NCBI GenBank assembly: GCA_902781705.1
Contig: CACZKE010000008.1
Span: 78,894 to 142,893, forward strand
Source of the DNA: an uncultured Bacteroidia bacterium
GTDB lineage: Bacteria; Bacteroidota; Bacteroidia; Bacteroidales; UBA932
DNA length: 64,000 nucleotides
Direction: 5' to 3'
A program made the translations under genes and the position numbers. A model generated the notes under the pieces. That model did no database searches and was not told where the DNA came from. It saw only the letters and a list, made by a program, of their open reading frames with translations. The first letter of the stretch is position 1. Every line of letters begins with the position of its first letter. This document shows positions 1 to 64,000 of this stretch, piece after piece.

Positions 1-53
1 GCGACGCGGCTCCCAACCGCCGTTTCAATTATCGCTTTATCTGGAAACGCTGA
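1..53 (+). CDS. C-terminal tail of an upstream exported glycosidase, probably GH2 (partial)
   Basis: The last 16 codons of a gene that begins before the window end with TGA at 51-53. The terminal residues NYRFIWKR resemble the YGYRFRIW ending of the complete LacZ-type GH2 further on (stop at 13340), so this is most likely the C-terminal strand of another GH2 beta-galactosidase. Only the tail is visible and the family call is an inference. The next gene starts 4 bases after the stop, so the two are probably co-transcribed. Confidence 0.5.
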   Translation, partial: DAAPNRRFNYRFIWKR

Positions 54-57
54 TGCC

Positions 58-2883
58 ATGAAAAAGGAACTCCTTTTGTTTACGGCATTTCTGGGTCTCT
101 CCGTCGCCGCTTTCGCGCAGACGGCCACGACCTTCGAGATGCGCTATTTCACCCCGGACGCCGCAGCGGACGGCGTGACGGATTTCCATGGAGAAACCGA
201 GTGGTTCACGACGCCGCAGCGGGTGGAGATGCTGGGAAAGTATGCCCGTTACGCTTCCCGCTTCTGGGGCGATCCCGGGCTGGATACGCCGCTTTTTGGG
301 GATGCCGATGTCCTGGCCGCCCTTTCCCGCATCAAGCCCCAGCCGCTGACCTCCGTCCGGCGGACGATTCCCTTGGAGGCGTGGCGATCGACGGGCTATA
401 AGAAAGGAAAGGAGGCCGACGTGGTCCGCCGCCGGGCGGCCTGGACGGCGGACGGAGCCCGGATCGAGGCCGGTACGCTGGTCCTGGACGGAAACCGGGC
501 GGCCCCTCCCATCGACACGCTGCGGTGGCGTTTCCGGATGAAGGCCTCTCTCGCCGGAGCGTCCCGGGACCTGGTGGTCCGCCTGGCACATCCGGACGGC
601 CGCACGACCGAAGTCGCCGTGCCGGACGTCGGGGAATTCGAACTCTACGGAGACGTTCCGGGGGGCGTGCTCTTTCTCTCCGCAGGTGGAAAGACCTTGC
701 GGGAAATGCCTCTCCAAGGCGCTGTGAGCGGTCTTTCTTTCTCCGGAAAGGCATCGCTGGAAGCCGTCTCCCTTTATGGTTTCGCCCTGGAGGACTCGGC
801 TACTGCGTATCGGAGCGAGCTGGTTTTCGAGGAGGATTTCGAAAGCGTCCCGTCCCTGGAAGGCTGGCAGGAAAGCCGGTATGACGATTCCGCCTGGGAT
901 CCGGTCACGTTGCCGTCGGCCCATGGCGGGGCTTCCCAGGCAGGGGAGGACTATTACCTCCGGACCCGGGTCCGGGTGGACGGCTTCTCCCAGGCGTTCC
1001 TGCACCTGGACGCCCTGGATCCGGCCGGCGAAGTCTGGATCAACGGGGCCCCCGTGGCCGTCCTGAAAGGCCGTACGCCCCATCTGCTGGATGTGGCGGA
1101 GTACCTGCGCCCCGGCGAGGAAAACCTGGTCGCCGTGAAGGTCAAGCCCTTCTTCACGGACCAGACCGTCTTCCACGCTCCCTCGGACCACCACTTCGGC
1201 TGGTACCTGGGAGAAGCGTCCCTGATCCTCACGGATACGCCCAACCGGATTGCGGACGTCTTTGCGTGCACTTCGTTCCTGAGTGATACGGAAGCCGTTC
1301 AGCATCATAAGATTACCGTCAAGCGGGAAGGCCATGACTTCTTCTCGGGCCGCCTGTGCATCCGCTACAGTCCCTGGTTCCCGGCGGAAGGTCCCGCCGT
1401 GGTGGAGGAGGAATTCCCCGTGGAGCTTCGCCCCCGGGTGGACAATGTCATCGAGCAGGACATCCGGATCCCGGATCCCGCCTGCTGGAGTCCGGACCAG
1501 CCCCGGCTGTACAAGCTGGAGGTGGTCCTGAAGGATGCGGACGGTAAGCCCATCGACGACTGCGTGCTGACCACCGGCATCCGACTGATCAGGCAGAAGG
1601 AGGGCGTCCTGTACGTCAACCATCGGCCCGAGGTCCTGGGCGGCGGCCAGATCTTCGGTTACCGCCTGCCGCTGGAGACGGTCGCGCGGACGGTTTACTG
1701 TCCGGAACCCGCGCAGCTGATGCGGGAACTCCTGATGGCCAAGCGCCTGGGGAACCTGCTCCGCATCCATGTCCATGCCCGGACCCTGGCACCGGAGGGG
1801 ACCAACGACCCCCGCATCGCGCGCTGGGCCGACCAGATGGGCCTGTACCTGATCTGGCAGACGCCGGCCTGGACCCGGGAAGGGGAGGGCTGGAACGTGG
1901 ACATCGCCCATTATCCCGTGTATATGCGGGAAGTGTACAACCATCCGTCCATCGTGATGTGGGAGGCCGGCAACCATCCCAACTGGTTCCTCCGTCATGG
2001 TGCGCGGGAAACGCAGGATTACATGGCGGCGATCATCCCGGCCATCGCGAAGACGGACAGCAGCCGCCTGATCTCTCCTACGACCGCCTGGAATGCCACG
2101 CATTATGGCAATTATGAGGGAACCGTGGACCTGGAAGGAAATCCGCTGGAGCCCGAACCCTGGCTCATGCACCCCATGATGACGCGCGGCATCCAGGATT
2201 CCTATTCGGGCTACGACAATCCCTGGAGCGAAATCCGGAACATACCCAGCCCCTGGGCCAAATGGACCCTGGAAGCCCGGGACCTCTGCTATTTCAACTT
2301 CGAGCACGAGGAGTCCATCGGCATGCCCAACTGGTCCCTGGCCCGGAAGGAGCCCTGGTACCGGCTGGATTCTTACGAGAAGAACTACGAGGACGGGAAC
2401 ATCGGCACGCGGCTTACCTTCGACCAGTGGCGGGAGAGCCAGGCCTATCAGGCCTTCGGGGCCTGGGAAAGCATGAAGATGCAGCTCTTGATGGGGACCA
2501 GCGGTTTTTCCTGGTGCTCGCTGGAATCCGGTCCCAACATGTTCACTTACCAGAAACCGCTGGTGGACGCCTTCTGTGTGCCCAAGCTGGCCTTCCATGC
2601 CAACCGGATGGCCTTCCAGCGCCTGTGGGCGGCCAGTGACGACGTGGATACGGTCTATGGCCCCGGAGACAGCATCACGCCCGTCATCTTCAACCTGGAC
2701 GGCGCCTGCACAGTGCGGCTGGAGGTGCAACTGCAGGATGAAAAGGGGAAAGTGCTGGAGCGGAAGGTCTTCCGGCAGGTGGAAGTTCCGGCAGGACGCA
2801 GTGTGACCCGTCTCTCGCCGTTCCGTTTCCGCAGCCGGCGTTCCGGCTGTCATTTCATCGTTTATCAGGTACGGTATGAATAG
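58..2883 (+). CDS. GH2-like exported glycoside hydrolase with altered acid/base motif
   Basis: 941 residues. The N-terminus MKKELLLFTAFLGLSVAAFAQ is a type I signal peptide, so the protein is exported. Residues about 270-360 form a jelly-roll sugar-binding domain (YLRTRVRVDG, LDPAGEVWING), followed by an Ig-like sandwich and a TIM barrel from about 520. The barrel contains HPSIVMWEAGNHPNW where canonical GH2 enzymes have a W-x-x-G-N-E acid/base: here Asn639 is followed by His640. A later FEHEESIG segment could supply the nucleophile Glu. The fold call is fairly safe but the substrate is unknown, and activity by the usual retaining GH2 mechanism is doubtful. It lies 4 nt after the preceding stop and overlaps the next gene by 8 nt. 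Confidence 0.75.
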   Translation: MKKELLLFTAFLGLSVAAFAQTATTFEMRYFTPDAAADGVTDFHGETEWFTTPQRVEMLGKYARYASRFWGDPGLDTPLFGDADVLAALSRIKPQPLTSVRRTIPLEAWRSTGYKKGKEADVVRRRAAWTADGARIEAGTLVLDGNRAAPPIDTLRWRFRMKASLAGASRDLVVRLAHPDGRTTEVAVPDVGEFELYGDVPGGVLFLSAGGKTLREMPLQGAVSGLSFSGKASLEAVSLYGFALEDSATAYRSELVFEEDFESVPSLEGWQESRYDDSAWDPVTLPSAHGGASQAGEDYYLRTRVRVDGFSQAFLHLDALDPAGEVWINGAPVAVLKGRTPHLLDVAEYLRPGEENLVAVKVKPFFTDQTVFHAPSDHHFGWYLGEASLILTDTPNRIADVFACTSFLSDTEAVQHHKITVKREGHDFFSGRLCIRYSPWFPAEGPAVVEEEFPVELRPRVDNVIEQDIRIPDPACWSPDQPRLYKLEVVLKDADGKPIDDCVLTTGIRLIRQKEGVLYVNHRPEVLGGGQIFGYRLPLETVARTVYCPEPAQLMRELLMAKRLGNLLRIHVHARTLAPEGTNDPRIARWADQMGLYLIWQTPAWTREGEGWNVDIAHYPVYMREVYNHPSIVMWEAGNHPNWFLRHGARETQDYMAAIIPAIAKTDSSRLISPTTAWNATHYGNYEGTVDLEGNPLEPEPWLMHPMMTRGIQDSYSGYDNPWSEIRNIPSPWAKWTLEARDLCYFNFEHEESIGMPNWSLARKEPWYRLDSYEKNYEDGNIGTRLTFDQWRESQAYQAFGAWESMKMQLLMGTSGFSWCSLESGPNMFTYQKPLVDAFCVPKLAFHANRMAFQRLWAASDDVDTVYGPGDSITPVIFNLDGACTVRLEVQLQDEKGKVLERKVFRQVEVPAGRSVTRLSPFRFRSRRSGCHFIVYQVRYE

Positions 2884-4591
2884 GGCGCTGGTGATACTTG
2901 CCACTGCGCTGGCGGTCCTTTCCTGTGGGGGATGGGCCGAAACCTGGCGGGTAAGCGAACTGGATTTTACGGCTTCCCGCAGTTACGACGCCGGGGGCGG
3001 GGACCGGGTCCGGATGGACGTCCTGTTCTCGCACGCGAAGACCGGACAGACGCTTTGCGTCCCTGCTTTCTGGGACGGCGGCGACCGGTTCGTGGTCCGT
3101 TTCGCCCCGACCGAGCCCGGCCGCTGGACCTGGAAGAGCACCTGTCCGGACGACCCTGCCCTGGACGGGCACGAAGGGTCGCTCCGCTGTCGGAAGTACG
3201 ACGGTCCGCTGGACATCTACCGGCATGGTTTCATCAAGGCCGAAAAAGGGACGAAATACCTGATGTATGCCGATGGAACGCCGTTTTTCTATCTGGGCGA
3301 CACGCATTGGGGCATGTACACGGAGGACCTGTCCGACGACCATTTCAAGCACATTGTGCGGCGGCGGGTGGAACAGGGTTTCACCGTCATCCAGAGCGAA
3401 CCCATCAGCGCCCCCTTCCATCTGCAGGACGGCCGGGTGGATGCGGAAGACATCGAAGGTTTCCGGAAGGCCGACGCCTATTACCGGTTCATCGCCGACG
3501 CCGGCCTGCTCCATGCGAACGCCGAGTTCTTCTTCCCGTCGGACCTGTCCCGGGAACTGGCTGCCGACGAGGACGCCCTGAAAGCCCTAGCCCGCTACTG
3601 GGTGGCCCGGTTCGGGGCCTATCCGGTGCTCTGGACCCTGGCCCAGGAAATCGACAACGATTCCTATGCCGAGCTGGGCGGCCGGTTCTTCGACTACAGC
3701 AACAACCCTTGGGTGAAGATCGCAGAGTATGTCCATGCGGCGGATCCCTATTCCCATCCGCTTTCCGCCCATCAGGAAAACGCCGTGAACACCTGCGTCA
3801 CCGGCGCCGGGACAGAGCCGGAGGAGGCCCATGCCGACGGGAACGGGGTATCGGCCTTCCTGCCCGAGCCGGTTTCCGAACGGACCGGACACAACTGGTG
3901 GGCGGCCCAGTGGTCCCCGCCGCTGCACGAGACGCCCGGCCCGGAGGCGGTCCGGGACTATTGGCTGTCCGACCGCCCTGCCGTGAACTACGAGGGACGG
4001 TATTGCGGCCTCTGGACCCTGGATTTCGGCTCCCGGGCCCAGGGCTGGATTTCCTTCCTGTCCGGTTTCTGCGGCTATGGCTACGGTGCGGCCGACATCT
4101 GGCTGTACCATTCGGGCTTCGAGGCCCAGATCACTTCCTTCGACGGGGTGGAATACATCACCCCGGAGTTGAAGGCCACGCCTTGGCAGGAAGCGCTGGA
4201 ATATCCCAGCGCCTTGCAGATGAGGCATTTGAGAAGCTTGCTGGAATCCTTCGACTGGTGGAACCTGACCCCCGTCATCCCCGGCGACGCTGTTTTCCAG
4301 GATGCCTCCGGATCCGCCGTTTATGCCCATACGCCCTGCGTCCACTTGCTTTACTTCTATGGGAAGAACACCCGGACGGGATGGATTTCCACCTTGAAGT
4401 CCGGGGACGGTTTGGAAGTTCGCTGGTACAATCCCCGCAGCGGCGAGTATCAGGAAGCGGCCCTTCCCGTCCGGGAGGCCGATGGCTTCTGGACCCTGGC
4501 GTCCAGGCCGGATCCGGAGGACTGGGTGCTTTGCCTGTTTGAACCAAGCGATTCGGAAGGTGTCAGAAATCAAAGTTTTATTGACATATAG
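2876..4591 (+). CDS. DUF5060/DUF4038 glycosidase, apiosidase-like (GH140-like)
   Basis: 571 residues with a signal peptide (MNRALVILATALAVLSCGG; LSCG may act as a lipobox). Residues about 25-110 match the DUF5060 beta-sandwich (FAPTEPGRWTWKST). From about 115 the DUF4038 barrel begins with GFIKAEKGTKYLMYADGTPF and FYLGDTHWGMY, then LAQEIDND, whose acidic residues are candidates for catalysis. DUF4038 includes the GH140 apiosidases that act on rhamnogalacturonan-II side chains, so release of apiose or a related pentose is plausible but not shown. The start is inside the preceding gene (ATGAATAG at 2876-2883), a coupled arrangement. A promoter follows its stop. Confidence 0.8.
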   Translation: MNRALVILATALAVLSCGGWAETWRVSELDFTASRSYDAGGGDRVRMDVLFSHAKTGQTLCVPAFWDGGDRFVVRFAPTEPGRWTWKSTCPDDPALDGHEGSLRCRKYDGPLDIYRHGFIKAEKGTKYLMYADGTPFFYLGDTHWGMYTEDLSDDHFKHIVRRRVEQGFTVIQSEPISAPFHLQDGRVDAEDIEGFRKADAYYRFIADAGLLHANAEFFFPSDLSRELAADEDALKALARYWVARFGAYPVLWTLAQEIDNDSYAELGGRFFDYSNNPWVKIAEYVHAADPYSHPLSAHQENAVNTCVTGAGTEPEEAHADGNGVSAFLPEPVSERTGHNWWAAQWSPPLHETPGPEAVRDYWLSDRPAVNYEGRYCGLWTLDFGSRAQGWISFLSGFCGYGYGAADIWLYHSGFEAQITSFDGVEYITPELKATPWQEALEYPSALQMRHLRSLLESFDWWNLTPVIPGDAVFQDASGSAVYAHTPCVHLLYFYGKNTRTGWISTLKSGDGLEVRWYNPRSGEYQEAALPVREADGFWTLASRPDPEDWVLCLFEPSDSEGVRNQSFIDI

Positions 4592-4597
4592 ACAAGT

Positions 4598-4626
4598 TTT
4601 GGAAAGCGGGATAATCCGTAATTTTG
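4598..4626 (+). promoter_or_regulatory. Bacteroidota-type promoter for the oxidoreductase gene
   Basis: The -7 element TAATTTTG (4619-4626) matches TAnnTTTG, and a TTTG at 4598-4601 sits 17 nt upstream as a -33 element. Transcription would start near 4630 and give a 5' leader of about 20 nt before the ATG at 4650. Confidence 0.6.
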
Positions 4627-4649
4627 ACAATCACTAAACAACGATAACC

Positions 4650-5954
4650 ATGGCTGATTCCAGACGATCATTTCTCAAGAAGGCGGGAGCCGGCATCGTG
4701 GCCGCCACCATTCTGCCCCGGAACGTTTTCGGTGCGATGGGCGGCAACAAGAAGTATGTGGCTCCGAGTGACCAGCTTACGCGCGGTATCATCGGCGTGG
4801 GCGGCATCGGCATGTCCTCGCTGCATTTCGCCAGCGATGAAAAGTGCCGTCTCGTCGCAGTCTGCGACGTGGACAAAAACCATCTGAACCATGCGCTCGA
4901 GGCCGGTCAGAGCCGCTTCGGCACGAAACTCGCCGCCTATTCCGACTGGCGCGACCTGGTCCATGACCCGAACGTGGACATCGTCCATATCGCCACGCCG
5001 TCGCATTGGCACGGCATCCAGGCCGTGGAGGTGGCGCGCGCGGGCAAGGACATCTTCTGCGAAAAACCCATGACCCGCACCATCGGCGAGGGACAGAAGG
5101 TGGTGGAGGCGGTCGCCCGCTACGGCCGGATTTTCCGGCTGGACACCTGGTTCCGCTTCAAGGACACTTTCTACGGTCTCGGCACGACGGTCGAGCCCTT
5201 GAAGAAACTCGTGGACAGCGGCCTGCTGGGATGGCCCCTGAAGGTCCGGATCTCCGGAGCCACCGGCTTTACCTGGAAGTTCTTCTGGACCGGCCGGGAA
5301 AACCTGGTCCCGCAGCCCGTTCCGGCGGAACTGGACTATGACATGTGGCTGGGACCCGCGCCGTACAAGCCCTATCATCCGCACCGGGTGCACCAGACCT
5401 TCCGCGGCTACTGGGACTATGAGTCCGGCGGCCTCGGGGACATGGGCCAGCACTATATCGACCCGGTACAGTACATCCTCGGGAAGGACGACACCTTCCC
5501 GGTGAAGGTGGAGGTGGACGCTCCCCAGCAGCACCCCGATGCCGTGGGCATCTGGCGGAGCATCACTTACACCTACGAGGACGGATGCCAGATCATCCTC
5601 GAAGGCGAAGGCTTCGAGAGTAAGGGAAAAGTGCCGTATATCGAAGGCCCGAACGGTAAGGTGTACAAGGGCTTCGAGTGCACGATCCCGAACGTGTGGG
5701 ACGTCATCAACGCCCTGCCCGACCCGGCCCCCCGGCATACGGATTTCCTGGAGTGTGTGCGCAGCCGGCAGCATTTCGCCCTGGACGAGATCATCGGCCA
5801 CCACAGCGCCACGGTCGTGAACATGGGCGCCTGCGCCCTGAGGCTCGGCCGTACCTTGCATTTCGATCCTGCGACCCAGCGTTTCATCGGCGATGACGCC
5901 GCGAACCTTCTTGTCAACCAGCCCATGCGTGCGCCCTGGGCATCCATGATCTAG
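4650..5954 (+). CDS. Tat-exported Gfo/Idh/MocA-family oxidoreductase
   Basis: 434 residues. The N-terminus carries a twin-arginine signal (SRRSFLKKAGAGIVAATIL), so the protein is exported folded, probably with its nucleotide bound. The Rossmann fold follows at about 45 (GIIGVGGIGMS), and FCEKPM holds the family lysine, Lys139, which sits near the nicotinamide and substrate in this family. The length fits the periplasmic Bacteroidota subgroup. These enzymes oxidise or reduce sugar hydroxyls; some oxidise C3 of glycosides. The next gene, 4 nt downstream, carries a DUF1080 domain, a family linked to 3-keto-glycoside cleavage, which suggests a shared oxidative step. The exact sugar is unknown. 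Confidence 0.9.
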   Translation: MADSRRSFLKKAGAGIVAATILPRNVFGAMGGNKKYVAPSDQLTRGIIGVGGIGMSSLHFASDEKCRLVAVCDVDKNHLNHALEAGQSRFGTKLAAYSDWRDLVHDPNVDIVHIATPSHWHGIQAVEVARAGKDIFCEKPMTRTIGEGQKVVEAVARYGRIFRLDTWFRFKDTFYGLGTTVEPLKKLVDSGLLGWPLKVRISGATGFTWKFFWTGRENLVPQPVPAELDYDMWLGPAPYKPYHPHRVHQTFRGYWDYESGGLGDMGQHYIDPVQYILGKDDTFPVKVEVDAPQQHPDAVGIWRSITYTYEDGCQIILEGEGFESKGKVPYIEGPNGKVYKGFECTIPNVWDVINALPDPAPRHTDFLECVRSRQHFALDEIIGHHSATVVNMGACALRLGRTLHFDPATQRFIGDDAANLLVNQPMRAPWASMI

Positions 5955-5958
5955 CCCT

Positions 5959-8664
5959 ATGAAAAAGATAGTTTCCCTGATAGTCCTGGCGCTTGTCGGC
6001 GCCACCCTCAGTTTCGGTCAGGATGCCCGCGGCCGGGCGCCTGAAACCGTGGTCAGCGATGTGCTGGCCGTGATGCCCTGCAGCGACGCCGCCACCCTTG
6101 CGCAAAATGTGCAGGACCTGGCCGCTTCCGCCCCTGCGACGGTGGAACTGCTCGCGGCAAGACTCGGCGAACAGGGCACGAACGCCCTCGTGGAGTATGC
6201 CCTGTCGTCCCTCGCAACCTATATTTCCGGAAATGTGAAGTACCGGGATACGGTCCGGGAAGGATTCGTGAAAGGAATCGCCGCCCAGACCGATCCGGTG
6301 AACCGCCAGTTCCTGCTGGCCCAGCTCCGGATGTTTGCCGGAGCGAAGGATATCGACCTGTTCCGGCAGTATGTGAACGATCCGCTCGCCGGTCCCGCCG
6401 CCGTAGCGACGATTGCGGACCTGGGCGGGAAGGATACCATCCTGGAACTTGTCCGCGGCAATGCCGCCCCGAAGGCCGTCCTGGCCGATGTCATAGCGGA
6501 CCAGGGATGGCGGGAAGCCGAGCCTGACCTCTTGCGTTGGGCGGCTGCCGTCACCGACCCGGTGGAGAAAAATGCCATCGCCCAGGCCCTCGGCCGCGTG
6601 GGAGGCGAAGCTTCCCTCGGCTGGCTGAAAGCGAATTCCCCGGCCGATTATATGGTGGCCTTGGGGAATATCCCGGCGAAGAAGGCCGTCCAGGCCGCCA
6701 AGGCGGTCCTGAGGGACGGCGGTTCCGGTTTGCAGTGTGCGGCCGCGGAGGTGATCATGGACAAAGCGGCGGCCAAGGATGGCCTCAAGGTGCTCCGGAA
6801 CCTGCTGGGGTCCGAGGACCGGCCGCTACGGAACGCCGCCATTTCCGCTGCCACTGACGCTTATGGCGTAGCCGCCGTGGAGCCGGTGCTCACGAAACGG
6901 TTCGCCAAACTGGGCGAAGGAGCGAAGACGGATATCGTGAACTGGCTGGGCGCCCGTCAGAAGGGTCTGAATCTGGTCCTGTCACAGTTGAATGCGCCGG
7001 GTGAACTGGGTGAAACGGCCGTCCGTGCCGCCGGACAGATCGGCGGACAAACCGCCTGCGACGCCCTGGTGGGCCTGCTTGGCTCCTCCCGGGCTCCGCA
7101 GGCGCTCAGTGCCCTCAAATCCTTCCAGGGAGATCTTTCCGGTGCCGTCCTGGCTGCCATGAAGTCCCCGCAGAACGGCTCGCAGCTGAAGAACCTGATG
7201 GCCCTTGCCTCCGCGAAGGAAATCAAGGCGGCCGCTCCGGCCGTGCTGGCCGAGGCTGCCAAGGGATCCGCCGAAGCGGCGGAAGCGCTTGTCGGCGTCG
7301 TGCGTCCGGAGGATGCCGTCAGTATCGCCAAACTCCTGGCGAAGGCTCCCCAGGCGCAGGTCCCCGCGCTTCAGAATGCCCTGACATCTGCCATCCATAC
7401 GCTCACGCCCGATGAGCAGGTCTCCTGCGTGAAGGAACTCATGGCCGGTGCTCCCGCACGCTTCTATCCGGTTCTCGGCCATATCGGCACGGACGGGGCG
7501 GCGGAGATCCTGCGCGGCCTGTCCGGAAAGGATGCCGCCGCGAAGGAGGCCCTTCTCGCGATGGACAACGCGACCGTCATCCCGGATCTTCTGGCTTCGG
7601 CGGAAGAGGGGAATGCTGCTTCCCTGAAACGGTATATCAACATGCTCTCGGCCTACGAGAAGAATGCCGACAAGAAGCGCCTGGGCCTGGCGGAGGCGAT
7701 CGGTCTCGCCAAGGATCCCGCGCTCCGGGTCCTCGCACTCGACAAGTTGGGAGACATGCCCCTTATGAAGGCCTTCCTCCTCGCCGCCCGTTCGCTGGAC
7801 GATACGGATGCCTCCGTACGTTATGCGGCCGCGAATGCCGTGAAGAAGATTGCCTCCAAGAGCACGGAGGAAATCAATTACGACGACCTGCAGTCGGCCC
7901 TGGGCAAGGCCCGCGCCCTGTTCGCTTCCACCGGCAATGCCGACGACGGCTATGCCGTGGACGAGATCGACAAGATGCTCCTGGAGGCGAAACCTTCCCC
8001 GCGCAGTGAACTCACGGCGGAAGAGAAGGCCCGCGGCTTCGAGATGCTCTTCGACGGCAGCGACCTCTCCAAGTGGCACGGCGACCTGGAAGGCTATACC
8101 GTCGTGAACGGTGCCATTCTGGTATCGGCCAATTACGGCGCGACCGGCAACCTGTACACGAACAAGCAGTACCGGAACTTCGTCTATCGGTTCGAGTTCT
8201 GCTTCCTGCAGGAAGGCGTGAACAACGGTGTCGGCATCCGTACGCCGGAGAATGTGGATGCCGCCTACGAAGGCATGTGCGAACTCCAGATCCTGGACCA
8301 CGACGCCCCGGCCTACGCCGGTTGGCTCCGGGACTACCAGGTCCACGGCTCCATCTACGGCGTTGTCCCCGCCAAGCGGATCAAGCACAAGCCGCTGGGC
8401 GAATGGAGCACCGAAGAAATCATCGTGGAAGGGGACCACATCAAGGTTACCGTCAATGGTGAAGTGATTACGGATGCCAATGTAAGGAAAGTGACCAAGG
8501 GGCATAACGTAGCCCCGGACGGCTCGGACAAGAACCCCTACACGATCGACGGGCACAACCATCCCGGCATGTTCAACCGGAAGGGATACATCTCCTTCTG
8601 CGGCCATGGCGCCGGCCTCAAGATCCGGAACGTGAGGATCCTGGACCTTGGAGAAAAGAAATAG
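5959..8664 (+). CDS. HEAT-repeat protein with C-terminal DUF1080 (3-keto-disaccharide hydrolase-like) domain
   Basis: 901 residues with signal peptide MKKIVSLIVLALVGATLSFGQ. Residues about 60-650 are an Ala/Leu-rich array of HEAT-like helical repeats (for example SVRYAAANAVKKIASK), likely a binding scaffold. Residues about 690-900 form a DUF1080 jelly roll: GFEMLFDGSDLSKWHGD, NNGVGIRTPE, CELQILDHDAPAY, GYISFCGHG. DUF1080 (PF06439) members cleave 3-keto-glycosides or bind sugars. It follows the Gfo/Idh/MocA gene by 4 nt, so oxidation then cleavage of a glycoside is a reasonable joint role. The fusion of a long HEAT array to DUF1080 is uncommon in my knowledge. Domain calls are strong; the reaction is inferred. 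Confidence 0.85.
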   Translation: MKKIVSLIVLALVGATLSFGQDARGRAPETVVSDVLAVMPCSDAATLAQNVQDLAASAPATVELLAARLGEQGTNALVEYALSSLATYISGNVKYRDTVREGFVKGIAAQTDPVNRQFLLAQLRMFAGAKDIDLFRQYVNDPLAGPAAVATIADLGGKDTILELVRGNAAPKAVLADVIADQGWREAEPDLLRWAAAVTDPVEKNAIAQALGRVGGEASLGWLKANSPADYMVALGNIPAKKAVQAAKAVLRDGGSGLQCAAAEVIMDKAAAKDGLKVLRNLLGSEDRPLRNAAISAATDAYGVAAVEPVLTKRFAKLGEGAKTDIVNWLGARQKGLNLVLSQLNAPGELGETAVRAAGQIGGQTACDALVGLLGSSRAPQALSALKSFQGDLSGAVLAAMKSPQNGSQLKNLMALASAKEIKAAAPAVLAEAAKGSAEAAEALVGVVRPEDAVSIAKLLAKAPQAQVPALQNALTSAIHTLTPDEQVSCVKELMAGAPARFYPVLGHIGTDGAAEILRGLSGKDAAAKEALLAMDNATVIPDLLASAEEGNAASLKRYINMLSAYEKNADKKRLGLAEAIGLAKDPALRVLALDKLGDMPLMKAFLLAARSLDDTDASVRYAAANAVKKIASKSTEEINYDDLQSALGKARALFASTGNADDGYAVDEIDKMLLEAKPSPRSELTAEEKARGFEMLFDGSDLSKWHGDLEGYTVVNGAILVSANYGATGNLYTNKQYRNFVYRFEFCFLQEGVNNGVGIRTPENVDAAYEGMCELQILDHDAPAYAGWLRDYQVHGSIYGVVPAKRIKHKPLGEWSTEEIIVEGDHIKVTVNGEVITDANVRKVTKGHNVAPDGSDKNPYTIDGHNHPGMFNRKGYISFCGHGAGLKIRNVRILDLGEKK

Positions 8665-8687
8665 CTCTGATTATCATTGAGTTGTAT

Positions 8688-8695
8688 TATTTTTG
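8688..8695 (+). promoter_or_regulatory. -7 promoter element (TATTTTTG)
   Basis: Exact match to TAnnTTTG in the 74-nt AT-rich gap before the metallophosphoesterase start at 8739. No convincing -33 TTTG is visible, so the promoter is probable rather than certain. Confidence 0.45.
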
Positions 8696-8738
8696 TCTTT
8701 ACTGCATTTATACACGGACAGATAACCAGCATCGCCAT

Positions 8739-9779
8739 ATGGACAGGAGAGATTTTATCAAGCTATCCGGGGCTGCCGCAGCGGGCCTGGCCTTGGAAGG
8801 GTGTATGCCGAAGGGCGCTTCGGCGGCCCCGGACGAGGGTCCGCTCACGAAGGAATGGGCCCGGTTCCCGGAACGGATCACCCGGGACGTCCCGCCCTTC
8901 GATCCGCTGAACATCAAGGAGGTGACCATCGAGATCGGCCTGGAAAAGCCGTTCGACGTGATGCATGTTTCCGATACCCATATCGCCCGGGCCGACGCCC
9001 GTGACAACGAGCGGAAGATCATGCTCGCGGCCCAGCGCGGCCAGCACATGAACGCCGGCGAGCACTATCTGGACGAGGCCGTCCATATCGCCCGGGAAAA
9101 GGGCATGTATCTCATGCACACCGGTGACCTGCACGACTTTGTTTCCGAAGCCAATCTGGACATGGACGCCAAGCACATGGTCGAGGGTGACTGGTTCGTC
9201 TGCGCCGGCAACCACGAGTATTCGCAGTACGTAGGGGAGGCGAAGGAGGACGAAGCCTACAAGCGCGTGTCCTACGACGCGGTCCAGGGGGCGTTCCCCA
9301 ATGACCTCACCTTTGCAAGCCGTGTGATCAACGGAGTCAACTTCGTTGCCGTGGACGATGTCTATTACAATTTCACGGAAGCCCAGTTGGAAAGGATGAA
9401 GGCCGAGATGGCCAAGGGCCTTCCGGTCGTGATGCTGGTCCATGTGCCGCTCTATACGCCTGCGTTCTACGAGGATGAAATGAAGGGCATGGATAACAAG
9501 TGCGCCTATCTTGTGGGCGTCCCGGAGGAATTGACGGAAACCTACGAGCCCGGCGTGACCTATCCGCCCGGCGAGGAATGGCGCTACCGGAAAGTGCAGC
9601 AACATTCGGATGAACCCACCCTGAAGTTCGTCGCCTGGCTCAAGGAGCAACCGCTCCTGAAGGCCATCCTCTGCGGCCACATGCACCGCTTCTTCGAGGA
9701 GCGTTTCTCCCCGACGGCCATGCAGTATGTCGTGGGTGCCACCTACCTAGGTGATGCACAAGTCGTTCATTTTAAGTAA
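8739..9779 (+). CDS. Tat-exported lipoprotein metallophosphoesterase (calcineurin-like)
   Basis: 346 residues from the ATG at 8739, chosen because MDRRDFIKLSG is a clean twin-arginine signal; an in-frame extension to 8682 would bury it and overlap the promoter. The h-region ends in LEGC, a lipobox, so this looks like a Tat-secreted lipoprotein. Calcineurin-fold metal motifs follow: SDTHIA (Asp79, His81), HTGDLHD, AGNHEYS (Asn158, His159), LVHVPLY and CGHMHRF. It should hydrolyse a phosphomono- or diester in the periplasm; the substrate is not evident. It has its own promoter, and the LacZ-type gene starts 9 nt downstream. Confidence 0.85.
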   Translation: MDRRDFIKLSGAAAAGLALEGCMPKGASAAPDEGPLTKEWARFPERITRDVPPFDPLNIKEVTIEIGLEKPFDVMHVSDTHIARADARDNERKIMLAAQRGQHMNAGEHYLDEAVHIAREKGMYLMHTGDLHDFVSEANLDMDAKHMVEGDWFVCAGNHEYSQYVGEAKEDEAYKRVSYDAVQGAFPNDLTFASRVINGVNFVAVDDVYYNFTEAQLERMKAEMAKGLPVVMLVHVPLYTPAFYEDEMKGMDNKCAYLVGVPEELTETYEPGVTYPPGEEWRYRKVQQHSDEPTLKFVAWLKEQPLLKAILCGHMHRFFEERFSPTAMQYVVGATYLGDAQVVHFK

Positions 9780-13340
<3,561 letters not shown>

Positions 13341-13375
13341 TCGTCGAATGGAAATGTTTGATATATAATAATATA

Positions 13376-15118
13376 ATGAATAAGAGCGACTTACATTCGA
13401 CGCGGATGAGCGCATATTACCTCGGCCTGGGCCTTCTCTGCATCGTCTCCGCCTGCAACGCCCCCGTGGAACCCGCCGGCGTGCTGGATTCCGGGTTTGT
13501 GACGGAATATGTGACCCCGACGCGGGTGATGCTTACGCAAGGGACGGTGGAGGGGGCCGATGTGCTCCTGCAGCCGTACTGCGGGCAGGTGTCCACCAGC
13601 GAGGACGAGGTGGTCCGGATGGAAAAGGGCGGGATGTTCCTGCTGGATTTCGGAACGGAACTCCAGGGCGGTATCCAGATTGTCCGGTCCATCCACGGCT
13701 CTCACCAGGCGGCGCGGTTCCGCCTGGTCCTGGGCGAATCCGTAAGCGAGGCCCTCAGTGACATCAACGATCCGCAGACGACGGCAACGAACGACCATTC
13801 CGTCCGGGACATGGAAATCAGCGTTCCCTGGCTGGGCGTCGCCGAATACGGCAACAGCGGCTTCCGTTTCGCCCGGCTGGAACTGCTCGACGCGGACGGC
13901 GGGGAAATCGCCCTCCGGGCCGTCCGGGCCATTTCCAAGAAGCGGGACCTTCCGTATCTGGGTTCTTTCAAGTGCAATGACGAGCGTCTGAACGAGATCT
14001 GGCAGACGGGTGCCTATACGGTGCACCTGTGTATGCAGGACTACCTCTGGGACGGCGTGAAGCGCGACCGCCTGGTCTGGATCGGCGACATGCATCCGGA
14101 GGTGATTGCCGTGAACACGGTCTTCGGCAACCAGCAGGTTGTCCGCAAGAGTCTGGACTATGTGCGGGACAAGACCGCACCCACGGACTGGATGAACGGA
14201 ATCTGCTCCTATTCGCTCTGGTGGATCATCCTGCAACATCATCTGTATCAATGGTATGGAGACAAAGCCTACCTGGAGGAGCAGCAGGAATACATGACGG
14301 AACTCCTGCATACGGTGATGCGGAATGTGAAGGATAACAGGGAGGCCTATACCGACGGCCGCTTCATCGACTGGCCCTCCAACGACCAGCCGGCCGTGAT
14401 CCACGCCGGTCTGCAGGCGCTCACGGTCCGAGCCCTGGAAGCCGGCGCCGAAGTGGCCGAGTGCCTGAAGGACAGCGCCTTGCAGGCTGAATGCACCGAG
14501 GTTGCCAACCGGCTCCGGACCTATCTCCCGGACCACGTCGGGAACAGCCAGGCGGCAGCCCTCCTGTCCATCCAGGGAATGCTGGATGCGGAGGAAGCAT
14601 CGGCCATCATCCTGAAGAACGGTCCGGAGAAGTTCACGTCCTTCATGGGCTATTATCTCCTGGAAGCCCTTGCCAAAGGCGGCCATTATGCCGAGGCGAT
14701 GGACCTCATCAAAACCTACTGGGGCCGGATGCTGGAACTCGGCGCCACGACTTTCTGGGAGGACTTCAACTTCAACGATGCCAAGAATGCGGCCCGGATC
14801 GACGAGATCGTGCCGGAAGAGGACTTTGACATCCATGCCGACGGCGGCGCCTGGTGCTATGTGGGCCTCCGCCACAGTTTCTGCCACGGCTGGGCTTCCG
14901 GTCCGACGAGCTGGCTCAGCGGGCACGTGCTGGGAATCGAGCCCGTCGGCGTGGGCTTCCGGGAAGTCCGCATCCAGCCGCACCTGGGTAATCTGGAGTG
15001 GGCCGAGGGCACCTTCCCGACCCCGTACGGCGTCATTTCCGTCCGGCATACGAAGAATCCGGATGGCAGCGTCAAGTCCGATGTGAAACTGCCCAAGGGC
15101 GTAAAACGCGTGAAATGA
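13376..15118 (+). CDS. GH78-like alpha-L-rhamnosidase, short form, lipoprotein
   Basis: 580 residues. I chose the ATG at 13376, which gives a charged n-region and a lipobox (LCIVSAC); an inner ATG at 13406 also leaves the lipobox. Residues about 60-200 are a jelly roll of the GH78 D-domain kind, followed by a six-hairpin barrel opening with DGVKRDRLVWIGDMHPE, characteristic of rhamnosidase-like proteins. Later parts include CHGWASGP and TSWLSGHVLG, then a C-terminal sandwich. It lacks the extra N-terminal sandwiches of long GH78s. Hydrolysis of terminal alpha-L-rhamnose or a similar residue is likely. The upstream 35 nt are AT-rich without a clear TAnnTTTG. The next gene overlaps by ATGA. Confidence 0.82.
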   Translation: MNKSDLHSTRMSAYYLGLGLLCIVSACNAPVEPAGVLDSGFVTEYVTPTRVMLTQGTVEGADVLLQPYCGQVSTSEDEVVRMEKGGMFLLDFGTELQGGIQIVRSIHGSHQAARFRLVLGESVSEALSDINDPQTTATNDHSVRDMEISVPWLGVAEYGNSGFRFARLELLDADGGEIALRAVRAISKKRDLPYLGSFKCNDERLNEIWQTGAYTVHLCMQDYLWDGVKRDRLVWIGDMHPEVIAVNTVFGNQQVVRKSLDYVRDKTAPTDWMNGICSYSLWWIILQHHLYQWYGDKAYLEEQQEYMTELLHTVMRNVKDNREAYTDGRFIDWPSNDQPAVIHAGLQALTVRALEAGAEVAECLKDSALQAECTEVANRLRTYLPDHVGNSQAAALLSIQGMLDAEEASAIILKNGPEKFTSFMGYYLLEALAKGGHYAEAMDLIKTYWGRMLELGATTFWEDFNFNDAKNAARIDEIVPEEDFDIHADGGAWCYVGLRHSFCHGWASGPTSWLSGHVLGIEPVGVGFREVRIQPHLGNLEWAEGTFPTPYGVISVRHTKNPDGSVKSDVKLPKGVKRVK

Positions 15119-18100
15119 GAAAGATCCTTTCGGGACTGTTCGCATGGACCCTCGTGTCGATGCTGACCGGTTGCGGGGAGCAGCCGGTGCAGGAGTATTC
15201 CATGCTGGACCGCTGGGCGGAGAAGGAGGTCTTTGCCTCCCGCCTGGTGGACGACATGGAAACCGCCGGCGGGTGGACGGTCCTGGAAGGGAATCCCCGG
15301 ATCGGCTATACCGGGGAGAATGTCCATGACGGGAAGCAGGCGCTCCGGGCCCGTTTCTCCCTCGTGGACAGCACGTATATCCTGGCACCGGAACACCGTA
15401 CTCCATGGGGCTCTTTCGGCGCCAAACAGGGCGGCTGGAACGGGTTTGCCCTGGAATTCGACGAGCCGCAGGACTGGAGCGGCTACAACCGGATCGCCCT
15501 CTGGGCATACATCCATCCTTCGAAGAATCAGAGCGTCAGTTTCGCCCTGAGCCTCGTGAACGGAACGCAACCGGACAGCATCCTGAGTCCCGCCCGGGAG
15601 ACGAACCTGGACATTCCCCAGGGCCGATGGGTGCAGGTCCTTTGGGAAATCGACTATTTCCGGCGCGACAGCATCCGGCGTTTCGAGATCTCCCAGACCC
15701 CGACGGGCTTCGACCGCTCGATCGGGGAGCAGTACGTGACCATCGACTTCGACGGGCTGGAACTGCAAAAGGTGGAGCCGGACCATTACGAGGGCTGGGA
15801 TATCCCGGAAGGGGAGATCGCTTTCTCCCATGCCGGATATCGTCCTACCGACCCCAAAATCGCCCTTGCGGCGGCTTCGGAGGCGGATTCTTTCGTCCTG
15901 AAGAACGAGAAGGGAAGGACCGTCTTTACCGGTACGCCTTCGCCGCTCACGAACAAGGACATTCCTTTTGCGCGGCTGGATTTCAGCGACTGGACGAAAC
16001 CCGGAACCTATACGATCCAGTATGGCGGGGCCGCGTCGGAGCCTTTCCGCATCGGAGAGGATATCTGGAACCGTCCCTTGCAGGCGGCCCTCAACTTTTA
16101 CCGGAACCAGCGCTGCGGCGATGAGGTCCCGGGTGTCCATGGCGTCTGCCATGCGGATGTGATGGGCTTTTACGGGGAGGAGAAGAAACCCGTGAATGGC
16201 GGCTGGCACGATGCCGGCGACCTTTCCCAGGGGACCTGGCGCACGGCCTATGGCTGCTATGCCCTCTTGACAGCGCTGGAAACCAAGGCCTTGGACGATG
16301 AAGTGCTTCGCGGCGAGATCGCCTGGGGCATGGACTGGCTGCTGAAAACGCGCTTTGCCGACGGCCGCCACATGACCTGGTCCCAGTGCCGGATTTATAC
16401 GGACGGCGAAGCCGGAACCTTTGACGATATCGTCCGGCCGGCGGAATATGTCCCGTGGGAACTGTTCCTGACCTCGGCCGTCTTCTCCCGGGCTTCGGCT
16501 TTGCTGGATCCTGCCCGGAAAGCGGAGTTGGAGAAGGCGGCCCTGGAAGACTGGGAAGCGGCCATGAAGGCTTCCGGCTGGGCAGAGGCATCCTATCTGG
16601 AGGCCTCCTGGGGCGCGGTTTCATCGGCCCTGCTGTATGAATGCAGCCGAGAGGAGCGTTTCAAGACGGCTGCTCTTCGTTTCGGAGACCTGCTCCTGCG
16701 CTGCCAGGAACAGGATTCCGTGGACGGGATTCCCTATGCGGGCTATTTCTATTCGGATACGCGCCGGAAGGAACTTCGGCATTACAACCACGAGGCCTTC
16801 TGCGAAGCGCCCATGCTGGCTTTCAGTGCCCTCTGCCGGGTGTTTCCGGGCCATTCGGCCTCTTGGCGGGAGGGCGCCCGGCTCTACCTGGACGCTTATC
16901 TGAAGCCGGGAAGCCGGATCTCCGCACCCTTCGACCTGCTGCCCTCCGGCATCTATCGCCGGGCCGATATGCAGCAGCCGACCGACCTTCAGCAGTATGA
17001 GGCCGGGACACAGATCAATGACGCTTACGCCATCCGGACCTTCCCCATCTGGAAAGACCATGTCTTCCACGGAAGTACCAACTTCCATTTGTCCCAGGCC
17101 TGGGCGCTGGCTTCGGCCGCGGCGCTCCTCCAGGACCGCGATGCAATGGGCCTGGTCCAGGAACAACTGGAATGGACACTCGGACGTAATCCGTTCAGTT
17201 CCAGTTTGATGTACGGGGTTGGCTACAACTATGCACCGGACTTCGTGTATTGTACGCACAATATCGTGGGAGCGCTTCCAGTGGGTATCGATTGCTTCCA
17301 GGGCGACGCGCCCTTCTGGAACGGGACGGCGAATGCAACCTCCCATGAAATCTGGATCGAGCCGGTTTCCCGCTTCGTGGGAACGCTGGCGACCTTCCTG
17401 CAGGACATGCCTGCAGATGTGGATCTGCACGAGGCCGATCCTTTCATCGGCACCGGCGGGGACGGGCATACATATCCTGGGGCTGCGGCCCCGTTCGGGA
17501 TGGTCCAACTGAGTCCCGATACGCATAACCGCGGCTGGGAGGCGGCTTCGGGTTACCGCGACAAGGATTCGACCCTCATCGGGTTTTCCCACACGCACCT
17601 GAGCGGTACCGGCGGCGTGGACCTCGGGGATTTCCTCTTTACCCCGTTCCGGGAGGCGGTTCCGTTCTCCAAGAAGGACGAAGTGGCCTATCCGGGGTAT
17701 TACAGCGTCCAGACCCAGGGAATCAAGGCGGAATTGACGGCCCTTCCCCGGACGGGCTGCCAGCGCTATACTTTCCAGGGGGAAGGAGAGCGGAAGCTCT
17801 GGGTGGACCTCCGGTATAACATCGGCGGCACCCATCCGGACCGGATCAGCTTTGACGTCATCTCCGACCGCGTCATCGAAGGCGGCCGGCACGTGGTCGG
17901 CTGGGCCAAGGACCGCTGGATGTTCTTCTCGGCCGCTTTCTCCGTGCCTTTCACCTCCTGTGAGGCCGATGGGGAAGACCGCTACCTGCTTACTTTCCCG
18001 GCCGGTACGAAAGAGTTGACCGTCACCGTGGGCCTGTCTCCGACAGATGCCCTGGCAGCCCGGCGGAACCGTCTTGCAGAGGCCTCGGACGGCGATTTCG

Positions 18101-20145
18101 ACCGGATTCGGAAGACTTCTGAAGCCCTTTGGAAAGGGCAACTGTCCAAGATTACGGTCGAGGGCGGGACATCGGCCCAGCGGACCAATTTCTATTCGGC
18201 CCTGTATCACACGCTCATCGCCCCGAACCTGCTCAGCGATGTCGGGAAGCGGCCGTTCTATTCCACCCTTTCGCTTTGGGACACTTTCCGGAGTTGGAAC
18301 CCGCTGATGGTCCTGCTGAATCCGGAGATGATCGGCGACCAGGCGGAGAGCCTTGTCCGGATGTACGGGCGCGACGGGAAACTGCCTCTCTGGGCGCTTG
18401 GCGGCGTGGATGTGGACTGCATGATCGGCTACCACAGCGCATCCGTCATCGCCGATGCCTGGCTGCGGGGGATCCGCACCTTCGACGGGGAAAAGGCCCT
18501 CGCCGCGATGGTGGCCTCCTCCAACCTGGATCCGGCCTCCGACTGGTATAACGCCCATGGCTATGTCCCTTCGGACTATACGCCGGAATCCGTGTCCAAG
18601 ACGCTGGAATTCTGCTACGATGACTGGTGTATCGCCCGGATGGCCGAGTCCCTGGGGCACAAGGACCTGGCGGCGGAATACGACGCCCGCGCCCTCCGCT
18701 ACCGGAATCTTTTCGACCCTTCTACCGGCTTTTTCCGGGGGAAGGAGTCCGACGGCAACTGGCGGGTGCCCTTCGACCCGGTGAGCGGCTCCCGGGACTA
18801 TACGGAAGCCATCGCCTGGCAGTACCGTCATTTCGTCCCGCACGACATGCGCGGCTATACGGACCTGATGGGCGGTCCGGAGGCGGTCCGGGCTTCCCTG
18901 GATTCCCTTTTCGAGACAACCTCGGGGCAGCTTCATGACGGAAATATCACGGGCCTCGTGGGCCTGTATGCCCATGGAAACGAGCCCAGCCACGGAACGG
19001 CCTGGCTGTACAGTTATGTGGGACGTCCCTCCGAAACCCAGCGTCGGGTCCGGCAGATGCTGGACGACATGTACCGGCCCGCTCCGGACGGAATCTGCGG
19101 CAACGAGGACTGCGGGCAGATGAGCGCCTGGTACGTGCTCTCCGCCCTGGGCCTGTATCCGGTCTGTCCGGGTTCGGGCGAGTTCGTCCTGGGGGCTCCG
19201 CTGTTCAGGAAGGCGACGGTGTCGCTTCCGAACGGCCGCCGGCTTGTCATCACGGCCGACCATCCTGAACATCCGTATGTGAAGGGTGTTTCCCTAAATG
19301 GAAAACCTGTTGATAGGCAATACATTACCTATGAGGAGATTATGCAGGGCGGAGAACTCTCCTTCCGGCTTTCCGGAAAGCCCTGCTCCGACCGGGACGC
19401 CTTGCCGGCTCCGTATTCCCTCTCGGAAGAGCCCCTGGTTTCCACGCCGTACCTGACGGGGAATCCCCGGTTCTTCGACGGCTCCTTCCCGGTGGAACTC
19501 CTGTGCCGAACGCCGGACGCCCGGATCCATTACACCCTGGACGGGTCCGAGCCCACGGAAGCATCGGCCTTGTACGAAGGACCGTTCTCCGTTACGGAGG
19601 ATTGCGTCCTGAAGGCCCGCGCCTTCAAGCCGGGCTGCACGCCGAGCCCGCTGCTCCGCAGTCACATGTTCCCCATCGAATATGTCCCTGCCGTGACGGT
19701 AACCGGCCTGCAGCCGGGATGCCGCTACACCTACCATCGCGGGATGTTCCTGCGGGTTGCCCAGGTGGCCGCTTCGCCGGTTGTCCGCCGGGGTGTCCTT
19801 CCGGCTCCCTCCATCGAGGGGGCAACGGACGAGGACCATTTCGGCTTCATCTTCGAGGGCTATCTGGACGTACCGGAAGAGGGCCTTTGGGAATTCGCCG
19901 TCACGAGTGACGACGGCGCCGTCCTGGAAATCGACGGCCGCCTGGCCGTGAACGGCGACGGCTCGCATGCCAATTACACGGCAACGGGACACATCGCCCT
20001 TCGGAAAGGCCTCCATGCCTTCCGCCTCCTGTACCTGGAGGATTACGAAGGGCAGAACCTCGAATGGGCCTGGAAACGTCCGGGTTCGGACACCTTCGAC
20101 CCGATCCCCCCGGACCGAGTCCGTTTTTCGGAAGCGGTTGATTGA
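15115..20145 (+). CDS. Giant GH9-GH92 fusion with chitobiase-C-like and PA14 domains
   Basis: 1676 residues from ATG 15115, which overlaps the preceding TGA and starts a lipoprotein signal (LTGC). Domains: CBM-like jelly roll about 25-215; CelD-type Ig-like domain about 225-310; GH9 (alpha/alpha)6 barrel about 315-770 with GGWHDAGD (Asp366, Asp369) and HEIWIE (Glu745) in the catalytic-acid position; GH92 from DPFIGTGGDG (about 772) to about 1420 with NEPSHGTAW and GNEDCGQMSAW (1329-1339); a chitobiase-C-like repeat (IHYTLDGSEPT) about 1460-1510; a PA14 domain about 1530-1670. GH9 enzymes cleave beta-glucans and GH92 are Ca-dependent exo-alpha-mannosidases. There is no stop or frameshift between them. 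Joining the two in one chain is unusual. Confidence 0.88.
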   Translation: MRKILSGLFAWTLVSMLTGCGEQPVQEYSMLDRWAEKEVFASRLVDDMETAGGWTVLEGNPRIGYTGENVHDGKQALRARFSLVDSTYILAPEHRTPWGSFGAKQGGWNGFALEFDEPQDWSGYNRIALWAYIHPSKNQSVSFALSLVNGTQPDSILSPARETNLDIPQGRWVQVLWEIDYFRRDSIRRFEISQTPTGFDRSIGEQYVTIDFDGLELQKVEPDHYEGWDIPEGEIAFSHAGYRPTDPKIALAAASEADSFVLKNEKGRTVFTGTPSPLTNKDIPFARLDFSDWTKPGTYTIQYGGAASEPFRIGEDIWNRPLQAALNFYRNQRCGDEVPGVHGVCHADVMGFYGEEKKPVNGGWHDAGDLSQGTWRTAYGCYALLTALETKALDDEVLRGEIAWGMDWLLKTRFADGRHMTWSQCRIYTDGEAGTFDDIVRPAEYVPWELFLTSAVFSRASALLDPARKAELEKAALEDWEAAMKASGWAEASYLEASWGAVSSALLYECSREERFKTAALRFGDLLLRCQEQDSVDGIPYAGYFYSDTRRKELRHYNHEAFCEAPMLAFSALCRVFPGHSASWREGARLYLDAYLKPGSRISAPFDLLPSGIYRRADMQQPTDLQQYEAGTQINDAYAIRTFPIWKDHVFHGSTNFHLSQAWALASAAALLQDRDAMGLVQEQLEWTLGRNPFSSSLMYGVGYNYAPDFVYCTHNIVGALPVGIDCFQGDAPFWNGTANATSHEIWIEPVSRFVGTLATFLQDMPADVDLHEADPFIGTGGDGHTYPGAAAPFGMVQLSPDTHNRGWEAASGYRDKDSTLIGFSHTHLSGTGGVDLGDFLFTPFREAVPFSKKDEVAYPGYYSVQTQGIKAELTALPRTGCQRYTFQGEGERKLWVDLRYNIGGTHPDRISFDVISDRVIEGGRHVVGWAKDRWMFFSAAFSVPFTSCEADGEDRYLLTFPAGTKELTVTVGLSPTDALAARRNRLAEASDGDFDRIRKTSEALWKGQLSKITVEGGTSAQRTNFYSALYHTLIAPNLLSDVGKRPFYSTLSLWDTFRSWNPLMVLLNPEMIGDQAESLVRMYGRDGKLPLWALGGVDVDCMIGYHSASVIADAWLRGIRTFDGEKALAAMVASSNLDPASDWYNAHGYVPSDYTPESVSKTLEFCYDDWCIARMAESLGHKDLAAEYDARALRYRNLFDPSTGFFRGKESDGNWRVPFDPVSGSRDYTEAIAWQYRHFVPHDMRGYTDLMGGPEAVRASLDSLFETTSGQLHDGNITGLVGLYAHGNEPSHGTAWLYSYVGRPSETQRRVRQMLDDMYRPAPDGICGNEDCGQMSAWYVLSALGLYPVCPGSGEFVLGAPLFRKATVSLPNGRRLVITADHPEHPYVKGVSLNGKPVDRQYITYEEIMQGGELSFRLSGKPCSDRDALPAPYSLSEEPLVSTPYLTGNPRFFDGSFPVELLCRTPDARIHYTLDGSEPTEASALYEGPFSVTEDCVLKARAFKPGCTPSPLLRSHMFPIEYVPAVTVTGLQPGCRYTYHRGMFLRVAQVAASPVVRRGVLPAPSIEGATDEDHFGFIFEGYLDVPEEGLWEFAVTSDDGAVLEIDGRLAVNGDGSHANYTATGHIALRKGLHAFRLLYLEDYEGQNLEWAWKRPGSDTFDPIPPDRVRFSEAVD

Positions 20146-20171
20146 ACGCTGATTACAGAATGTGCCTTGTG

Positions 20172-20179
20172 TATATTTA
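20172..20179 (+). promoter_or_regulatory. Possible -7 element (TATATTTA)
   Basis: One mismatch to TAnnTTTG, in the 63-nt gap before the GH127 gene at 20209. No well-spaced -33 element is seen. Confidence 0.3.
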
Positions 20180-20208
20180 CGCAAAGCGGTTTAATTAATA
20201 GATTTATT

Positions 20209-22086
20209 ATGAGATTGTTACGAATTACGCTCGGCCTGACGTTGTCGGCCATGACCATGCTTTCCTGTACCGGCGGAAAGGAGCCGGCGAACGGAAAACT
20301 GATCACCCCGGTGAGTTTTGCCGATGTCAAGATCGACGACGCCTTCTGGACACCCCAGCTGCTGATCCACAAGGATGTCACCCTGCCCGTGTGCATCGAC
20401 CAGATCGAGAACCAGACCGGCCGCATCCGGAATTTCGAGAACGCCGCGAAAGGGGAAGGGGAACATTCCGGGATCTATTTCGACGATTCCGACGTGTACA
20501 AGGCCCTGGAGGGCATGGCCTATTCCCTCCAGATCGAACCGGACCCGGAACTGGAAGCCAAGTGCGACGAGTGGATCGACAAGTTCGCGGCCGCCCAGCA
20601 GCCGGACGGTTACCTGAACACCTTCTTTACGCTCACGGGGCTGGAGAACCGCTGGGACAACATGGACAAGCACGAGATGTATTGTGCCGGCCACATGACC
20701 GAGGCGGCGGTGGCGTACTACAAGGCGACTGGCAAGCGCAAACTGCTGGATGTGGCCATCCGTTTTGCGGACCACATGATGTCCGTCTTCGGTCCGGAAG
20801 GACGCCATTGGGTGCCCGGACATGAGGAAATCGAACTGGCTCTGGTCAAACTGTATGAAGTGACCGGCGAGAAGAAGTACCTGGACTTCGCCGGCTGGCT
20901 GCTGGACCAGCGGGGCCATGGATACGGCTCCTACGGGAAGCATTCCACCCGGGACTGGCCGGAAATCTATTACCAGGATGAGGTCCCGGTCCGCGAGCTT
21001 TCCCGGATTACCGGTCACGCCGTACGTTCCATGTACCTGTATTGCGGCATGGCCGATGTGGCCGCTTATACCGGCGACAAGGGGCTCACGGATGCCTTGG
21101 ACCGCCTGTGGGACCATGTCGTGATGAAGAATATGTACATCACCGGCGGCATCGGCCAATCCTCCCGCAATGAAGGCATTACGGAGGATTACGACCTTCC
21201 GAACCTGACGGCTTACTGCGAGACCTGCGCTTCCGTGGGCATGGTCCTTTGGAACTGGCGCATGCTCCAGTTCACCGGTGACGGCAAGTATGCCGACGTG
21301 ATGGAGCGTTCCCTGTACAACGGAGCCCTGGCGGGCATTTCCCTGAAAGGAGACCGTTTCTTCTATGTGAATCCGCTGGAGTCGGAAGGAAACCATCACC
21401 GTCAGGCCTGGTACGGCTGCGCCTGCTGTCCGAGCCAAATCTGCCGGTTCCTCCCTTCCGTGGGCAATTATGTCTATGGAACCTCGGCGGATGCGCTCTG
21501 GGTGAACCTGTACATGGGAAGCGAGACGACCGTGAAACTCCGGAACAGGGACATCCGCGTGAAGCAGGAAACCACCTATCCCTGGGACGGTTACATGAAA
21601 TTGACCCTGGGCATGGACAAGCCGGTGAAGGCGGCGGTCCGTCTCCGGATCCCGGCCTGGTGCAAGGATTTCACCATCTCCGTGAACGGGGCTGCGGTGA
21701 CCGCTCCCGTGCAGGCCGGCTATGCCGTCCTGGATCGGAAATGGGCCGATGGGGACGCCGTTGAACTGGTCCTGGCGATGCCTGTCGAGGAAGTCGCCGC
21801 CGATCCCCGCGTGAAGGAGGATGTCGGGAAACGTGCCGTCCAGCGCGGCCCGATCGTCTATTGTCTGGAAGAGGTGGACAATCCGGACGGCTTCGACGAC
21901 CTCCGCCTGACGGAAGATGCCGAGTTCGAACTGAACCCGCTGGACAAGCGCCAGTGGTGGGGACATCCCCTGATGCAGATCAAGGCACAGGCGGGCGGAA
22001 AGACGCTGACCTTCCTTCCGTATTTCGCCTGGGACAACCGGGAAGCCGGGAAAATGAAAGTGTGGATTCCGCTGGAGGAAAAATGA
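20209..22086 (+). CDS. GH127 beta-L-arabinofuranosidase (DUF1680), lipoprotein
   Basis: 625 residues from ATG 20209, giving a lipoprotein signal (MRLLRITLGLTLSAM then MLSC). The central (alpha/alpha)6 barrel shows family motifs QPDGYLNTFF, CAGHMTEAAVAYY, TGGIG, YCETCAS and GCACCPSQ. Glu338 and Cys340, plus Cys406 and Cys407, match the Glu/three-Cys zinc site of GH127, where one Cys is the nucleophile. The product should release terminal beta-L-arabinofuranose from pectic or hydroxyproline-linked arabinosides. The length is close to the family norm. It overlaps the following DUF2490 gene by ATGA. Confidence 0.92.
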   Translation: MRLLRITLGLTLSAMTMLSCTGGKEPANGKLITPVSFADVKIDDAFWTPQLLIHKDVTLPVCIDQIENQTGRIRNFENAAKGEGEHSGIYFDDSDVYKALEGMAYSLQIEPDPELEAKCDEWIDKFAAAQQPDGYLNTFFTLTGLENRWDNMDKHEMYCAGHMTEAAVAYYKATGKRKLLDVAIRFADHMMSVFGPEGRHWVPGHEEIELALVKLYEVTGEKKYLDFAGWLLDQRGHGYGSYGKHSTRDWPEIYYQDEVPVRELSRITGHAVRSMYLYCGMADVAAYTGDKGLTDALDRLWDHVVMKNMYITGGIGQSSRNEGITEDYDLPNLTAYCETCASVGMVLWNWRMLQFTGDGKYADVMERSLYNGALAGISLKGDRFFYVNPLESEGNHHRQAWYGCACCPSQICRFLPSVGNYVYGTSADALWVNLYMGSETTVKLRNRDIRVKQETTYPWDGYMKLTLGMDKPVKAAVRLRIPAWCKDFTISVNGAAVTAPVQAGYAVLDRKWADGDAVELVLAMPVEEVAADPRVKEDVGKRAVQRGPIVYCLEEVDNPDGFDDLRLTEDAEFELNPLDKRQWWGHPLMQIKAQAGGKTLTFLPYFAWDNREAGKMKVWIPLEEK

Positions 22087-22709
22087 TGAAACGCCTGCTC
22101 CCGTTGCTGCTTTTGTTTCTGACCCCCCTGTGCCTCCGGGCACAGGAGGCGGAAGATAATACCTTCGGGGGCTGGGAATTCATCGAGGTCAACCATGATT
22201 TCGGGGACAGTCCTTTCTTCGGTTCCTTCTATTTCGAGCACGACAATTACCAGTATCAGCGCCTCGAGTGCTGGTATACCCGGACCACCCTGGGCGTGAA
22301 AATCCTTCCCTGGCTCAAGGCCGATGCGGCCTACGATTTCCTGCAGGAACCGGCTTTCCATACGCACAAACTCAACCTGGACTTGACGGGAAGCCTGAAG
22401 CAGGGGAATCTGAAGGTCTCCATCCGGGAGCGCTACGTCCACAGCTGGACCCCGGCCACGGGGGAGCAGGGGAATGTCCTCCGTTCCCGCCTGAAACTCC
22501 AGTATGCCTTCCCGGAATCCCGCTGGAGCCCGTATCTAGCGGTGGAGGTGTTCACCTGGGGCGATAACTGGAAGAAGACCCGTCATTACGTGGCCTGCAA
22601 CTACGACTTTTCGGACAAAGTCCAGTTCGAAGCCTACTACCTGTACTATGCCTTTAACGGAATGCCTGCCGAACACGTGATCGGCCTGGGCCTGAACTTT
22701 TACCTATGA
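22083..22709 (+). CDS. DUF2490 outer-membrane beta-barrel protein
   Basis: 208 residues beginning at the ATG that overlaps the GH127 stop. Signal peptide MMKRLLPLLLLFLTPLCLRAQ. The mature part alternates polar and hydrophobic residues in short strands and ends in an aromatic C-terminus (HVIGLGLNFYL), typical of small outer-membrane barrels. Motifs such as WYTRTTLGVKIL, RSRLKLQYAFP and FEAYYLYY fit DUF2490 (PF10677). Function is unknown; in this setting it may be a small pore or assembly partner for the exported glycosidases. Confidence 0.75.
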   Translation: MMKRLLPLLLLFLTPLCLRAQEAEDNTFGGWEFIEVNHDFGDSPFFGSFYFEHDNYQYQRLECWYTRTTLGVKILPWLKADAAYDFLQEPAFHTHKLNLDLTGSLKQGNLKVSIRERYVHSWTPATGEQGNVLRSRLKLQYAFPESRWSPYLAVEVFTWGDNWKKTRHYVACNYDFSDKVQFEAYYLYYAFNGMPAEHVIGLGLNFYL

Positions 22710-22879
22710 TGTGGAATCCCGATGCCGACGTGGAGGCCCTGACCCGGGATTTTACGGATGGTTTATGCCTGGAAAGCCGTGGGCGCGGACAGCGAACTTG
22801 TGTACCGGCTTGACCTTCGCCTCCGGACCCCCGGCGGTTATGACGGATCGCTTCCGGATGCATGGATTTATTTACCTTA
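22706..22879 (+). pseudogene. Frameshifted remnant of a larger coding sequence
   Basis: Between the DUF2490 stop and the GH3 start are 181 nt that look formerly coding. From ATG 22706 one frame reads MMWNPDADVEALTRDFTDG, which resembles the C-terminal part of DUF4838-type proteins (a WNPDADVxALxxxFxDG-YYG pattern). A second frame then continues VYAWKAVGADSELVYRLDL and ends PDAWIYLP at TAG 22877-22879. No single frame stays open to a sensible product. It may be scar material from a deleted gene, or a short gene with one frameshift error. The family link is from memory of the motif. Confidence 0.4.
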
Positions 22880-22890
22880 GTGCAATAGTT

Positions 22891-25122
22891 ATGAGACGAT
22901 TAAGTATCCTTGCCTTACTTCCTGCCTTCCTTTGGGCCTGTTCGGGAGAACCGCATTATACGGACCCGAAGCAGCCGGTGGAGAAGCGCGTGGAGGACCT
23001 CCTTTCCCGGATGAGCCTCGAGGAAAAGGTGGCGCAGGCAAGCGCCCAGCTCCTGTTCATGGATGAATTCTATGAAAAGCGGGATTATACGAAGGGGCAC
23101 ATCCGGAACGTGGGACATTTCCTCCCGGACGGCGGGCTTCCCAACGATCCGAAGACCGTGGCCGAGCGCATCAACGAAGATACGCAGAAGTCCATAGAGG
23201 CCAGCCGATGGGGCATACCGGTACTCCAGCACGGTGAGGCCCTGCATGGAGCCCAGTGGGGGAATGCGACCTGTTTCCCGCAGAGCATCGGCATGGCGGC
23301 CACCTTTGACGACGACCTGTATTACCGGGAAGGCCAGGTGGTTGCGGAGGAACTCCGGGCCGTGGGCGTGCGCCAGGTCTATGCGCCGGTCATCAACATC
23401 ACCCGCGACCAGCGCTGGGGACGCGGGCAGGAAAGTTATGGGGAGGACGTGCTCATGAACTCGCGTTTCGGCGTCGCCTATGTGAAAGCCCTCGAAGAGG
23501 GTGGTGTCATCGCGACGCCCAAGCATTTCGTGGACAATTACGGCGAGGGAGGCCATGATTCCTTCGCTTCCATCACCTCCTGGCGCGAACTCCGGGAAGT
23601 GTATCTGGAGCCCTTCCGCGTCTGCGTGGAAGAAGGCGGAGCCCGGGGAATCATGAGTGCTTACAATGCCGTGGACGGCATCCCGGCCAGCAGCAACCCG
23701 AAACTCCTGCAGGATATCCTGAAGAAGGAATGGGGCTTCAAAGGGATTGTCGTTTCCGATTATGGGGCTACGGAAATGGTCGGGAACCGTCATCTTCTGG
23801 CCGAGACGGAAGACGATGCGCTCGCCCTATGCATGAATGCAGGAATGGACCTGCAGCTGGCCAACACCAGCGACGGTCTGCTGGAGCAGGTAAAGTCGGG
23901 GAAGATTCCCGAAAAGGTGCTGGACGAGAGTGTCCGCCGGGTGCTCCGGTTGAAATTCGAGCTGGGGCTCTTCGACGAGCCGCTGGTGGATCCGGAGAAG
24001 GCGGCTGCCGTCGTCCGCAGTCCCGAGCACCGGGAGCTGGCCTACGAAGCTGCCTGCAAGGCTATGACGCTTCTCAAGAACGACGGGATCCTGCCGCTCA
24101 AGGGCGTCAAGCGGGTGGGCGTTTACGGCCCTTCCGCCAATATCCTGAATGTCGGTGACTACAGCGGTGGCCGCGGCGGTTGGAAGGGGGACGGCATCAC
24201 CCCGTACGAAGGCCTGAAAAAGGCCCTGGAGGGCAGTGCCGAGGTGGTTTTGGCACCGGTCTCCCAGAACGTGAATCCGCTGGCATCCCGCTGTGACGTC
24301 CTCGTTTTCTTCCCGTCCATCACGGAGGAAGAGGGAAGTGACCGGAGCAGTTTCCATCTGCCCTCCAGCCATGTGCAGCCCAACCGGACTACGGAAGGGG
24401 GCCTGATCGTGGCCGACGCCCAGGCTCCGGCCATCGAGGTGGACCAGGAGAAGATGGTCCGTGACCTGATTGCGACCGGCAAGCCCGTGATCGTGGTCCT
24501 CCACAACGGGGCTGTCATCGACATTTCCGGCTGGGCCGACGGTGCCGCGGCCATCCTGGAAGCCTGGTATCCCGGCGAGCAGGGCGGTCGCGCCATTGCC
24601 GATGTCCTGACGGGGACTGTCAACCCCGGCGGCCGCCTGCCCATCACCTGGGCGCGCAGCATCGGCCAGAACCCGATGTATTACAGCATCAAGCCCAGCG
24701 GCCGCGGCTATGGCTATGTGGAAAACGACGGCTCGCCGCTGTATCCCTTCGGCTATGGCCTGAGCTATACCACCTTCGGTTACAAGAATTTCCAGACGGT
24801 GGAGACTCTGGAGAAGGGCCAGCCGCTGAAGGTCCGGGTGACGGTGACGAATACCGGTGCCGTCAAGGGTGACGAGGTTGTGCAGGTCTATATCCACGAT
24901 GAGCTTGCCTCGGTCGTCCGGCCGTTGAAGCAGCTCGCCGCTTTCCAGCGCGTGACGCTGGAACCGGGCGAAAGCCGGGAAGTGGAACTGGAGATTCCGA
25001 ACCGTCAGTTCGCCCTCTGGGACCGGGATATGAACTTCCGCGTGGAGGAAGGCTGGTTCGAGGTCTGGCTCGGAAAGAATGCCAATGAAAAGATTGCCGG
25101 AACAAGAGTGTATGTTAAATAA
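22891..25122 (+). CDS. GH3 beta-glucosidase-type lipoprotein
   Basis: 743 residues from ATG 22891 (an in-frame extension into the upstream remnant is rejected). The signal MRRLSILALLPAFLWACSG has a lipobox. N-terminal barrel motifs: QHGEALHG, RDQRWGRGQESYGED, TPKHF and VVSDYGA, with Asp290 as nucleophile. The alpha/beta sandwich contains AWYPGEQGGRAIADVLTG and GRLPITW, and a C-terminal FnIII-like domain ends with FEVWLG. This is the full GH3 set at the usual length, so an active exo-beta-glucosidase or related enzyme is expected; aglycone unknown. The weak motif TACCTTAG at 22873-22880 may serve as its -7 element. Confidence 0.92.
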   Translation: MRRLSILALLPAFLWACSGEPHYTDPKQPVEKRVEDLLSRMSLEEKVAQASAQLLFMDEFYEKRDYTKGHIRNVGHFLPDGGLPNDPKTVAERINEDTQKSIEASRWGIPVLQHGEALHGAQWGNATCFPQSIGMAATFDDDLYYREGQVVAEELRAVGVRQVYAPVINITRDQRWGRGQESYGEDVLMNSRFGVAYVKALEEGGVIATPKHFVDNYGEGGHDSFASITSWRELREVYLEPFRVCVEEGGARGIMSAYNAVDGIPASSNPKLLQDILKKEWGFKGIVVSDYGATEMVGNRHLLAETEDDALALCMNAGMDLQLANTSDGLLEQVKSGKIPEKVLDESVRRVLRLKFELGLFDEPLVDPEKAAAVVRSPEHRELAYEAACKAMTLLKNDGILPLKGVKRVGVYGPSANILNVGDYSGGRGGWKGDGITPYEGLKKALEGSAEVVLAPVSQNVNPLASRCDVLVFFPSITEEEGSDRSSFHLPSSHVQPNRTTEGGLIVADAQAPAIEVDQEKMVRDLIATGKPVIVVLHNGAVIDISGWADGAAAILEAWYPGEQGGRAIADVLTGTVNPGGRLPITWARSIGQNPMYYSIKPSGRGYGYVENDGSPLYPFGYGLSYTTFGYKNFQTVETLEKGQPLKVRVTVTNTGAVKGDEVVQVYIHDELASVVRPLKQLAAFQRVTLEPGESREVELEIPNRQFALWDRDMNFRVEEGWFEVWLGKNANEKIAGTRVYVK

Positions 25123-25132
25123 CCGATTGAAT

Positions 25133-26032
25133 ATGAAAAAATTATCCATTATTGCAGTGACGCTTCTCGCCGTTGCCTGCGCACAGCCGCAGCCTCAGAA
25201 GGCGGATCTTGCCTCCCATGTCATCCTCATTGGTCTGGACGGCTGGGGGACCTGGTGTATGGAAAAAGGGGAGGCCCCGTTCATCAAGGAAATGATGAAG
25301 GAAGGTTCCTGGACCTTGGACAAGCGGACGGTGATCCCGTCCTCAAGCGGCCCCAACTGGGGCGCGATGATGAACGGAACCCCCGTTGAGGCGACGGGTA
25401 TCGCGAGCAACAGCGCCTCTCCGGACTTCAAGCCGCTCCTCCTGACGGAGCACAATGCCCAGCCGACCATCTTCCACCAGCTCAAGAAGGCCCGGCCCGA
25501 GGCCGAAACCGGCGTCATCTGTGAATGGGGCGACTTCCTCAATTATACGGATTCCCTGTGCCTGGACCACAAGGTCCGGATCGACGATCCCGAAAAGAAT
25601 ACGGAATCCATCGTGGAGGAGAGCGTGAAATACATCATGGACAAGAAGCCGGCCCTGTGCTTCATCCATATCGACGCCCTGGACCACATGGGCCACGCCT
25701 ACGGACAGGGTTCCGCCGAGTACTATGCCGAACTTCCGCTGGTGGACGGCCGCGTGAAACGCATCGTGGAGGGCATCAAGGCCGCCGGCATCTATGACGA
25801 CAGCATCATCATCCTGACTTCCGACCATGGACACTACCAGACGGGACATGGCGGAACCACCATGCTGGAGATGGAGACGCCCCTGGTCATCTGGGGCAAG
25901 AACGTGAAGAAGAACCACGAGATCAAGGAGACCGTCATCCAGTACGACATCGCCGCCACCGTGGCGGAGATCTTCAACCTGGAGGTTCCCCAAAGTTGGC
26001 GCGGAAAACCGATTGACGTGTTCGTAAAGTGA
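25133..26032 (+). CDS. Alkaline phosphatase-superfamily phosphodiesterase/nucleotide pyrophosphatase-like lipoprotein
   Basis: 299 residues from ATG 25133, giving a lipoprotein signal (MKKLSIIAVTLLAVACAQ). Metal and nucleophile motifs of the superfamily are in order: LIGLDGWG (first Asp), VIPSSSGPNWGAMM (Ser/Thr nucleophile region), HIDALDHMGHAYG, LTSDHGHYQTGHGG. These fit type I phosphodiesterase/nucleotide pyrophosphatases and close sulfatase-like proteins. The substrate is unknown; removal of phosphate or a phospho-substituent from periplasmic nucleotides or glycans is plausible. Its stop TGA is overlapped by the next gene's GTG start. Confidence 0.82.
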   Translation: MKKLSIIAVTLLAVACAQPQPQKADLASHVILIGLDGWGTWCMEKGEAPFIKEMMKEGSWTLDKRTVIPSSSGPNWGAMMNGTPVEATGIASNSASPDFKPLLLTEHNAQPTIFHQLKKARPEAETGVICEWGDFLNYTDSLCLDHKVRIDDPEKNTESIVEESVKYIMDKKPALCFIHIDALDHMGHAYGQGSAEYYAELPLVDGRVKRIVEGIKAAGIYDDSIIILTSDHGHYQTGHGGTTMLEMETPLVIWGKNVKKNHEIKETVIQYDIAATVAEIFNLEVPQSWRGKPIDVFVK

Positions 26033-28404
26033 AAAAGGCCTGTCTCATAGCCCTTCTCCTGCCGCTCCTTTTCGCCTGTTCCCAGGCCGATAAAGCCCTC
26101 ACGACGACAGACCTTGCCGGGTTGTTCGGAGAACCGCCCATGGAGTACCGTCCCTATGTCTGGTGGCATTGGATGGGCTCCAACTTCTCCAAGGAAGGCA
26201 TCCGGAAGGACTTGGAAGCCATGAAGGAAGCCGGAATCGGCGGAGCGACGGTTTTCAACATCGCCTCGGCGGTGCAGGAGACGCACCATCCGATGGAGGG
26301 CAATCCCTGGCCGGAGCAGACGTACCGGAGTGATGCCTACTGGGAAGCGCTGGCTTACGCCGCCGAGGTCGCGGAGGAACTGGGGCTGAAGATCGGCCTG
26401 CACAACTCGCCGGGGTACAGTACTACCGGCGGGCCGTGGATCGACGAGGAGAAGGGCATGCAGAAGGTGGTGTACAGCCGGACGGCCGTCAAAGGCGGCA
26501 CGACCGTCAGGACCGTCCTGCCGAAGCCGGAGCCCACGGTGTATGGGGGTTGGGGCAATTCAGGACGCAAGTCCGTCTTCTACCGCGACATCGCCGTCAT
26601 GGCGGTTCCCGCCAAAGCCGATGCTTCCCCGGACGAGGTGATCGACCTGACTGACAGGATGGATGCCGACGGGAATCTGGTCTGGGATGCACCGAAGGGG
26701 CGTTGGACCATTTTCCGGATCGGGCATGCGCCCACGCTGTCCAACCCGCATCCGCTGCCGGACGAACTCATCGGCAAGGCCCTGGAAGCGGACAAGATGA
26801 ACCGGGAAGTGTCCGAGTATCACTGGGACCAGGTGCTGGGGCCGCTGGAGGAACACCTCGGAAAGTATTTCGGGAAGTCCTTCACGCATATCCTGATCGA
26901 CAGTTACGAGGCAGGGGACCAGAACTGGACGCCGGGATTCCGGGAGTATTTCCGACGGGTATGCGGCTATGACCCGCTGCCGCGGATCGCCCTCCTGGAG
27001 GCCGATCCGGACAATCCCCGGAACGACGCTTTCCGGGAAGACTGGGATATCCTCATCCAGCGCCGCTTCCTCCGGGATGGCTGGCAGGTGGCCCGGGACA
27101 GGGTCCACGAAAAAGGCCTCCAACTCTTCTGGGAACCCTATTGGGGACCCTTCAGCACCACGGAGTCGGTCTATGTTCCCGATGTGCCGATGGGAGAATT
27201 CTGGACCTCCGGGAGCGGCCGAATCAACGAGGCCATCGTGGACAAAGCCCAGGAATACGGGAAAACCATCGTCGGTGCCGAGGCCTTCACCGGCCGGCCG
27301 GAAGTGAGTCATTATACGGAAGATCCGGCCTTCCTGAAGCATTCGGCCGACGGCGCTTTCGCTTCCGGCGTGAACCTCCTTTTCCTGCATCACTGGGTCC
27401 ATCAGCCCTTTGATGACCGGTACCAGCCCGGCATGGGCATGGGCTGGTGGGGAACGCATTTTTCCCGCCACCAGACATGGTTTGAGCCCGGAAAATCCTT
27501 CTTCACCTACCTGTCCCGCTGCCAGATGCTGCTCGGGCAGGGAAAAATGGGAGAGCGGGGGTCCAACTGGGTCCAGCGGAAACTGGACGGGGCCGACATC
27601 TGGTTCGTCATGAATCCGGACGAGACGGATTCGCTGACGACCGTCTTTCCGCCCGGTCCGCAGCCTTCCGAATTGTGGAACCCTTATGACGGATCCATCG
27701 TTCTGGCGGACGCCTCGGATTCCGTCCGGGTGTCCCTCGGGCCGGGACAGTCCGTTTTCCTGGTGCAGAACAAGGTCGCAACCCGGTACCCCAAAGACAT
27801 TGCGCCGAAACTGAAAGAATTGGAAACCAGGGATTTGGGGAATGTCTGGGATGTCGCTTTCGTGCCCAAACTGTCCGATCCTTTCACCATCTCCTCCTTC
27901 GAACTGCAGGATTTCAGCCAGAGTGAGGATAAGCGCCTGATGTTTTTCTCCGGAACCGCGACCTACACGACCCGGTTTACCCTTTCGCCCGAAGACCTTT
28001 CGGGCTGGGTGACCCTCGACTTGGGCGGGCTCGACGACATCGCTTCACTTTCCGTCAACGGGGAAAAAGTGGCGGACCTTTGGTACCCGCCCTATCGGAC
28101 CGATGTCACGGATTTCCTGGTCGCCGGGGAGAACACGGTGGAAGTGGCCGTGACGAACAACTGGGCGAACCTTCTGATCGGAGACGAGCAGTATGCGCCT
28201 GACTTCGAATGGGGCGAGGACCGGGGCGAAACCATGGGGCGGGCAATGAAATCCTTCCCCGAATGGTTCCTGAAAGGGGAGAAACGGCCCAGTCCCGACC
28301 GAAAGGGATTTGTCCTATGGTCCTACTTCCGTGCGGACTCACCCCTGCAGCCGGCGGGGCTCACCGGTCCGGTGACCCTTTCTTTCTACGGGAAAATTGA
28401 TTAA
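26029..28404 (+). CDS. GH106-like alpha-L-rhamnosidase, lipoprotein
   Basis: 791 residues starting at GTG 26029, which overlaps the previous TGA as GTGA; the signal MKKACLIALLLPLLFACSQ supports this start. The barrel opens with the GH106-like YVWWHWMGSNFSKEGIRKDL and AMKEAGIGGATVFNI; GEFWTSG, VGAEAFTGRP and LFLHHWVHQPF follow. The C-terminal galactose-binding-like domain has LWYPPYRTDVTDFLV and NNWANLLIGDEQY, a GH106 hallmark. It is shorter than many GH106 proteins (about 1000-1100 aa) and may lack some accessory sandwiches. Expected to remove terminal alpha-L-rhamnose from pectic side chains. Confidence 0.85.
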   Translation: MKKACLIALLLPLLFACSQADKALTTTDLAGLFGEPPMEYRPYVWWHWMGSNFSKEGIRKDLEAMKEAGIGGATVFNIASAVQETHHPMEGNPWPEQTYRSDAYWEALAYAAEVAEELGLKIGLHNSPGYSTTGGPWIDEEKGMQKVVYSRTAVKGGTTVRTVLPKPEPTVYGGWGNSGRKSVFYRDIAVMAVPAKADASPDEVIDLTDRMDADGNLVWDAPKGRWTIFRIGHAPTLSNPHPLPDELIGKALEADKMNREVSEYHWDQVLGPLEEHLGKYFGKSFTHILIDSYEAGDQNWTPGFREYFRRVCGYDPLPRIALLEADPDNPRNDAFREDWDILIQRRFLRDGWQVARDRVHEKGLQLFWEPYWGPFSTTESVYVPDVPMGEFWTSGSGRINEAIVDKAQEYGKTIVGAEAFTGRPEVSHYTEDPAFLKHSADGAFASGVNLLFLHHWVHQPFDDRYQPGMGMGWWGTHFSRHQTWFEPGKSFFTYLSRCQMLLGQGKMGERGSNWVQRKLDGADIWFVMNPDETDSLTTVFPPGPQPSELWNPYDGSIVLADASDSVRVSLGPGQSVFLVQNKVATRYPKDIAPKLKELETRDLGNVWDVAFVPKLSDPFTISSFELQDFSQSEDKRLMFFSGTATYTTRFTLSPEDLSGWVTLDLGGLDDIASLSVNGEKVADLWYPPYRTDVTDFLVAGENTVEVAVTNNWANLLIGDEQYAPDFEWGEDRGETMGRAMKSFPEWFLKGEKRPSPDRKGFVLWSYFRADSPLQPAGLTGPVTLSFYGKID

Positions 28405-28409
28405 TTTTG
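28402..28409 (+). promoter_or_regulatory. -7 promoter element (TAATTTTG)
   Basis: Exact TAnnTTTG overlapping the GH106 stop codon, 34 nt before the start at 28444. No clear -33 TTTG. The layout resembles the promoter before the other Tat lipoprotein gene at 8739. Confidence 0.45.
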
Positions 28410-28443
28410 TAGATACCACAAACCGCTGAAACGATAACCTGAG

Positions 28444-29361
28444 ATGGACAGAAGAGATTTTATCAAAGTATCCGGACTTGCCGCCGCGGGCGTCGCCCTG
28501 ACGGGATGCGCACCTGCCGGCTGGAGCAAGAAGGAGCAGGATCTTTTCGGGAAGAAACCCACGGGACATTTCTCCCTGACGCAGCTTTCGTCGGTCACCG
28601 ACACCATCGGCGAATCCTATCTGATGAAAACCACCGGGGGAAAGGTGTTCATGGTGGACGGCGGCTATGCTGCCGAAACGGAGAAACTCCGCAGGTATCT
28701 CGCGGAAGCCGGGAACCATGTGGACCTTTGGTTCATCACGCATCCGCACGAGGACCACATGGAGGCCCTGGCGACCATCCTGAACGATCCGCAGGGCATC
28801 ACCATCGACAAGGTCGTCTATTCCCGGGTCCCCGACGCGTTCCTGGACTGCGAACCCGGCAGTGCGGACAACGCCCGCGGGTATTACCGGGCGCTGGACA
28901 ACTTCATGGACGGGACGGATTTCGTCAATGTCCACCAGGCCGGCCAGCGGTTCGACATGGACGGTGTAGGCATCATGATCCTGAGCGTCGCGGACATGGG
29001 CATTCCCACGAAGCACTACAACGAGCAGACCATGATCATCCGGATGTGGGACGATGCCAAGAGCGTCGTCTTCCTCGGAGATGCCGAGGAGGAGCGCGGC
29101 AACCGGGTCCTTGCCCAGTACAAGGAGTATCTGGACTGCGATTACCTGCAGATGGCCCATCACGGCCAGAGCGGTTGCAACGAACAGTTCTACAAGTCGA
29201 TCAACTTCCGCGCCTGCCTCTGGCCTACGCCGTCCTGGGTGTGGGAGCCCGCGCCCGAGAATACCTGGCTCAAGACCCGCGACACGCGCCGCTGGATGGA
29301 GGAGAAAGGGATTACGGAACACCACGTGAGCTGCCTGGAAGAGGATTGGACCCTGCTTTGA
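28444..29361 (+). CDS. Tat-exported lipoprotein with metallo-beta-lactamase fold
   Basis: 305 residues. MDRRDFIKVSG is a twin-arginine motif and the h-region ends in LTGC, so a Tat-secreted lipoprotein is predicted. ITHPHEDHM (His100, His102, Asp104, His105) is the HxHxDH zinc motif; FLGDAEEERGN and MAHHGQSGC supply further ligands and resemble the ComEC/phosphodiesterase branch. Cleavage of a phosphodiester or ester bond in the periplasm is likely; no substrate can be named. Its N-terminus closely resembles that of the metallophosphoesterase at 8739. Confidence 0.82.
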   Translation: MDRRDFIKVSGLAAAGVALTGCAPAGWSKKEQDLFGKKPTGHFSLTQLSSVTDTIGESYLMKTTGGKVFMVDGGYAAETEKLRRYLAEAGNHVDLWFITHPHEDHMEALATILNDPQGITIDKVVYSRVPDAFLDCEPGSADNARGYYRALDNFMDGTDFVNVHQAGQRFDMDGVGIMILSVADMGIPTKHYNEQTMIIRMWDDAKSVVFLGDAEEERGNRVLAQYKEYLDCDYLQMAHHGQSGCNEQFYKSINFRACLWPTPSWVWEPAPENTWLKTRDTRRWMEEKGITEHHVSCLEEDWTLL

Positions 29362-29365
29362 CGGT

Positions 29366-32300
29366 ATGAGTGGGATATCGCTGATAGTTGCCGCATTACT
29401 TGCTGTCCTCCCGGCCATCGGGCAGGGCGGGGAACCGCATCGCTGGACCTTGGAAGACGCAGGGACCGGTATCGTTTTCACACCGTCGGAAACGATGCTG
29501 CCCTGCGAGGATCATATCGAGATGAGCGGCGAACAGATGTCCGTCGTGCTGCGATGGGGCGTGGGAAAGGACCGGTCCTTCCACTGCGAACGGTCCCTGG
29601 TCTTTCCGATGCTCCGTACGGTCCCCAACAACACGCATGCCAGCCTGATGCACAGGATGGGGGTGGACATCCCTTCCCTTGTCAGCGTCAACGGTTATTC
29701 CTTGCGGAACGAACGGGTGGAATCTGTCCGGCTGGACGGCTGTCTGGAAGTGGCGGGTACGTTCGCATCGGGCAGGTCGGGAACGGCCCCGTCCGTGCGG
29801 ATGAAGCGGCGGATCTTCCCGTCGGTCTGCGCACCGCTCTTGGGTGAAACCTATGAGTTGGAGAACCTGGGAAACAGGCCTGCGACCGTATTCGTCCCCG
29901 CTTTCTCCCAGGTCTTTACTACACCGGCGGATCAAGGCGTTACGGGCTCCTATGTCATCCGGGGGGATGTTTTCGGCGCAGGCACCTTCCGGCTTGCCCC
30001 CGGGGAAACCCTCCGCTTCGGAGCCTGCTTCCAGGCCTACCGGGAAGGGGAGGACATGCTTCGGCCCGATCTGGATGCGGAATGGAGCGTCCGACGGGCG
30101 TACCTGGACGAAGTGGACGGAAACCTGGTCCTGGAAACACCGGACCCGGTACTGGACCGGGAATTCCGTTTTGCCAAAATCCGTGCTTCTGAAAGCATTT
30201 ACAAGACGGCGGGCGGGTATATGCACGGGCCCGGCGGGGAATCCTACTATGCCGCCATCTGGGCCAACGACCAGGCGGAATACGTCAATCCTTTCTTCCC
30301 GTTCCTGGGCTATGGAAAGGGAAATGAATCTGCGATGAACGCTTACCGGCATTTCGCCCGGTTCATGAATCCCGGCTATACGCCCATCCCCAGTTCCATC
30401 ATCGCGGAAGGAACCGATATCTGGAACGGGGCCGGGGACCGGGGCGATGCCGCCATGATCGCCCATGGGGCGGCCCGGTATGCTCTCGAATGCGGCAACC
30501 GGGAAGAGGCGGAGGAACTCTGGCCCCTCATCGAATGGTGCCTGGAGTACTGCCACCGGAAACGGAATGCCGCCGGTGTCGTTCGGTCCGATTCGGACGA
30601 GCTGGAAGGCCGGTTCCCGGCGGGAGAGGCAAACCTGTCCACTTCCACGCTGTATTATGACGGACTTCTTTCCGCGGCGATGCTCTCCCGGAGTCTTGGC
30701 CTGCATGCTTCCGAAGCCCGGCGGTACGAGGCCCGTGCCCATCGGCTCGCCAAGGCGATCGAATCCTATTTCGGGGCGGAGGTTCAGGGGTTCCATACCT
30801 ACCGGTATTATGACGGCAACGAGGTCCTCCGGTCCTGGATCTGCCTGCCGCTCATCGTGGGACTGACGGAGCGCACGGAAGGAACCATCGCCGCCCTGAC
30901 CTCCGACAAACTGATGACGGAGAACGGTCTGCTTACCCAGCAGGGGAGCGAGACCTTCTGGGACCGTTCCACCCTGTACGCCCTGCGCGGTATGTATATC
31001 GCCGGGGACACGGGAACGGCGGGTGATTTCCTGCACCGCTATTCGGCCCGGAGACTCCTGGGAGACCATGTCCCATATCCCATTGAAGCCTGGCCGGAAG
31101 GCTCCCAGCGTCATCTTTCCGCCGAGAGCGGGCTGTATGCCCGCGTCGTGACGGAGGGAATGTTCGGCATCCGTCCGACAGGTTTCCGGTCTTTCCGGCT
31201 GACGCCCAGACTGGCTGCGGCGTGGCCCCGGATGGCTCTCCGGCACATCCGTGCCTTCGGAGGAGACTTTGACATCTGCGTCCGGCGCCTGGACGGAAAT
31301 AAGCTGGAAGTACGGGTCCTGGACCATTGCCAGGCAAGAAGCGGACGCTGGGTCCTTTCCGACGGCGGCGGCCTGGATATCGACCTGGACCGTCTTCCCG
31401 ATGATGAACCCTTCCATTGGGAAGCGTTGCCGGAAGGACTTGTCTTGAAAGAGGGTGCAACGACCCTCGGCGAATTCCGGATCCCGGCCTTGCCCGGGAT
31501 TACCCATCGGGAGAAGGCGGAACGGCTGGATGAGCGGACCTTCCGGATCGACTGTGCCTTTACGGCCACGAAAGACCTGGATTCCACGCGTCTGGAAGCG
31601 GGTTTCGTGCATCTTTCCTCCTGTCCGTTCTGGATGATTCCGTCCGTCTCCTACAACGGGAACGAATGGGGCCGGGGCAAAGAGCCGAAGGGTGCCCGGG
31701 AAGGCGGTGAATGGCGGACGACGGCCGCCCGGCGTATCTCCATCCCCGGGGCGATGTATTCGGAAGGGGAGCGCTATGCCGTTGCGACCTGGACCGAGCC
31801 CCCTCACGAGGACCGGATGAACTATTCCGTGTCCATCCGTCCGGAGCAGGAGCAGGTGGGACACCATTACATCTGGCCGGAGGAAGAGATGCCGCTTACG
31901 TATGTGTCCCGGGACCGCTTCGAGACCGGTTACCGGAAGCGGGCTTCGCTCAGGAAAGGGGAGTCCGTCCGGCTGTCGCTGTATGTCCATGTGACTCCGC
32001 TGCGGGAAGGACACGCTGCCATGCGTTCTTTTCTGGACAAGGCCTGGGAACTGGCCCCGAAACCGGACGTGGAGGTGTTCCCTCCGGAAAAGGTCTGGGA
32101 ACTGGGCGTCCGGTACGCCAAAGAGTCCCTCTGGGCGGAAGAAGGTGATTACAAGGGGTTCAGTATTGGACTCCTTCCCGAGCCCGACGGGACCTGGAAA
32201 CAGCGGGGCGGCGGGAAATTTGAGATCGGCTGGTGCGGCCAGAATGCCTCCTATGCCATCACCCTGTTGCAGGATTATCTGCGGAACGGGTCCCGGGAGT

Positions 32301-33283
32301 CCTTGGAGAAGGGTATGGCCACCCTGGATACCTGGAGCCGGTGCACGCTTCCGAACGGCCTTTTCACCGTCCGGTATGACGAACCGGACGGCCCCATCGA
32401 CGCCTGCAACCTGGGCACGGCGGCGGTGAATTTCTTTGAAGCTTACGATGTCGCGAAGGAATGCGGGTATGAGCGGCCGGAATATGAACGGGTCGCTTAC
32501 GGCATTTGTGATTTCGTCGTCAAGGACCAGCAGGAGAACGGCTGCTATGCCAAGGGATGGCAACCGGACGGGACGTGCATATACCGGGAAGGGACCATCG
32601 GCTGTTTCCTCGTCCCCGCCATGATCGAGGCGTACCGCCGGAGCGGTAACGAGGTCTATCTCCAATCCGCCCGGAGGGCTTATGACTATTATATGGCCGA
32701 GCTGCAGGAACAGGGATTCACGACGGCCGGTGCGCTGGACACCTGGTGCATCGACAAGGAATCGTCCATCTCCCTGCTCCGCTCCGCCCTGCGGTTCCAC
32801 CGCCTGACCGGCGAGAAATCCTTCCTGGAGGATGCCGTGGCCGTATCCTACTATCTCTCCACCTGGCTTTGGCACTATGACGGGGCCTATCCTGAGGACG
32901 ACGCGTTTTCGCAGTACGGCCTGCATACGTTCGGCTTCACTTCCGTGTCGGTCCAGCACAATCATCTGGACCCGTATGCGCTCTACTGGGTCCCCGAATG
33001 GGTGGAACTTTCGGAACTGACCGGTGACCGGCAGTGGCTGGAGAAGGCGCGCGCCATCTGGCTGGCCGGCAATCAGTTGCTTTCCGACGGAACGCTCCGG
33101 GTGAACGGGCTGCTCCGTCCGGCCGGATCCCAGAACGAGGCCTATTTCGAATGCGGCTGGGGACTGGGCCCCGCCGGCGCCTACAACCGCGAAGGCGGAC
33201 GAATCAACGACTGGCTGGTGGCCTGGCCCGGTGCATTCCGGCTGGAAACGCTCCGCCACCTGGATAACTGGACGATCCTATGA
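29366..33283 (+). CDS. 1305-residue exported protein with two six-hairpin glycosidase-like halves
   Basis: Starts 4 nt after the previous stop. The signal region is MSGISLIVAALLAVLPAIGQ. The first half (about 20-690) has an N-terminal sandwich, then an (alpha/alpha)6-like barrel with SYYAAIWANDQAEYV, YTPIPSSIIAEGTDIWNG and SAESGLYARVVTEGMFGI, then a C-terminal sandwich. The second half (about 700-1305) has a sandwich (GFVHLSSCPFWMIPS), then another helical barrel with FEIGWCGQNASYAI, DACNLGTAAVNFFEAY and CIDKESSISLLRSALRF. No CAZy family can be assigned confidently. Acidic residues in the barrels could be catalytic. It lies between the MBL-fold and GH31 genes, with an ATGA overlap to the latter. 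Confidence 0.7.
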   Translation: MSGISLIVAALLAVLPAIGQGGEPHRWTLEDAGTGIVFTPSETMLPCEDHIEMSGEQMSVVLRWGVGKDRSFHCERSLVFPMLRTVPNNTHASLMHRMGVDIPSLVSVNGYSLRNERVESVRLDGCLEVAGTFASGRSGTAPSVRMKRRIFPSVCAPLLGETYELENLGNRPATVFVPAFSQVFTTPADQGVTGSYVIRGDVFGAGTFRLAPGETLRFGACFQAYREGEDMLRPDLDAEWSVRRAYLDEVDGNLVLETPDPVLDREFRFAKIRASESIYKTAGGYMHGPGGESYYAAIWANDQAEYVNPFFPFLGYGKGNESAMNAYRHFARFMNPGYTPIPSSIIAEGTDIWNGAGDRGDAAMIAHGAARYALECGNREEAEELWPLIEWCLEYCHRKRNAAGVVRSDSDELEGRFPAGEANLSTSTLYYDGLLSAAMLSRSLGLHASEARRYEARAHRLAKAIESYFGAEVQGFHTYRYYDGNEVLRSWICLPLIVGLTERTEGTIAALTSDKLMTENGLLTQQGSETFWDRSTLYALRGMYIAGDTGTAGDFLHRYSARRLLGDHVPYPIEAWPEGSQRHLSAESGLYARVVTEGMFGIRPTGFRSFRLTPRLAAAWPRMALRHIRAFGGDFDICVRRLDGNKLEVRVLDHCQARSGRWVLSDGGGLDIDLDRLPDDEPFHWEALPEGLVLKEGATTLGEFRIPALPGITHREKAERLDERTFRIDCAFTATKDLDSTRLEAGFVHLSSCPFWMIPSVSYNGNEWGRGKEPKGAREGGEWRTTAARRISIPGAMYSEGERYAVATWTEPPHEDRMNYSVSIRPEQEQVGHHYIWPEEEMPLTYVSRDRFETGYRKRASLRKGESVRLSLYVHVTPLREGHAAMRSFLDKAWELAPKPDVEVFPPEKVWELGVRYAKESLWAEEGDYKGFSIGLLPEPDGTWKQRGGGKFEIGWCGQNASYAITLLQDYLRNGSRESLEKGMATLDTWSRCTLPNGLFTVRYDEPDGPIDACNLGTAAVNFFEAYDVAKECGYERPEYERVAYGICDFVVKDQQENGCYAKGWQPDGTCIYREGTIGCFLVPAMIEAYRRSGNEVYLQSARRAYDYYMAELQEQGFTTAGALDTWCIDKESSISLLRSALRFHRLTGEKSFLEDAVAVSYYLSTWLWHYDGAYPEDDAFSQYGLHTFGFTSVSVQHNHLDPYALYWVPEWVELSELTGDRQWLEKARAIWLAGNQLLSDGTLRVNGLLRPAGSQNEAYFECGWGLGPAGAYNREGGRINDWLVAWPGAFRLETLRHLDNWTIL

Positions 33284-35520
33284 GAAAGATTGCAATCATT
33301 CCTCTTTTGACTTTAGCCCTCTTCTCCTGCCGGGAACAGGAGGTTCGGATTCCCGTGCCGGAAGGTACCCTGTATATCGAACCGCTCACGGAGGATGCCA
33401 TCCGTGTCCGGGTCCTGCCCGAAGGAGCGGTTCCGCTGGAGGAACTGATTTATACCCAACCGGTTCAGAAGCCGAAATACCGGGTTCGCAGAAGCGGCGG
33501 CGACGTGACGGTGACGACAGCCCGTCTCACTGCGGTGTATCATGCCTCCGAGGGAAGGATCCTTTTCAAGGATGCCGACGGTCAGGTGCTGCTGGAAGAA
33601 AAGAGCCGTTCCCTGCAGCCCACACAAGTCCGCGATCACTCCGCTTATGACATTACGCAGTCTTTCGTGTCTCCGGAAGGGGAGGCGCTGTTCGGTACCG
33701 GACAGTTCCAGGACGGCTACCTGGATATCCGTGGCCTGACCCGCAGGCTGACGCAGGTCAATTCCCAGATTTCCCTGCCGATGATCCTTTCCAACCGGGG
33801 ATACGGCCTTCTGTGGCACAACTACGGATTGACGGAATTCAACCCTTCCGAAGGACTTCAGCCGCTCACCCTCGCCGAAGCGTCGGTGGAATCCGCTTCT
33901 GTCAACGTGACGGGGACTTCCGGCAATTTCATGGAAATCAGGCGTTTCAACCGCTATGCCGGTGAAATCGACCTCCCGGAGGATGGTGAATACGCCCTGC
34001 TGCTGGATGTAGGCAGTTCCATGGCCCGCAAACAGTATCTCGCGGTGGACGGGGAGGTCCTCGTGGACTTTTCCAATTTCTGGCTGCCGCCCACGGTTGC
34101 GGCCAAGGCGTACCTGACCTCTGGAAGTCACCGGGTGGAAGTCCGGGGTGCCGAAGGGGATGCGCCCGTACTCGGCTGGCGGCGGATCACGCCGGAAACC
34201 ACCTTCCACAGTCCTGTGTCCCAAGGGATTGACTATACCGTTTTCGCCGGGAACGCCGATGCCGTCATGCACGCTTTCCGCCGCCTGAGCGGAGCAGTGC
34301 CTCCGATGCCGGATTGGGCTTTCCGGTACATCCATTGCCGGGAGCGGTTCGATACACAGGAAGAACTCCTGACGGCCGCCCGCCGTTTCCATGCCGAAGG
34401 CCTTCCGGTGGGAACCATCGTCCAGGACTGGCAGTGGTGGGGAAAGCATGGCTGGAATGCCATGCGGTTCGACGAGGACAAGTATCCCGATCCCACGGGC
34501 ATGGTCCGGGAACTGCACGGAATGGACCAGCACCTGATGCTGTCCGTGTGGTCCAAAGTGGACCGGACCTCGGAAGTGGGGCGGCAGATGGAAGAGAACG
34601 GGTATTACATCGAAGGAACGGACTGGGTGGATTTCTTCAAGCCCGAAGCCGCGGCGTGCTACTGGGAGAATTTCCGGGAACGCCTGCTGCCGGTGGGCAT
34701 CGACGCCTGGTGGCTGGATGCGACGGAGCCGGAGAACGATGACCTGGCGAACCGTTCCGTGGGCCCGGACGGCATTCCGGGAGAATTCTACCGCAACGTG
34801 TATCCGCTGAAGGTCGTCGGAACGGTCTATGAAGGGCTTCGCAAGGATGCCCCCGAACGCCTTCCCGTCATCCTGACCCGGAGTGCTTTCCCCGGCATCC
34901 AGCGATACGGTGCCATGACCTGGAGCGGGGATGTCGGTGCCGATTGGGGCTCTTTCCGCCGCCAGATCGCGGGCGGACTGGGCCAGATGGCCGCCGGCCT
35001 GCCCTGGTGGACCTACGATGCCGGCGGATTCTTCCGCCCGACTGGCCAATATGCCGACCCCGATTACCAGGAATGCATGCTCCGCTGGATCCAGACGGCC
35101 GTCTATCTCCCCTTCATGCGGGTCCACGGGTATGTGAGCCGTACGGAGCCCTGGGAGTATCCGGAGCCCGTCCGGCACCTTTTCGAGGACGCCGTCCGGC
35201 GGCGCGAATCCCTGCAGCCCTATATCCTCCGGCACGCCCGGCGCGTGTGGGAGGAGGACTATACGCTCATGCGTCCGCTCGTCTTCGATTTCCCGGACGA
35301 TGCGGAGGCGCTCCGCCAGGACTGCGAGTTCATGTTCGGCCCCGAGTACCTGGTGTGCCCGGTGACGGCTCCGAAGGTGACCTCCTGGCGTGTGTATCTT
35401 CCTGAAAATGAGGGTGGATGGGAATATATCCGGGACGGCTCCGTGTATGAGGGAGGCCGCTATGCCGAGGTTCCCGTCGATTTGGAGAATATCCCAGTGT
35501 TCAAACGAGTGACTGAATGA
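33280..35520 (+). CDS. GH31 alpha-glucosidase/alpha-xylosidase with PA14-like insert, lipoprotein
   Basis: 746 residues, ATG overlapping the preceding TGA. Signal MRKIAIIPLLTLALFSCRE with lipobox. The N-terminal GH31 sandwich (SLPMILSNRGYGLLWHNYG) is followed by a PA14-like insert at about 205-305 (YAGEIDLPEDGEYALLLDV, GSHRVEVRG). The barrel carries IVQDWQWWGKHGW, WWLDATEPEN (Asp480, nucleophile) and TWSGDVGADW (Asp551, acid/base). A PA14 insert at this place is known from Bacteroidota GH31 alpha-xylosidases acting on xyloglucan, so alpha-xylosidase is a leading possibility, alpha-glucosidase the alternative. Confidence 0.92.
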   Translation: MRKIAIIPLLTLALFSCREQEVRIPVPEGTLYIEPLTEDAIRVRVLPEGAVPLEELIYTQPVQKPKYRVRRSGGDVTVTTARLTAVYHASEGRILFKDADGQVLLEEKSRSLQPTQVRDHSAYDITQSFVSPEGEALFGTGQFQDGYLDIRGLTRRLTQVNSQISLPMILSNRGYGLLWHNYGLTEFNPSEGLQPLTLAEASVESASVNVTGTSGNFMEIRRFNRYAGEIDLPEDGEYALLLDVGSSMARKQYLAVDGEVLVDFSNFWLPPTVAAKAYLTSGSHRVEVRGAEGDAPVLGWRRITPETTFHSPVSQGIDYTVFAGNADAVMHAFRRLSGAVPPMPDWAFRYIHCRERFDTQEELLTAARRFHAEGLPVGTIVQDWQWWGKHGWNAMRFDEDKYPDPTGMVRELHGMDQHLMLSVWSKVDRTSEVGRQMEENGYYIEGTDWVDFFKPEAAACYWENFRERLLPVGIDAWWLDATEPENDDLANRSVGPDGIPGEFYRNVYPLKVVGTVYEGLRKDAPERLPVILTRSAFPGIQRYGAMTWSGDVGADWGSFRRQIAGGLGQMAAGLPWWTYDAGGFFRPTGQYADPDYQECMLRWIQTAVYLPFMRVHGYVSRTEPWEYPEPVRHLFEDAVRRRESLQPYILRHARRVWEEDYTLMRPLVFDFPDDAEALRQDCEFMFGPEYLVCPVTAPKVTSWRVYLPENEGGWEYIRDGSVYEGGRYAEVPVDLENIPVFKRVTE

Positions 35521-37613
35521 TGATGCGAAAACTGTCTGTTCTGGCGGCCCTTCTGGCCGCGGCGCTTCCTGCCCTCGCGCAGTCCGAAGCCTGGAAGAAT
35601 GAAACCCTCCCCATCGGCGACCGGGTGGAGGCCCTGTTGGAAACGCTGACGGTCGACGAGAAGATCGACCTGCTCCGGGCGACATCCCCTGGCGTTCCGC
35701 GGGTGGGCATCGACAAGTACTATCACGGGAACGAGGCGCTGCACGGGATTGTCCGTCCCGGGAATTTCACGGTGTTCCCGCAGGCCATCGCACTTTCCGC
35801 AATGTGGAATCCCGCCCTGCTGGAGCGCATTTCCGGCGTGGTCTCCGATGAGGCGCGGGCCCGGTGGAACGAGTTGGAGCGCGGGAAGAAACAGACGGCC
35901 CAGTACAGCGACCTCCTGACCTTCTGGTCGCCGACGGTGAATATGGCGCGGGATCCCCGCTGGGGCCGTACGCCCGAGACCTACGGGGAAGATCCGTTCC
36001 TGTCCGGCGAAAACGGCGCCGCCTTCGTGCGGGGCCTGCAGGGCTACGATCCCCGTTATCTGAAAGTAGTCTCCACGCCCAAGCATTTCACGGCGAACAA
36101 CGAGGAACACAACCGCTTCGAGTGCAATGCCGTCATCAGCGAGAAGCAACTCCGCGAGTACTATCTGCCGGCCTTCGAGGCCTGCGTACGGCGGGGGCAT
36201 GCGCAGTCCGTCATGTCGGCCTACAATGCGGTGAACGGCATTCCCTGCTCGGCGAACCCGTGGCTGCTGACGACCCTCCTGCGGGATGAATGGGGCTTTG
36301 ACGGCTACGTGGTTTCCGACTGCGGCGCCATCGGCTGCATCGTCGATGACCACCATTACGTGAAACAGCGGGAGACGGCGGCCGCCCTGGCCCTGCAGGC
36401 GGGGCTGGACCTGGAATGCGGCGACAACATGTACATTGAACCGCTCCACCGGGCATATCAACTGCACCTGGTGAGCGATGCCGACATCGACCGCGCCGCC
36501 CGCCGCGTACTCACGGCGAAGATGCGGCTGGGCTTGTTCGACGATCCCGAAGGCAATCCCTACAATCGTCTCTCTCCCTCCATCGTCGGTTCGAAGGAGC
36601 ACCGGGATCTGGCCTTGCAGGCGGCCCGGGAGTCGATCGTCCTCCTGAAGAACGAGAAGAACATGCTTCCCTTGAAGAAGGTGCGCAGCATCGCGGTCGT
36701 GGGCCTGAACGCCGACAAGTGCGAGTTCGGCGATTACAGCGGAACGCCGGTGACGGAGCCGGTTTCCATCCTGGACGGCATCCGGGCCGCGGCGGGGAAG
36801 GGCGTGAAGGTTACGCACGTACCGTGGGACGAACCCGTGGAAAAGGCCGTGGCCGCCGTCCGGAACGCCGGCGTCGTCGTGGCTGTCATGGGCATCAACA
36901 AGGATATCGAGAGAGAGGGCCAGGACCGGTCGGACCTGAACCTTCCCGCCGACCAGCGGGAGTATATCCAGAAGATCTACCGGGCCAACCCGAACATGGT
37001 GCTGGTGCTCGTCGCCGGCAGCCCGCTCTCCATCGTCTGGGAAGACAAGAACGTTCCCGCCATCGTCAATGCCTGGTATCCCGGGCAGGAGGGGGGCACG
37101 GCTGTCGCCGATGTCCTGTTCGGCAAGTATAATCCGGCCGGCCGCCTGCCTGTGACCTTCTATTACAGCGTGGACGACCTTCCCGCCTTCGACGACTACG
37201 ACATTACCAGGCGTACCTACAAGTATTTTGACGGGGATGTCCTGTATCCTTTTGGCTATGGCCTCAGTTACAGCAGTTTCCGCTATTCCGGACTGAAAGT
37301 CCGGGACAAGGGGGAGACGGTCGATGTGACCTTCGACATCAAGAATGCCGGCCGCTATGAAGGCGATGAGGTTGCCCAGGTCTATGTCCGGCTTCCCGAA
37401 TACGAAGGGAAGGCCCCCATCTCGGAACTGCGGGGCTTCCAGCGGGTGCACCTGAAGCGGGGAGAGACGCGTACGGTGACGTTCTCCCTCCGCCGCGAAG
37501 ACCTCCGGTACTGGAGCGAGACAAAGCAGGCGTTCGTGGTTCCGGAAGGGCTCCCCGAAATCAGGGTAGGCGCTTCCTCCCGGGATATCCGGCTCACCTG
37601 GCCATTGGAATAA
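35517..37613 (+). CDS. GH3 beta-xylosidase/beta-glucosidase-like protein
   Basis: 698 residues beginning at the first of three consecutive ATGs (35517), overlapping the GH31 stop. Signal peptide MMMRKLSVLAALLAAALPALAQ. Motifs: YYHGNEALHG, ARDPRWGRTPETYGEDP, STPKHFTANN, VMSAYNAVNG and VVSDCGAI with Asp268 as nucleophile; then AWYPGQEGGTAVADVLFG, GRLPVTFY and a C-terminal FnIII-like domain. The SDCGAI form and the lipobox-free signal set it apart from the GH3 at 22891 and point toward the beta-xylosidase-like branch. A soluble periplasmic location is likely. Confidence 0.92.
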   Translation: MMMRKLSVLAALLAAALPALAQSEAWKNETLPIGDRVEALLETLTVDEKIDLLRATSPGVPRVGIDKYYHGNEALHGIVRPGNFTVFPQAIALSAMWNPALLERISGVVSDEARARWNELERGKKQTAQYSDLLTFWSPTVNMARDPRWGRTPETYGEDPFLSGENGAAFVRGLQGYDPRYLKVVSTPKHFTANNEEHNRFECNAVISEKQLREYYLPAFEACVRRGHAQSVMSAYNAVNGIPCSANPWLLTTLLRDEWGFDGYVVSDCGAIGCIVDDHHYVKQRETAAALALQAGLDLECGDNMYIEPLHRAYQLHLVSDADIDRAARRVLTAKMRLGLFDDPEGNPYNRLSPSIVGSKEHRDLALQAARESIVLLKNEKNMLPLKKVRSIAVVGLNADKCEFGDYSGTPVTEPVSILDGIRAAAGKGVKVTHVPWDEPVEKAVAAVRNAGVVVAVMGINKDIEREGQDRSDLNLPADQREYIQKIYRANPNMVLVLVAGSPLSIVWEDKNVPAIVNAWYPGQEGGTAVADVLFGKYNPAGRLPVTFYYSVDDLPAFDDYDITRRTYKYFDGDVLYPFGYGLSYSSFRYSGLKVRDKGETVDVTFDIKNAGRYEGDEVAQVYVRLPEYEGKAPISELRGFQRVHLKRGETRTVTFSLRREDLRYWSETKQAFVVPEGLPEIRVGASSRDIRLTWPLE

Positions 37614-37634
37614 ACAACTTAAACCTGAATTGAT

Positions 37635-39815
37635 ATGAAAAAAGTGATGCTGACGATTCTTGCGGTGCTCCTGTGGATTCTCCCGGCCGCCGCGCAGGGC
37701 GTTTCCGTGGAAACGGCCCGTTTCCATGTGGGAGATGACATGGCCTGGCTGCAGGCCGGATTCGACGACAGTTCCTGGCAGGTACTGGCCCTGAACAGGG
37801 ACTGGAACCAGCAGGGTATCCGCAATACGGAAGGATTTGGCTGGTACCGGATCCATGTCGTGATCCCGTCCACCCTGAAGAAAGGCGTCATGGAACAGGT
37901 CCTGCTGGACCTCGGCCCCATCGACGATACGGACGAGACCTGGCTCAACGGCGTCCTGGTGGGCAAGACCGGCCGGAATCCGGGAGACGAAGGCGGCTAT
38001 GAAGGCAAGTGGCAGGCCCCCCGGCGTTATATCGTGGACCCGAAACTGGTGAAGTGGGACCAGGAGAACGTCATCGCCGTCCGGGTCTATAACGGCGGTG
38101 ATCCGGGCGGTTTCTATTCCCGTCCGGCCTGGATCGGAAAGCCCACCCTTTGCGATTATGTGTCCATGTCCCTCGTCGGGAAGGATGGCGCCTACACGGC
38201 GACGCTCCGTTCCGCCATCAAGACCTCCGGAACCTTTGAGACGGTGATCATGGATCCCGTTACGGAAAAGGAACAGCCGACGCAGCCGAAAAAATTGAAA
38301 CTTTCTCCGAAGAAAGAGATTACGGTTCCTGTCAAAGCCGCGGAGAACTCCCGCCTCACCGTCATCTACCGGGATGACAAGTTCGACGAAACGCTTGAGG
38401 CCGAAGTCTGCACGCCGTACATCCTCACGCCGCCGGCACCGGCCACGCCGCGCTACAACGGACCGCTCGTGTTCGGCGTACGCCCCGGTTCCCCGGTCAT
38501 CTTCCGGCTGGCTTTCTCGGGTGACAAGCCCATGAAATATGCCGTCGAGGGCCTTCCGGAAGGGGTGAAACTGGATCCGGACAAGGGCGTCCTGAGCGGC
38601 TGCGTTGCGAAGGAAGGGGATTATCCGCTGGTCCTCGTCGCCAGGAATGCCAAGGGTGAAGCCCGTGCCGAATTCACGCTGAAAGTGGGGGCGCAGATCG
38701 CTCTGACTCCGCCGATGGGCTGGAACTCCTGGAACTGCTGGGGCACCAGCGTTTCGCAGGAACGGGTCATGGCGTCGGCCGCTGCCTTCCTGAACGCCGG
38801 TCTGGCCGATTACGGCTATTCCTACATCAACATCGACGATGCCTGGGAGGCGGCCGAGCGCAATCCGGACGGGACCATCGCCACGAACGAAAAGTTCCCG
38901 GACATGAAGGGGCTCGCCGACTGGCTGCATGGGAACGGTCTGAGACTGGGTATCTATTCCTCCCCGGGCGACCGCACCTGCGGCGGCTATCTGGGCACCC
39001 TGGACCATGAGAAGCAGGATGCCGAAACCTGGAATGCCTGGGGCATCGACTACCTGAAATACGACTGGTGCGGGTACGCGAAAGTGTTCGATCCCAGCAG
39101 CGACCACTCCACGGCGGCATATATGCGCCCCTATGTGAAGATGCAGCAGTACCTGCGCGAGCAGCCGCGCGACATCTTCTATTCCCTGTGCCAGTACGGC
39201 ATGGCCAATGTGTGGGAGTGGGGCGCCTTCATCGACGCGAACTCCTGGCGCACGACGGGGGACATCACCGATACCTGGGATTCCCTGTACAGCATCGGCT
39301 TCGAGCAGCAGGTGGGCCTGCACCCCTATGCCGGTCCCGGCCATTGGAACGATCCGGACATGCTCGTCGTGGGCAAGGTGGGCTGGAGCGACAATCTCCG
39401 CGACAGCCGGCTCACCCCGGACGAGCAGTACACGCACATCTCCCTGTGGTCGCTCCTTGCCGCGAACATGCTCATCGGCTGCGACCTCTCCCAGATCGAT
39501 GCGTTTACCTTCAACCTCCTGTGCAACAACGAAGTGAATGCCGTGAACCAGGATATCCTGGGCAAGCAGGCGCACCAGGATGTCGTGGAGGACGGCATGC
39601 AGATGTGGAGCCGCGAACTGTATGACGGCGGTATCGCCGTGGGTATCTTCAATCTCAACGACGGGACGGTCCCGGTGGACCTCGCCGGTGCGCTGGGCAA
39701 GATCGGCATCGAGGGTGTGGAAACGGTCCGCGACCTCTGGCGCCAGAAGGATATCCCGATGGGTACCTACAATATCCCGTCGCACGGCGTTCTTTATGTT
39801 AAAGTGAAAAAATGA
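37635..39815 (+). CDS. GH27-type alpha-galactosidase with N-terminal accessory domains
   Basis: 726 residues. Signal peptide MKKVMLTILAVLLWILPAAAQ. Residues about 25-180 form a GH2-like sugar-binding jelly roll (YRIHVVIPSTL, DETWLNGVLVG). A putative Ig domain (VEGLPEGVKLDPDKGVLSG) comes before the catalytic barrel, which opens with LTPPMGWNSWNCWG. INIDDAWE, IYSSPGDRTCGGY and YLKYDWCGY (Asp477, nucleophile) are clan GH-D hallmarks; TTGDITDTWDS holds the likely acid/base Asp. The enzyme should release alpha-galactose or, less likely, alpha-N-acetylgalactosamine or beta-L-arabinopyranose. Overlaps the next gene by ATGA. Confidence 0.9.
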   Translation: MKKVMLTILAVLLWILPAAAQGVSVETARFHVGDDMAWLQAGFDDSSWQVLALNRDWNQQGIRNTEGFGWYRIHVVIPSTLKKGVMEQVLLDLGPIDDTDETWLNGVLVGKTGRNPGDEGGYEGKWQAPRRYIVDPKLVKWDQENVIAVRVYNGGDPGGFYSRPAWIGKPTLCDYVSMSLVGKDGAYTATLRSAIKTSGTFETVIMDPVTEKEQPTQPKKLKLSPKKEITVPVKAAENSRLTVIYRDDKFDETLEAEVCTPYILTPPAPATPRYNGPLVFGVRPGSPVIFRLAFSGDKPMKYAVEGLPEGVKLDPDKGVLSGCVAKEGDYPLVLVARNAKGEARAEFTLKVGAQIALTPPMGWNSWNCWGTSVSQERVMASAAAFLNAGLADYGYSYINIDDAWEAAERNPDGTIATNEKFPDMKGLADWLHGNGLRLGIYSSPGDRTCGGYLGTLDHEKQDAETWNAWGIDYLKYDWCGYAKVFDPSSDHSTAAYMRPYVKMQQYLREQPRDIFYSLCQYGMANVWEWGAFIDANSWRTTGDITDTWDSLYSIGFEQQVGLHPYAGPGHWNDPDMLVVGKVGWSDNLRDSRLTPDEQYTHISLWSLLAANMLIGCDLSQIDAFTFNLLCNNEVNAVNQDILGKQAHQDVVEDGMQMWSRELYDGGIAVGIFNLNDGTVPVDLAGALGKIGIEGVETVRDLWRQKDIPMGTYNIPSHGVLYVKVKK

Positions 39816-42277
39816 GGAAATGGCTTTTGGCGGCGGGTGCCGCCCTTCTCTGCGCCTGCACGCCGGATTTCGGCGTGTATGACCTCCGTTGCGAGGGACT
39901 CGTCGAGCCGCTGGGCATCGACTCCTGGGAGCCGCATTTCAGTTGGAAGATCCGGAGCGATGCGCCCATGGAGCAGGTGGCCTACGAAATCGAGGTGGGA
40001 CCGGATATCTGGTCTTCGGGCCGGGTCCCGTCTTCCGACCAGGTCATGGTGCCTTACGGGGGGGAACCGCTTTCCAGCCGTCAGCAGGCCTGGTGGCGGG
40101 TCCGCGTTTGGCGGTCCGAAAAAGAGGTCAGCGACTGGAGCCCGAAACAGCGTTTCGGAGTGGGAATCATCGGCGGGGACGCTATGAAAGGGGAGTATAT
40201 CGGCGCCGTGCCCGGGGAGGGCCGGGAGCCGCTGCTCCGGAAGGTCTTCCGGGTTGAAAAAACGGGGAATGCGCTCCTGTACGTGAATTCGCTCGGTTAT
40301 CATGAGGCGTTCCTGAACGGGAAAAAAGTGTCCGATGCCGTATTGGCTCCGGCCGTATCCCAGTTGGACAAACGGTCCCAGATCGTGGTCTATGACGTAT
40401 CTGATCTGGTGAAATCCGGCGAGAACGAACTGTTGATCGCCGCGGGGTCCGGTTGGTATAAACCATTGACATTCAGGGCTTCGTACGAAGGCCCGCTGGT
40501 AAAGGCGGAACTGGATGTAGACGGACAGCCTATTGTCTGGACGGATGCGGCCTGGGAAGGTGCGTGGAGCGGCGCCCGGGATCTCGGGGACTGGCGCCCG
40601 CACGGATTCATTGGCGAGCGTATCGAAGCCGGGGTGGAGCCGCAGTGGGCTCCGGTGGATGTCGTCCCCATCGAGGGAGTGACCGCGTCAATGCAGATGT
40701 GCGAGCCCGCCATCCTGTTGGATGCGGTCACGCCCGTGGAGGTCCGCGACCTCGGGAACGGCAGTTGGCGCATCGACTTCGGACAGATTGTCAATGCGCT
40801 GTTCGCGATTGAGTTGCCTTCCCTGCCGGCGGGCCATCTGACCCGGGCGACTTTCAGCGACGTGGACGCCGAGGAATATGACTGGGAAATCTGCGGCTAT
40901 GACGAGTATGTCTCTTCCGGCCGTCCGGAAGGCGATTCTTTCCGGAACCGCTTCAATCATCATGTCTTCCGGTATGTGCAACTGGACAGTCTCCCGGAAG
41001 CGCCGGTGTCGGTTTCGGCTTTTCCGATCCGGGCTGCTTTCTCCGGAAAGGGAGCCGGGTTCCACTCCTCGGACGAGGACCTGAACCGGATCGAGAATCT
41101 CGTCCACCGGACGGTGGAGAATCTCGCTTTCGACGGGTACATGGTGGACTGCGCGAGCATCGAGCGGCTGGGATACGGCGGGGACGGGAATGCGTCGGCC
41201 CAGACCCTGTTTACCTTCGCCGACGCGGCTCCGATGCTGCTGAACTGGCTCCAGGCCTGGGCCGACGCCCAACGCCCCGACGGTGGCCTTCCCCATACGG
41301 CCCCGAACCCTTATACGGCGGGCGGCGGCCCCTATTGGTGCAGTTTCCTCATCCAGGCGGCCTGGCGGACGTATCAGAACAGTGCCGACCGGCGCCCCCT
41401 GGAGCGCTTCTACCCTGAGATGCGCCACTGGCTGGACTATGTCGATGCCTATACCGTGGACGGCCTGCTGAAACAGTGGCCCAACCTGGATTACAGGGGC
41501 TGGTACCTCGGTGACTGGGCGGCCCCGAAGGGGGTGGACGTCCAGGATCCCGTGTCCGTCGACCTGGTGAACAACTGCGCCCTGTGCCAGTCCTACCTGG
41601 CTTTGGAGCAGATCGCCCGGGTACTCGGGAAACCGGACGATGCGACGGATTGCCGCCGGCGGTACGAAGCACTTAAAAACCGGATCCAGGAGACCTTCTA
41701 TCATCCGGAAACCGGCATCTATGGCTCCGGCAGCCAGGTGGATATGGTGTATCCGCTGCTGGTCGGAGTCGTCCCCGATTCCTTGAAAGAGAAGACGGTG
41801 ACCGTGTTGAAGGAACGGACTGAAAGCGTTTATGGCGGCCATCTCGCCACCGGTCTGGTGGGCGTTCCGGTCCTGACCGAATGGGCCACCCGGGATGGCG
41901 AATGCGACTGGCTGTACGGCCTTCTCAAGCAGCCCGGCTATCCGGGTTACCTGTTCATGCTGGACAGCGGCGCCACCGGTGTCTGGGAGGAATGGGACGG
42001 CGGACGGAGCCATCTGCACAACTGCTACAACGGCATCGGGAGCTGGTTCTATCAGGCCCTCGGCGGTATCGGTCCGGACGAGCCCGGGTATCGGCACGTC
42101 ACCATCGACCCGCAGTGGCCGGCCGGCCTGGACGCGGTCGAGGTGAGCCAGGATACTCCCTATGGTGTCATCAAGGTGCTCCGGAAGGGGGATGCGCTGG
42201 AGGTGGAACTGCCTGTGGGCGTGAAGGCCTCCATCCGCGGAAAAGAATATGGAAACGGCGTGCATCGCATTCGCTGA
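39812..42277 (+). CDS. GH78-like alpha-L-rhamnosidase with divergent active-site motif, lipoprotein
   Basis: 821 residues with lipoprotein signal MRKWLLAAGAALLCAC. Domains: N-terminal FnIII-like (FSWKIRSDAPMEQVAYEIEV), two sandwiches (NSLGYHEAFLNGKKVSD), then a six-hairpin barrel and C-terminal sandwich (GYRHVTIDPQ). Where GH78 enzymes usually read DCPQRDERLGWTGD, this protein has DCASIERLGYGGD (from Asp446): Pro-Gln-Arg is replaced, while Asp446 and Glu451 stay. GVWEEWDGG provides the later Glu. The architecture is GH78; specificity may differ from plain alpha-L-rhamnose. The downstream gene has its own promoter. Confidence 0.85.
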   Translation: MRKWLLAAGAALLCACTPDFGVYDLRCEGLVEPLGIDSWEPHFSWKIRSDAPMEQVAYEIEVGPDIWSSGRVPSSDQVMVPYGGEPLSSRQQAWWRVRVWRSEKEVSDWSPKQRFGVGIIGGDAMKGEYIGAVPGEGREPLLRKVFRVEKTGNALLYVNSLGYHEAFLNGKKVSDAVLAPAVSQLDKRSQIVVYDVSDLVKSGENELLIAAGSGWYKPLTFRASYEGPLVKAELDVDGQPIVWTDAAWEGAWSGARDLGDWRPHGFIGERIEAGVEPQWAPVDVVPIEGVTASMQMCEPAILLDAVTPVEVRDLGNGSWRIDFGQIVNALFAIELPSLPAGHLTRATFSDVDAEEYDWEICGYDEYVSSGRPEGDSFRNRFNHHVFRYVQLDSLPEAPVSVSAFPIRAAFSGKGAGFHSSDEDLNRIENLVHRTVENLAFDGYMVDCASIERLGYGGDGNASAQTLFTFADAAPMLLNWLQAWADAQRPDGGLPHTAPNPYTAGGGPYWCSFLIQAAWRTYQNSADRRPLERFYPEMRHWLDYVDAYTVDGLLKQWPNLDYRGWYLGDWAAPKGVDVQDPVSVDLVNNCALCQSYLALEQIARVLGKPDDATDCRRRYEALKNRIQETFYHPETGIYGSGSQVDMVYPLLVGVVPDSLKEKTVTVLKERTESVYGGHLATGLVGVPVLTEWATRDGECDWLYGLLKQPGYPGYLFMLDSGATGVWEEWDGGRSHLHNCYNGIGSWFYQALGGIGPDEPGYRHVTIDPQWPAGLDAVEVSQDTPYGVIKVLRKGDALEVELPVGVKASIRGKEYGNGVHRIR

Positions 42278-42285
42278 TAAATGAT

Positions 42286-42293
42286 TACTTTTG
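42286..42293 (+). promoter_or_regulatory. -7 promoter element (TACTTTTG)
   Basis: Exact TAnnTTTG in the 29-nt gap between the two GH78 genes. Transcription would start about 10 nt before the ATG at 42307. No clear -33 element. Confidence 0.45.
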
Positions 42294-42306
42294 TAAAAAT
42301 GCTGAT

Positions 42307-44895
42307 ATGATGAAACAGACCTGGAAATGGATGACGGTGGGAGCCGCGGCGCTCCTGCTCGCTGCCTGTACGGCAAAGGCTCCCGTCGGGGATGCCGGAA
42401 AGAAGGTCGATGCCCTGGATGCATCGGCCTGGGAGGTTTCCCAGTGGATTTCGGTGAAAGACGCTCCCGTGGTGACGAGCCGCGAGAAAAGTGACCGCGC
42501 GGCCGACGGAGCCAGTTGGTTCCTCGCGGAGGTGAAACCTTCGAAGAAGGTCGCCTCGGCCGTCTGGATGACCACCGGACTCGGTGTCTATGAGTTGTAT
42601 GTCAATGAGATCCCCATCGGTAAGGAAGTCCTGAAGCCGGGATTTACCCATCCCCTGAAGACCCGTCGCAGTTTCACCTATGACGTGACGGCCGCCTTCA
42701 AGACCGGCAAGGGTAACGTGAACACCCTCGCCGCACAGGTGACTCCGGGCTGGTGGGCTGACAAGATCGTCACGACCGGGGATTACAAGGGCATGCTGGG
42801 CGAAAAAGTCGCCTTACGGGGTGTCCTGGAACTGACCTATGCCGACGGCACCAAGGAATGCTTCGGCACGGATACGGAGCACTGGAAGGCCGGTATCGCG
42901 GGTCCGGTGAAACATGCCGCCATCTTCGACGGTGAGGAATTCGACGCCCGGGAGCTGCCCGGCTACGCCACCCCGGAGAATCTTTCCGCTCCCGTCGTGA
43001 ACACCGAGTTCCAGGGCGATATCCTGCCTTCCGAGGGTGCTGAGATCTATCTGCGGAAGGACCTGGCCCTGAAGCCCGTCCGGACCTATGTCTGGCAGGG
43101 CGTCGATGGCGCCGTCGAATCCGAGGACCGGGAGACGGCCGCTTACGGAAAGGTCCATATCCTTCGGGAATACAAGGCCGGCGAGGTCGTAACGCTGAAC
43201 CCTGGCGAGACCCTCGTCGTGGACTTCGGCCAGAACGCCGCCGCCGTGCCCTGCTTCGAGTTCAAGGCCGCTGCGGGTACCGTCCTCACCTGCCTGCCCG
43301 GTGAACTCCTGAATGACGGCAACGGTGCGAAGAAGCGTGGCATGGACGGTCCGGAAGGAAGTGTCCACCGCGACAATCTCCGCATGTCGGAGGAAGGCAT
43401 GATCCTCCGGTACACGTTTGCCGATACGAAAGATTATGCGACTTATTATCCGCACTGCACTTTCTTCGGCTACCGCCTGATTTCCGTCACCGCGACGGAA
43501 CCGGTCCAGTTCAAGGCCATCGGCTCCATCCCCGTCACCTCCATCGCCGAGGATCTCGAAACCGGTACGCTCGTAACCGGTAACGACCTGATCAACAAAC
43601 TCATCTCCAATACGGTCTGGGGCCAGCGCTCCAACTACCTCTCCGTCCCGACCGACTGCCCGCAGCGTAACGAGCGCCTGGGTTGGACGGCCGATACGCA
43701 GGTCTTCACCGAGACCGGCACCTTCTTCGCCAACACGGACCGCTTCTTCCACAAGTGGATGAAGGACATGCGGGACAGCCAGAACGAACTCGGTGGCTAT
43801 CCGGGCGTCGCCCCGTTCGCCCAGTACGGCAACGAGAAGATGCGCCTGGGCTGGGCTGATGCAGGCGTCATCGTCCCCTGGACCGTCTGGAAGCAGTTCG
43901 GTGACAAGGAGATCGTCGCCGAGAACTGGGATGCGATGGAACTGTTCATGAAGCATGTCAACGACACGAAATACGACCACGCCGCCCTCGTTTCCGAGAA
44001 TGGAAACTACCAATGGGCCGACTGGCTGAGTTACGAGGCGCTTGAAAGTTGCACCGGAAAGGCCTTCGTCAACGCGGAGACCCGGAAGCAGGCGGAGACC
44101 TACTGGAGTTACCTGGGCGGCTGCTACTGGGCCATCGACGCCGGCATGATGCGCGACATGGCTGCCGATACGGGCCGGGACGCCGCGAAATACGAGGCGA
44201 TGGCCGCCGAGGCCAAGGCATACCTGAAGTCCCGCTTCCTGAATGCCGACGGCACCTTCAAACTCCCGGTCCTGAACACGATGCAGACCCCGGCCCTCTT
44301 CGCCCTGAAACTGAACCTCGTGGAAGGGAAAGCGAGAGAGAATATGATCGCACGCCTGAAGAAGAACTTCGCGGACCACGGCAATTGCCTCCAGACCGGT
44401 TTCCTGGGAACCTCCATCCTGATGCAGACGCTCACGGACAACGGCCTCTCCGACATTGCCTACGAACTCCTCTATCAGCGGAAGAACCCGAGTTGGCTCT
44501 ATTCCGTGGACAACGGCGCCACCACGATCTGGGAGCGCTGGAACAGTTACATGGTGGACGAAGGCATGGGCCCGAACGGCATGAACAGTTTCAACCACTA
44601 TGCCTATGGCTGCGTCTGCCAGTGGCTGTGGGAGACGGCTGCCGGCATCAATGCGGATCCCGCGAAGCCCGGTTTCAAGCACATCGTCCTGAAACCCGTC
44701 CCTGACAAGCGCCTGGGATACTTGGATGCGTCCTATCAGTCAGCTTCCGGTCTTATCAAGAGCAGTTGGAAATATGAGGGCGATACCTGGACGTGGACCT
44801 TCACCATTCCGGAAGGAACGACGGCGACTGTCACCCTACCGGGCGAGACACAGTCCAAAGCGTATGAAGCAGGAACCTATACGCTCGTGAAATAA
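42307..44895 (+). CDS. GH78 alpha-L-rhamnosidase, lipoprotein
   Basis: 862 residues from ATG 42307; an in-frame upstream extension is rejected because it runs through the preceding gene and would lose the lipoprotein signal (AALLLAAC). N-terminal sandwich domains include LGVYELYVNEIPIGKE and YDVTAAFKTGKGN. The barrel carries the canonical DCPQRNERLGWTAD (from Asp450), with LVSENGNYQWADWLSY and TIWERWNSY farther on, the last holding the probable catalytic Glu. Expected activity: release of terminal alpha-L-rhamnose in the periplasm. It is the last member of the glycosidase block before the signalling operon. Confidence 0.93.
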   Translation: MMKQTWKWMTVGAAALLLAACTAKAPVGDAGKKVDALDASAWEVSQWISVKDAPVVTSREKSDRAADGASWFLAEVKPSKKVASAVWMTTGLGVYELYVNEIPIGKEVLKPGFTHPLKTRRSFTYDVTAAFKTGKGNVNTLAAQVTPGWWADKIVTTGDYKGMLGEKVALRGVLELTYADGTKECFGTDTEHWKAGIAGPVKHAAIFDGEEFDARELPGYATPENLSAPVVNTEFQGDILPSEGAEIYLRKDLALKPVRTYVWQGVDGAVESEDRETAAYGKVHILREYKAGEVVTLNPGETLVVDFGQNAAAVPCFEFKAAAGTVLTCLPGELLNDGNGAKKRGMDGPEGSVHRDNLRMSEEGMILRYTFADTKDYATYYPHCTFFGYRLISVTATEPVQFKAIGSIPVTSIAEDLETGTLVTGNDLINKLISNTVWGQRSNYLSVPTDCPQRNERLGWTADTQVFTETGTFFANTDRFFHKWMKDMRDSQNELGGYPGVAPFAQYGNEKMRLGWADAGVIVPWTVWKQFGDKEIVAENWDAMELFMKHVNDTKYDHAALVSENGNYQWADWLSYEALESCTGKAFVNAETRKQAETYWSYLGGCYWAIDAGMMRDMAADTGRDAAKYEAMAAEAKAYLKSRFLNADGTFKLPVLNTMQTPALFALKLNLVEGKARENMIARLKKNFADHGNCLQTGFLGTSILMQTLTDNGLSDIAYELLYQRKNPSWLYSVDNGATTIWERWNSYMVDEGMGPNGMNSFNHYAYGCVCQWLWETAAGINADPAKPGFKHIVLKPVPDKRLGYLDASYQSASGLIKSSWKYEGDTWTWTFTIPEGTTATVTLPGETQSKAYEAGTYTLVK

Positions 44896-44907
44896 AAGGA
44901 TTTTTCT

Positions 44908-44915
44908 TATATTTG
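44908..44915 (+). promoter_or_regulatory. -7 promoter element of the signalling operon (TATATTTG)
   Basis: Exact TAnnTTTG 21 nt before the ATG at 44937, in an AT-rich gap after the GH78 stop. The -33 region has no obvious TTTG. It is the only promoter-like element seen before the chain of genes that runs to 54778. Confidence 0.55.
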
Positions 44916-44936
44916 TGGGTTAAACCGTCACGCACG

Positions 44937-47021
44937 ATGCATGTGAACGATTTCCCCGTGTCGACTCCCGCGATGGTGACCTGGTTTATCTGCCTCACCG
45001 TCGCGGTGGTCTTTTTCGTCCGTTTCCTGAATTCCCTCCTGCGGAAGGGCCACAGGGGGTGGATGGGATCCGTATTCGGCCTGTTGCTCGCCCTGGGTAC
45101 GGCCGTCCATGTCCTGCTGCTTTCCCGGTCCTCCCACACGGTGACGGATGGGAACTGGATCCAACTTACCCTCACCTCCCTGGTGGCCGGGTTGGAAATG
45201 TTCGTGGGACACACCGTAGTCTTCGATGACATCATCGCCGCGGTCATCTTCCGGGCGCCGGGCTTGCTGATGGCCTACCTGACCGTGTTCTCCTTCATCC
45301 TGGCCTTCTCGTTCGTGATGGTCTTCCAGATCCTCCCGCGCCGCCTGAAGGACCGTCTCTGGCTCGGGACCCACCGGCATGCCGCCATGCGGGACCGCAA
45401 GAACCATATCTTCCTGGGAATCAGTCGCAGTGCGAAGATCCTGGCGAAATCCATCCTGGAAGACTGGGCCGCGGAGAAGGATGCGTCGGACCAGGGATAC
45501 CTGATTTTCGTGGACATCCCGTTCGCGGAAAGCGTCCATGCGGAGATTTCCTTCGGGGATATTTTCACGAGCCTGGTCAGCCGGCGGAAGGAAGTCGGCC
45601 TGGACGAGGAACTGGGCTCGGACCGTTTCGTCCTTCTCAAGGGACATGCACCTGCCTCCGGACGGGGGGAAGACCTTGCGGATGCCGTCGGCCTTCCGCG
45701 CCTGCGTCCCTGGTTCCACAATGCCAGGACCAGCGTGTATTTCCTCCTGGACGACGAAGAGGAGAACCGTCTGATGGTGGCGGACCTGTCGCAGGACCCT
45801 GCCGTGCAGGCGAAAGCCTTCTGCCGGGTGGACCGGCGGGACGGGTACAATTCCATCTATACGGCGACGCAGAACCGCCTGCGCCTGGTGGATTTCCACT
45901 ACCTGTGCGTCCAGGACCTGAAATTCGAGCGTCCCGAACTCCATCCGGTACATTTCGTGGACATCGCCCGTGACCGGAAAGGCCGTCCGCTCGGCTATGT
46001 GGACGGGGAATTCCACGCCCTGCTCGTCGGTTTCGATACCACGGGGCAGGAGGCGATGCGCTTCCTGTATGAGTTCGGCGCTTTCGTGGGAAAGGACGGC
46101 CGGCGGATCCCGACGACCATCGACATCTTCGGAGACGGGCTGGAAGTGGCCCGGGGTGGATTCCTGAACCGGTTCCCGGGACTCCGGGAAGACCGCTCCG
46201 TCGTCTGGAACGGCGACTCCGTGGGCTCGGATGGTTTCTGGCGGCGTTGCGAAGCCCTTGTTGACAAACTGAATTATGTGATCGTCGCCCTGGGATCGGC
46301 CCAGCGGAACATCGAGCTTTCCATCCAGTTGCTGCAACTCTCGGCCCGTCTCGGCAAGGATTTCTCCCGGATGGTCATCCTGACCCGGGTGGATGTGGCG
46401 GACCGGCGTCTGCAGGGGCTTCTGGACTTCTATAACCGGACGTACTATCCCGGAGGACATCCTGTCATCCGGCCTTTCGGCATGTCCGAGGCCGTGTGGA
46501 CCCTGCCTTCCATTACCGGGAAGGACCTCAAGGACCAGGCAACCCGTTTCTACGACGCCAGCCAGCGCTCCGAAGGAAAGACCGGAACGTGGGAATCCCG
46601 GCGGGAAAGCCTCCTGGCGGGATCCGACCAACGCCTTCGGAACCGGATGGCGCTGCTGCGGCAGCAGGGACAGGACCTGTCCCGGTCGGCCTTCATCCCC
46701 ACGCTGCGGGAACTGGCCGGTCCCGAAGTGGAAAAGGAGGCGGCCCGGATCCCGCTCGTGTTCGAAGGTGTCCATTTCCCGGAAAATGGAACCGTCGCCG
46801 ATATCCTGGAACACCTGGCGGCGCAGGAACATCTCCGCAGCAACTGCTATCACCTTTCCGGGGGGTATGTCTCCGGAGAACCGGACGAACTTTTACGGCG
46901 CGTCCCTCAACTGAAAGATTATATCGAGGTGAATGACCCTCGTGAACAACACCGGGACTGGGTCGTCGTCCGGACGGCCCTCACCGTAGAAACCATGGAC
47001 AAGACTGATGAGCGAGATTAA
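44937..47021 (+). CDS. Three-TM membrane protein with large Rossmann-like (TrkA-N/RCK-like) cytoplasmic region
   Basis: 694 residues from ATG 44937; a TTG 24 nt upstream lies inside the promoter. Three hydrophobic segments (about 12-33, 43-63 and 98-130) are followed by a basic FQILPRRLKDRLW and a soluble region. The soluble region has two alpha/beta stretches that look nucleotide-binding: NHIFLGISRSAKILAKSIL (about 155) and FHALLVGFDTTGQEAMRFL (about 360), reminiscent of tandem TrkA-N/RCK domains. A C-terminal LAAQEHLRSNCYH segment recalls the EHLRWN motif of Bacteroidota TrkA/RyR-type proteins. I do not recognise a defined family. It may sense nucleotides or ions and heads the operon, overlapping the (p)ppGpp synthetase gene by 14 nt. 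Confidence 0.6.
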   Translation: MHVNDFPVSTPAMVTWFICLTVAVVFFVRFLNSLLRKGHRGWMGSVFGLLLALGTAVHVLLLSRSSHTVTDGNWIQLTLTSLVAGLEMFVGHTVVFDDIIAAVIFRAPGLLMAYLTVFSFILAFSFVMVFQILPRRLKDRLWLGTHRHAAMRDRKNHIFLGISRSAKILAKSILEDWAAEKDASDQGYLIFVDIPFAESVHAEISFGDIFTSLVSRRKEVGLDEELGSDRFVLLKGHAPASGRGEDLADAVGLPRLRPWFHNARTSVYFLLDDEEENRLMVADLSQDPAVQAKAFCRVDRRDGYNSIYTATQNRLRLVDFHYLCVQDLKFERPELHPVHFVDIARDRKGRPLGYVDGEFHALLVGFDTTGQEAMRFLYEFGAFVGKDGRRIPTTIDIFGDGLEVARGGFLNRFPGLREDRSVVWNGDSVGSDGFWRRCEALVDKLNYVIVALGSAQRNIELSIQLLQLSARLGKDFSRMVILTRVDVADRRLQGLLDFYNRTYYPGGHPVIRPFGMSEAVWTLPSITGKDLKDQATRFYDASQRSEGKTGTWESRRESLLAGSDQRLRNRMALLRQQGQDLSRSAFIPTLRELAGPEVEKEAARIPLVFEGVHFPENGTVADILEHLAAQEHLRSNCYHLSGGYVSGEPDELLRRVPQLKDYIEVNDPREQHRDWVVVRTALTVETMDKTDERD

Positions 47022-48081
47022 ACTGGACCCCCATTCGGAGGCCATCCTCCAGGAATACCGGGACAACCTTCCGGTGTTCGAGAAACTGCAGGCGACGGTG
47101 CCGGAACAGATCCGTGCCGTCTTTGCAGAGACGGGCATCGTCGTCGCTTCCGTCGAGAGCCGGATCAAGACGGAGGGTTCCCTCGCCGGAAAACTGGAAC
47201 TCAAGGGAACGAAGTATGCTTCGCTCGCCGATATCACGGATATCTTCGGCGTCAGGATCATCACGTTCTATACCGACGACGTGGACAAGGTCGCCTCGGT
47301 GGTGGACCGCCTGTTCGAGGTGGACTGGGACAACTCCGTGGACAAGCGGAAACTCCACGAAATCGACAGTTTCGGCTATCTTTCACTGCATTATATCTGC
47401 AGCGTGCAGGACTGCCCCTACCGTTTCGAGATCCAGATGCGGACCATCCTCCAGCATGCCTGGGCGAACATGAACCATGACACCGGCTACAAGAGCGGCG
47501 TGGAGGTTCCGAAGGAATACCTGCGGAACATGAACCGGCTTGCCGGCATGCTGGAACTCATCGACGAACAGTTCAGCCGTATCCGGACGGACATCAACGA
47601 CTATCGGCGCAAAGTGCAGTCGCTGGTCGCATCGGGACATCTGGAAGACGTACCGTTGGACGGCGACAGTTACCGGAGTTACCTCAAACTCCTGCCTTTC
47701 GACAAACTGAACCGCCGGATCGCCTCCGTGAACCAGGCGGAGATCCAGGAAGTGACCCTGATGCCTTACCTGCCCGTCCTGCGGGCCCTGGGTTTCCAGA
47801 CGCTCGGCGACGTGGACCATCTCATCCGCGACTATTCCGAGGCGGCCTACCAGATCGCCTGCTACCAGATCAGTGTGACGGACCTGGACATCCTTTCCTC
47901 CTCCGTCGGTCCGCAGAACCTGTGCATCGCCTACCTGTTGAAGCAGGGGAGTGGCCGTGCCGGCATCCGCCTGATGCTGGATACCCTGAACGGTCCGTCC
48001 GAAAGCAATGACATGATGGCGGAGTACATCGTGGAGCAGGCGCAGGACCTTTCCTTCATGCATACAAAATCCGAATTATGA
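47008..48081 (+). CDS. RelA/SpoT-type (p)ppGpp synthetase domain protein with extra C-terminal region
   Basis: 357 residues. Residues about 20-210 are a RelA/SpoT synthetase domain: SRIKTEGSLAGKL (basic substrate motif), DIFGVRIITFYTDDVDKV, DSFGYLSLHYIC and FEIQMRTILQHAWA (from about 140, with Glu141), all signature segments. There is no HD domain, TGS or ACT, so this is a stand-alone synthetase. The C-terminal 150 residues are helical and not recognised. It probably transfers pyrophosphate from ATP to GTP or GDP; some related small synthetases instead act as toxins on ATP or tRNA. A separate HD hydrolase gene lies two genes downstream. Confidence 0.88.
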   Translation: MSEIKLDPHSEAILQEYRDNLPVFEKLQATVPEQIRAVFAETGIVVASVESRIKTEGSLAGKLELKGTKYASLADITDIFGVRIITFYTDDVDKVASVVDRLFEVDWDNSVDKRKLHEIDSFGYLSLHYICSVQDCPYRFEIQMRTILQHAWANMNHDTGYKSGVEVPKEYLRNMNRLAGMLELIDEQFSRIRTDINDYRRKVQSLVASGHLEDVPLDGDSYRSYLKLLPFDKLNRRIASVNQAEIQEVTLMPYLPVLRALGFQTLGDVDHLIRDYSEAAYQIACYQISVTDLDILSSSVGPQNLCIAYLLKQGSGRAGIRLMLDTLNGPSESNDMMAEYIVEQAQDLSFMHTKSEL

Positions 48082-48713
48082 ATACCCAAGAAAGATTCCT
48101 TGTAACCGTCAACCGGGAACTGGGTTCCGGCGGCCGTTCCGTTGCCCGGAAACTGGCGCAGCGGCTGGACGTACGGTTCTACGACAAAGTCCAGATCGAG
48201 GGGCTCGTGCGCGAGTTCAAACTCACCGAGGAGCAGATCGAGCGGCTCAAGGCCAGCAAACGCAGTTGGTGGACCGAATTGTGCGACAAGATCTCCCGGG
48301 CTCCCGGGGCCGATCCCTACCGGCAGGGGGATCCGGAAACGGTCACCTCCGACGACCTGTTCAGGTCGGAATCCCGGATCCTTCGGGAAATCGCCGGCGA
48401 GGAATCTTGCGTGATTGCCGGTCGTGCCGCCTTTTTTGTCCTGAAGGCCCATCCCAACAAGGTCCGGGTGTTTATCCGGGCTTCGATGGCCCATCGGATG
48501 GAGCGGGTGATGCGGAAACAGGGCCTGTCCGAGGAGGCAGCAGCCTCCGCCATCGAACGGGTGGATGCCGGACGTGAGAACTATACGAAGAAATATGCAG
48601 GCGTAAGCCGGTATGATACCCGGAATTACGACCTGGTCATCAACATGGACGGTCTCACGGAGGACGATGCCGTGGACCTGATCATGGAATATATCGAACG
48701 GAGTGGGAAATAA
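48078..48713 (+). CDS. Cytidylate kinase-like family protein
   Basis: 211 residues, ATGA overlap with the synthetase gene. The protein matches the cytidylate-kinase-like family (PF13189): it begins FLVTVNRELGSGGRSVARKLA, a modified P-loop, then LDVRFYDKVQ, CVIAGRAAFFVLK (a GRG-like core) and VRVFIRASMAHRMERV. Repeated basic residues and a C-terminal RYDTRNYDLVINMD segment fit the LID and closing strand of such kinases. True Cmk phosphorylates CMP, but members of this family are often of unknown specificity. Its place between synthetase and hydrolase suggests a nucleotide-linked role. Confidence 0.85.
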   Translation: MNTQERFLVTVNRELGSGGRSVARKLAQRLDVRFYDKVQIEGLVREFKLTEEQIERLKASKRSWWTELCDKISRAPGADPYRQGDPETVTSDDLFRSESRILREIAGEESCVIAGRAAFFVLKAHPNKVRVFIRASMAHRMERVMRKQGLSEEAAASAIERVDAGRENYTKKYAGVSRYDTRNYDLVINMDGLTEDDAVDLIMEYIERSGK

Positions 48714-49278
48714 ACCGTTGAATACCGAATTCCTGGACCGCGCGATCGTATTCGCCGTCCGCGCCCATGCCGGGACCGAGCGCCGGGGCAAGGGATTTCC
48801 CTATGTCGTCCATCCGTTGGAGGCGATGGCCATCGCCGCCACGATGACGGCCGACCAGGAAATCCTCGCCGCCGCCGCCCTGCATGACGTCGTGGAGGAT
48901 ACGGAGGTCACGCTGGAGGAAATCCGCACCCTTTTCGGGGGGCGTGTCGCCTCCCTGGTCCAGGTGGAGAGCGACCGGACGGAAGAAGGTTTGGACTGGC
49001 GGGAACGGAAACTGGATTCCCTCAGGCGTCTGTCCGCTTCTTCCCGGGACGCGCAGATTGTCGCCCTCGGGGACAAACTCTCCAACATGCGCGCCATTGC
49101 GCGGGATTATGCCACCCTGGGCGAGCCTTTCTGGACGTTGTTCCGTGTGAAGGAAAAAGCGGTCCATGCCTGGCGTTACCACGCCCTTCTCGATGCATTT
49201 GCCGAACTCCGGGACACCTATGCGTACCGGGAGTTCGAATTTTTGGTGAACCGGGTTTTCCCCCGGGAAAAGGATTGA
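48703..49278 (+). CDS. Small HD-domain (p)ppGpp hydrolase-like protein
   Basis: 191 residues if started at GTG 48703, which overlaps the previous gene by 11 nt; a TTG at 48718 (186 residues), 4 nt after the stop, is an alternative. The RSH hydrolase motifs are complete: FPYVVHP (His37), AALHDVVEDT (His61, Asp62, Glu65, Asp66) and ALGDKLSNMRAIARD. No synthetase part is present, so it is a stand-alone hydrolase of the SAH/Mesh1 kind. With the synthetase two genes upstream it forms a synthesis/removal pair for an alarmone. Confidence 0.87.
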   Translation: MGNKPLNTEFLDRAIVFAVRAHAGTERRGKGFPYVVHPLEAMAIAATMTADQEILAAAALHDVVEDTEVTLEEIRTLFGGRVASLVQVESDRTEEGLDWRERKLDSLRRLSASSRDAQIVALGDKLSNMRAIARDYATLGEPFWTLFRVKEKAVHAWRYHALLDAFAELRDTYAYREFEFLVNRVFPREKD

Positions 49279-49282
49279 CAGG

Positions 49283-50128
49283 ATGGAAGAACTCAGGGCG
49301 ATCCCCGTCGATATGGCGGACTACGAATATGCCGGCGAAGGAGCCAATGCAATCAGTTACAATCATCGTTTCAATCACGATGTGATGCTCAAGCTTTATT
49401 TCCCGGGGAAGGTCCGTCAGCCGATGGACGAGGTCCTGCTTGCCCGGCGCGTGTACGACCTGGGCATTCCTACGCCTGAACCCGGTGATTTCGTCACGGA
49501 CGGGGAGCGTTACGGCATCCGCTTCCGCCGGATCCGGGACAAGGTGTCCGTTGCCCGGGCTGTCAGTCTTCATCCGGAAGAAGTCGCCCGATATGCGGAG
49601 GAAATGGCCCGGATGTGCCGGCTCCTCCATGGAATCCATGTCGATCCTGCCGCTTTCGAGAGCGTGAAAGTGCGCTATCGGTCCCTGTTGGAGGAATCCC
49701 CGCTTTTCACGACGGTCGAAAAGGACCGTCTCCTGCGTTTTATCGAGGACGCACCCGATTCGGATACGGCCCTCCACGGCGACCTTCAGTTCGGCAATCT
49801 CATATTCGACGGGACGGGCCGGTACTATTTCATCGACCTGGGCGATTTCGGCTACGGGTATCCGCTGTTCGACGTGGGGATGGTTTATGTGACGGCCTAT
49901 CTCAGCGACCCTGGTTTCGTCCGGGAGGCCTTCCATATGGAGCCGGAGACCGCCGTCCTGTTCTGGAAGGCCTTCGCGCCCGCCTATTTCGGAGCGGACC
50001 GGCCGCTTTCCGATATCGAAGACGAGGTCCGTCCGTACGCCGGACTGAAAACACTGCTGGTGGAACGGGATATGGGCTGTAAGATGCCCGCTTTCCGCGC
50101 TGCCCTCCAATCCGTCCTTCAACCCTGA
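49283..50128 (+). CDS. APH-family small-molecule kinase (aminoglycoside phosphotransferase-like)
   Basis: 281 residues, 4 nt after the HD gene. The eukaryotic-kinase-like fold is indicated by an N-lobe strand pattern (YEYAGEGANAISY, MLKLYF with a Lys), the catalytic loop LHGDLQFGNLIF (HGDxxxxN, Asp as base) and the metal motif FIDLGDFGYG. The phosphate acceptor is unknown. A TIGR02172-type protein would fit the length. Given its neighbours it more likely modifies a small metabolite or a protein in this pathway than confers antibiotic resistance; that is an inference. Confidence 0.82.
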   Translation: MEELRAIPVDMADYEYAGEGANAISYNHRFNHDVMLKLYFPGKVRQPMDEVLLARRVYDLGIPTPEPGDFVTDGERYGIRFRRIRDKVSVARAVSLHPEEVARYAEEMARMCRLLHGIHVDPAAFESVKVRYRSLLEESPLFTTVEKDRLLRFIEDAPDSDTALHGDLQFGNLIFDGTGRYYFIDLGDFGYGYPLFDVGMVYVTAYLSDPGFVREAFHMEPETAVLFWKAFAPAYFGADRPLSDIEDEVRPYAGLKTLLVERDMGCKMPAFRAALQSVLQP

Positions 50129-50132
50129 CGCC

Positions 50133-52328
50133 ATGGCTAGACAGAAATTCAACAAGGCAACGGTCAATTATGTCCTTCAGGGACTGGCCCTCGTCATCGT
50201 CGCGATGATCACCCTGGAAGGGACGTCGCTGGTCCAGTATTTTTTCTCGCGGGACATGATGCAGGAGGAGGCCACCCTGCGTGCACAGAGTCGCATCAAC
50301 ACGACCAATATCCAGATTACCAATGTGATGGATCAGGTCGAGACTGCGCTGGACAACAACCTCTGGTCGGTCCATACCATCATGGCCAAGCCGGACAGCC
50401 TGTGGTCCCTGACACAGCGCATCGTCCGGAACAACGATTTCATCTACGGTTCCGCCATTGCCTTCGTCGAGAATTATTTCCCGGAACGCGGCTACTGGTT
50501 CTCTCCCTACTCCTTCCGGAACGGCACGCAGATCGACAGCGTCCAACTGGGGAACGAAGAATATGACTATCTGAAAAAGGAGTGGTTCGTCAAGCCGCTG
50601 GAATCCGGAGAGGAATACTGGTCGGAACCTTATTTCGACACCGGCGGCGGCGAGAAATTGATGACGACCTTCTGTGCACCCGTCAAAGACGTTGACGGGA
50701 AAGTCTTCGCCATCCTGACGGCCGACGTGTCCCTGGAATGGCTCACGGACCTGGTGGGGGACGTGGAAGAGTATCCCGGTGCCTTCAGCATGCTCATCAG
50801 CCGGACCGGAAAACTGATGGTTTCCCCGTCCCCTGCCTTCGTGATGAAGACGACGGCCCAGGAAATCACGGCGACCCTGGATGACATGACGGCGGCCGAC
50901 GTGGCGAATTCGATGCTGGCCGGTCGCTCAGGAAGCGCATCGGTCATGTATAAGGGGGAGAAGGAAATGGTATGTTATGCGCCGATCGAGCGGACAGGCT
51001 GGTCCATGGCCGTCATCATCCCTTACGATGAGGTTTTCGGCGAGATCCGGAAAGTGAACGCCATGGTCCGTGCATTGCAGATCCTCGGCGTCCTCCTTCT
51101 GGCGTTCATCCTGTACCTGGCCGTCCGGAATCAGGTCAAACTGCGGGATGTCTCGGAGAAGAAAAACCTGATCGAGAACGAACTCCATATCGCCCGTGAC
51201 ATCCAGATGTCCATGCTTCCGAAGACCTTCCCGCCGTATCCGACCCGGAAAGACCTGGAGATGTATGGAACCGTCATCCCGGCCAAGGAAGTGAGCGGGG
51301 ACCTGTACGACTTTCATATCCATGACGAGCGTCTCTTTTTCTGCATCGGTGACGTAAGCGGGAAAGGTATCCCCGCATCCCTCGTCATGGCGACCACCCA
51401 GAGTCTGTTCCGGATGACGTCGGCCAATGAACACAGTCCGGCGCGCATCGTCGCCGCTATGAACGACTCCATGGTCGAGGCGAACGAGAGCAATATGTTC
51501 GTCACCTTTTTCGTGGGAGTCCTGGACCTGACGAACGGTCACCTGCGGTATTGCAATGCGGGACACAACGCCCCCGTGGTGATGCATGCCGGGGAAAAGG
51601 CTCGCCTGCTCGAGGTGGAATCCAACCTCCCGCTGGGCGTGATGCCGGGTTATCCGTATCACGAGCAGGAAACGGAGATCGTTTCCGGAGAATCGCTTTT
51701 CCTGTATACGGACGGCCTGACGGAGGCGGAGGATATCCATCACCGCCTGTTTGGAGAAGAAAGGATGCTCCAGACGGCCACCCGGGTGGCTTCCGCTCCG
51801 GTCGACGAGCAGTTGAAGGGAATGGAAGAAGCCGTCAGGAACCATGCCGGGCAAGCCGAACAGAGTGACGACCTGACGATGCTCGTCGTCCGGTTTGTCC
51901 TCGGTGCCGGCCCCATGGGGCTCCGGCGTTCCTTGACGCTGCACAACGACATCCGCCAGATTTCCCGCCTCGCCGATTTCGTAACGGGTATCGCGAGCGA
52001 GTCGGGGATCGACCAGGCCACGGCCATGAGTCTCAACCTGGCGTTGGAGGAAGCCGTTTCCAACGTGATCCTCTATGCCTATCCGGAAGGGACCGAAGGT
52101 ACGGTGGATGTCGATGCCGCCATCTGGGAGGACCGGATCGATTTCCGGATCACCGACAGCGGCCGCCCCTTCGATCCTACGCTTTCGGTCGGTCCCGACC
52201 TGACGCTGAAAGCGGAGGAACGACCCATCGGCGGACTGGGCATCTATCTGGTGAAGAAAATCATGGACCATGTGTCCTATACCCGTGAAAACGGGAAGAA
52301 CATCCTGTCAATGACAAAAAATAGATAA
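50133..52328 (+). CDS. Membrane sensor fused to SpoIIE-type PP2C phosphatase and RsbW-like kinase domain
   Basis: 731 residues. TM1 at about 14-35 and TM2 at about 310-332 bracket a periplasmic dCache-like sensor (AIAFVENYFPERGYWFSPY, FAILTADVSLEWLTDL). After a short linker helix, the PP2C/SpoIIE domain spans about 370-585 with VSGDLYDF, IGDVSGKGIPASL, CNAGHNAPVV and QSDDLTMLVV, the metal-binding aspartates in place. Residues about 600-728 form a HATPase_c_2 domain with the N box LALEEAVSNVILYAYP, DSGRPFDPT and GGLGIYLVKK. Phosphatase and anti-sigma-type kinase in one chain, beside a STAS gene, make a complete partner-switching loop driven by an external signal. Confidence 0.92.
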   Translation: MARQKFNKATVNYVLQGLALVIVAMITLEGTSLVQYFFSRDMMQEEATLRAQSRINTTNIQITNVMDQVETALDNNLWSVHTIMAKPDSLWSLTQRIVRNNDFIYGSAIAFVENYFPERGYWFSPYSFRNGTQIDSVQLGNEEYDYLKKEWFVKPLESGEEYWSEPYFDTGGGEKLMTTFCAPVKDVDGKVFAILTADVSLEWLTDLVGDVEEYPGAFSMLISRTGKLMVSPSPAFVMKTTAQEITATLDDMTAADVANSMLAGRSGSASVMYKGEKEMVCYAPIERTGWSMAVIIPYDEVFGEIRKVNAMVRALQILGVLLLAFILYLAVRNQVKLRDVSEKKNLIENELHIARDIQMSMLPKTFPPYPTRKDLEMYGTVIPAKEVSGDLYDFHIHDERLFFCIGDVSGKGIPASLVMATTQSLFRMTSANEHSPARIVAAMNDSMVEANESNMFVTFFVGVLDLTNGHLRYCNAGHNAPVVMHAGEKARLLEVESNLPLGVMPGYPYHEQETEIVSGESLFLYTDGLTEAEDIHHRLFGEERMLQTATRVASAPVDEQLKGMEEAVRNHAGQAEQSDDLTMLVVRFVLGAGPMGLRRSLTLHNDIRQISRLADFVTGIASESGIDQATAMSLNLALEEAVSNVILYAYPEGTEGTVDVDAAIWEDRIDFRITDSGRPFDPTLSVGPDLTLKAEERPIGGLGIYLVKKIMDHVSYTRENGKNILSMTKNR

Positions 52329-52333
52329 GAGAA

Positions 52334-52636
52334 ATGGAAATCCACATCACTGAATCGAAAGGGACGCTGACCGCCCGTTTCATCGGCCGCCTGGATACGC
52401 CGGCTGCTGCCGACGCGACCCGCGACGTACAGCCCTTGATCGACGGGGCCGACAAGACTATCATCCTGGATTGCAGCGAGATGGCTTACATCTCCAGTTC
52501 CGGTCTCCGTATTTTCCTGACCATCCGCAAGGCGGCTGCTGCCAAAGGCGGAAAGGTTATCATCGAGGGCCTGTCCAATGAGATCCGGCAGGTTTTCATG
52601 ATGACCGGCTTCCTCCAGTTATTCGAGATTCGGTAG
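52334..52636 (+). CDS. STAS-domain anti-sigma factor antagonist (SpoIIAA/RsbV-like)
   Basis: 100 residues, 5 nt after the phosphatase gene. A single STAS domain: FIGRLDTPAAAD, then TIILDCSEMAYISSSGLRIFL, where the SSSGLR segment holds the serine that anti-sigma kinases phosphorylate, and VIIEGLSNEIRQVF near the end. The HATPase domain of the upstream protein is its likely kinase and the SpoIIE domain its phosphatase. The downstream target is not evident; no sigma factor gene is in the window. Confidence 0.92.
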   Translation: MEIHITESKGTLTARFIGRLDTPAAADATRDVQPLIDGADKTIILDCSEMAYISSSGLRIFLTIRKAAAAKGGKVIIEGLSNEIRQVFMMTGFLQLFEIR

Positions 52637-52639
52637 GTC

Positions 52640-54778
52640 GTGAAAGAAATCTATATCAAGCATATCGCTGGACTCCTGCAGGTGAAGGACTGGCAGGTGG
52701 AGAACTGTGCGGAACTCTTCGCGGAAGGATGCACGGTCCCCTTCATCAGCCGGTACCGGAAAGAGCGCACCGGCGGTCTTTCCGATGTCGAGGTCGCCGA
52801 AATCAAGCATTGGACCGAGGCCTTTGCGGACATGGAAAAGCGCAAGGCATCCATCCTTTCCACCATCGAAGAGCAGGGAAAACTGACACCGGAACTGAAG
52901 CGGCAGATTGAATCCTGCGTCGAATCCGGCATCCTCGAGGACCTTTACCTCCCTTACCGTCCCAAGCGGAAAACGCGGGCTACGGTTGCCGTTGCGAAAG
53001 GCCTGGAGCCGCTGGCCGACCTTCTCTGGAACGGGAAATCCCGTCGTCCGGAAGCCGATGCCGCCCCGTTTGTGAAAGGGGAGGTCGCTTCCGTGGAGGA
53101 AGCGCTCTCCGGGGCCCGGGATATCATCGCGGAGCGTCTGTCCGAGACGGCCCAGGTCCGGGAGAACCTGCGGAGCGTGTTCCGGACGCGGCGGGTCCTG
53201 TCCAAGGCGACCAAGGCGGCGGAGAAGGACCCGGGCGCGGCGAAATACCGGACCTATTTCAACTATTCGATGCCGCTTTCCAAGATCCCTTCCTATGCCC
53301 TTCTGGCACTGCTCCGGGCGGAAAACGAGGGATTCCTGCGTCTATCCATCGATGCCGACGCCGAAAAGTGCGGCAACAAGATCTACTACGATTTCTGTCA
53401 GGCGAAGGGGTATCCCGCTCCGGAAGCCGGCCGGGAGATCCGGACGGCCGTGGATGATGCCTACAAGCGCCTGCTGGAGCCCTCCATCACCGGTGAAGTC
53501 CTCCGGGAAGCCAAGCGGAAGGCCGATATCGATTCCATCCGGGTTTTCGGAGAGAATCTGCGTCAGTTGCTCCTGGCTGCGCCGGTGGGGCAGAAGAGGA
53601 CGATGGCCATCGATCCGGGATTCCGGACAGGATGCAAGGTCGTCTGCCTGGACGAACACGGAAACCTGCTGGACCATACCGTCATTTTTCCGCATCCGCC
53701 GGCCGCCAAAAAAGTGCAGGCCATCATGACGGTGGCGGACCTGGTGGAAAAATACCGCATCGAGGTCATCGCCATCGGCAACGGGACGGCCGGACGTGAA
53801 ACGGAGGAATTCGTGCGGAAGGTCGGACTGGATGACAGCGTCCGTATCTTTTCCGTCAGCGAGGACGGAGCGTCGGTCTATTCCGCCTCCGACGTGGCCC
53901 GGGAAGAGTTCCCGGAATATGACGTGACCGTACGCGGGGCCGTTTCCATCGGCCGCCGCCTGATGGACCCGCTCGCGGAACTGGTGAAAATCGACCCGAA
54001 ATCCCTGGGAATCGGGCAGTATCAGCACGACGTGGACCAGACGCTCCTCAAAGAGCAGCTGGACAATACGGTGGAAAGTTGCGTGAACAGCGTGGGCGTC
54101 AACCTCAATACGGCCAGTCCCTACCTCCTGCAGTATGTGTCGGGCATTGGTCCCGTGATGGCAGGGAATATCGTCGAATACCGTAACCAGGCAGGTGGAT
54201 ATACTTCCCGTGAACAACTCCTGCAGGTGCCTCGGCTGGGGCCGAAGGCCTATCAGCAGTGCGCCGGTTTCCTCCGGATACCGGAGGCGAAAAACCCGCT
54301 GGACGGCAGTGCCGTGCATCCGGAGGCCTACCATATCGTGGACCGCATGGCGAAGGACCTGGGCGTTTCCACCCGCGAACTGGTGGGCAATGCGGACCTT
54401 TGCCGGAAGATCAAGGCCCAGGATTATGTGGAAGGGGATTTCGGCCTGCCGACGGTGAATGACATCCTGCAGGAACTCGCCAAACCCGGACGGGATCCCC
54501 GGGAGTCGGCCCAGGAGTTCTCCTTTGCCGAGGATATCCATGAAATCGACGACCTGAAGGAAGGAATGGAACTTCCCGGTATCGTGACGAACCTGACCTC
54601 CTTCGGCGCCTTCGTGGACATCGGCCTGCATGAGAACGGGCTGATCCATGCCTCCCGGATGGGGGTGAAAGGCATGGCGGATCCTTCAAAGGTTCTCAAG
54701 TTGCACCAGACTGTCCGGGTGCAGGTGATTTCCGTGGACCTGGACCGAAAACGTATCGGACTCAGATTGCTTAAATAA
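52640..54778 (+). CDS. tex: RNA-binding transcriptional accessory protein Tex
   Basis: 712 residues from GTG 52640, 4 nt after the STAS stop. Domains in order: Tex N-terminal helical region (FISRYRKERTGGLSD), YqgF-like RNase H fold (RTMAIDPGFRTGCKVV), helix-hairpin-helix (NTASPYLLQYVSGIGPVMA) and a C-terminal S1 RNA-binding domain (GIVTNLTSFGAFVDIG, ending KRIGLRLLK). The length and arrangement match Tex from other bacteria. Tex binds nucleic acid and associates with transcription. It is probably read through from the signalling operon, because the gap before it holds no promoter. Confidence 0.95.
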   Translation: MKEIYIKHIAGLLQVKDWQVENCAELFAEGCTVPFISRYRKERTGGLSDVEVAEIKHWTEAFADMEKRKASILSTIEEQGKLTPELKRQIESCVESGILEDLYLPYRPKRKTRATVAVAKGLEPLADLLWNGKSRRPEADAAPFVKGEVASVEEALSGARDIIAERLSETAQVRENLRSVFRTRRVLSKATKAAEKDPGAAKYRTYFNYSMPLSKIPSYALLALLRAENEGFLRLSIDADAEKCGNKIYYDFCQAKGYPAPEAGREIRTAVDDAYKRLLEPSITGEVLREAKRKADIDSIRVFGENLRQLLLAAPVGQKRTMAIDPGFRTGCKVVCLDEHGNLLDHTVIFPHPPAAKKVQAIMTVADLVEKYRIEVIAIGNGTAGRETEEFVRKVGLDDSVRIFSVSEDGASVYSASDVAREEFPEYDVTVRGAVSIGRRLMDPLAELVKIDPKSLGIGQYQHDVDQTLLKEQLDNTVESCVNSVGVNLNTASPYLLQYVSGIGPVMAGNIVEYRNQAGGYTSREQLLQVPRLGPKAYQQCAGFLRIPEAKNPLDGSAVHPEAYHIVDRMAKDLGVSTRELVGNADLCRKIKAQDYVEGDFGLPTVNDILQELAKPGRDPRESAQEFSFAEDIHEIDDLKEGMELPGIVTNLTSFGAFVDIGLHENGLIHASRMGVKGMADPSKVLKLHQTVRVQVISVDLDRKRIGLRLLK

Positions 54779-54791
54779 ACCATAACGAGAT

Positions 54792-56762
54792 ATGAAGAGA
54801 TTATTTGTTCTGCTGACCGCTCTTTTTGCCGTGGCGGCCCTGCAAGCCAAAGACGTTGAACTGAAATCCCCGGACGGCCGGATTACGGTGACCGTCAATA
54901 CGGGGTATCACGTCTCCTATTCCGTGGAACGGGACGGTGTCCGCCTGCTGGCCCCTTCCAAGATTTCGATGACGCTTCTGGACGGTGTCCTGTACGGGGG
55001 CAGCGACAATTTCCGGGTTTCCCGGCGTACGGTCCGGCAAAATATCCCGGCCCGGGTTTTCAAACGGGCGTCCGTCAAGGACCATTTCAATGAGATGACC
55101 CTCTCCGCCGGCAACTACGAGATTATTTTCCGTGCCTATGACGACGGCGTTGCCTACCGGTTTGTCTCGAAGGAAAAGGCACCCGAGATCGCCGTCGCTT
55201 CCGAGCAGGCCGAATTTGCCTTCCCGGCCGACTGGAAGGCCTATGTTCCCTATGTGGCCCGGGATTATTCCTCTTATGAGCCGCAGTTCTTCAATTCTTT
55301 CGAGAATACGTATTCCCACCATACCATCACCCAGTGGGAGCGGGGACGGCTGGCTTTCCTGCCGATCACGGTGGAGGCGCCGAACGGCATCAAACTCTGC
55401 ATCACCGAGTCCGATCTGCTCGACTATCCGGGCATGTACCTGACCAACCGGGGCGGCGGCATTGCCCTTCGGGGGGTCTTTGCCGGTTACCCGATGCAGG
55501 TCGTGCAGGGCGGCCACAACATGCTGCAGGGTCTGGTCCGTTCCCGGCGGAATTTCCTGGCCAAGGTTCCCGGTCAGACCTCCTTCCCCTGGCGTACGGT
55601 CATCATTGCGGAAAAAGACCGTGAACTGGCCCAGAACGACATGACCTGGCGGCTGGCCCGCCCGGCGGACAGCCGTGACTGGTCCTGGGTGAAACCCGGA
55701 AAGGTGGCCTGGGACTGGTGGAATGACTGGAATATCTACGGCGTTGATTTCGAGGCCGGTATCAACAACGATACATACAAGTACTATATCGATTTCGCCT
55801 CGGAGCACGGCATCGAGTACGTCATCCTGGACGAAGGTTGGGCCGTGAACAAGGAGGCCGACCTGATGAAGGTGGTTCCGGAGATCGACCTGCCGATGCT
55901 TTGCGCCTACGCCAAGGAAAAGAACGTCGGGCTGATCCTCTGGGCCGGGTACTGGGCATTCAACCGCGACATGGATGCCGTTTGCCGTCATTATTCCCAG
56001 ATGGGCATCAAAGGCTTCAAGATCGACTTCATGGACCGGGACGACCAGCAGATGGTCCAGTTCTACACGAAAGCCGCCGAGACGACGGCGAAGTACAAAC
56101 TCCTGGCCGATTTCCACGGTGCCTACAAGCCGGCCGGCCTGCAGCGCACCTGGCCGAATGTCATCAACTTCGAAGGCGTACACGGTCTGGAACAGATGAA
56201 ATGGAGCGGCCCGGAGGTCGACCAGGTGACCTATGACGTGACCATTCCGTTCACCCGCCTCGTGGCCGGTCCTGCGGACTATACCCAGGGAGCCATGCGC
56301 AATGCCACCCGGAACAATTATCGTCCCGTCAACACCGAGCCGATGTCCCAGGGTACCCGCTGCCACCAGTTGGCGGAGTATATCATCTTCGATGCGCCGC
56401 TCACGATGCTTTGCGATTCTCCTTCCAATTATCGCCAGGAACCGGTATGCACGGAGTTCATCGCTTCCGTTCCCACGGTCTGGGATGAAACGGTGGCCCT
56501 GGACGGCAAGATTGCCGAGTATGTCGTCATCGCCCGCCGCAAGGGAGCGACCTGGTATATCGGCGTCCTGGGCAATTGGGACGCCCGTGACCTGGAGATT
56601 GACCTGACTCCGCTTCAGATCTCCCCGAAGCAGGGGACTGCCTTCGTGGACGGGGCCAATGCCCATCGGGCCGCCCGGGATTTCCGGAAAGAGGAAGTCA
56701 GCGTGAACGGCCGCTGGAAGGTCCATCTGGCCCCCGGCGGCGGTGCTGTTTTGGTCCTGTAA
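54792..56762 (+). CDS. GH97 glycoside hydrolase, probable retaining alpha-galactosidase type
   Basis: 656 residues with signal peptide MKRLFVLLTALFAVAALQA. The N-terminal sandwich (VELKSPDGRITVTVN, DGVAYRFV) is followed by the GH97 barrel: KVAWDWWNDWNIYGVDF, YVILDEGW and FKIDFMDRDDQQM. Asp412 in the last motif, with Glu461 in INFEGVHG, fits the nucleophile/acid-base arrangement of the retaining GH97 alpha-galactosidases; the inverting SusB-type alpha-glucosidases use a Glu base elsewhere. It follows tex by 13 nt, so it may be co-transcribed although functionally it belongs with the glycosidase region. Confidence 0.9.
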   Translation: MKRLFVLLTALFAVAALQAKDVELKSPDGRITVTVNTGYHVSYSVERDGVRLLAPSKISMTLLDGVLYGGSDNFRVSRRTVRQNIPARVFKRASVKDHFNEMTLSAGNYEIIFRAYDDGVAYRFVSKEKAPEIAVASEQAEFAFPADWKAYVPYVARDYSSYEPQFFNSFENTYSHHTITQWERGRLAFLPITVEAPNGIKLCITESDLLDYPGMYLTNRGGGIALRGVFAGYPMQVVQGGHNMLQGLVRSRRNFLAKVPGQTSFPWRTVIIAEKDRELAQNDMTWRLARPADSRDWSWVKPGKVAWDWWNDWNIYGVDFEAGINNDTYKYYIDFASEHGIEYVILDEGWAVNKEADLMKVVPEIDLPMLCAYAKEKNVGLILWAGYWAFNRDMDAVCRHYSQMGIKGFKIDFMDRDDQQMVQFYTKAAETTAKYKLLADFHGAYKPAGLQRTWPNVINFEGVHGLEQMKWSGPEVDQVTYDVTIPFTRLVAGPADYTQGAMRNATRNNYRPVNTEPMSQGTRCHQLAEYIIFDAPLTMLCDSPSNYRQEPVCTEFIASVPTVWDETVALDGKIAEYVVIARRKGATWYIGVLGNWDARDLEIDLTPLQISPKQGTAFVDGANAHRAARDFRKEEVSVNGRWKVHLAPGGGAVLVL

Positions 56763-56773
56763 ACGGTGATTTA

Positions 56774-56781
56774 TATATTTG
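56774..56781 (+). promoter_or_regulatory. -7 promoter element (TATATTTG) of the EamA gene
   Basis: Exact TAnnTTTG followed by C, ending 6 nt before the ATG at 56788. If transcription starts at the usual distance, the message has almost no 5' leader. Confidence 0.55.
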
Positions 56782-56787
56782 CACATT

Positions 56788-57717
56788 ATGCCGAAAAGTG
56801 GTTTTGGAAAAAACGCCCATGTACTGCTGGTTTATCTCAGTACGCTCGTGGCAGTCTCCCTGTGGGGACTGTCCTATATCTGGTGTGACCGGCTGATCCA
56901 ACTCGGGATTCCCGTGGAGTTCTTCCTCCCTGTGCGCATCCTCTGTGCCGGACTGATCCTCCTCGGTGTGAACCTGGCTTTCGGCTTCAGTATCCGGATC
57001 CGGCAAGAGGACATGACCACTTTCCTGCTGCTGGCGCTCTGCGAGCCGTTCATCTACTTTTTCTGCGAGACCTACGGCATCAAACTCACGGGATCTCCTA
57101 CGATCAGCGCCCTGGTGATCGCATCGACACCGGTCGTCGCCGTATTTGCGGGCTTGTTCTTCTTCAAGGAGAAGATCACGCCGCTGAACATGGTGGGAAT
57201 CCTCATCTGCCTGGGCGGGCTTTTCCTGGTGAGTCATGCACGTTCCGAAACGGGGCGTTTCTTCGTGCTGGGCATCCTCGTCCTGCTGATCGCCGTCTTT
57301 GCCGAAGTCGGCCATGCCAGTTGTACGAAAGCGTTGACCAGCGGGTATGCTCCCTCAGTCGTGGTCATGTACCAGTTCCTCATCGGCGCTGTGTATTTCT
57401 TCCCGTTCTTCCTGGCCCGCGGCCTGGAGACCTACGATCCTGTCCTCTATTGGTCCTGGGATGTCTGGAAGCCACTCCTGGCCCTCACCGTCCTGTGTTC
57501 CAGCCTGGCCTTCTCGCTGATGGCCTTCTCCATCAAGAGTCTGGGCGTTGCCAAATCCACGATTTTCCTCGCGATGATTCCGGTCGCGACAGCCGTATGG
57601 GGGCTTTTGCTCGGTGACGAGATCCTGCATGGATGGCAATGGGTCGGACTCGGGATCGCCTGCGTCGGTCTGGTCCTGACCCAGTGGAATACAAAGAAAA
57701 AAACGAAGGATGCCTGA
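56788..57717 (+). CDS. EamA/DMT-family transporter
   Basis: 309 residues from ATG 56788; the upstream TTG is part of the promoter. About ten hydrophobic segments in two homologous halves (AVSLWGLSYIWCDRLIQLG in the first; FSLMAFSIKSLGVAKSTIF in the second) match two EamA domains, ending in a basic tail KKKTKDA. Such proteins export or exchange metabolites such as amino acids, nucleosides or sugars; the substrate cannot be told. The end of the coding region lies inside a terminator hairpin. Confidence 0.92.
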   Translation: MPKSGFGKNAHVLLVYLSTLVAVSLWGLSYIWCDRLIQLGIPVEFFLPVRILCAGLILLGVNLAFGFSIRIRQEDMTTFLLLALCEPFIYFFCETYGIKLTGSPTISALVIASTPVVAVFAGLFFFKEKITPLNMVGILICLGGLFLVSHARSETGRFFVLGILVLLIAVFAEVGHASCTKALTSGYAPSVVVMYQFLIGAVYFFPFFLARGLETYDPVLYWSWDVWKPLLALTVLCSSLAFSLMAFSIKSLGVAKSTIFLAMIPVATAVWGLLLGDEILHGWQWVGLGIACVGLVLTQWNTKKKTKDA

Positions 57718-57730
57718 TCCTTCGTTTTTT
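57698..57730. terminator. Bidirectional intrinsic terminator
   Basis: A perfect 14-bp stem (AAAAAACGAAGGAT pairing with ATCCTTCGTTTTTT) and a 5-nt loop. It gives a U-tract in both directions and separates the converging EamA gene (+) and the mannosyltransferase-like gene (-). Confidence 0.9.
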
Positions 57731-57735
57731 CATTG

Positions 57736-58461
57736 TCAAGAGCGTCCGGTAATCTTTCGGAACCTTAGTTTGATGACGCCCCAGAAGGCTTCTCCAAAGA
57801 TGCCGCTGGACATTTTCGAGGTGCCGACCTGCCGGTTCGTGAAGATGATCGGAACTTCCTGCAGGCGGAACCCCAGTTTGTAAGCCGTGTACTTCATCTC
57901 GATCTGGAAACCGTATCCTTTCATCTGGACCGCATCCAAATCCATGGTTTCCAACACCTTCCGTTTGTAGCATACGAATCCGGCCGTCGTGTCGAAGACC
58001 TTGATCCCCAGCATGAACCGGACATAGGCCGACGCATAATAGGACATCATGATCCGGCTCATGGGCCAGTCCACGACGCTCACACCGTGGCAGTAGCGGG
58101 AGCCGATGGAAAGGTCGGCCCCGTCGTCCGCGCAGGCGGCGTACAGGCGCAGCAGGTCATCCGGGTTGTGGGAGAAGTCCGCGTCCATCTCGAAGATGTA
58201 GTCGAATCCGTTTTCCAGGGACCACTTGAATCCGGTGAGGTAGGCCGTGCCCAGCCCTTGCTTTCCGCTTCTTTCCAGCAGATGCAACCGCTCGGGGAAC
58301 TCCTCCTTGAGTTTCTTCACGATACCGGCCGTTCCGTCGGGGGATCCGTCGTCGATGACGAGCACCTGGAATTCCTTCGGAAGGGAGAACACCTTGCGGA
58401 TGATGGCTTCGATGTTCTCCTTTTCGTTATAGGTGGGGATGATGACGATTTTCTTGTCCAT
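57736..58461 (-). CDS. GT2 polyprenol-phosphate mannosyltransferase-like (DPM1 type)
   Basis: 241 residues from the ATG at 58461; an upstream in-frame ATG at 58485 would overlap purA. GT-A motifs: IVIIPTYNEKENIEAII, VIDDGSPDGTA, FEMDADFSHNP (DAD metal motif), GSRYCHGVSVVDWP and a KGYGFQIEMK segment, all typical of dolichol/polyprenol-phosphate mannose synthases. There is no C-terminal TM pair, so it is the soluble, membrane-associated class. It would make polyprenol-P-mannose for glycan or lipoprotein glycosylation. It follows purA by 4 nt, an apparently incidental operon partner. Confidence 0.9.
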   Translation of the reverse strand: MDKKIVIIPTYNEKENIEAIIRKVFSLPKEFQVLVIDDGSPDGTAGIVKKLKEEFPERLHLLERSGKQGLGTAYLTGFKWSLENGFDYIFEMDADFSHNPDDLLRLYAACADDGADLSIGSRYCHGVSVVDWPMSRIMMSYYASAYVRFMLGIKVFDTTAGFVCYKRKVLETMDLDAVQMKGYGFQIEMKYTAYKLGFRLQEVPIIFTNRQVGTSKMSSGIFGEAFWGVIKLRFRKITGRS

Positions 58462-58465
58462 GGGA

Positions 58466-59731
58466 TCAGCGGATGACAATTTCACTGCGGTCCGGGCCTA
58501 CGGAGATGATTTTCACCGGGCAGCCGGTCTCCCGTTCGATGAAATCGACATAGTTCTTGAAGGCGGCGGGGAAATCCTCGTAACGGCGGACTTTCGTGAT
58601 GTCCTCCTTCCAGCCCGGGAAATCGGTATAGACCGGTTTGACGTCGTCGGGGCACTCGAAGGGGAAATCCTTGGTGACCGTTCCGTCGATCTCATAGGCG
58701 GTGGCGACGCGGACCGTGTCGAAGCCGTTCATCACGTCGGCCTTCATCATGATCAGTTCGCTCACGCCATTCATCATGACGGCGTATTTCAGGGCCACGA
58801 GGTCCAGCCAGCCGCAGCGGCGGGGACGTCCGGTCGTGGCGCCGTATTCGCGTCCGATCTGGCGGAGGCGTTCACCGTCGGCGTCGAAGAGTTCCGTCGG
58901 GAAAGGACCGCTGCCCACGCGGGTGCAGTAGGCCTTGAAGATGCCCATGACCTTGCCCACGCGGCAGGGAGCCACGCCGAGTCCGGTGCAGACGCCGGCC
59001 GTCATCGTGTTGGAGGAGGTGACGAACGGATAGGTACCGAAGTCGATGTCCAGCATCGCGCCCTGGGCGCCCTCGGCGAGGACGGGAACGTCCTCGTCCA
59101 GGTAGCGGTTCACACAGAACTCGCTGTCGATGAAGGTGAAACGCTTCATGCTCTCCACGGCGTTGAACCACTTGACCTCGTAGTCCGTAATGTCGAAGGG
59201 GAACTTGTACTGGGAGAGAAGGCCGAAGTGCTTGTATTTCAGGGCCTCATAGCGCTGGAGGAATTCGGGGGAGAGGATGTCGCCCACCCGGAGGCCGTTC
59301 CGTCCGGTCTTGTCCATGTAGGTGGGGCCGATACCCTTGAGGGTGGAACCGATCTTGCCCTTGCCCTTGGACGCCTCGGAGGCGGCGTCCAGCATACGAT
59401 GGGTCGGGAGGATCAGATGCGCTTTCTTGGAAATCAGCAGTTTCCCGGTGATGTCCACGCCCTTGGCCTCGATGGCCTCGATTTCATCCTGGAGGATGAC
59501 CGGGTCGATGACGACGCCGTTGCCGATGATATTGACCGAATCCGGACGGAAGATGCCGGAGGGAACCGTATGCAGCACGAAACCGTCCCCGTCGAAGACG
59601 AGGGAGTGTCCGGCGTTGGGGCCGCCCTGGAAACGGGCGATCACCTTGTAATCCGGGGTCAGGACATCGACCACCTTGCCTTTGCCCTCGTCGCCCCATT
59701 GGAGGCCGAGGACCACGTCAACCTTACTCAT
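58466..59731 (-). CDS. purA: Adenylosuccinate synthetase
   Basis: 421 residues. Begins [19 protein letters not shown], the PurA GTP-binding start, then [27 protein letters not shown] and [10 protein letters not shown]. Converts IMP, aspartate and GTP to adenylosuccinate in AMP synthesis. Overlaps purB by ATGA. All hallmark motifs are present and the length fits. Confidence 0.97.
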
Positions 59732-61023
59732 AATATGCCAGTTCGTTTGAAGATATAATCCACGTTCTTGAAATAGTAATCCAGGGTGAAGCAGCCTTCC
59801 AGTTCGTCGATGGTCAGGAGTTTCATCACGGCGTCGCTCTCCTTGAGGAGCGTGCGGTAGTCCAGGCCCTCGGTCCAGGCTTTCATGGCGATGGGCTGGA
59901 CGGTATCATAGGCCTGCTCACGGGTAAGTCCCTTGCCGATGAGGGCGTTCATCACGCGCTGGGCGAAGATGACGCCGCGGGTGCGCCAGATGTTGGCGAT
60001 CATGTTCTCGGGATACACGGTCAGGTTCTCGAGGATGCCCTTGAAGCGGCACAGCATGTAGTCCAGGAGTTCCGTGGCGTCCGGGAGGATGATCCGTTCC
60101 GTGGAGGAATGGGAAATGTCCCGTTCGTGCCACAGGGCCACGTTCTCGGCGGAGGCGGACATATAACCGCGCATGACGCGGGCGCAGCCGCAGATATTCT
60201 CGGAGGAGATGGGATTCCGCTTGTGCGGCATCGCGCTGGAGCCCTTCTGACCCTTGCCGAAGGCCTCTTCCGCCTCGCGTACCTCGGTCCGCTGGAGATT
60301 CCGCACCTCAAAGGCCATCTGCTCCAGGGTGGAGGCGATGACGGCGAGGGTGGCGATGTAGAAAGCGTGCCGGTCGCGCTGGAGGACCTGGGTGGAGATG
60401 TCGGCCGAGGCGATGCCCAGTTTTCCGCACACATAGTCCTGGATGAAAGGAGGGATGTTGGCGAAATTGCCCACGGCGCCGCTCATCTTGCCGGCCTCGA
60501 CCCCCTTCCGGGCGAACTGGAAGCGCTCGATGTTGCGCTTCATCTCCTCGTGCCAGAGGGCCCATTTGAGACCGAAGGAGGTGATGTCGGCGTGGATGCC
60601 GTGCGTGCGTCCGATGCAGGGCGTATCCTTGAATTCAAGGGCGCGGCGCTTCAGTACCGCCAGGAATTCCTCCAGGTCCTTCTCCAGGATGTTGTTGGCC
60701 TGTTTGAGCAGGTAGCCGTTGGCCGTATCCACCACGTCGGTGGAGGTGAGGCCGTAGTGGACCCACTTGCGCTCCGGACCGAGGCTTTCGCTGACGGCGC
60801 GGGTGAAGGCGACGACGTCATGGCGCGTCACCTGCTCGATTTCCTGGATGCGGGCGACATCGAACTTCGCGGCGGCGCGGATCTTGTCCACATCCTCGCG
60901 GGGGATGACGCCGAGTTCGCTCCAGGCTTCGCAGGAGAGGGTTTCCACCTCGAGGTACGCCTGGAACTTGTTCTGTTCGGTCCAGATGTCCCTCATCACT
61001 TTGCGGGAGTAGCGCTCGATCAT
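59728..61023 (-). CDS. purB: Adenylosuccinate lyase
   Basis: 431 residues. Fumarase/aspartase-superfamily signature [12 protein letters not shown] is present, with [14 protein letters not shown] and [11 protein letters not shown] earlier. Cleaves SAICAR and adenylosuccinate, so it serves both the IMP and AMP branches. Overlaps purC upstream and purA downstream by ATGA, giving a tight purC-purB-purA unit. Confidence 0.97.
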
Positions 61024-61964
61024 ATCTTCTTCAGGAACTGCTCGATGTTGTTTTCAATGCGGGCGGCGATGTCTTCGCCTTCCGCTTTCTCGAAGGGAAC
61101 GCCGGTGATATGTTCGTAGAGTTCGATGTAGCGGTCGGTGATACCGCCCACGACCTGTTCCGTCATCTCGGGGACCTGCTGGCCTTCCTGGCCCTGGAAC
61201 CCGTTGGCCATGAGCCACTCGCGGACGAACTCCTTGGAAAGTTGCTTCTGGTGCTCGCCGCGGGCGAGACGCTCCTCGTAACCGTCGGCATAGAAATAAC
61301 GGGAGGAGTCGGGAGTATGGATCTCGTCCATCAGCATGATCTCGCCGTCGCGTTTGCCGAACTCATATTTCGTGTCAACGAGGATCAGTCCCTTCTCGGC
61401 CGCCATCTCGGTTCCTCTCTGGAAGAGGGCGCGGGTGTAGGCCTCGAGTTTCTCGTAGTCTTCCTTGCCGACGATTCCGCGGGCGATGATCTCATCCTTG
61501 GAGATGTCTTCGTCGTGGCCCTCGTCGGCCTTGGTGGTAGGGGTGATGATGGGTTCGGGGAAACGCTGGTTCTCCACCATCCCGTCGGGGAGGGGAACGC
61601 CGCAGAGGGTGCGCTTGCCGGCCTTGTATTCACGCCAGGCGTGGCCGGTCAGGTAACCGCGGATGACCATTTCCACCTTGAAGGGCTCGCAGCGCCAGCC
61701 GATGGTGGCCATCGGGTCCACTTCGGCGATCTTCCAGTTGGGGATGATGTCGGCGGTGGCGTCGAGGAAACGGGAGGCGATCTGGTTCAGGACCTGTCCC
61801 TTGAAAGGAATGCCCTTGGGAAGGACAACGTCGAAGGCGGAGATACGGTCGGTGGCGACCATGATGAGGAAATTGGATCCGATGCTGTACACATCGCGGA
61901 CCTTGCCGGTGTACTTGGACACTTGGCCGGGGAAATGGAAATCGGTTCGGGTCAGTGCTTTCAT
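61020..61964 (-). CDS. purC: SAICAR synthetase
   Basis: 314 residues, the long form common in Bacteroidota. Motifs: [32 protein letters not shown] and [15 protein letters not shown]. Condenses CAIR with aspartate in purine synthesis. It is the first gene of the minus-strand operon, with a candidate promoter about 20 nt upstream. Confidence 0.97.
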
Positions 61965-61985
61965 GCGCGTACTATTAAGAGTTCA

Positions 61986-61993
61986 CGAAGGTA
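61986..61993 (-). promoter_or_regulatory. Probable -7 element of the purCBA operon (TACCTTCG)
   Basis: One mismatch to TAnnTTTG, on the minus strand, with a TTTC about 20 nt farther upstream in place of TTTG. The intergenic region also holds an AT-rich imperfect inverted repeat (61997-62025; GATTTTTCTT and AAGAAAAAAATC) between the two divergent promoters. Confidence 0.4.
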
Positions 61994-62027
61994 CGGATTT
62001 TTCTTCACACGCGAAAGAAAAAAATCG

Positions 62028-62035
62028 TATCTTTG
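62028..62035 (+). promoter_or_regulatory. -7 promoter element (TATCTTTG)
   Basis: Exact TAnnTTTG ending 4 nt before the ATG at 62040, which predicts a leaderless or near-leaderless transcript for the glycosyltransferase gene. Confidence 0.55.
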
Positions 62036-62039
62036 AGGT

Positions 62040-63431
62040 ATGAAAAGAATTGAATGCTTCGTGGGCCTGCCTTCCCAGGCCGGAATCCTGACCCTGGAAC
62101 CCGAGGTCGCTGCCGTCCACATACTTGACACCCCTTTTTCGCGCAGCGAGACCGTCCGCGCCGCAGCCCGGACCGCCACCGCCGAGTTCTCCCTGTTCTA
62201 CACCCGTCAGACGGAACTGTCCCTGGTCCATTTCGCCCTGGAGCGGATGCTGCAGGTAGCCGATGACACCGGTGCTGCGATCCTGTATGCCGACCGCTTC
62301 CTCTCCAAGGACGGCGTGGTGACGCCCGCCCCGGTCATTGACTACCAGGAGGGTGCCCTGCGGGACGATTTCGAGTTCGGCGGCCTGCTGCTCCTCAGGA
62401 CATCGGCCCTGAAGGAAGCGGCCTCCCGGATGACGGCGGACTATGAGGCGGCGGGCCTGTATGACCTCCGGCTCAAGATGTCGCAGAAGGGGAGGGTGGA
62501 ACATATCGGCGAGTTCCTCTATTATGAAATCGAATCGGACCTCCGCAAGTCGGGGGAGAAACTGTTCGACTATGTGGATCCGCGCAACCGCAGTTCGCAA
62601 ATCGAAATGGAGCAGGCCGTGACCGACCACCTGAAGGCCGTGGGTGGTTATCTGGAGCCGGTGTTCAAGACCGTGGACATCACGGAAGGGGAGTTCGCGT
62701 ACGAGGCCTCGGTGGTCATCCCGTGCAAGAACCGGGTAAAGACCATCGGCGATGCCCTCCGTTCCGCCCTTTCCCAGCAGACGGACTTCCCTTATAATGT
62801 AATCGTAGTCGATGACAATTCCACCGATGGGACCGTGGAGGTGATCGAATCCTTCCTCGGGGATCCGAAACTGGTCTATATCGCCCAGGATCCGACCTGG
62901 CATGCCATCGGCGGCAACTGGAATGCGGCCATCCATCATCCCGCCTGCGGCCGGTTCGCCCTCCAGTTGGATTCGGACGACCTTTATTTTGACGAGCATA
63001 CGGTCCAGAAATTTGTCGATGCTTTCCGGGCGCAGGACTGCGCCATGGTAGTCGGTTGCTACCGGATGACGGACTTCGACCTGAACCCGCTGCCTCCTTT
63101 CGTGGTCGAGCATCGCGAGTGGTCCCCGGAGAACGGTCGGAACAACGCCCTCCGGATCAATGGTCTCGGCGCCCCGCGCGGATTCTGGACGCCGCTCCTG
63201 CGCCGGCTCAACTTCCCGACGACCAAGTACGGGGAGGATTATGCCGTCGGGCTCCGCATCAGCCGCGAGTATCAGATCGGACGCGTGTGGGATGTCCTCT
63301 ACACCTGCCGCCGCTGGGGTGGGAATTCCGACAGCGACCTGTCCATCGAGAAGGTCAATGCAAACAACTTTTATAAGGACAGAATCCGCACTTGGGAGCT
63401 TCAGGCGCGCATTGCGCTGAACCATAAATAG
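62040..63431 (+). CDS. GT2 glycosyltransferase with degenerate N-terminal GT-like domain
   Basis: 463 residues, no signal peptide. Residues about 210-440 form a clear GT-A/GT2 domain: [48 protein letters not shown] (DSDD metal motif), and [18 protein letters not shown], likely the acceptor/ED motif. Residues 1-180 look like a second, reduced GT-A fold ([32 protein letters not shown]) without an evident nucleotide-binding start. It may be a pseudo-enzyme domain or a partner site. Donor and acceptor are unknown; cell-surface glycan assembly is the usual role. Divergent from purC and upstream of the rRNA genes. Confidence 0.82.
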
Positions 63432-63499
63432 TTGTTTGCTTTTTGTCCGTCTGACAAAAAGATTTTTGTCGATTTTTTGCAAAAAAAGTCAGAAAAAAA

Positions 63500-63531
63500 T
63501 TTGTCAGTTCAGAAAAAAGGTGTACCTTTGC
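63500..63531 (+). promoter_or_regulatory. rRNA operon promoter
   Basis: A TTTG at 63500-63503 and TACCTTTGC at 63523-63531, spaced 19 nt, match the Bacteroidota -33/-7 consensus exactly. A run of A/T-rich sequence (63460-63500) upstream resembles an UP-type element. It is the strongest promoter in the window. Confidence 0.8.
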
Positions 63532-63716
63532 AATCCCGTTCGGAACACGAGCGGGTTTTTAAACGCCAGAGCCGCAAGGCAGGCAAGAAAAAGCTCATTG
63601 AAAAGACTGAAAGGAAAGTACAAGCAAGTACCGAGATATGTAACACATATCACTTTAAACGAGCGTCAGTTTCTTTAGGAAACAGTGCCAAGGACAAGCT
63701 AGATATATAAGAATAT
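63532..63716 (+). other. 16S rRNA leader region
   Basis: About 185 nt between promoter and mature 16S. It includes AGCTCATTGAAAAG at 63592-63605, a motif that resembles the antitermination boxA-type leaders of Bacteroidota rRNA operons. Open frames here (63432-63710) have no protein-like character. The gap from 63432 to 63716 is the longest gene-free stretch. Confidence 0.6.

Positions 63717-64000
<284 letters not shown>

What the first reader, a model, noticed from the sequence alone, without database searches (positions are those of the whole stretch)
44937..52636. Seven-gene signalling island joining alarmone metabolism with a partner-switching phosphatase module
Seven genes on one strand, with gaps of at most 5 nt or overlaps, encode a membrane Rossmann-type protein, a stand-alone (p)ppGpp synthetase, a cytidylate-kinase-like protein, a stand-alone HD hydrolase, an APH-like kinase, a dCache-SpoIIE-RsbW fusion and a STAS protein. 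The single visible promoter is at 44908. The overlaps suggest a co-produced pathway that turns an external signal into nucleotide messengers plus a phospho-switch. I know of no described system with this set. The individual families are recognised from sequence; the joint function is inferred.
Basis: partly seen in the sequence, partly recalled or inferred. Interest (0 to 1): 0.8.

Follow-up and report, generated by a model that had tools for sequence, protein, structure and literature searches.

The report
Phospho-switch operon with alarmone enzymes
Many Bacteroidales bacteria carry a compact gene set that joins a sensor and protein on/off switch to enzymes that look able to make and break the starvation messenger (p)ppGpp, a pairing that we did not find described and that could let these bacteria set growth by an outside cue.

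Summary
The boundaries need correcting. In 112 related loci the recurrent unit is Rel synthetase + HD hydrolase + APH-like kinase + Cache-PP2C-RsbW + STAS. The cytidylate-kinase-like gene is an accessory (19/112), the membrane gene local (3/112), and the transcript probably runs on through tex and a GH97 gene.

The core is not a random run. All six domains lie together in 72/112 loci (62/89 with >6 kb on both sides), in five family groups, in many gene orders, with natural HD-APH fusions, one Rel-HD fusion, and RsbW split or fused; median gap 2 nt. Presence or absence of Rel and APH agrees in 291 of 299 genomes. Active-site residues and the STAS phospho-serine are nearly invariant.

Best reading: an extracytoplasmic-signal-gated partner switch sets alarmone turnover by the dedicated Rel/HD pair, by logic like STAS control of diguanylate cyclases in Pseudomonas. 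The STAS-Rel contact, the product, the ligand and the kinase substrate are inferred or unknown. Ten library searches listed no paper that I recognised as describing it.

The parts
44908..44915 (+). TAnnTTTG (TATATTTG), Bacteroidota-type -7 promoter box; -33 element weak by eye
   Evidence: consensus recalled
44937..47021 (+). g1, membrane protein (by eye) of unknown family; local neighbour, not core
   Evidence: no useful Pfam/NCBIfam/PDB match; in 3 of 112 loci
47008..48081 (+). g2, stand-alone RelA_SpoT synthetase with about 150-aa C-terminal extension (core)
48078..48713 (+). g3, cytidylate-kinase-like protein (accessory)
   Evidence: near Rel in 19 of 112 loci
48703..49278 (+). g4, stand-alone HD_4 small alarmone hydrolase-like protein (core)
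49283..50128 (+). g5, APH-like kinase near TIGR02172 (core)
50133..52328 (+). g6, dCache sensor - PP2C/SpoIIE phosphatase - RsbW-type kinase (core)
52334..52636 (+). g7, STAS protein with conserved Ser55 at the phospho-acceptor position (core)
52640..54778 (+). tex, 3 nt after g7, probably same transcript, not part of the module
   Evidence: beside the module in 5 of 112 loci
54792..56762 (+). GH97 retaining alpha-galactosidase, probably last gene of the transcript, not part of the module

Best explanation
A sensory partner-switching module whose output is alarmone turnover. The membrane-anchored dCache domain of g6 senses an extracytoplasmic ligand and tunes the PP2C phosphatase against the RsbW-type kinase in the same protein; these set the phosphorylation of STAS protein g7 at Ser55. 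One form of g7 then binds the synthetase g2 (possibly its conserved C-terminal extension) and switches (p)ppGpp synthesis; g4 removes the alarmone and resets the system. The APH-like kinase g5 works with the hydrolase (in some genomes they are one protein), either modifying it or acting on a small substrate of the same route. Shown from sequence: gene set, conserved linkage, fusions, intact active sites, co-occurrence. Inferred: STAS-Rel contact, product identity, direction of control, ligand, kinase substrate.
For: All six domains on one strand within 9.5 kb of Rel in 72 of 112 loci, 62 of 89 with >6 kb on each side. For comparison, beside Rel: tex 5 of 112, g1 3 of 112; three distant Rel homologues carry no module. 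15 different block strings among the 72, roughly eight orders by my grouping; median spacing 2 nt, 275 of 299 gaps <=20 nt. Natural HD-APH fusions in 20 of 83 scorable loci, a state that changes at least 6 times on a quick Rel tree; one Rel-HD fusion (L215). Rel/APH presence at E <=1e-30: both 93, Rel only 4, APH only 4, neither 198 of 299 genomes. Rel profile nearest in PDB to GTP pyrophosphokinases of RelP/RelQ type, E 4e-15 to 2e-12; HD profile nearest to Lmo0812 and other stand-alone HD chains. Rel: 15 of 18 positions checked are 112/112; HD H37, H61, D62, E65, D66, N128 99/99; STAS Ser55 92/92. STAS directly precedes Rel in several family groups. Precedent: HsbA-HsbD and SiaC-SiaD (abstracts, PMC5085249 and PMC8457831).
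Against: No contact between STAS and Rel is shown; no structure could be predicted. Synteny does not give direction of regulation. 40 of 112 loci lack at least one core domain near Rel, several with full flanks (L058, L059, L166, L168, L185, L188, L213, L217, L225), so Rel can stand without the switch. The own genome has a second PP2C-RsbW/STAS pair elsewhere, 38% identical to g6, so cross-talk or another target is possible. The co-occurrence test is not corrected for kinship, and some of its APH hits may be paralogues. Distance correlations had no background pair for comparison.
Confidence: 0.5

Rival explanations
1. [quoted passage not shown] the switch only releases it under stress.
For: HD near Rel in 99 of 112 loci; faRel is flanked by an SAH antitoxin gene (PMC11782079 passage); patchy distribution and signs of transfer between families; distant Rel homologues on a Bacteroides record with phage genes, a Vibrio phage record and small plasmids.
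Against: The Rel profile is far closer to RelP/RelQ-type chains (E 4e-15) than to FaRel2 (E 0.12) or the RelA/SpoT family chains 7ztb/9erv (E 0.14; CapRel by recall); several loci with full flanks have Rel without a nearby HD (L168, L185, L217, L218, L220, L223), though HD elsewhere in those genomes was not sought; a sensor and partner switch are not TA parts.
Confidence: 0.17
2. The partner switch controls something else (a sigma factor, the APH kinase or g4), and the synthetase is only co-expressed with it.
For: STAS/RsbW pairs classically act on sigma factors (PMC8256260 passages); switch genes and Rel/HD can be found apart.
Against: No sigma factor among the nine proteins scanned at the locus (the genome was not searched for one); linkage to Rel, HD and APH survives many reorderings; inter-domain distance correlations with Rel are 0.84 for STAS and 0.85 for PP2C over 71 loci, without a background control.
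Confidence: 0.22
3. Nucleotide or cofactor metabolism rather than signalling: Rel, HD, the APH-like and cytidylate-kinase-like enzymes make or repair another pyrophosphorylated compound, under a sensory switch.
For: Two kinases of unknown substrate travel with Rel and HD; HD-APH fusions; close g3 homologues (E <=1e-57) in 8 of 99 genomes, all 8 Rel-positive.
Against: g2 and g4 keep the recalled motif residues of alarmone enzymes; g3 is near Rel in only 19 of 112 loci.
Confidence: 0.11

Closest known systems
HptB-HsbR-HsbA-HsbD of Pseudomonas aeruginosa
   Same: a STAS-type anti-anti-sigma factor interacts with a second-messenger synthase (abstract of PMC5085249); fused phosphatase-kinase upstream (recalled)
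   Different: output is c-di-GMP; no RelA_SpoT, HD hydrolase or APH kinase, and no dCache sensor (recalled)
SiaABCD of Pseudomonas aeruginosa
   Same: a signalling network in which SiaC binds and activates the nucleotide synthase SiaD (abstract of PMC8457831)
   Different: diguanylate cyclase output; SiaB/SiaC belong to other families than RsbW/STAS (recalled)
RelP/RelQ-type small alarmone synthetases
   Same: stand-alone RelA_SpoT domain, conserved motifs
   Different: g2 has about 150 more C-terminal residues, scores 52 against a 320-bit NCBIfam cut-off, and sits with a hydrolase and a switch
FaRel/ATfaRel toxSAS-SAH modules
   Same: synthetase next to a small alarmone hydrolase (passage)
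   Different: weak similarity to the FaRel2 chains in PDB (E 0.12); extra sensor, switch and kinase
RsbU/RsbW/RsbV sigma-B type partner switch and Rv1364c
   Same: PP2C, RsbW-type kinase and STAS; g6 matches the Rv1364c chain over 386-676
   Different: no sigma factor at the locus

Membership tests
Partner-switching (PP2C / RsbW / STAS) module | PP2C phosphatase with metal-binding Asp residues | tested here: met
   PF07228 2.7e-53; Asp positions checked 92/92
Partner-switching (PP2C / RsbW / STAS) module | RsbW-type HATPase kinase with N and G boxes | tested here: met
   PF13581 7.9e-28; 8 positions checked 92/92
Partner-switching (PP2C / RsbW / STAS) module | STAS protein with phospho-acceptor serine | tested here: met
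   Ser55 92/92; position assigned by recall, phosphorylation itself not tested
Partner-switching (PP2C / RsbW / STAS) module | sigma factor partner encoded with it (sigma-B subtype) | tested here: not met
   none among the nine proteins scanned, 44937-56762
Small alarmone synthetase (SAS) | RelA_SpoT domain without HD/TGS, catalytic residues kept | tested here: met
Small alarmone synthetase (SAS) | makes (p)ppGpp | not testable with these tools
   needs an in-vitro assay
Small alarmone hydrolase (SAH) | stand-alone HD_4 with HD, ED and N motifs | tested here: met
   H61, D62, E65, D66, N128 99/99
toxSAS-SAH toxin-antitoxin | synthetase of a toxSAS subfamily | tested here: inconclusive
   FaRel2 chains E 0.12 against 4e-15 for a RelP/RelQ-type chain speaks against; no subfamily tree was made
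toxSAS-SAH toxin-antitoxin | toxicity neutralised by the partner | not testable with these tools
   needs expression assay
SiaABCD / Hsb pathway | diguanylate cyclase output | tested here: not met
   no GGDEF domain among the nine proteins scanned
dCache_1 AI-2 receptor (CahR) | five residues R126, W128, Y144, D146, D173 (PctA numbering, PMC9540692 passages) | tested here: not met
   W 84/86, Y 85/86, D 83/86, D 86/86, but the Arg position is Q 37, K 15, M 10 and others; mapping to PctA by eye

The most novel reading that the evidence does not exclude
The first partner switch whose direct target is (p)ppGpp-type alarmone metabolism: an outside cue, through a STAS protein, sets a dedicated Rel/HD pair beside the genome's two other, longer RelA_SpoT proteins, with a new role for an APH-like kinase that is physically coupled to the alarmone hydrolase.
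Probability: 0.42. Interest if true: 0.85.

Novelty: new variant of a known kind. Interest (0 to 1): 0.7.

Why it matters
Alarmone control is usually thought of as starvation sensing by ribosome-bound or metabolite-sensing RSH enzymes (general knowledge). A module that puts alarmone turnover under an extracytoplasmic sensor through a protein phospho-switch would be a new input route for the stringent response in Bacteroidales, including rumen lineages (record titles of L038, L041-L043; Rel present in those genomes). It would extend STAS control of messenger synthases from c-di-GMP to alarmones, and would give a role to TIGR02172-like kinases. It is testable with five proteins.

Tried and rejected
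Random run of housekeeping genes: rejected for the core by conserved linkage through many gene orders; accepted for g1, tex and GH97. toxSAS TA: kept as a rival, lowered. Anti-phage defence: PADLOC gave only part-length similarity (PDC-S33 3.2e-14 for g2; pVip-kinase 2.3e-7 for g3). AI-2-type dCache sensor: Arg not conserved. Identity of g1: nothing useful. Structure of g2: the prediction tool was off. Relatives of g2 on plasmids or phages: only <=38% identical partial matches in 6 plasmid records (5 shown) and 1 phage record. g3 as an anchor: of 21 loci fetched around g3 homologues, near or distant, the six-gene set was found at 4 (L030, L032, L038, L039) and only g3 at nearly all others. Relatives outside Bacteroidota were not sampled in whole genomes.

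Limits of the counts. Of 98 Rel places in 97 family-f1 genomes 74 were examined (own genome included) and 24 were not fetched; of 21 in f2, 17; of 12 in f81, 10; of 7 in f79, 7; plus 1 of f41 and 2 of f101. L231 had no strong Rel and was dropped, leaving 112. HMMs were built from the same loci. Some loci are cut by contig ends. The Rel alignment A4 used 66 of 76 cluster representatives. In the Rel/APH profile, G968, G996 and G963 have weak or partial Rel hits (the first two are Rel-only), and some genomes have several APH hits, so a paralogue may stand in. The 99 genomes are assumed to lie within the 299 because the handles recur; one of two close g3 copies in G091 has an inner stop. The tree is a quick one with 34 open forks of 109.
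Full report
What is there. The seven ORFs are present at the stated coordinates, on one strand, spaced -14, -4, -11, +4, +4 and +5 nt. Family searches give RelA_SpoT (g2), Cytidylate_kin2 (g3), HD_4 (g4), APH and a near match to TIGR02172 (g5), dCache-SpoIIE-HATPase_c_2 (g6) and STAS (g7); g1 matches nothing useful. A TAnnTTTG box (Bacteroidota -7 consensus, recalled) lies at 44908. In the 64-kb window this motif occurs 9 times on + and never on -; by my reading against the ORF list 8 of the 9 sit just upstream of a gene. The next one after 44908 is at 56774, so the likely transcript holds nine genes, with tex and a GH97 alpha-galactosidase after g7. A sigma-70-type scan of 43500-54500 found 7 sites against 3.5 in shuffles, and terminator-like sites at the shuffled rate. 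Close packing is common in this window and is not by itself telling.

Own genome. The assembly (3.07 Mb, 43 contigs) has two other RelA_SpoT matches in open frames of 747 and 713 residues and a second STAS plus PP2C-RsbW pair on another contig, 38% identical to g6. So g2 is a third synthetase-domain protein, and the switch in the module has a paralogue.

Distribution. A profile of g2 (E <= 1e-30) matched 9 of 393 genomes sampled from the order, in 6 genera of 6 families, own genome included; 97 of 299 in the window's family; 12 of 31 (one weak), 21 of 79 and 7 of 81 in three other families. In 395 genomes sampled over the phylum, 4 matched: the own genome and three weak matches, which stood without the module. 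The family is thus patchy and, in these samples, its close members lie in the order of the window.

Neighbourhoods. In 112 loci with Rel, HD was found near Rel on the same strand in 99, RsbW in 90, STAS in 90, PP2C in 89, APH in 87, g3 in 19, tex in 5 and g1 in 3. All six core domains were together in 72 of 112, and in 62 of 89 loci with more than 6 kb on each side; the 72 come from five family groups. They give 15 block strings, of which some differ only by a missed domain; I group them as roughly eight orders, such as Rel-HD-APH-PP2C/RsbW-STAS, PP2C/RsbW-STAS-Rel-APH-HD, RsbW-PP2C-STAS-Rel-HD/APH and STAS-Rel-g3-HD/APH-PP2C/RsbW, with median gap 2 nt and 275 of 299 gaps at most 20 nt. HD and APH are one protein in 20 of 83 scorable loci, and on a quick Rel tree this state changes at least 6 times; RsbW fused or split changes at least twice. 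Rel and HD are fused in L215. A set kept through so much reordering is best explained by joint function.

Loci that do not fit. Forty of 112 lack at least one core domain by these searches. Some are cut by contig ends (for example L161, L173, L181). Others are not: L058 and L059 hold only Rel and HD; L166, L188, L213 and L225 hold Rel, HD and APH without the switch; L168 and L185 hold Rel with no other core gene on its strand; L220 and L223 hold the switch and Rel without a nearby HD or APH. In L058, L168, L217 and L223 genes that look, by eye only, like parts of an amino-acid-type ABC transporter lie upstream. So Rel is the constant by choice of query; the other parts are strongly but not absolutely tied to it.

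Phylogenetic profile. In 299 genomes, Rel and this APH type are both present in 93, Rel alone in 4, APH alone in 4 and neither in 198 (Fisher p 7e-67, not corrected for kinship). In genome G934 they co-occur on different contigs. Close homologues of g3 (E <= 1e-57) occur in 8 of 99 genomes, all 8 Rel-positive, although g3 homologues of any closeness (E <= 1e-5) occur in 74 of 99; of 7 genomes that brought g3 homologues from the named collection, 5 have Rel.

Active sites. Positions that I recall as motif positions are mostly kept: Rel 112/112 at 15 of 18 positions checked (R52, K54, K62, D78, R83, Y124, H128, E141, Q143 among them; D75 109/112; two positions vary); HD 99/99 for H37, H61, D62, E65, D66, N128; APH 87/87 for K37, H165, D167, N172, D185 (D188 84/87); PP2C aspartates 92/92; RsbW 8 positions 92/92; STAS Ser55 92/92. 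The set was picked by similarity, so this shows constraint within the family only. The Rel profile is nearest to RelP/RelQ-type chains and far from FaRel2; the HD profile is nearest to Lmo0812 and other stand-alone HD chains; APH is weakly like choline kinase, E 0.003. g2 has a C-terminal extension of about 150 residues with invariant positions and no family match there.

Mechanism. The gene set is what one expects of a partner switch with a messenger synthase as target: sensor-phosphatase, kinase, STAS, synthase, and a hydrolase for reset. Two known cases in Pseudomonas have a STAS-type or STAS-like protein acting on a diguanylate cyclase: HsbA with HsbD (abstract, PMC5085249) and SiaC with SiaD (abstract, PMC8457831). 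I therefore favour STAS control of g2 and reset by g4, with g5 tied to g4. Shown: set, linkage, fusions, intact sites. Inferred: contacts, direction, product, ligand, kinase substrate. The dCache domain keeps four of the five residues that define CahR-type AI-2 receptors but not the arginine, so its ligand is open.

Rivals. A FaRel-like toxin with SAH antitoxin (passage) fits the Rel-HD pair and the patchy spread, but less well the sequence affinity and Rel without a nearby HD. Control of another target by the switch cannot be excluded. A metabolic role for the kinases is open.

Known or not. Ten searches of the held open-access library listed no paper that I recognised, by title or start of abstract, as joining SpoIIE or STAS proteins with small alarmone enzymes. 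Five were directed at the combination: 22, 32 and 45 returned nothing; 31 and 85 returned two papers each, seen as listings only. Of the papers listed I saw passages of PMC10434055, PMC3153485, PMC8256260, PMC9540692 and PMC11782079 and the abstracts of PMC5085249 and PMC8457831. The 2011 RSH survey's row for Bacteroidia names Rel and RshB, 8 genomes with 1-3 RSHs each, with one more column marked that the text does not let me name (passage, PMC3153485). Subscription papers and preprints were not searched. I place it as a new variant of a known kind: known parts and a known logic with an output not described in what I could search.

Noticed in passing
window 4619, 8688, 28402, 42286, 44908, 56774, 62028, 63523: TAnnTTTG occurs 9 times on the + strand and 0 on the -; by my reading these 8 are just upstream of ORFs (the ninth, 13127, is inside one), so it is a usable promoter mark for this genome.
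   Followed up: partly
G000:C5:58014-58687 (L232, L235): Second PP2C-RsbW + STAS pair in the same genome, 38% identical to g6; no RelA_SpoT match on that contig.
   Followed up: partly
L242:5989-7062 (Bacteroides finegoldii plasmid record): Lone distant Rel homologue (34.8% identity) between a hypothetical gene next to terminase and an HNH gene, opposite in strand to its neighbours, on a record with phage capsid genes.
   Followed up: no
Vibrio phage record PQ189320.1 6613-7236: Distant Rel homologue (33.6%) in an 8-kb phage record, annotated hypothetical.
   Followed up: no
L058 10344-12895, L168 9635-12182, L217 9547-12138, L223 4278-6007: Genes that look by eye like ABC transporter parts upstream of Rel or of the switch; a hint of a nutrient input.
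   Followed up: no
L204, L205: A pair of Rel from family f2 (pair support 99) nested within f1 rows (enclosing branches 86 to 97, quick tree): probable transfer between families. Both have g3 beside Rel, which the f1 rows of that clade lack near Rel.
   Followed up: partly
window 44937-47021: Membrane protein (by eye) with no useful match to any family or solved structure; beside this module only in the window, L038 and L039 among 112 loci.
   Followed up: partly
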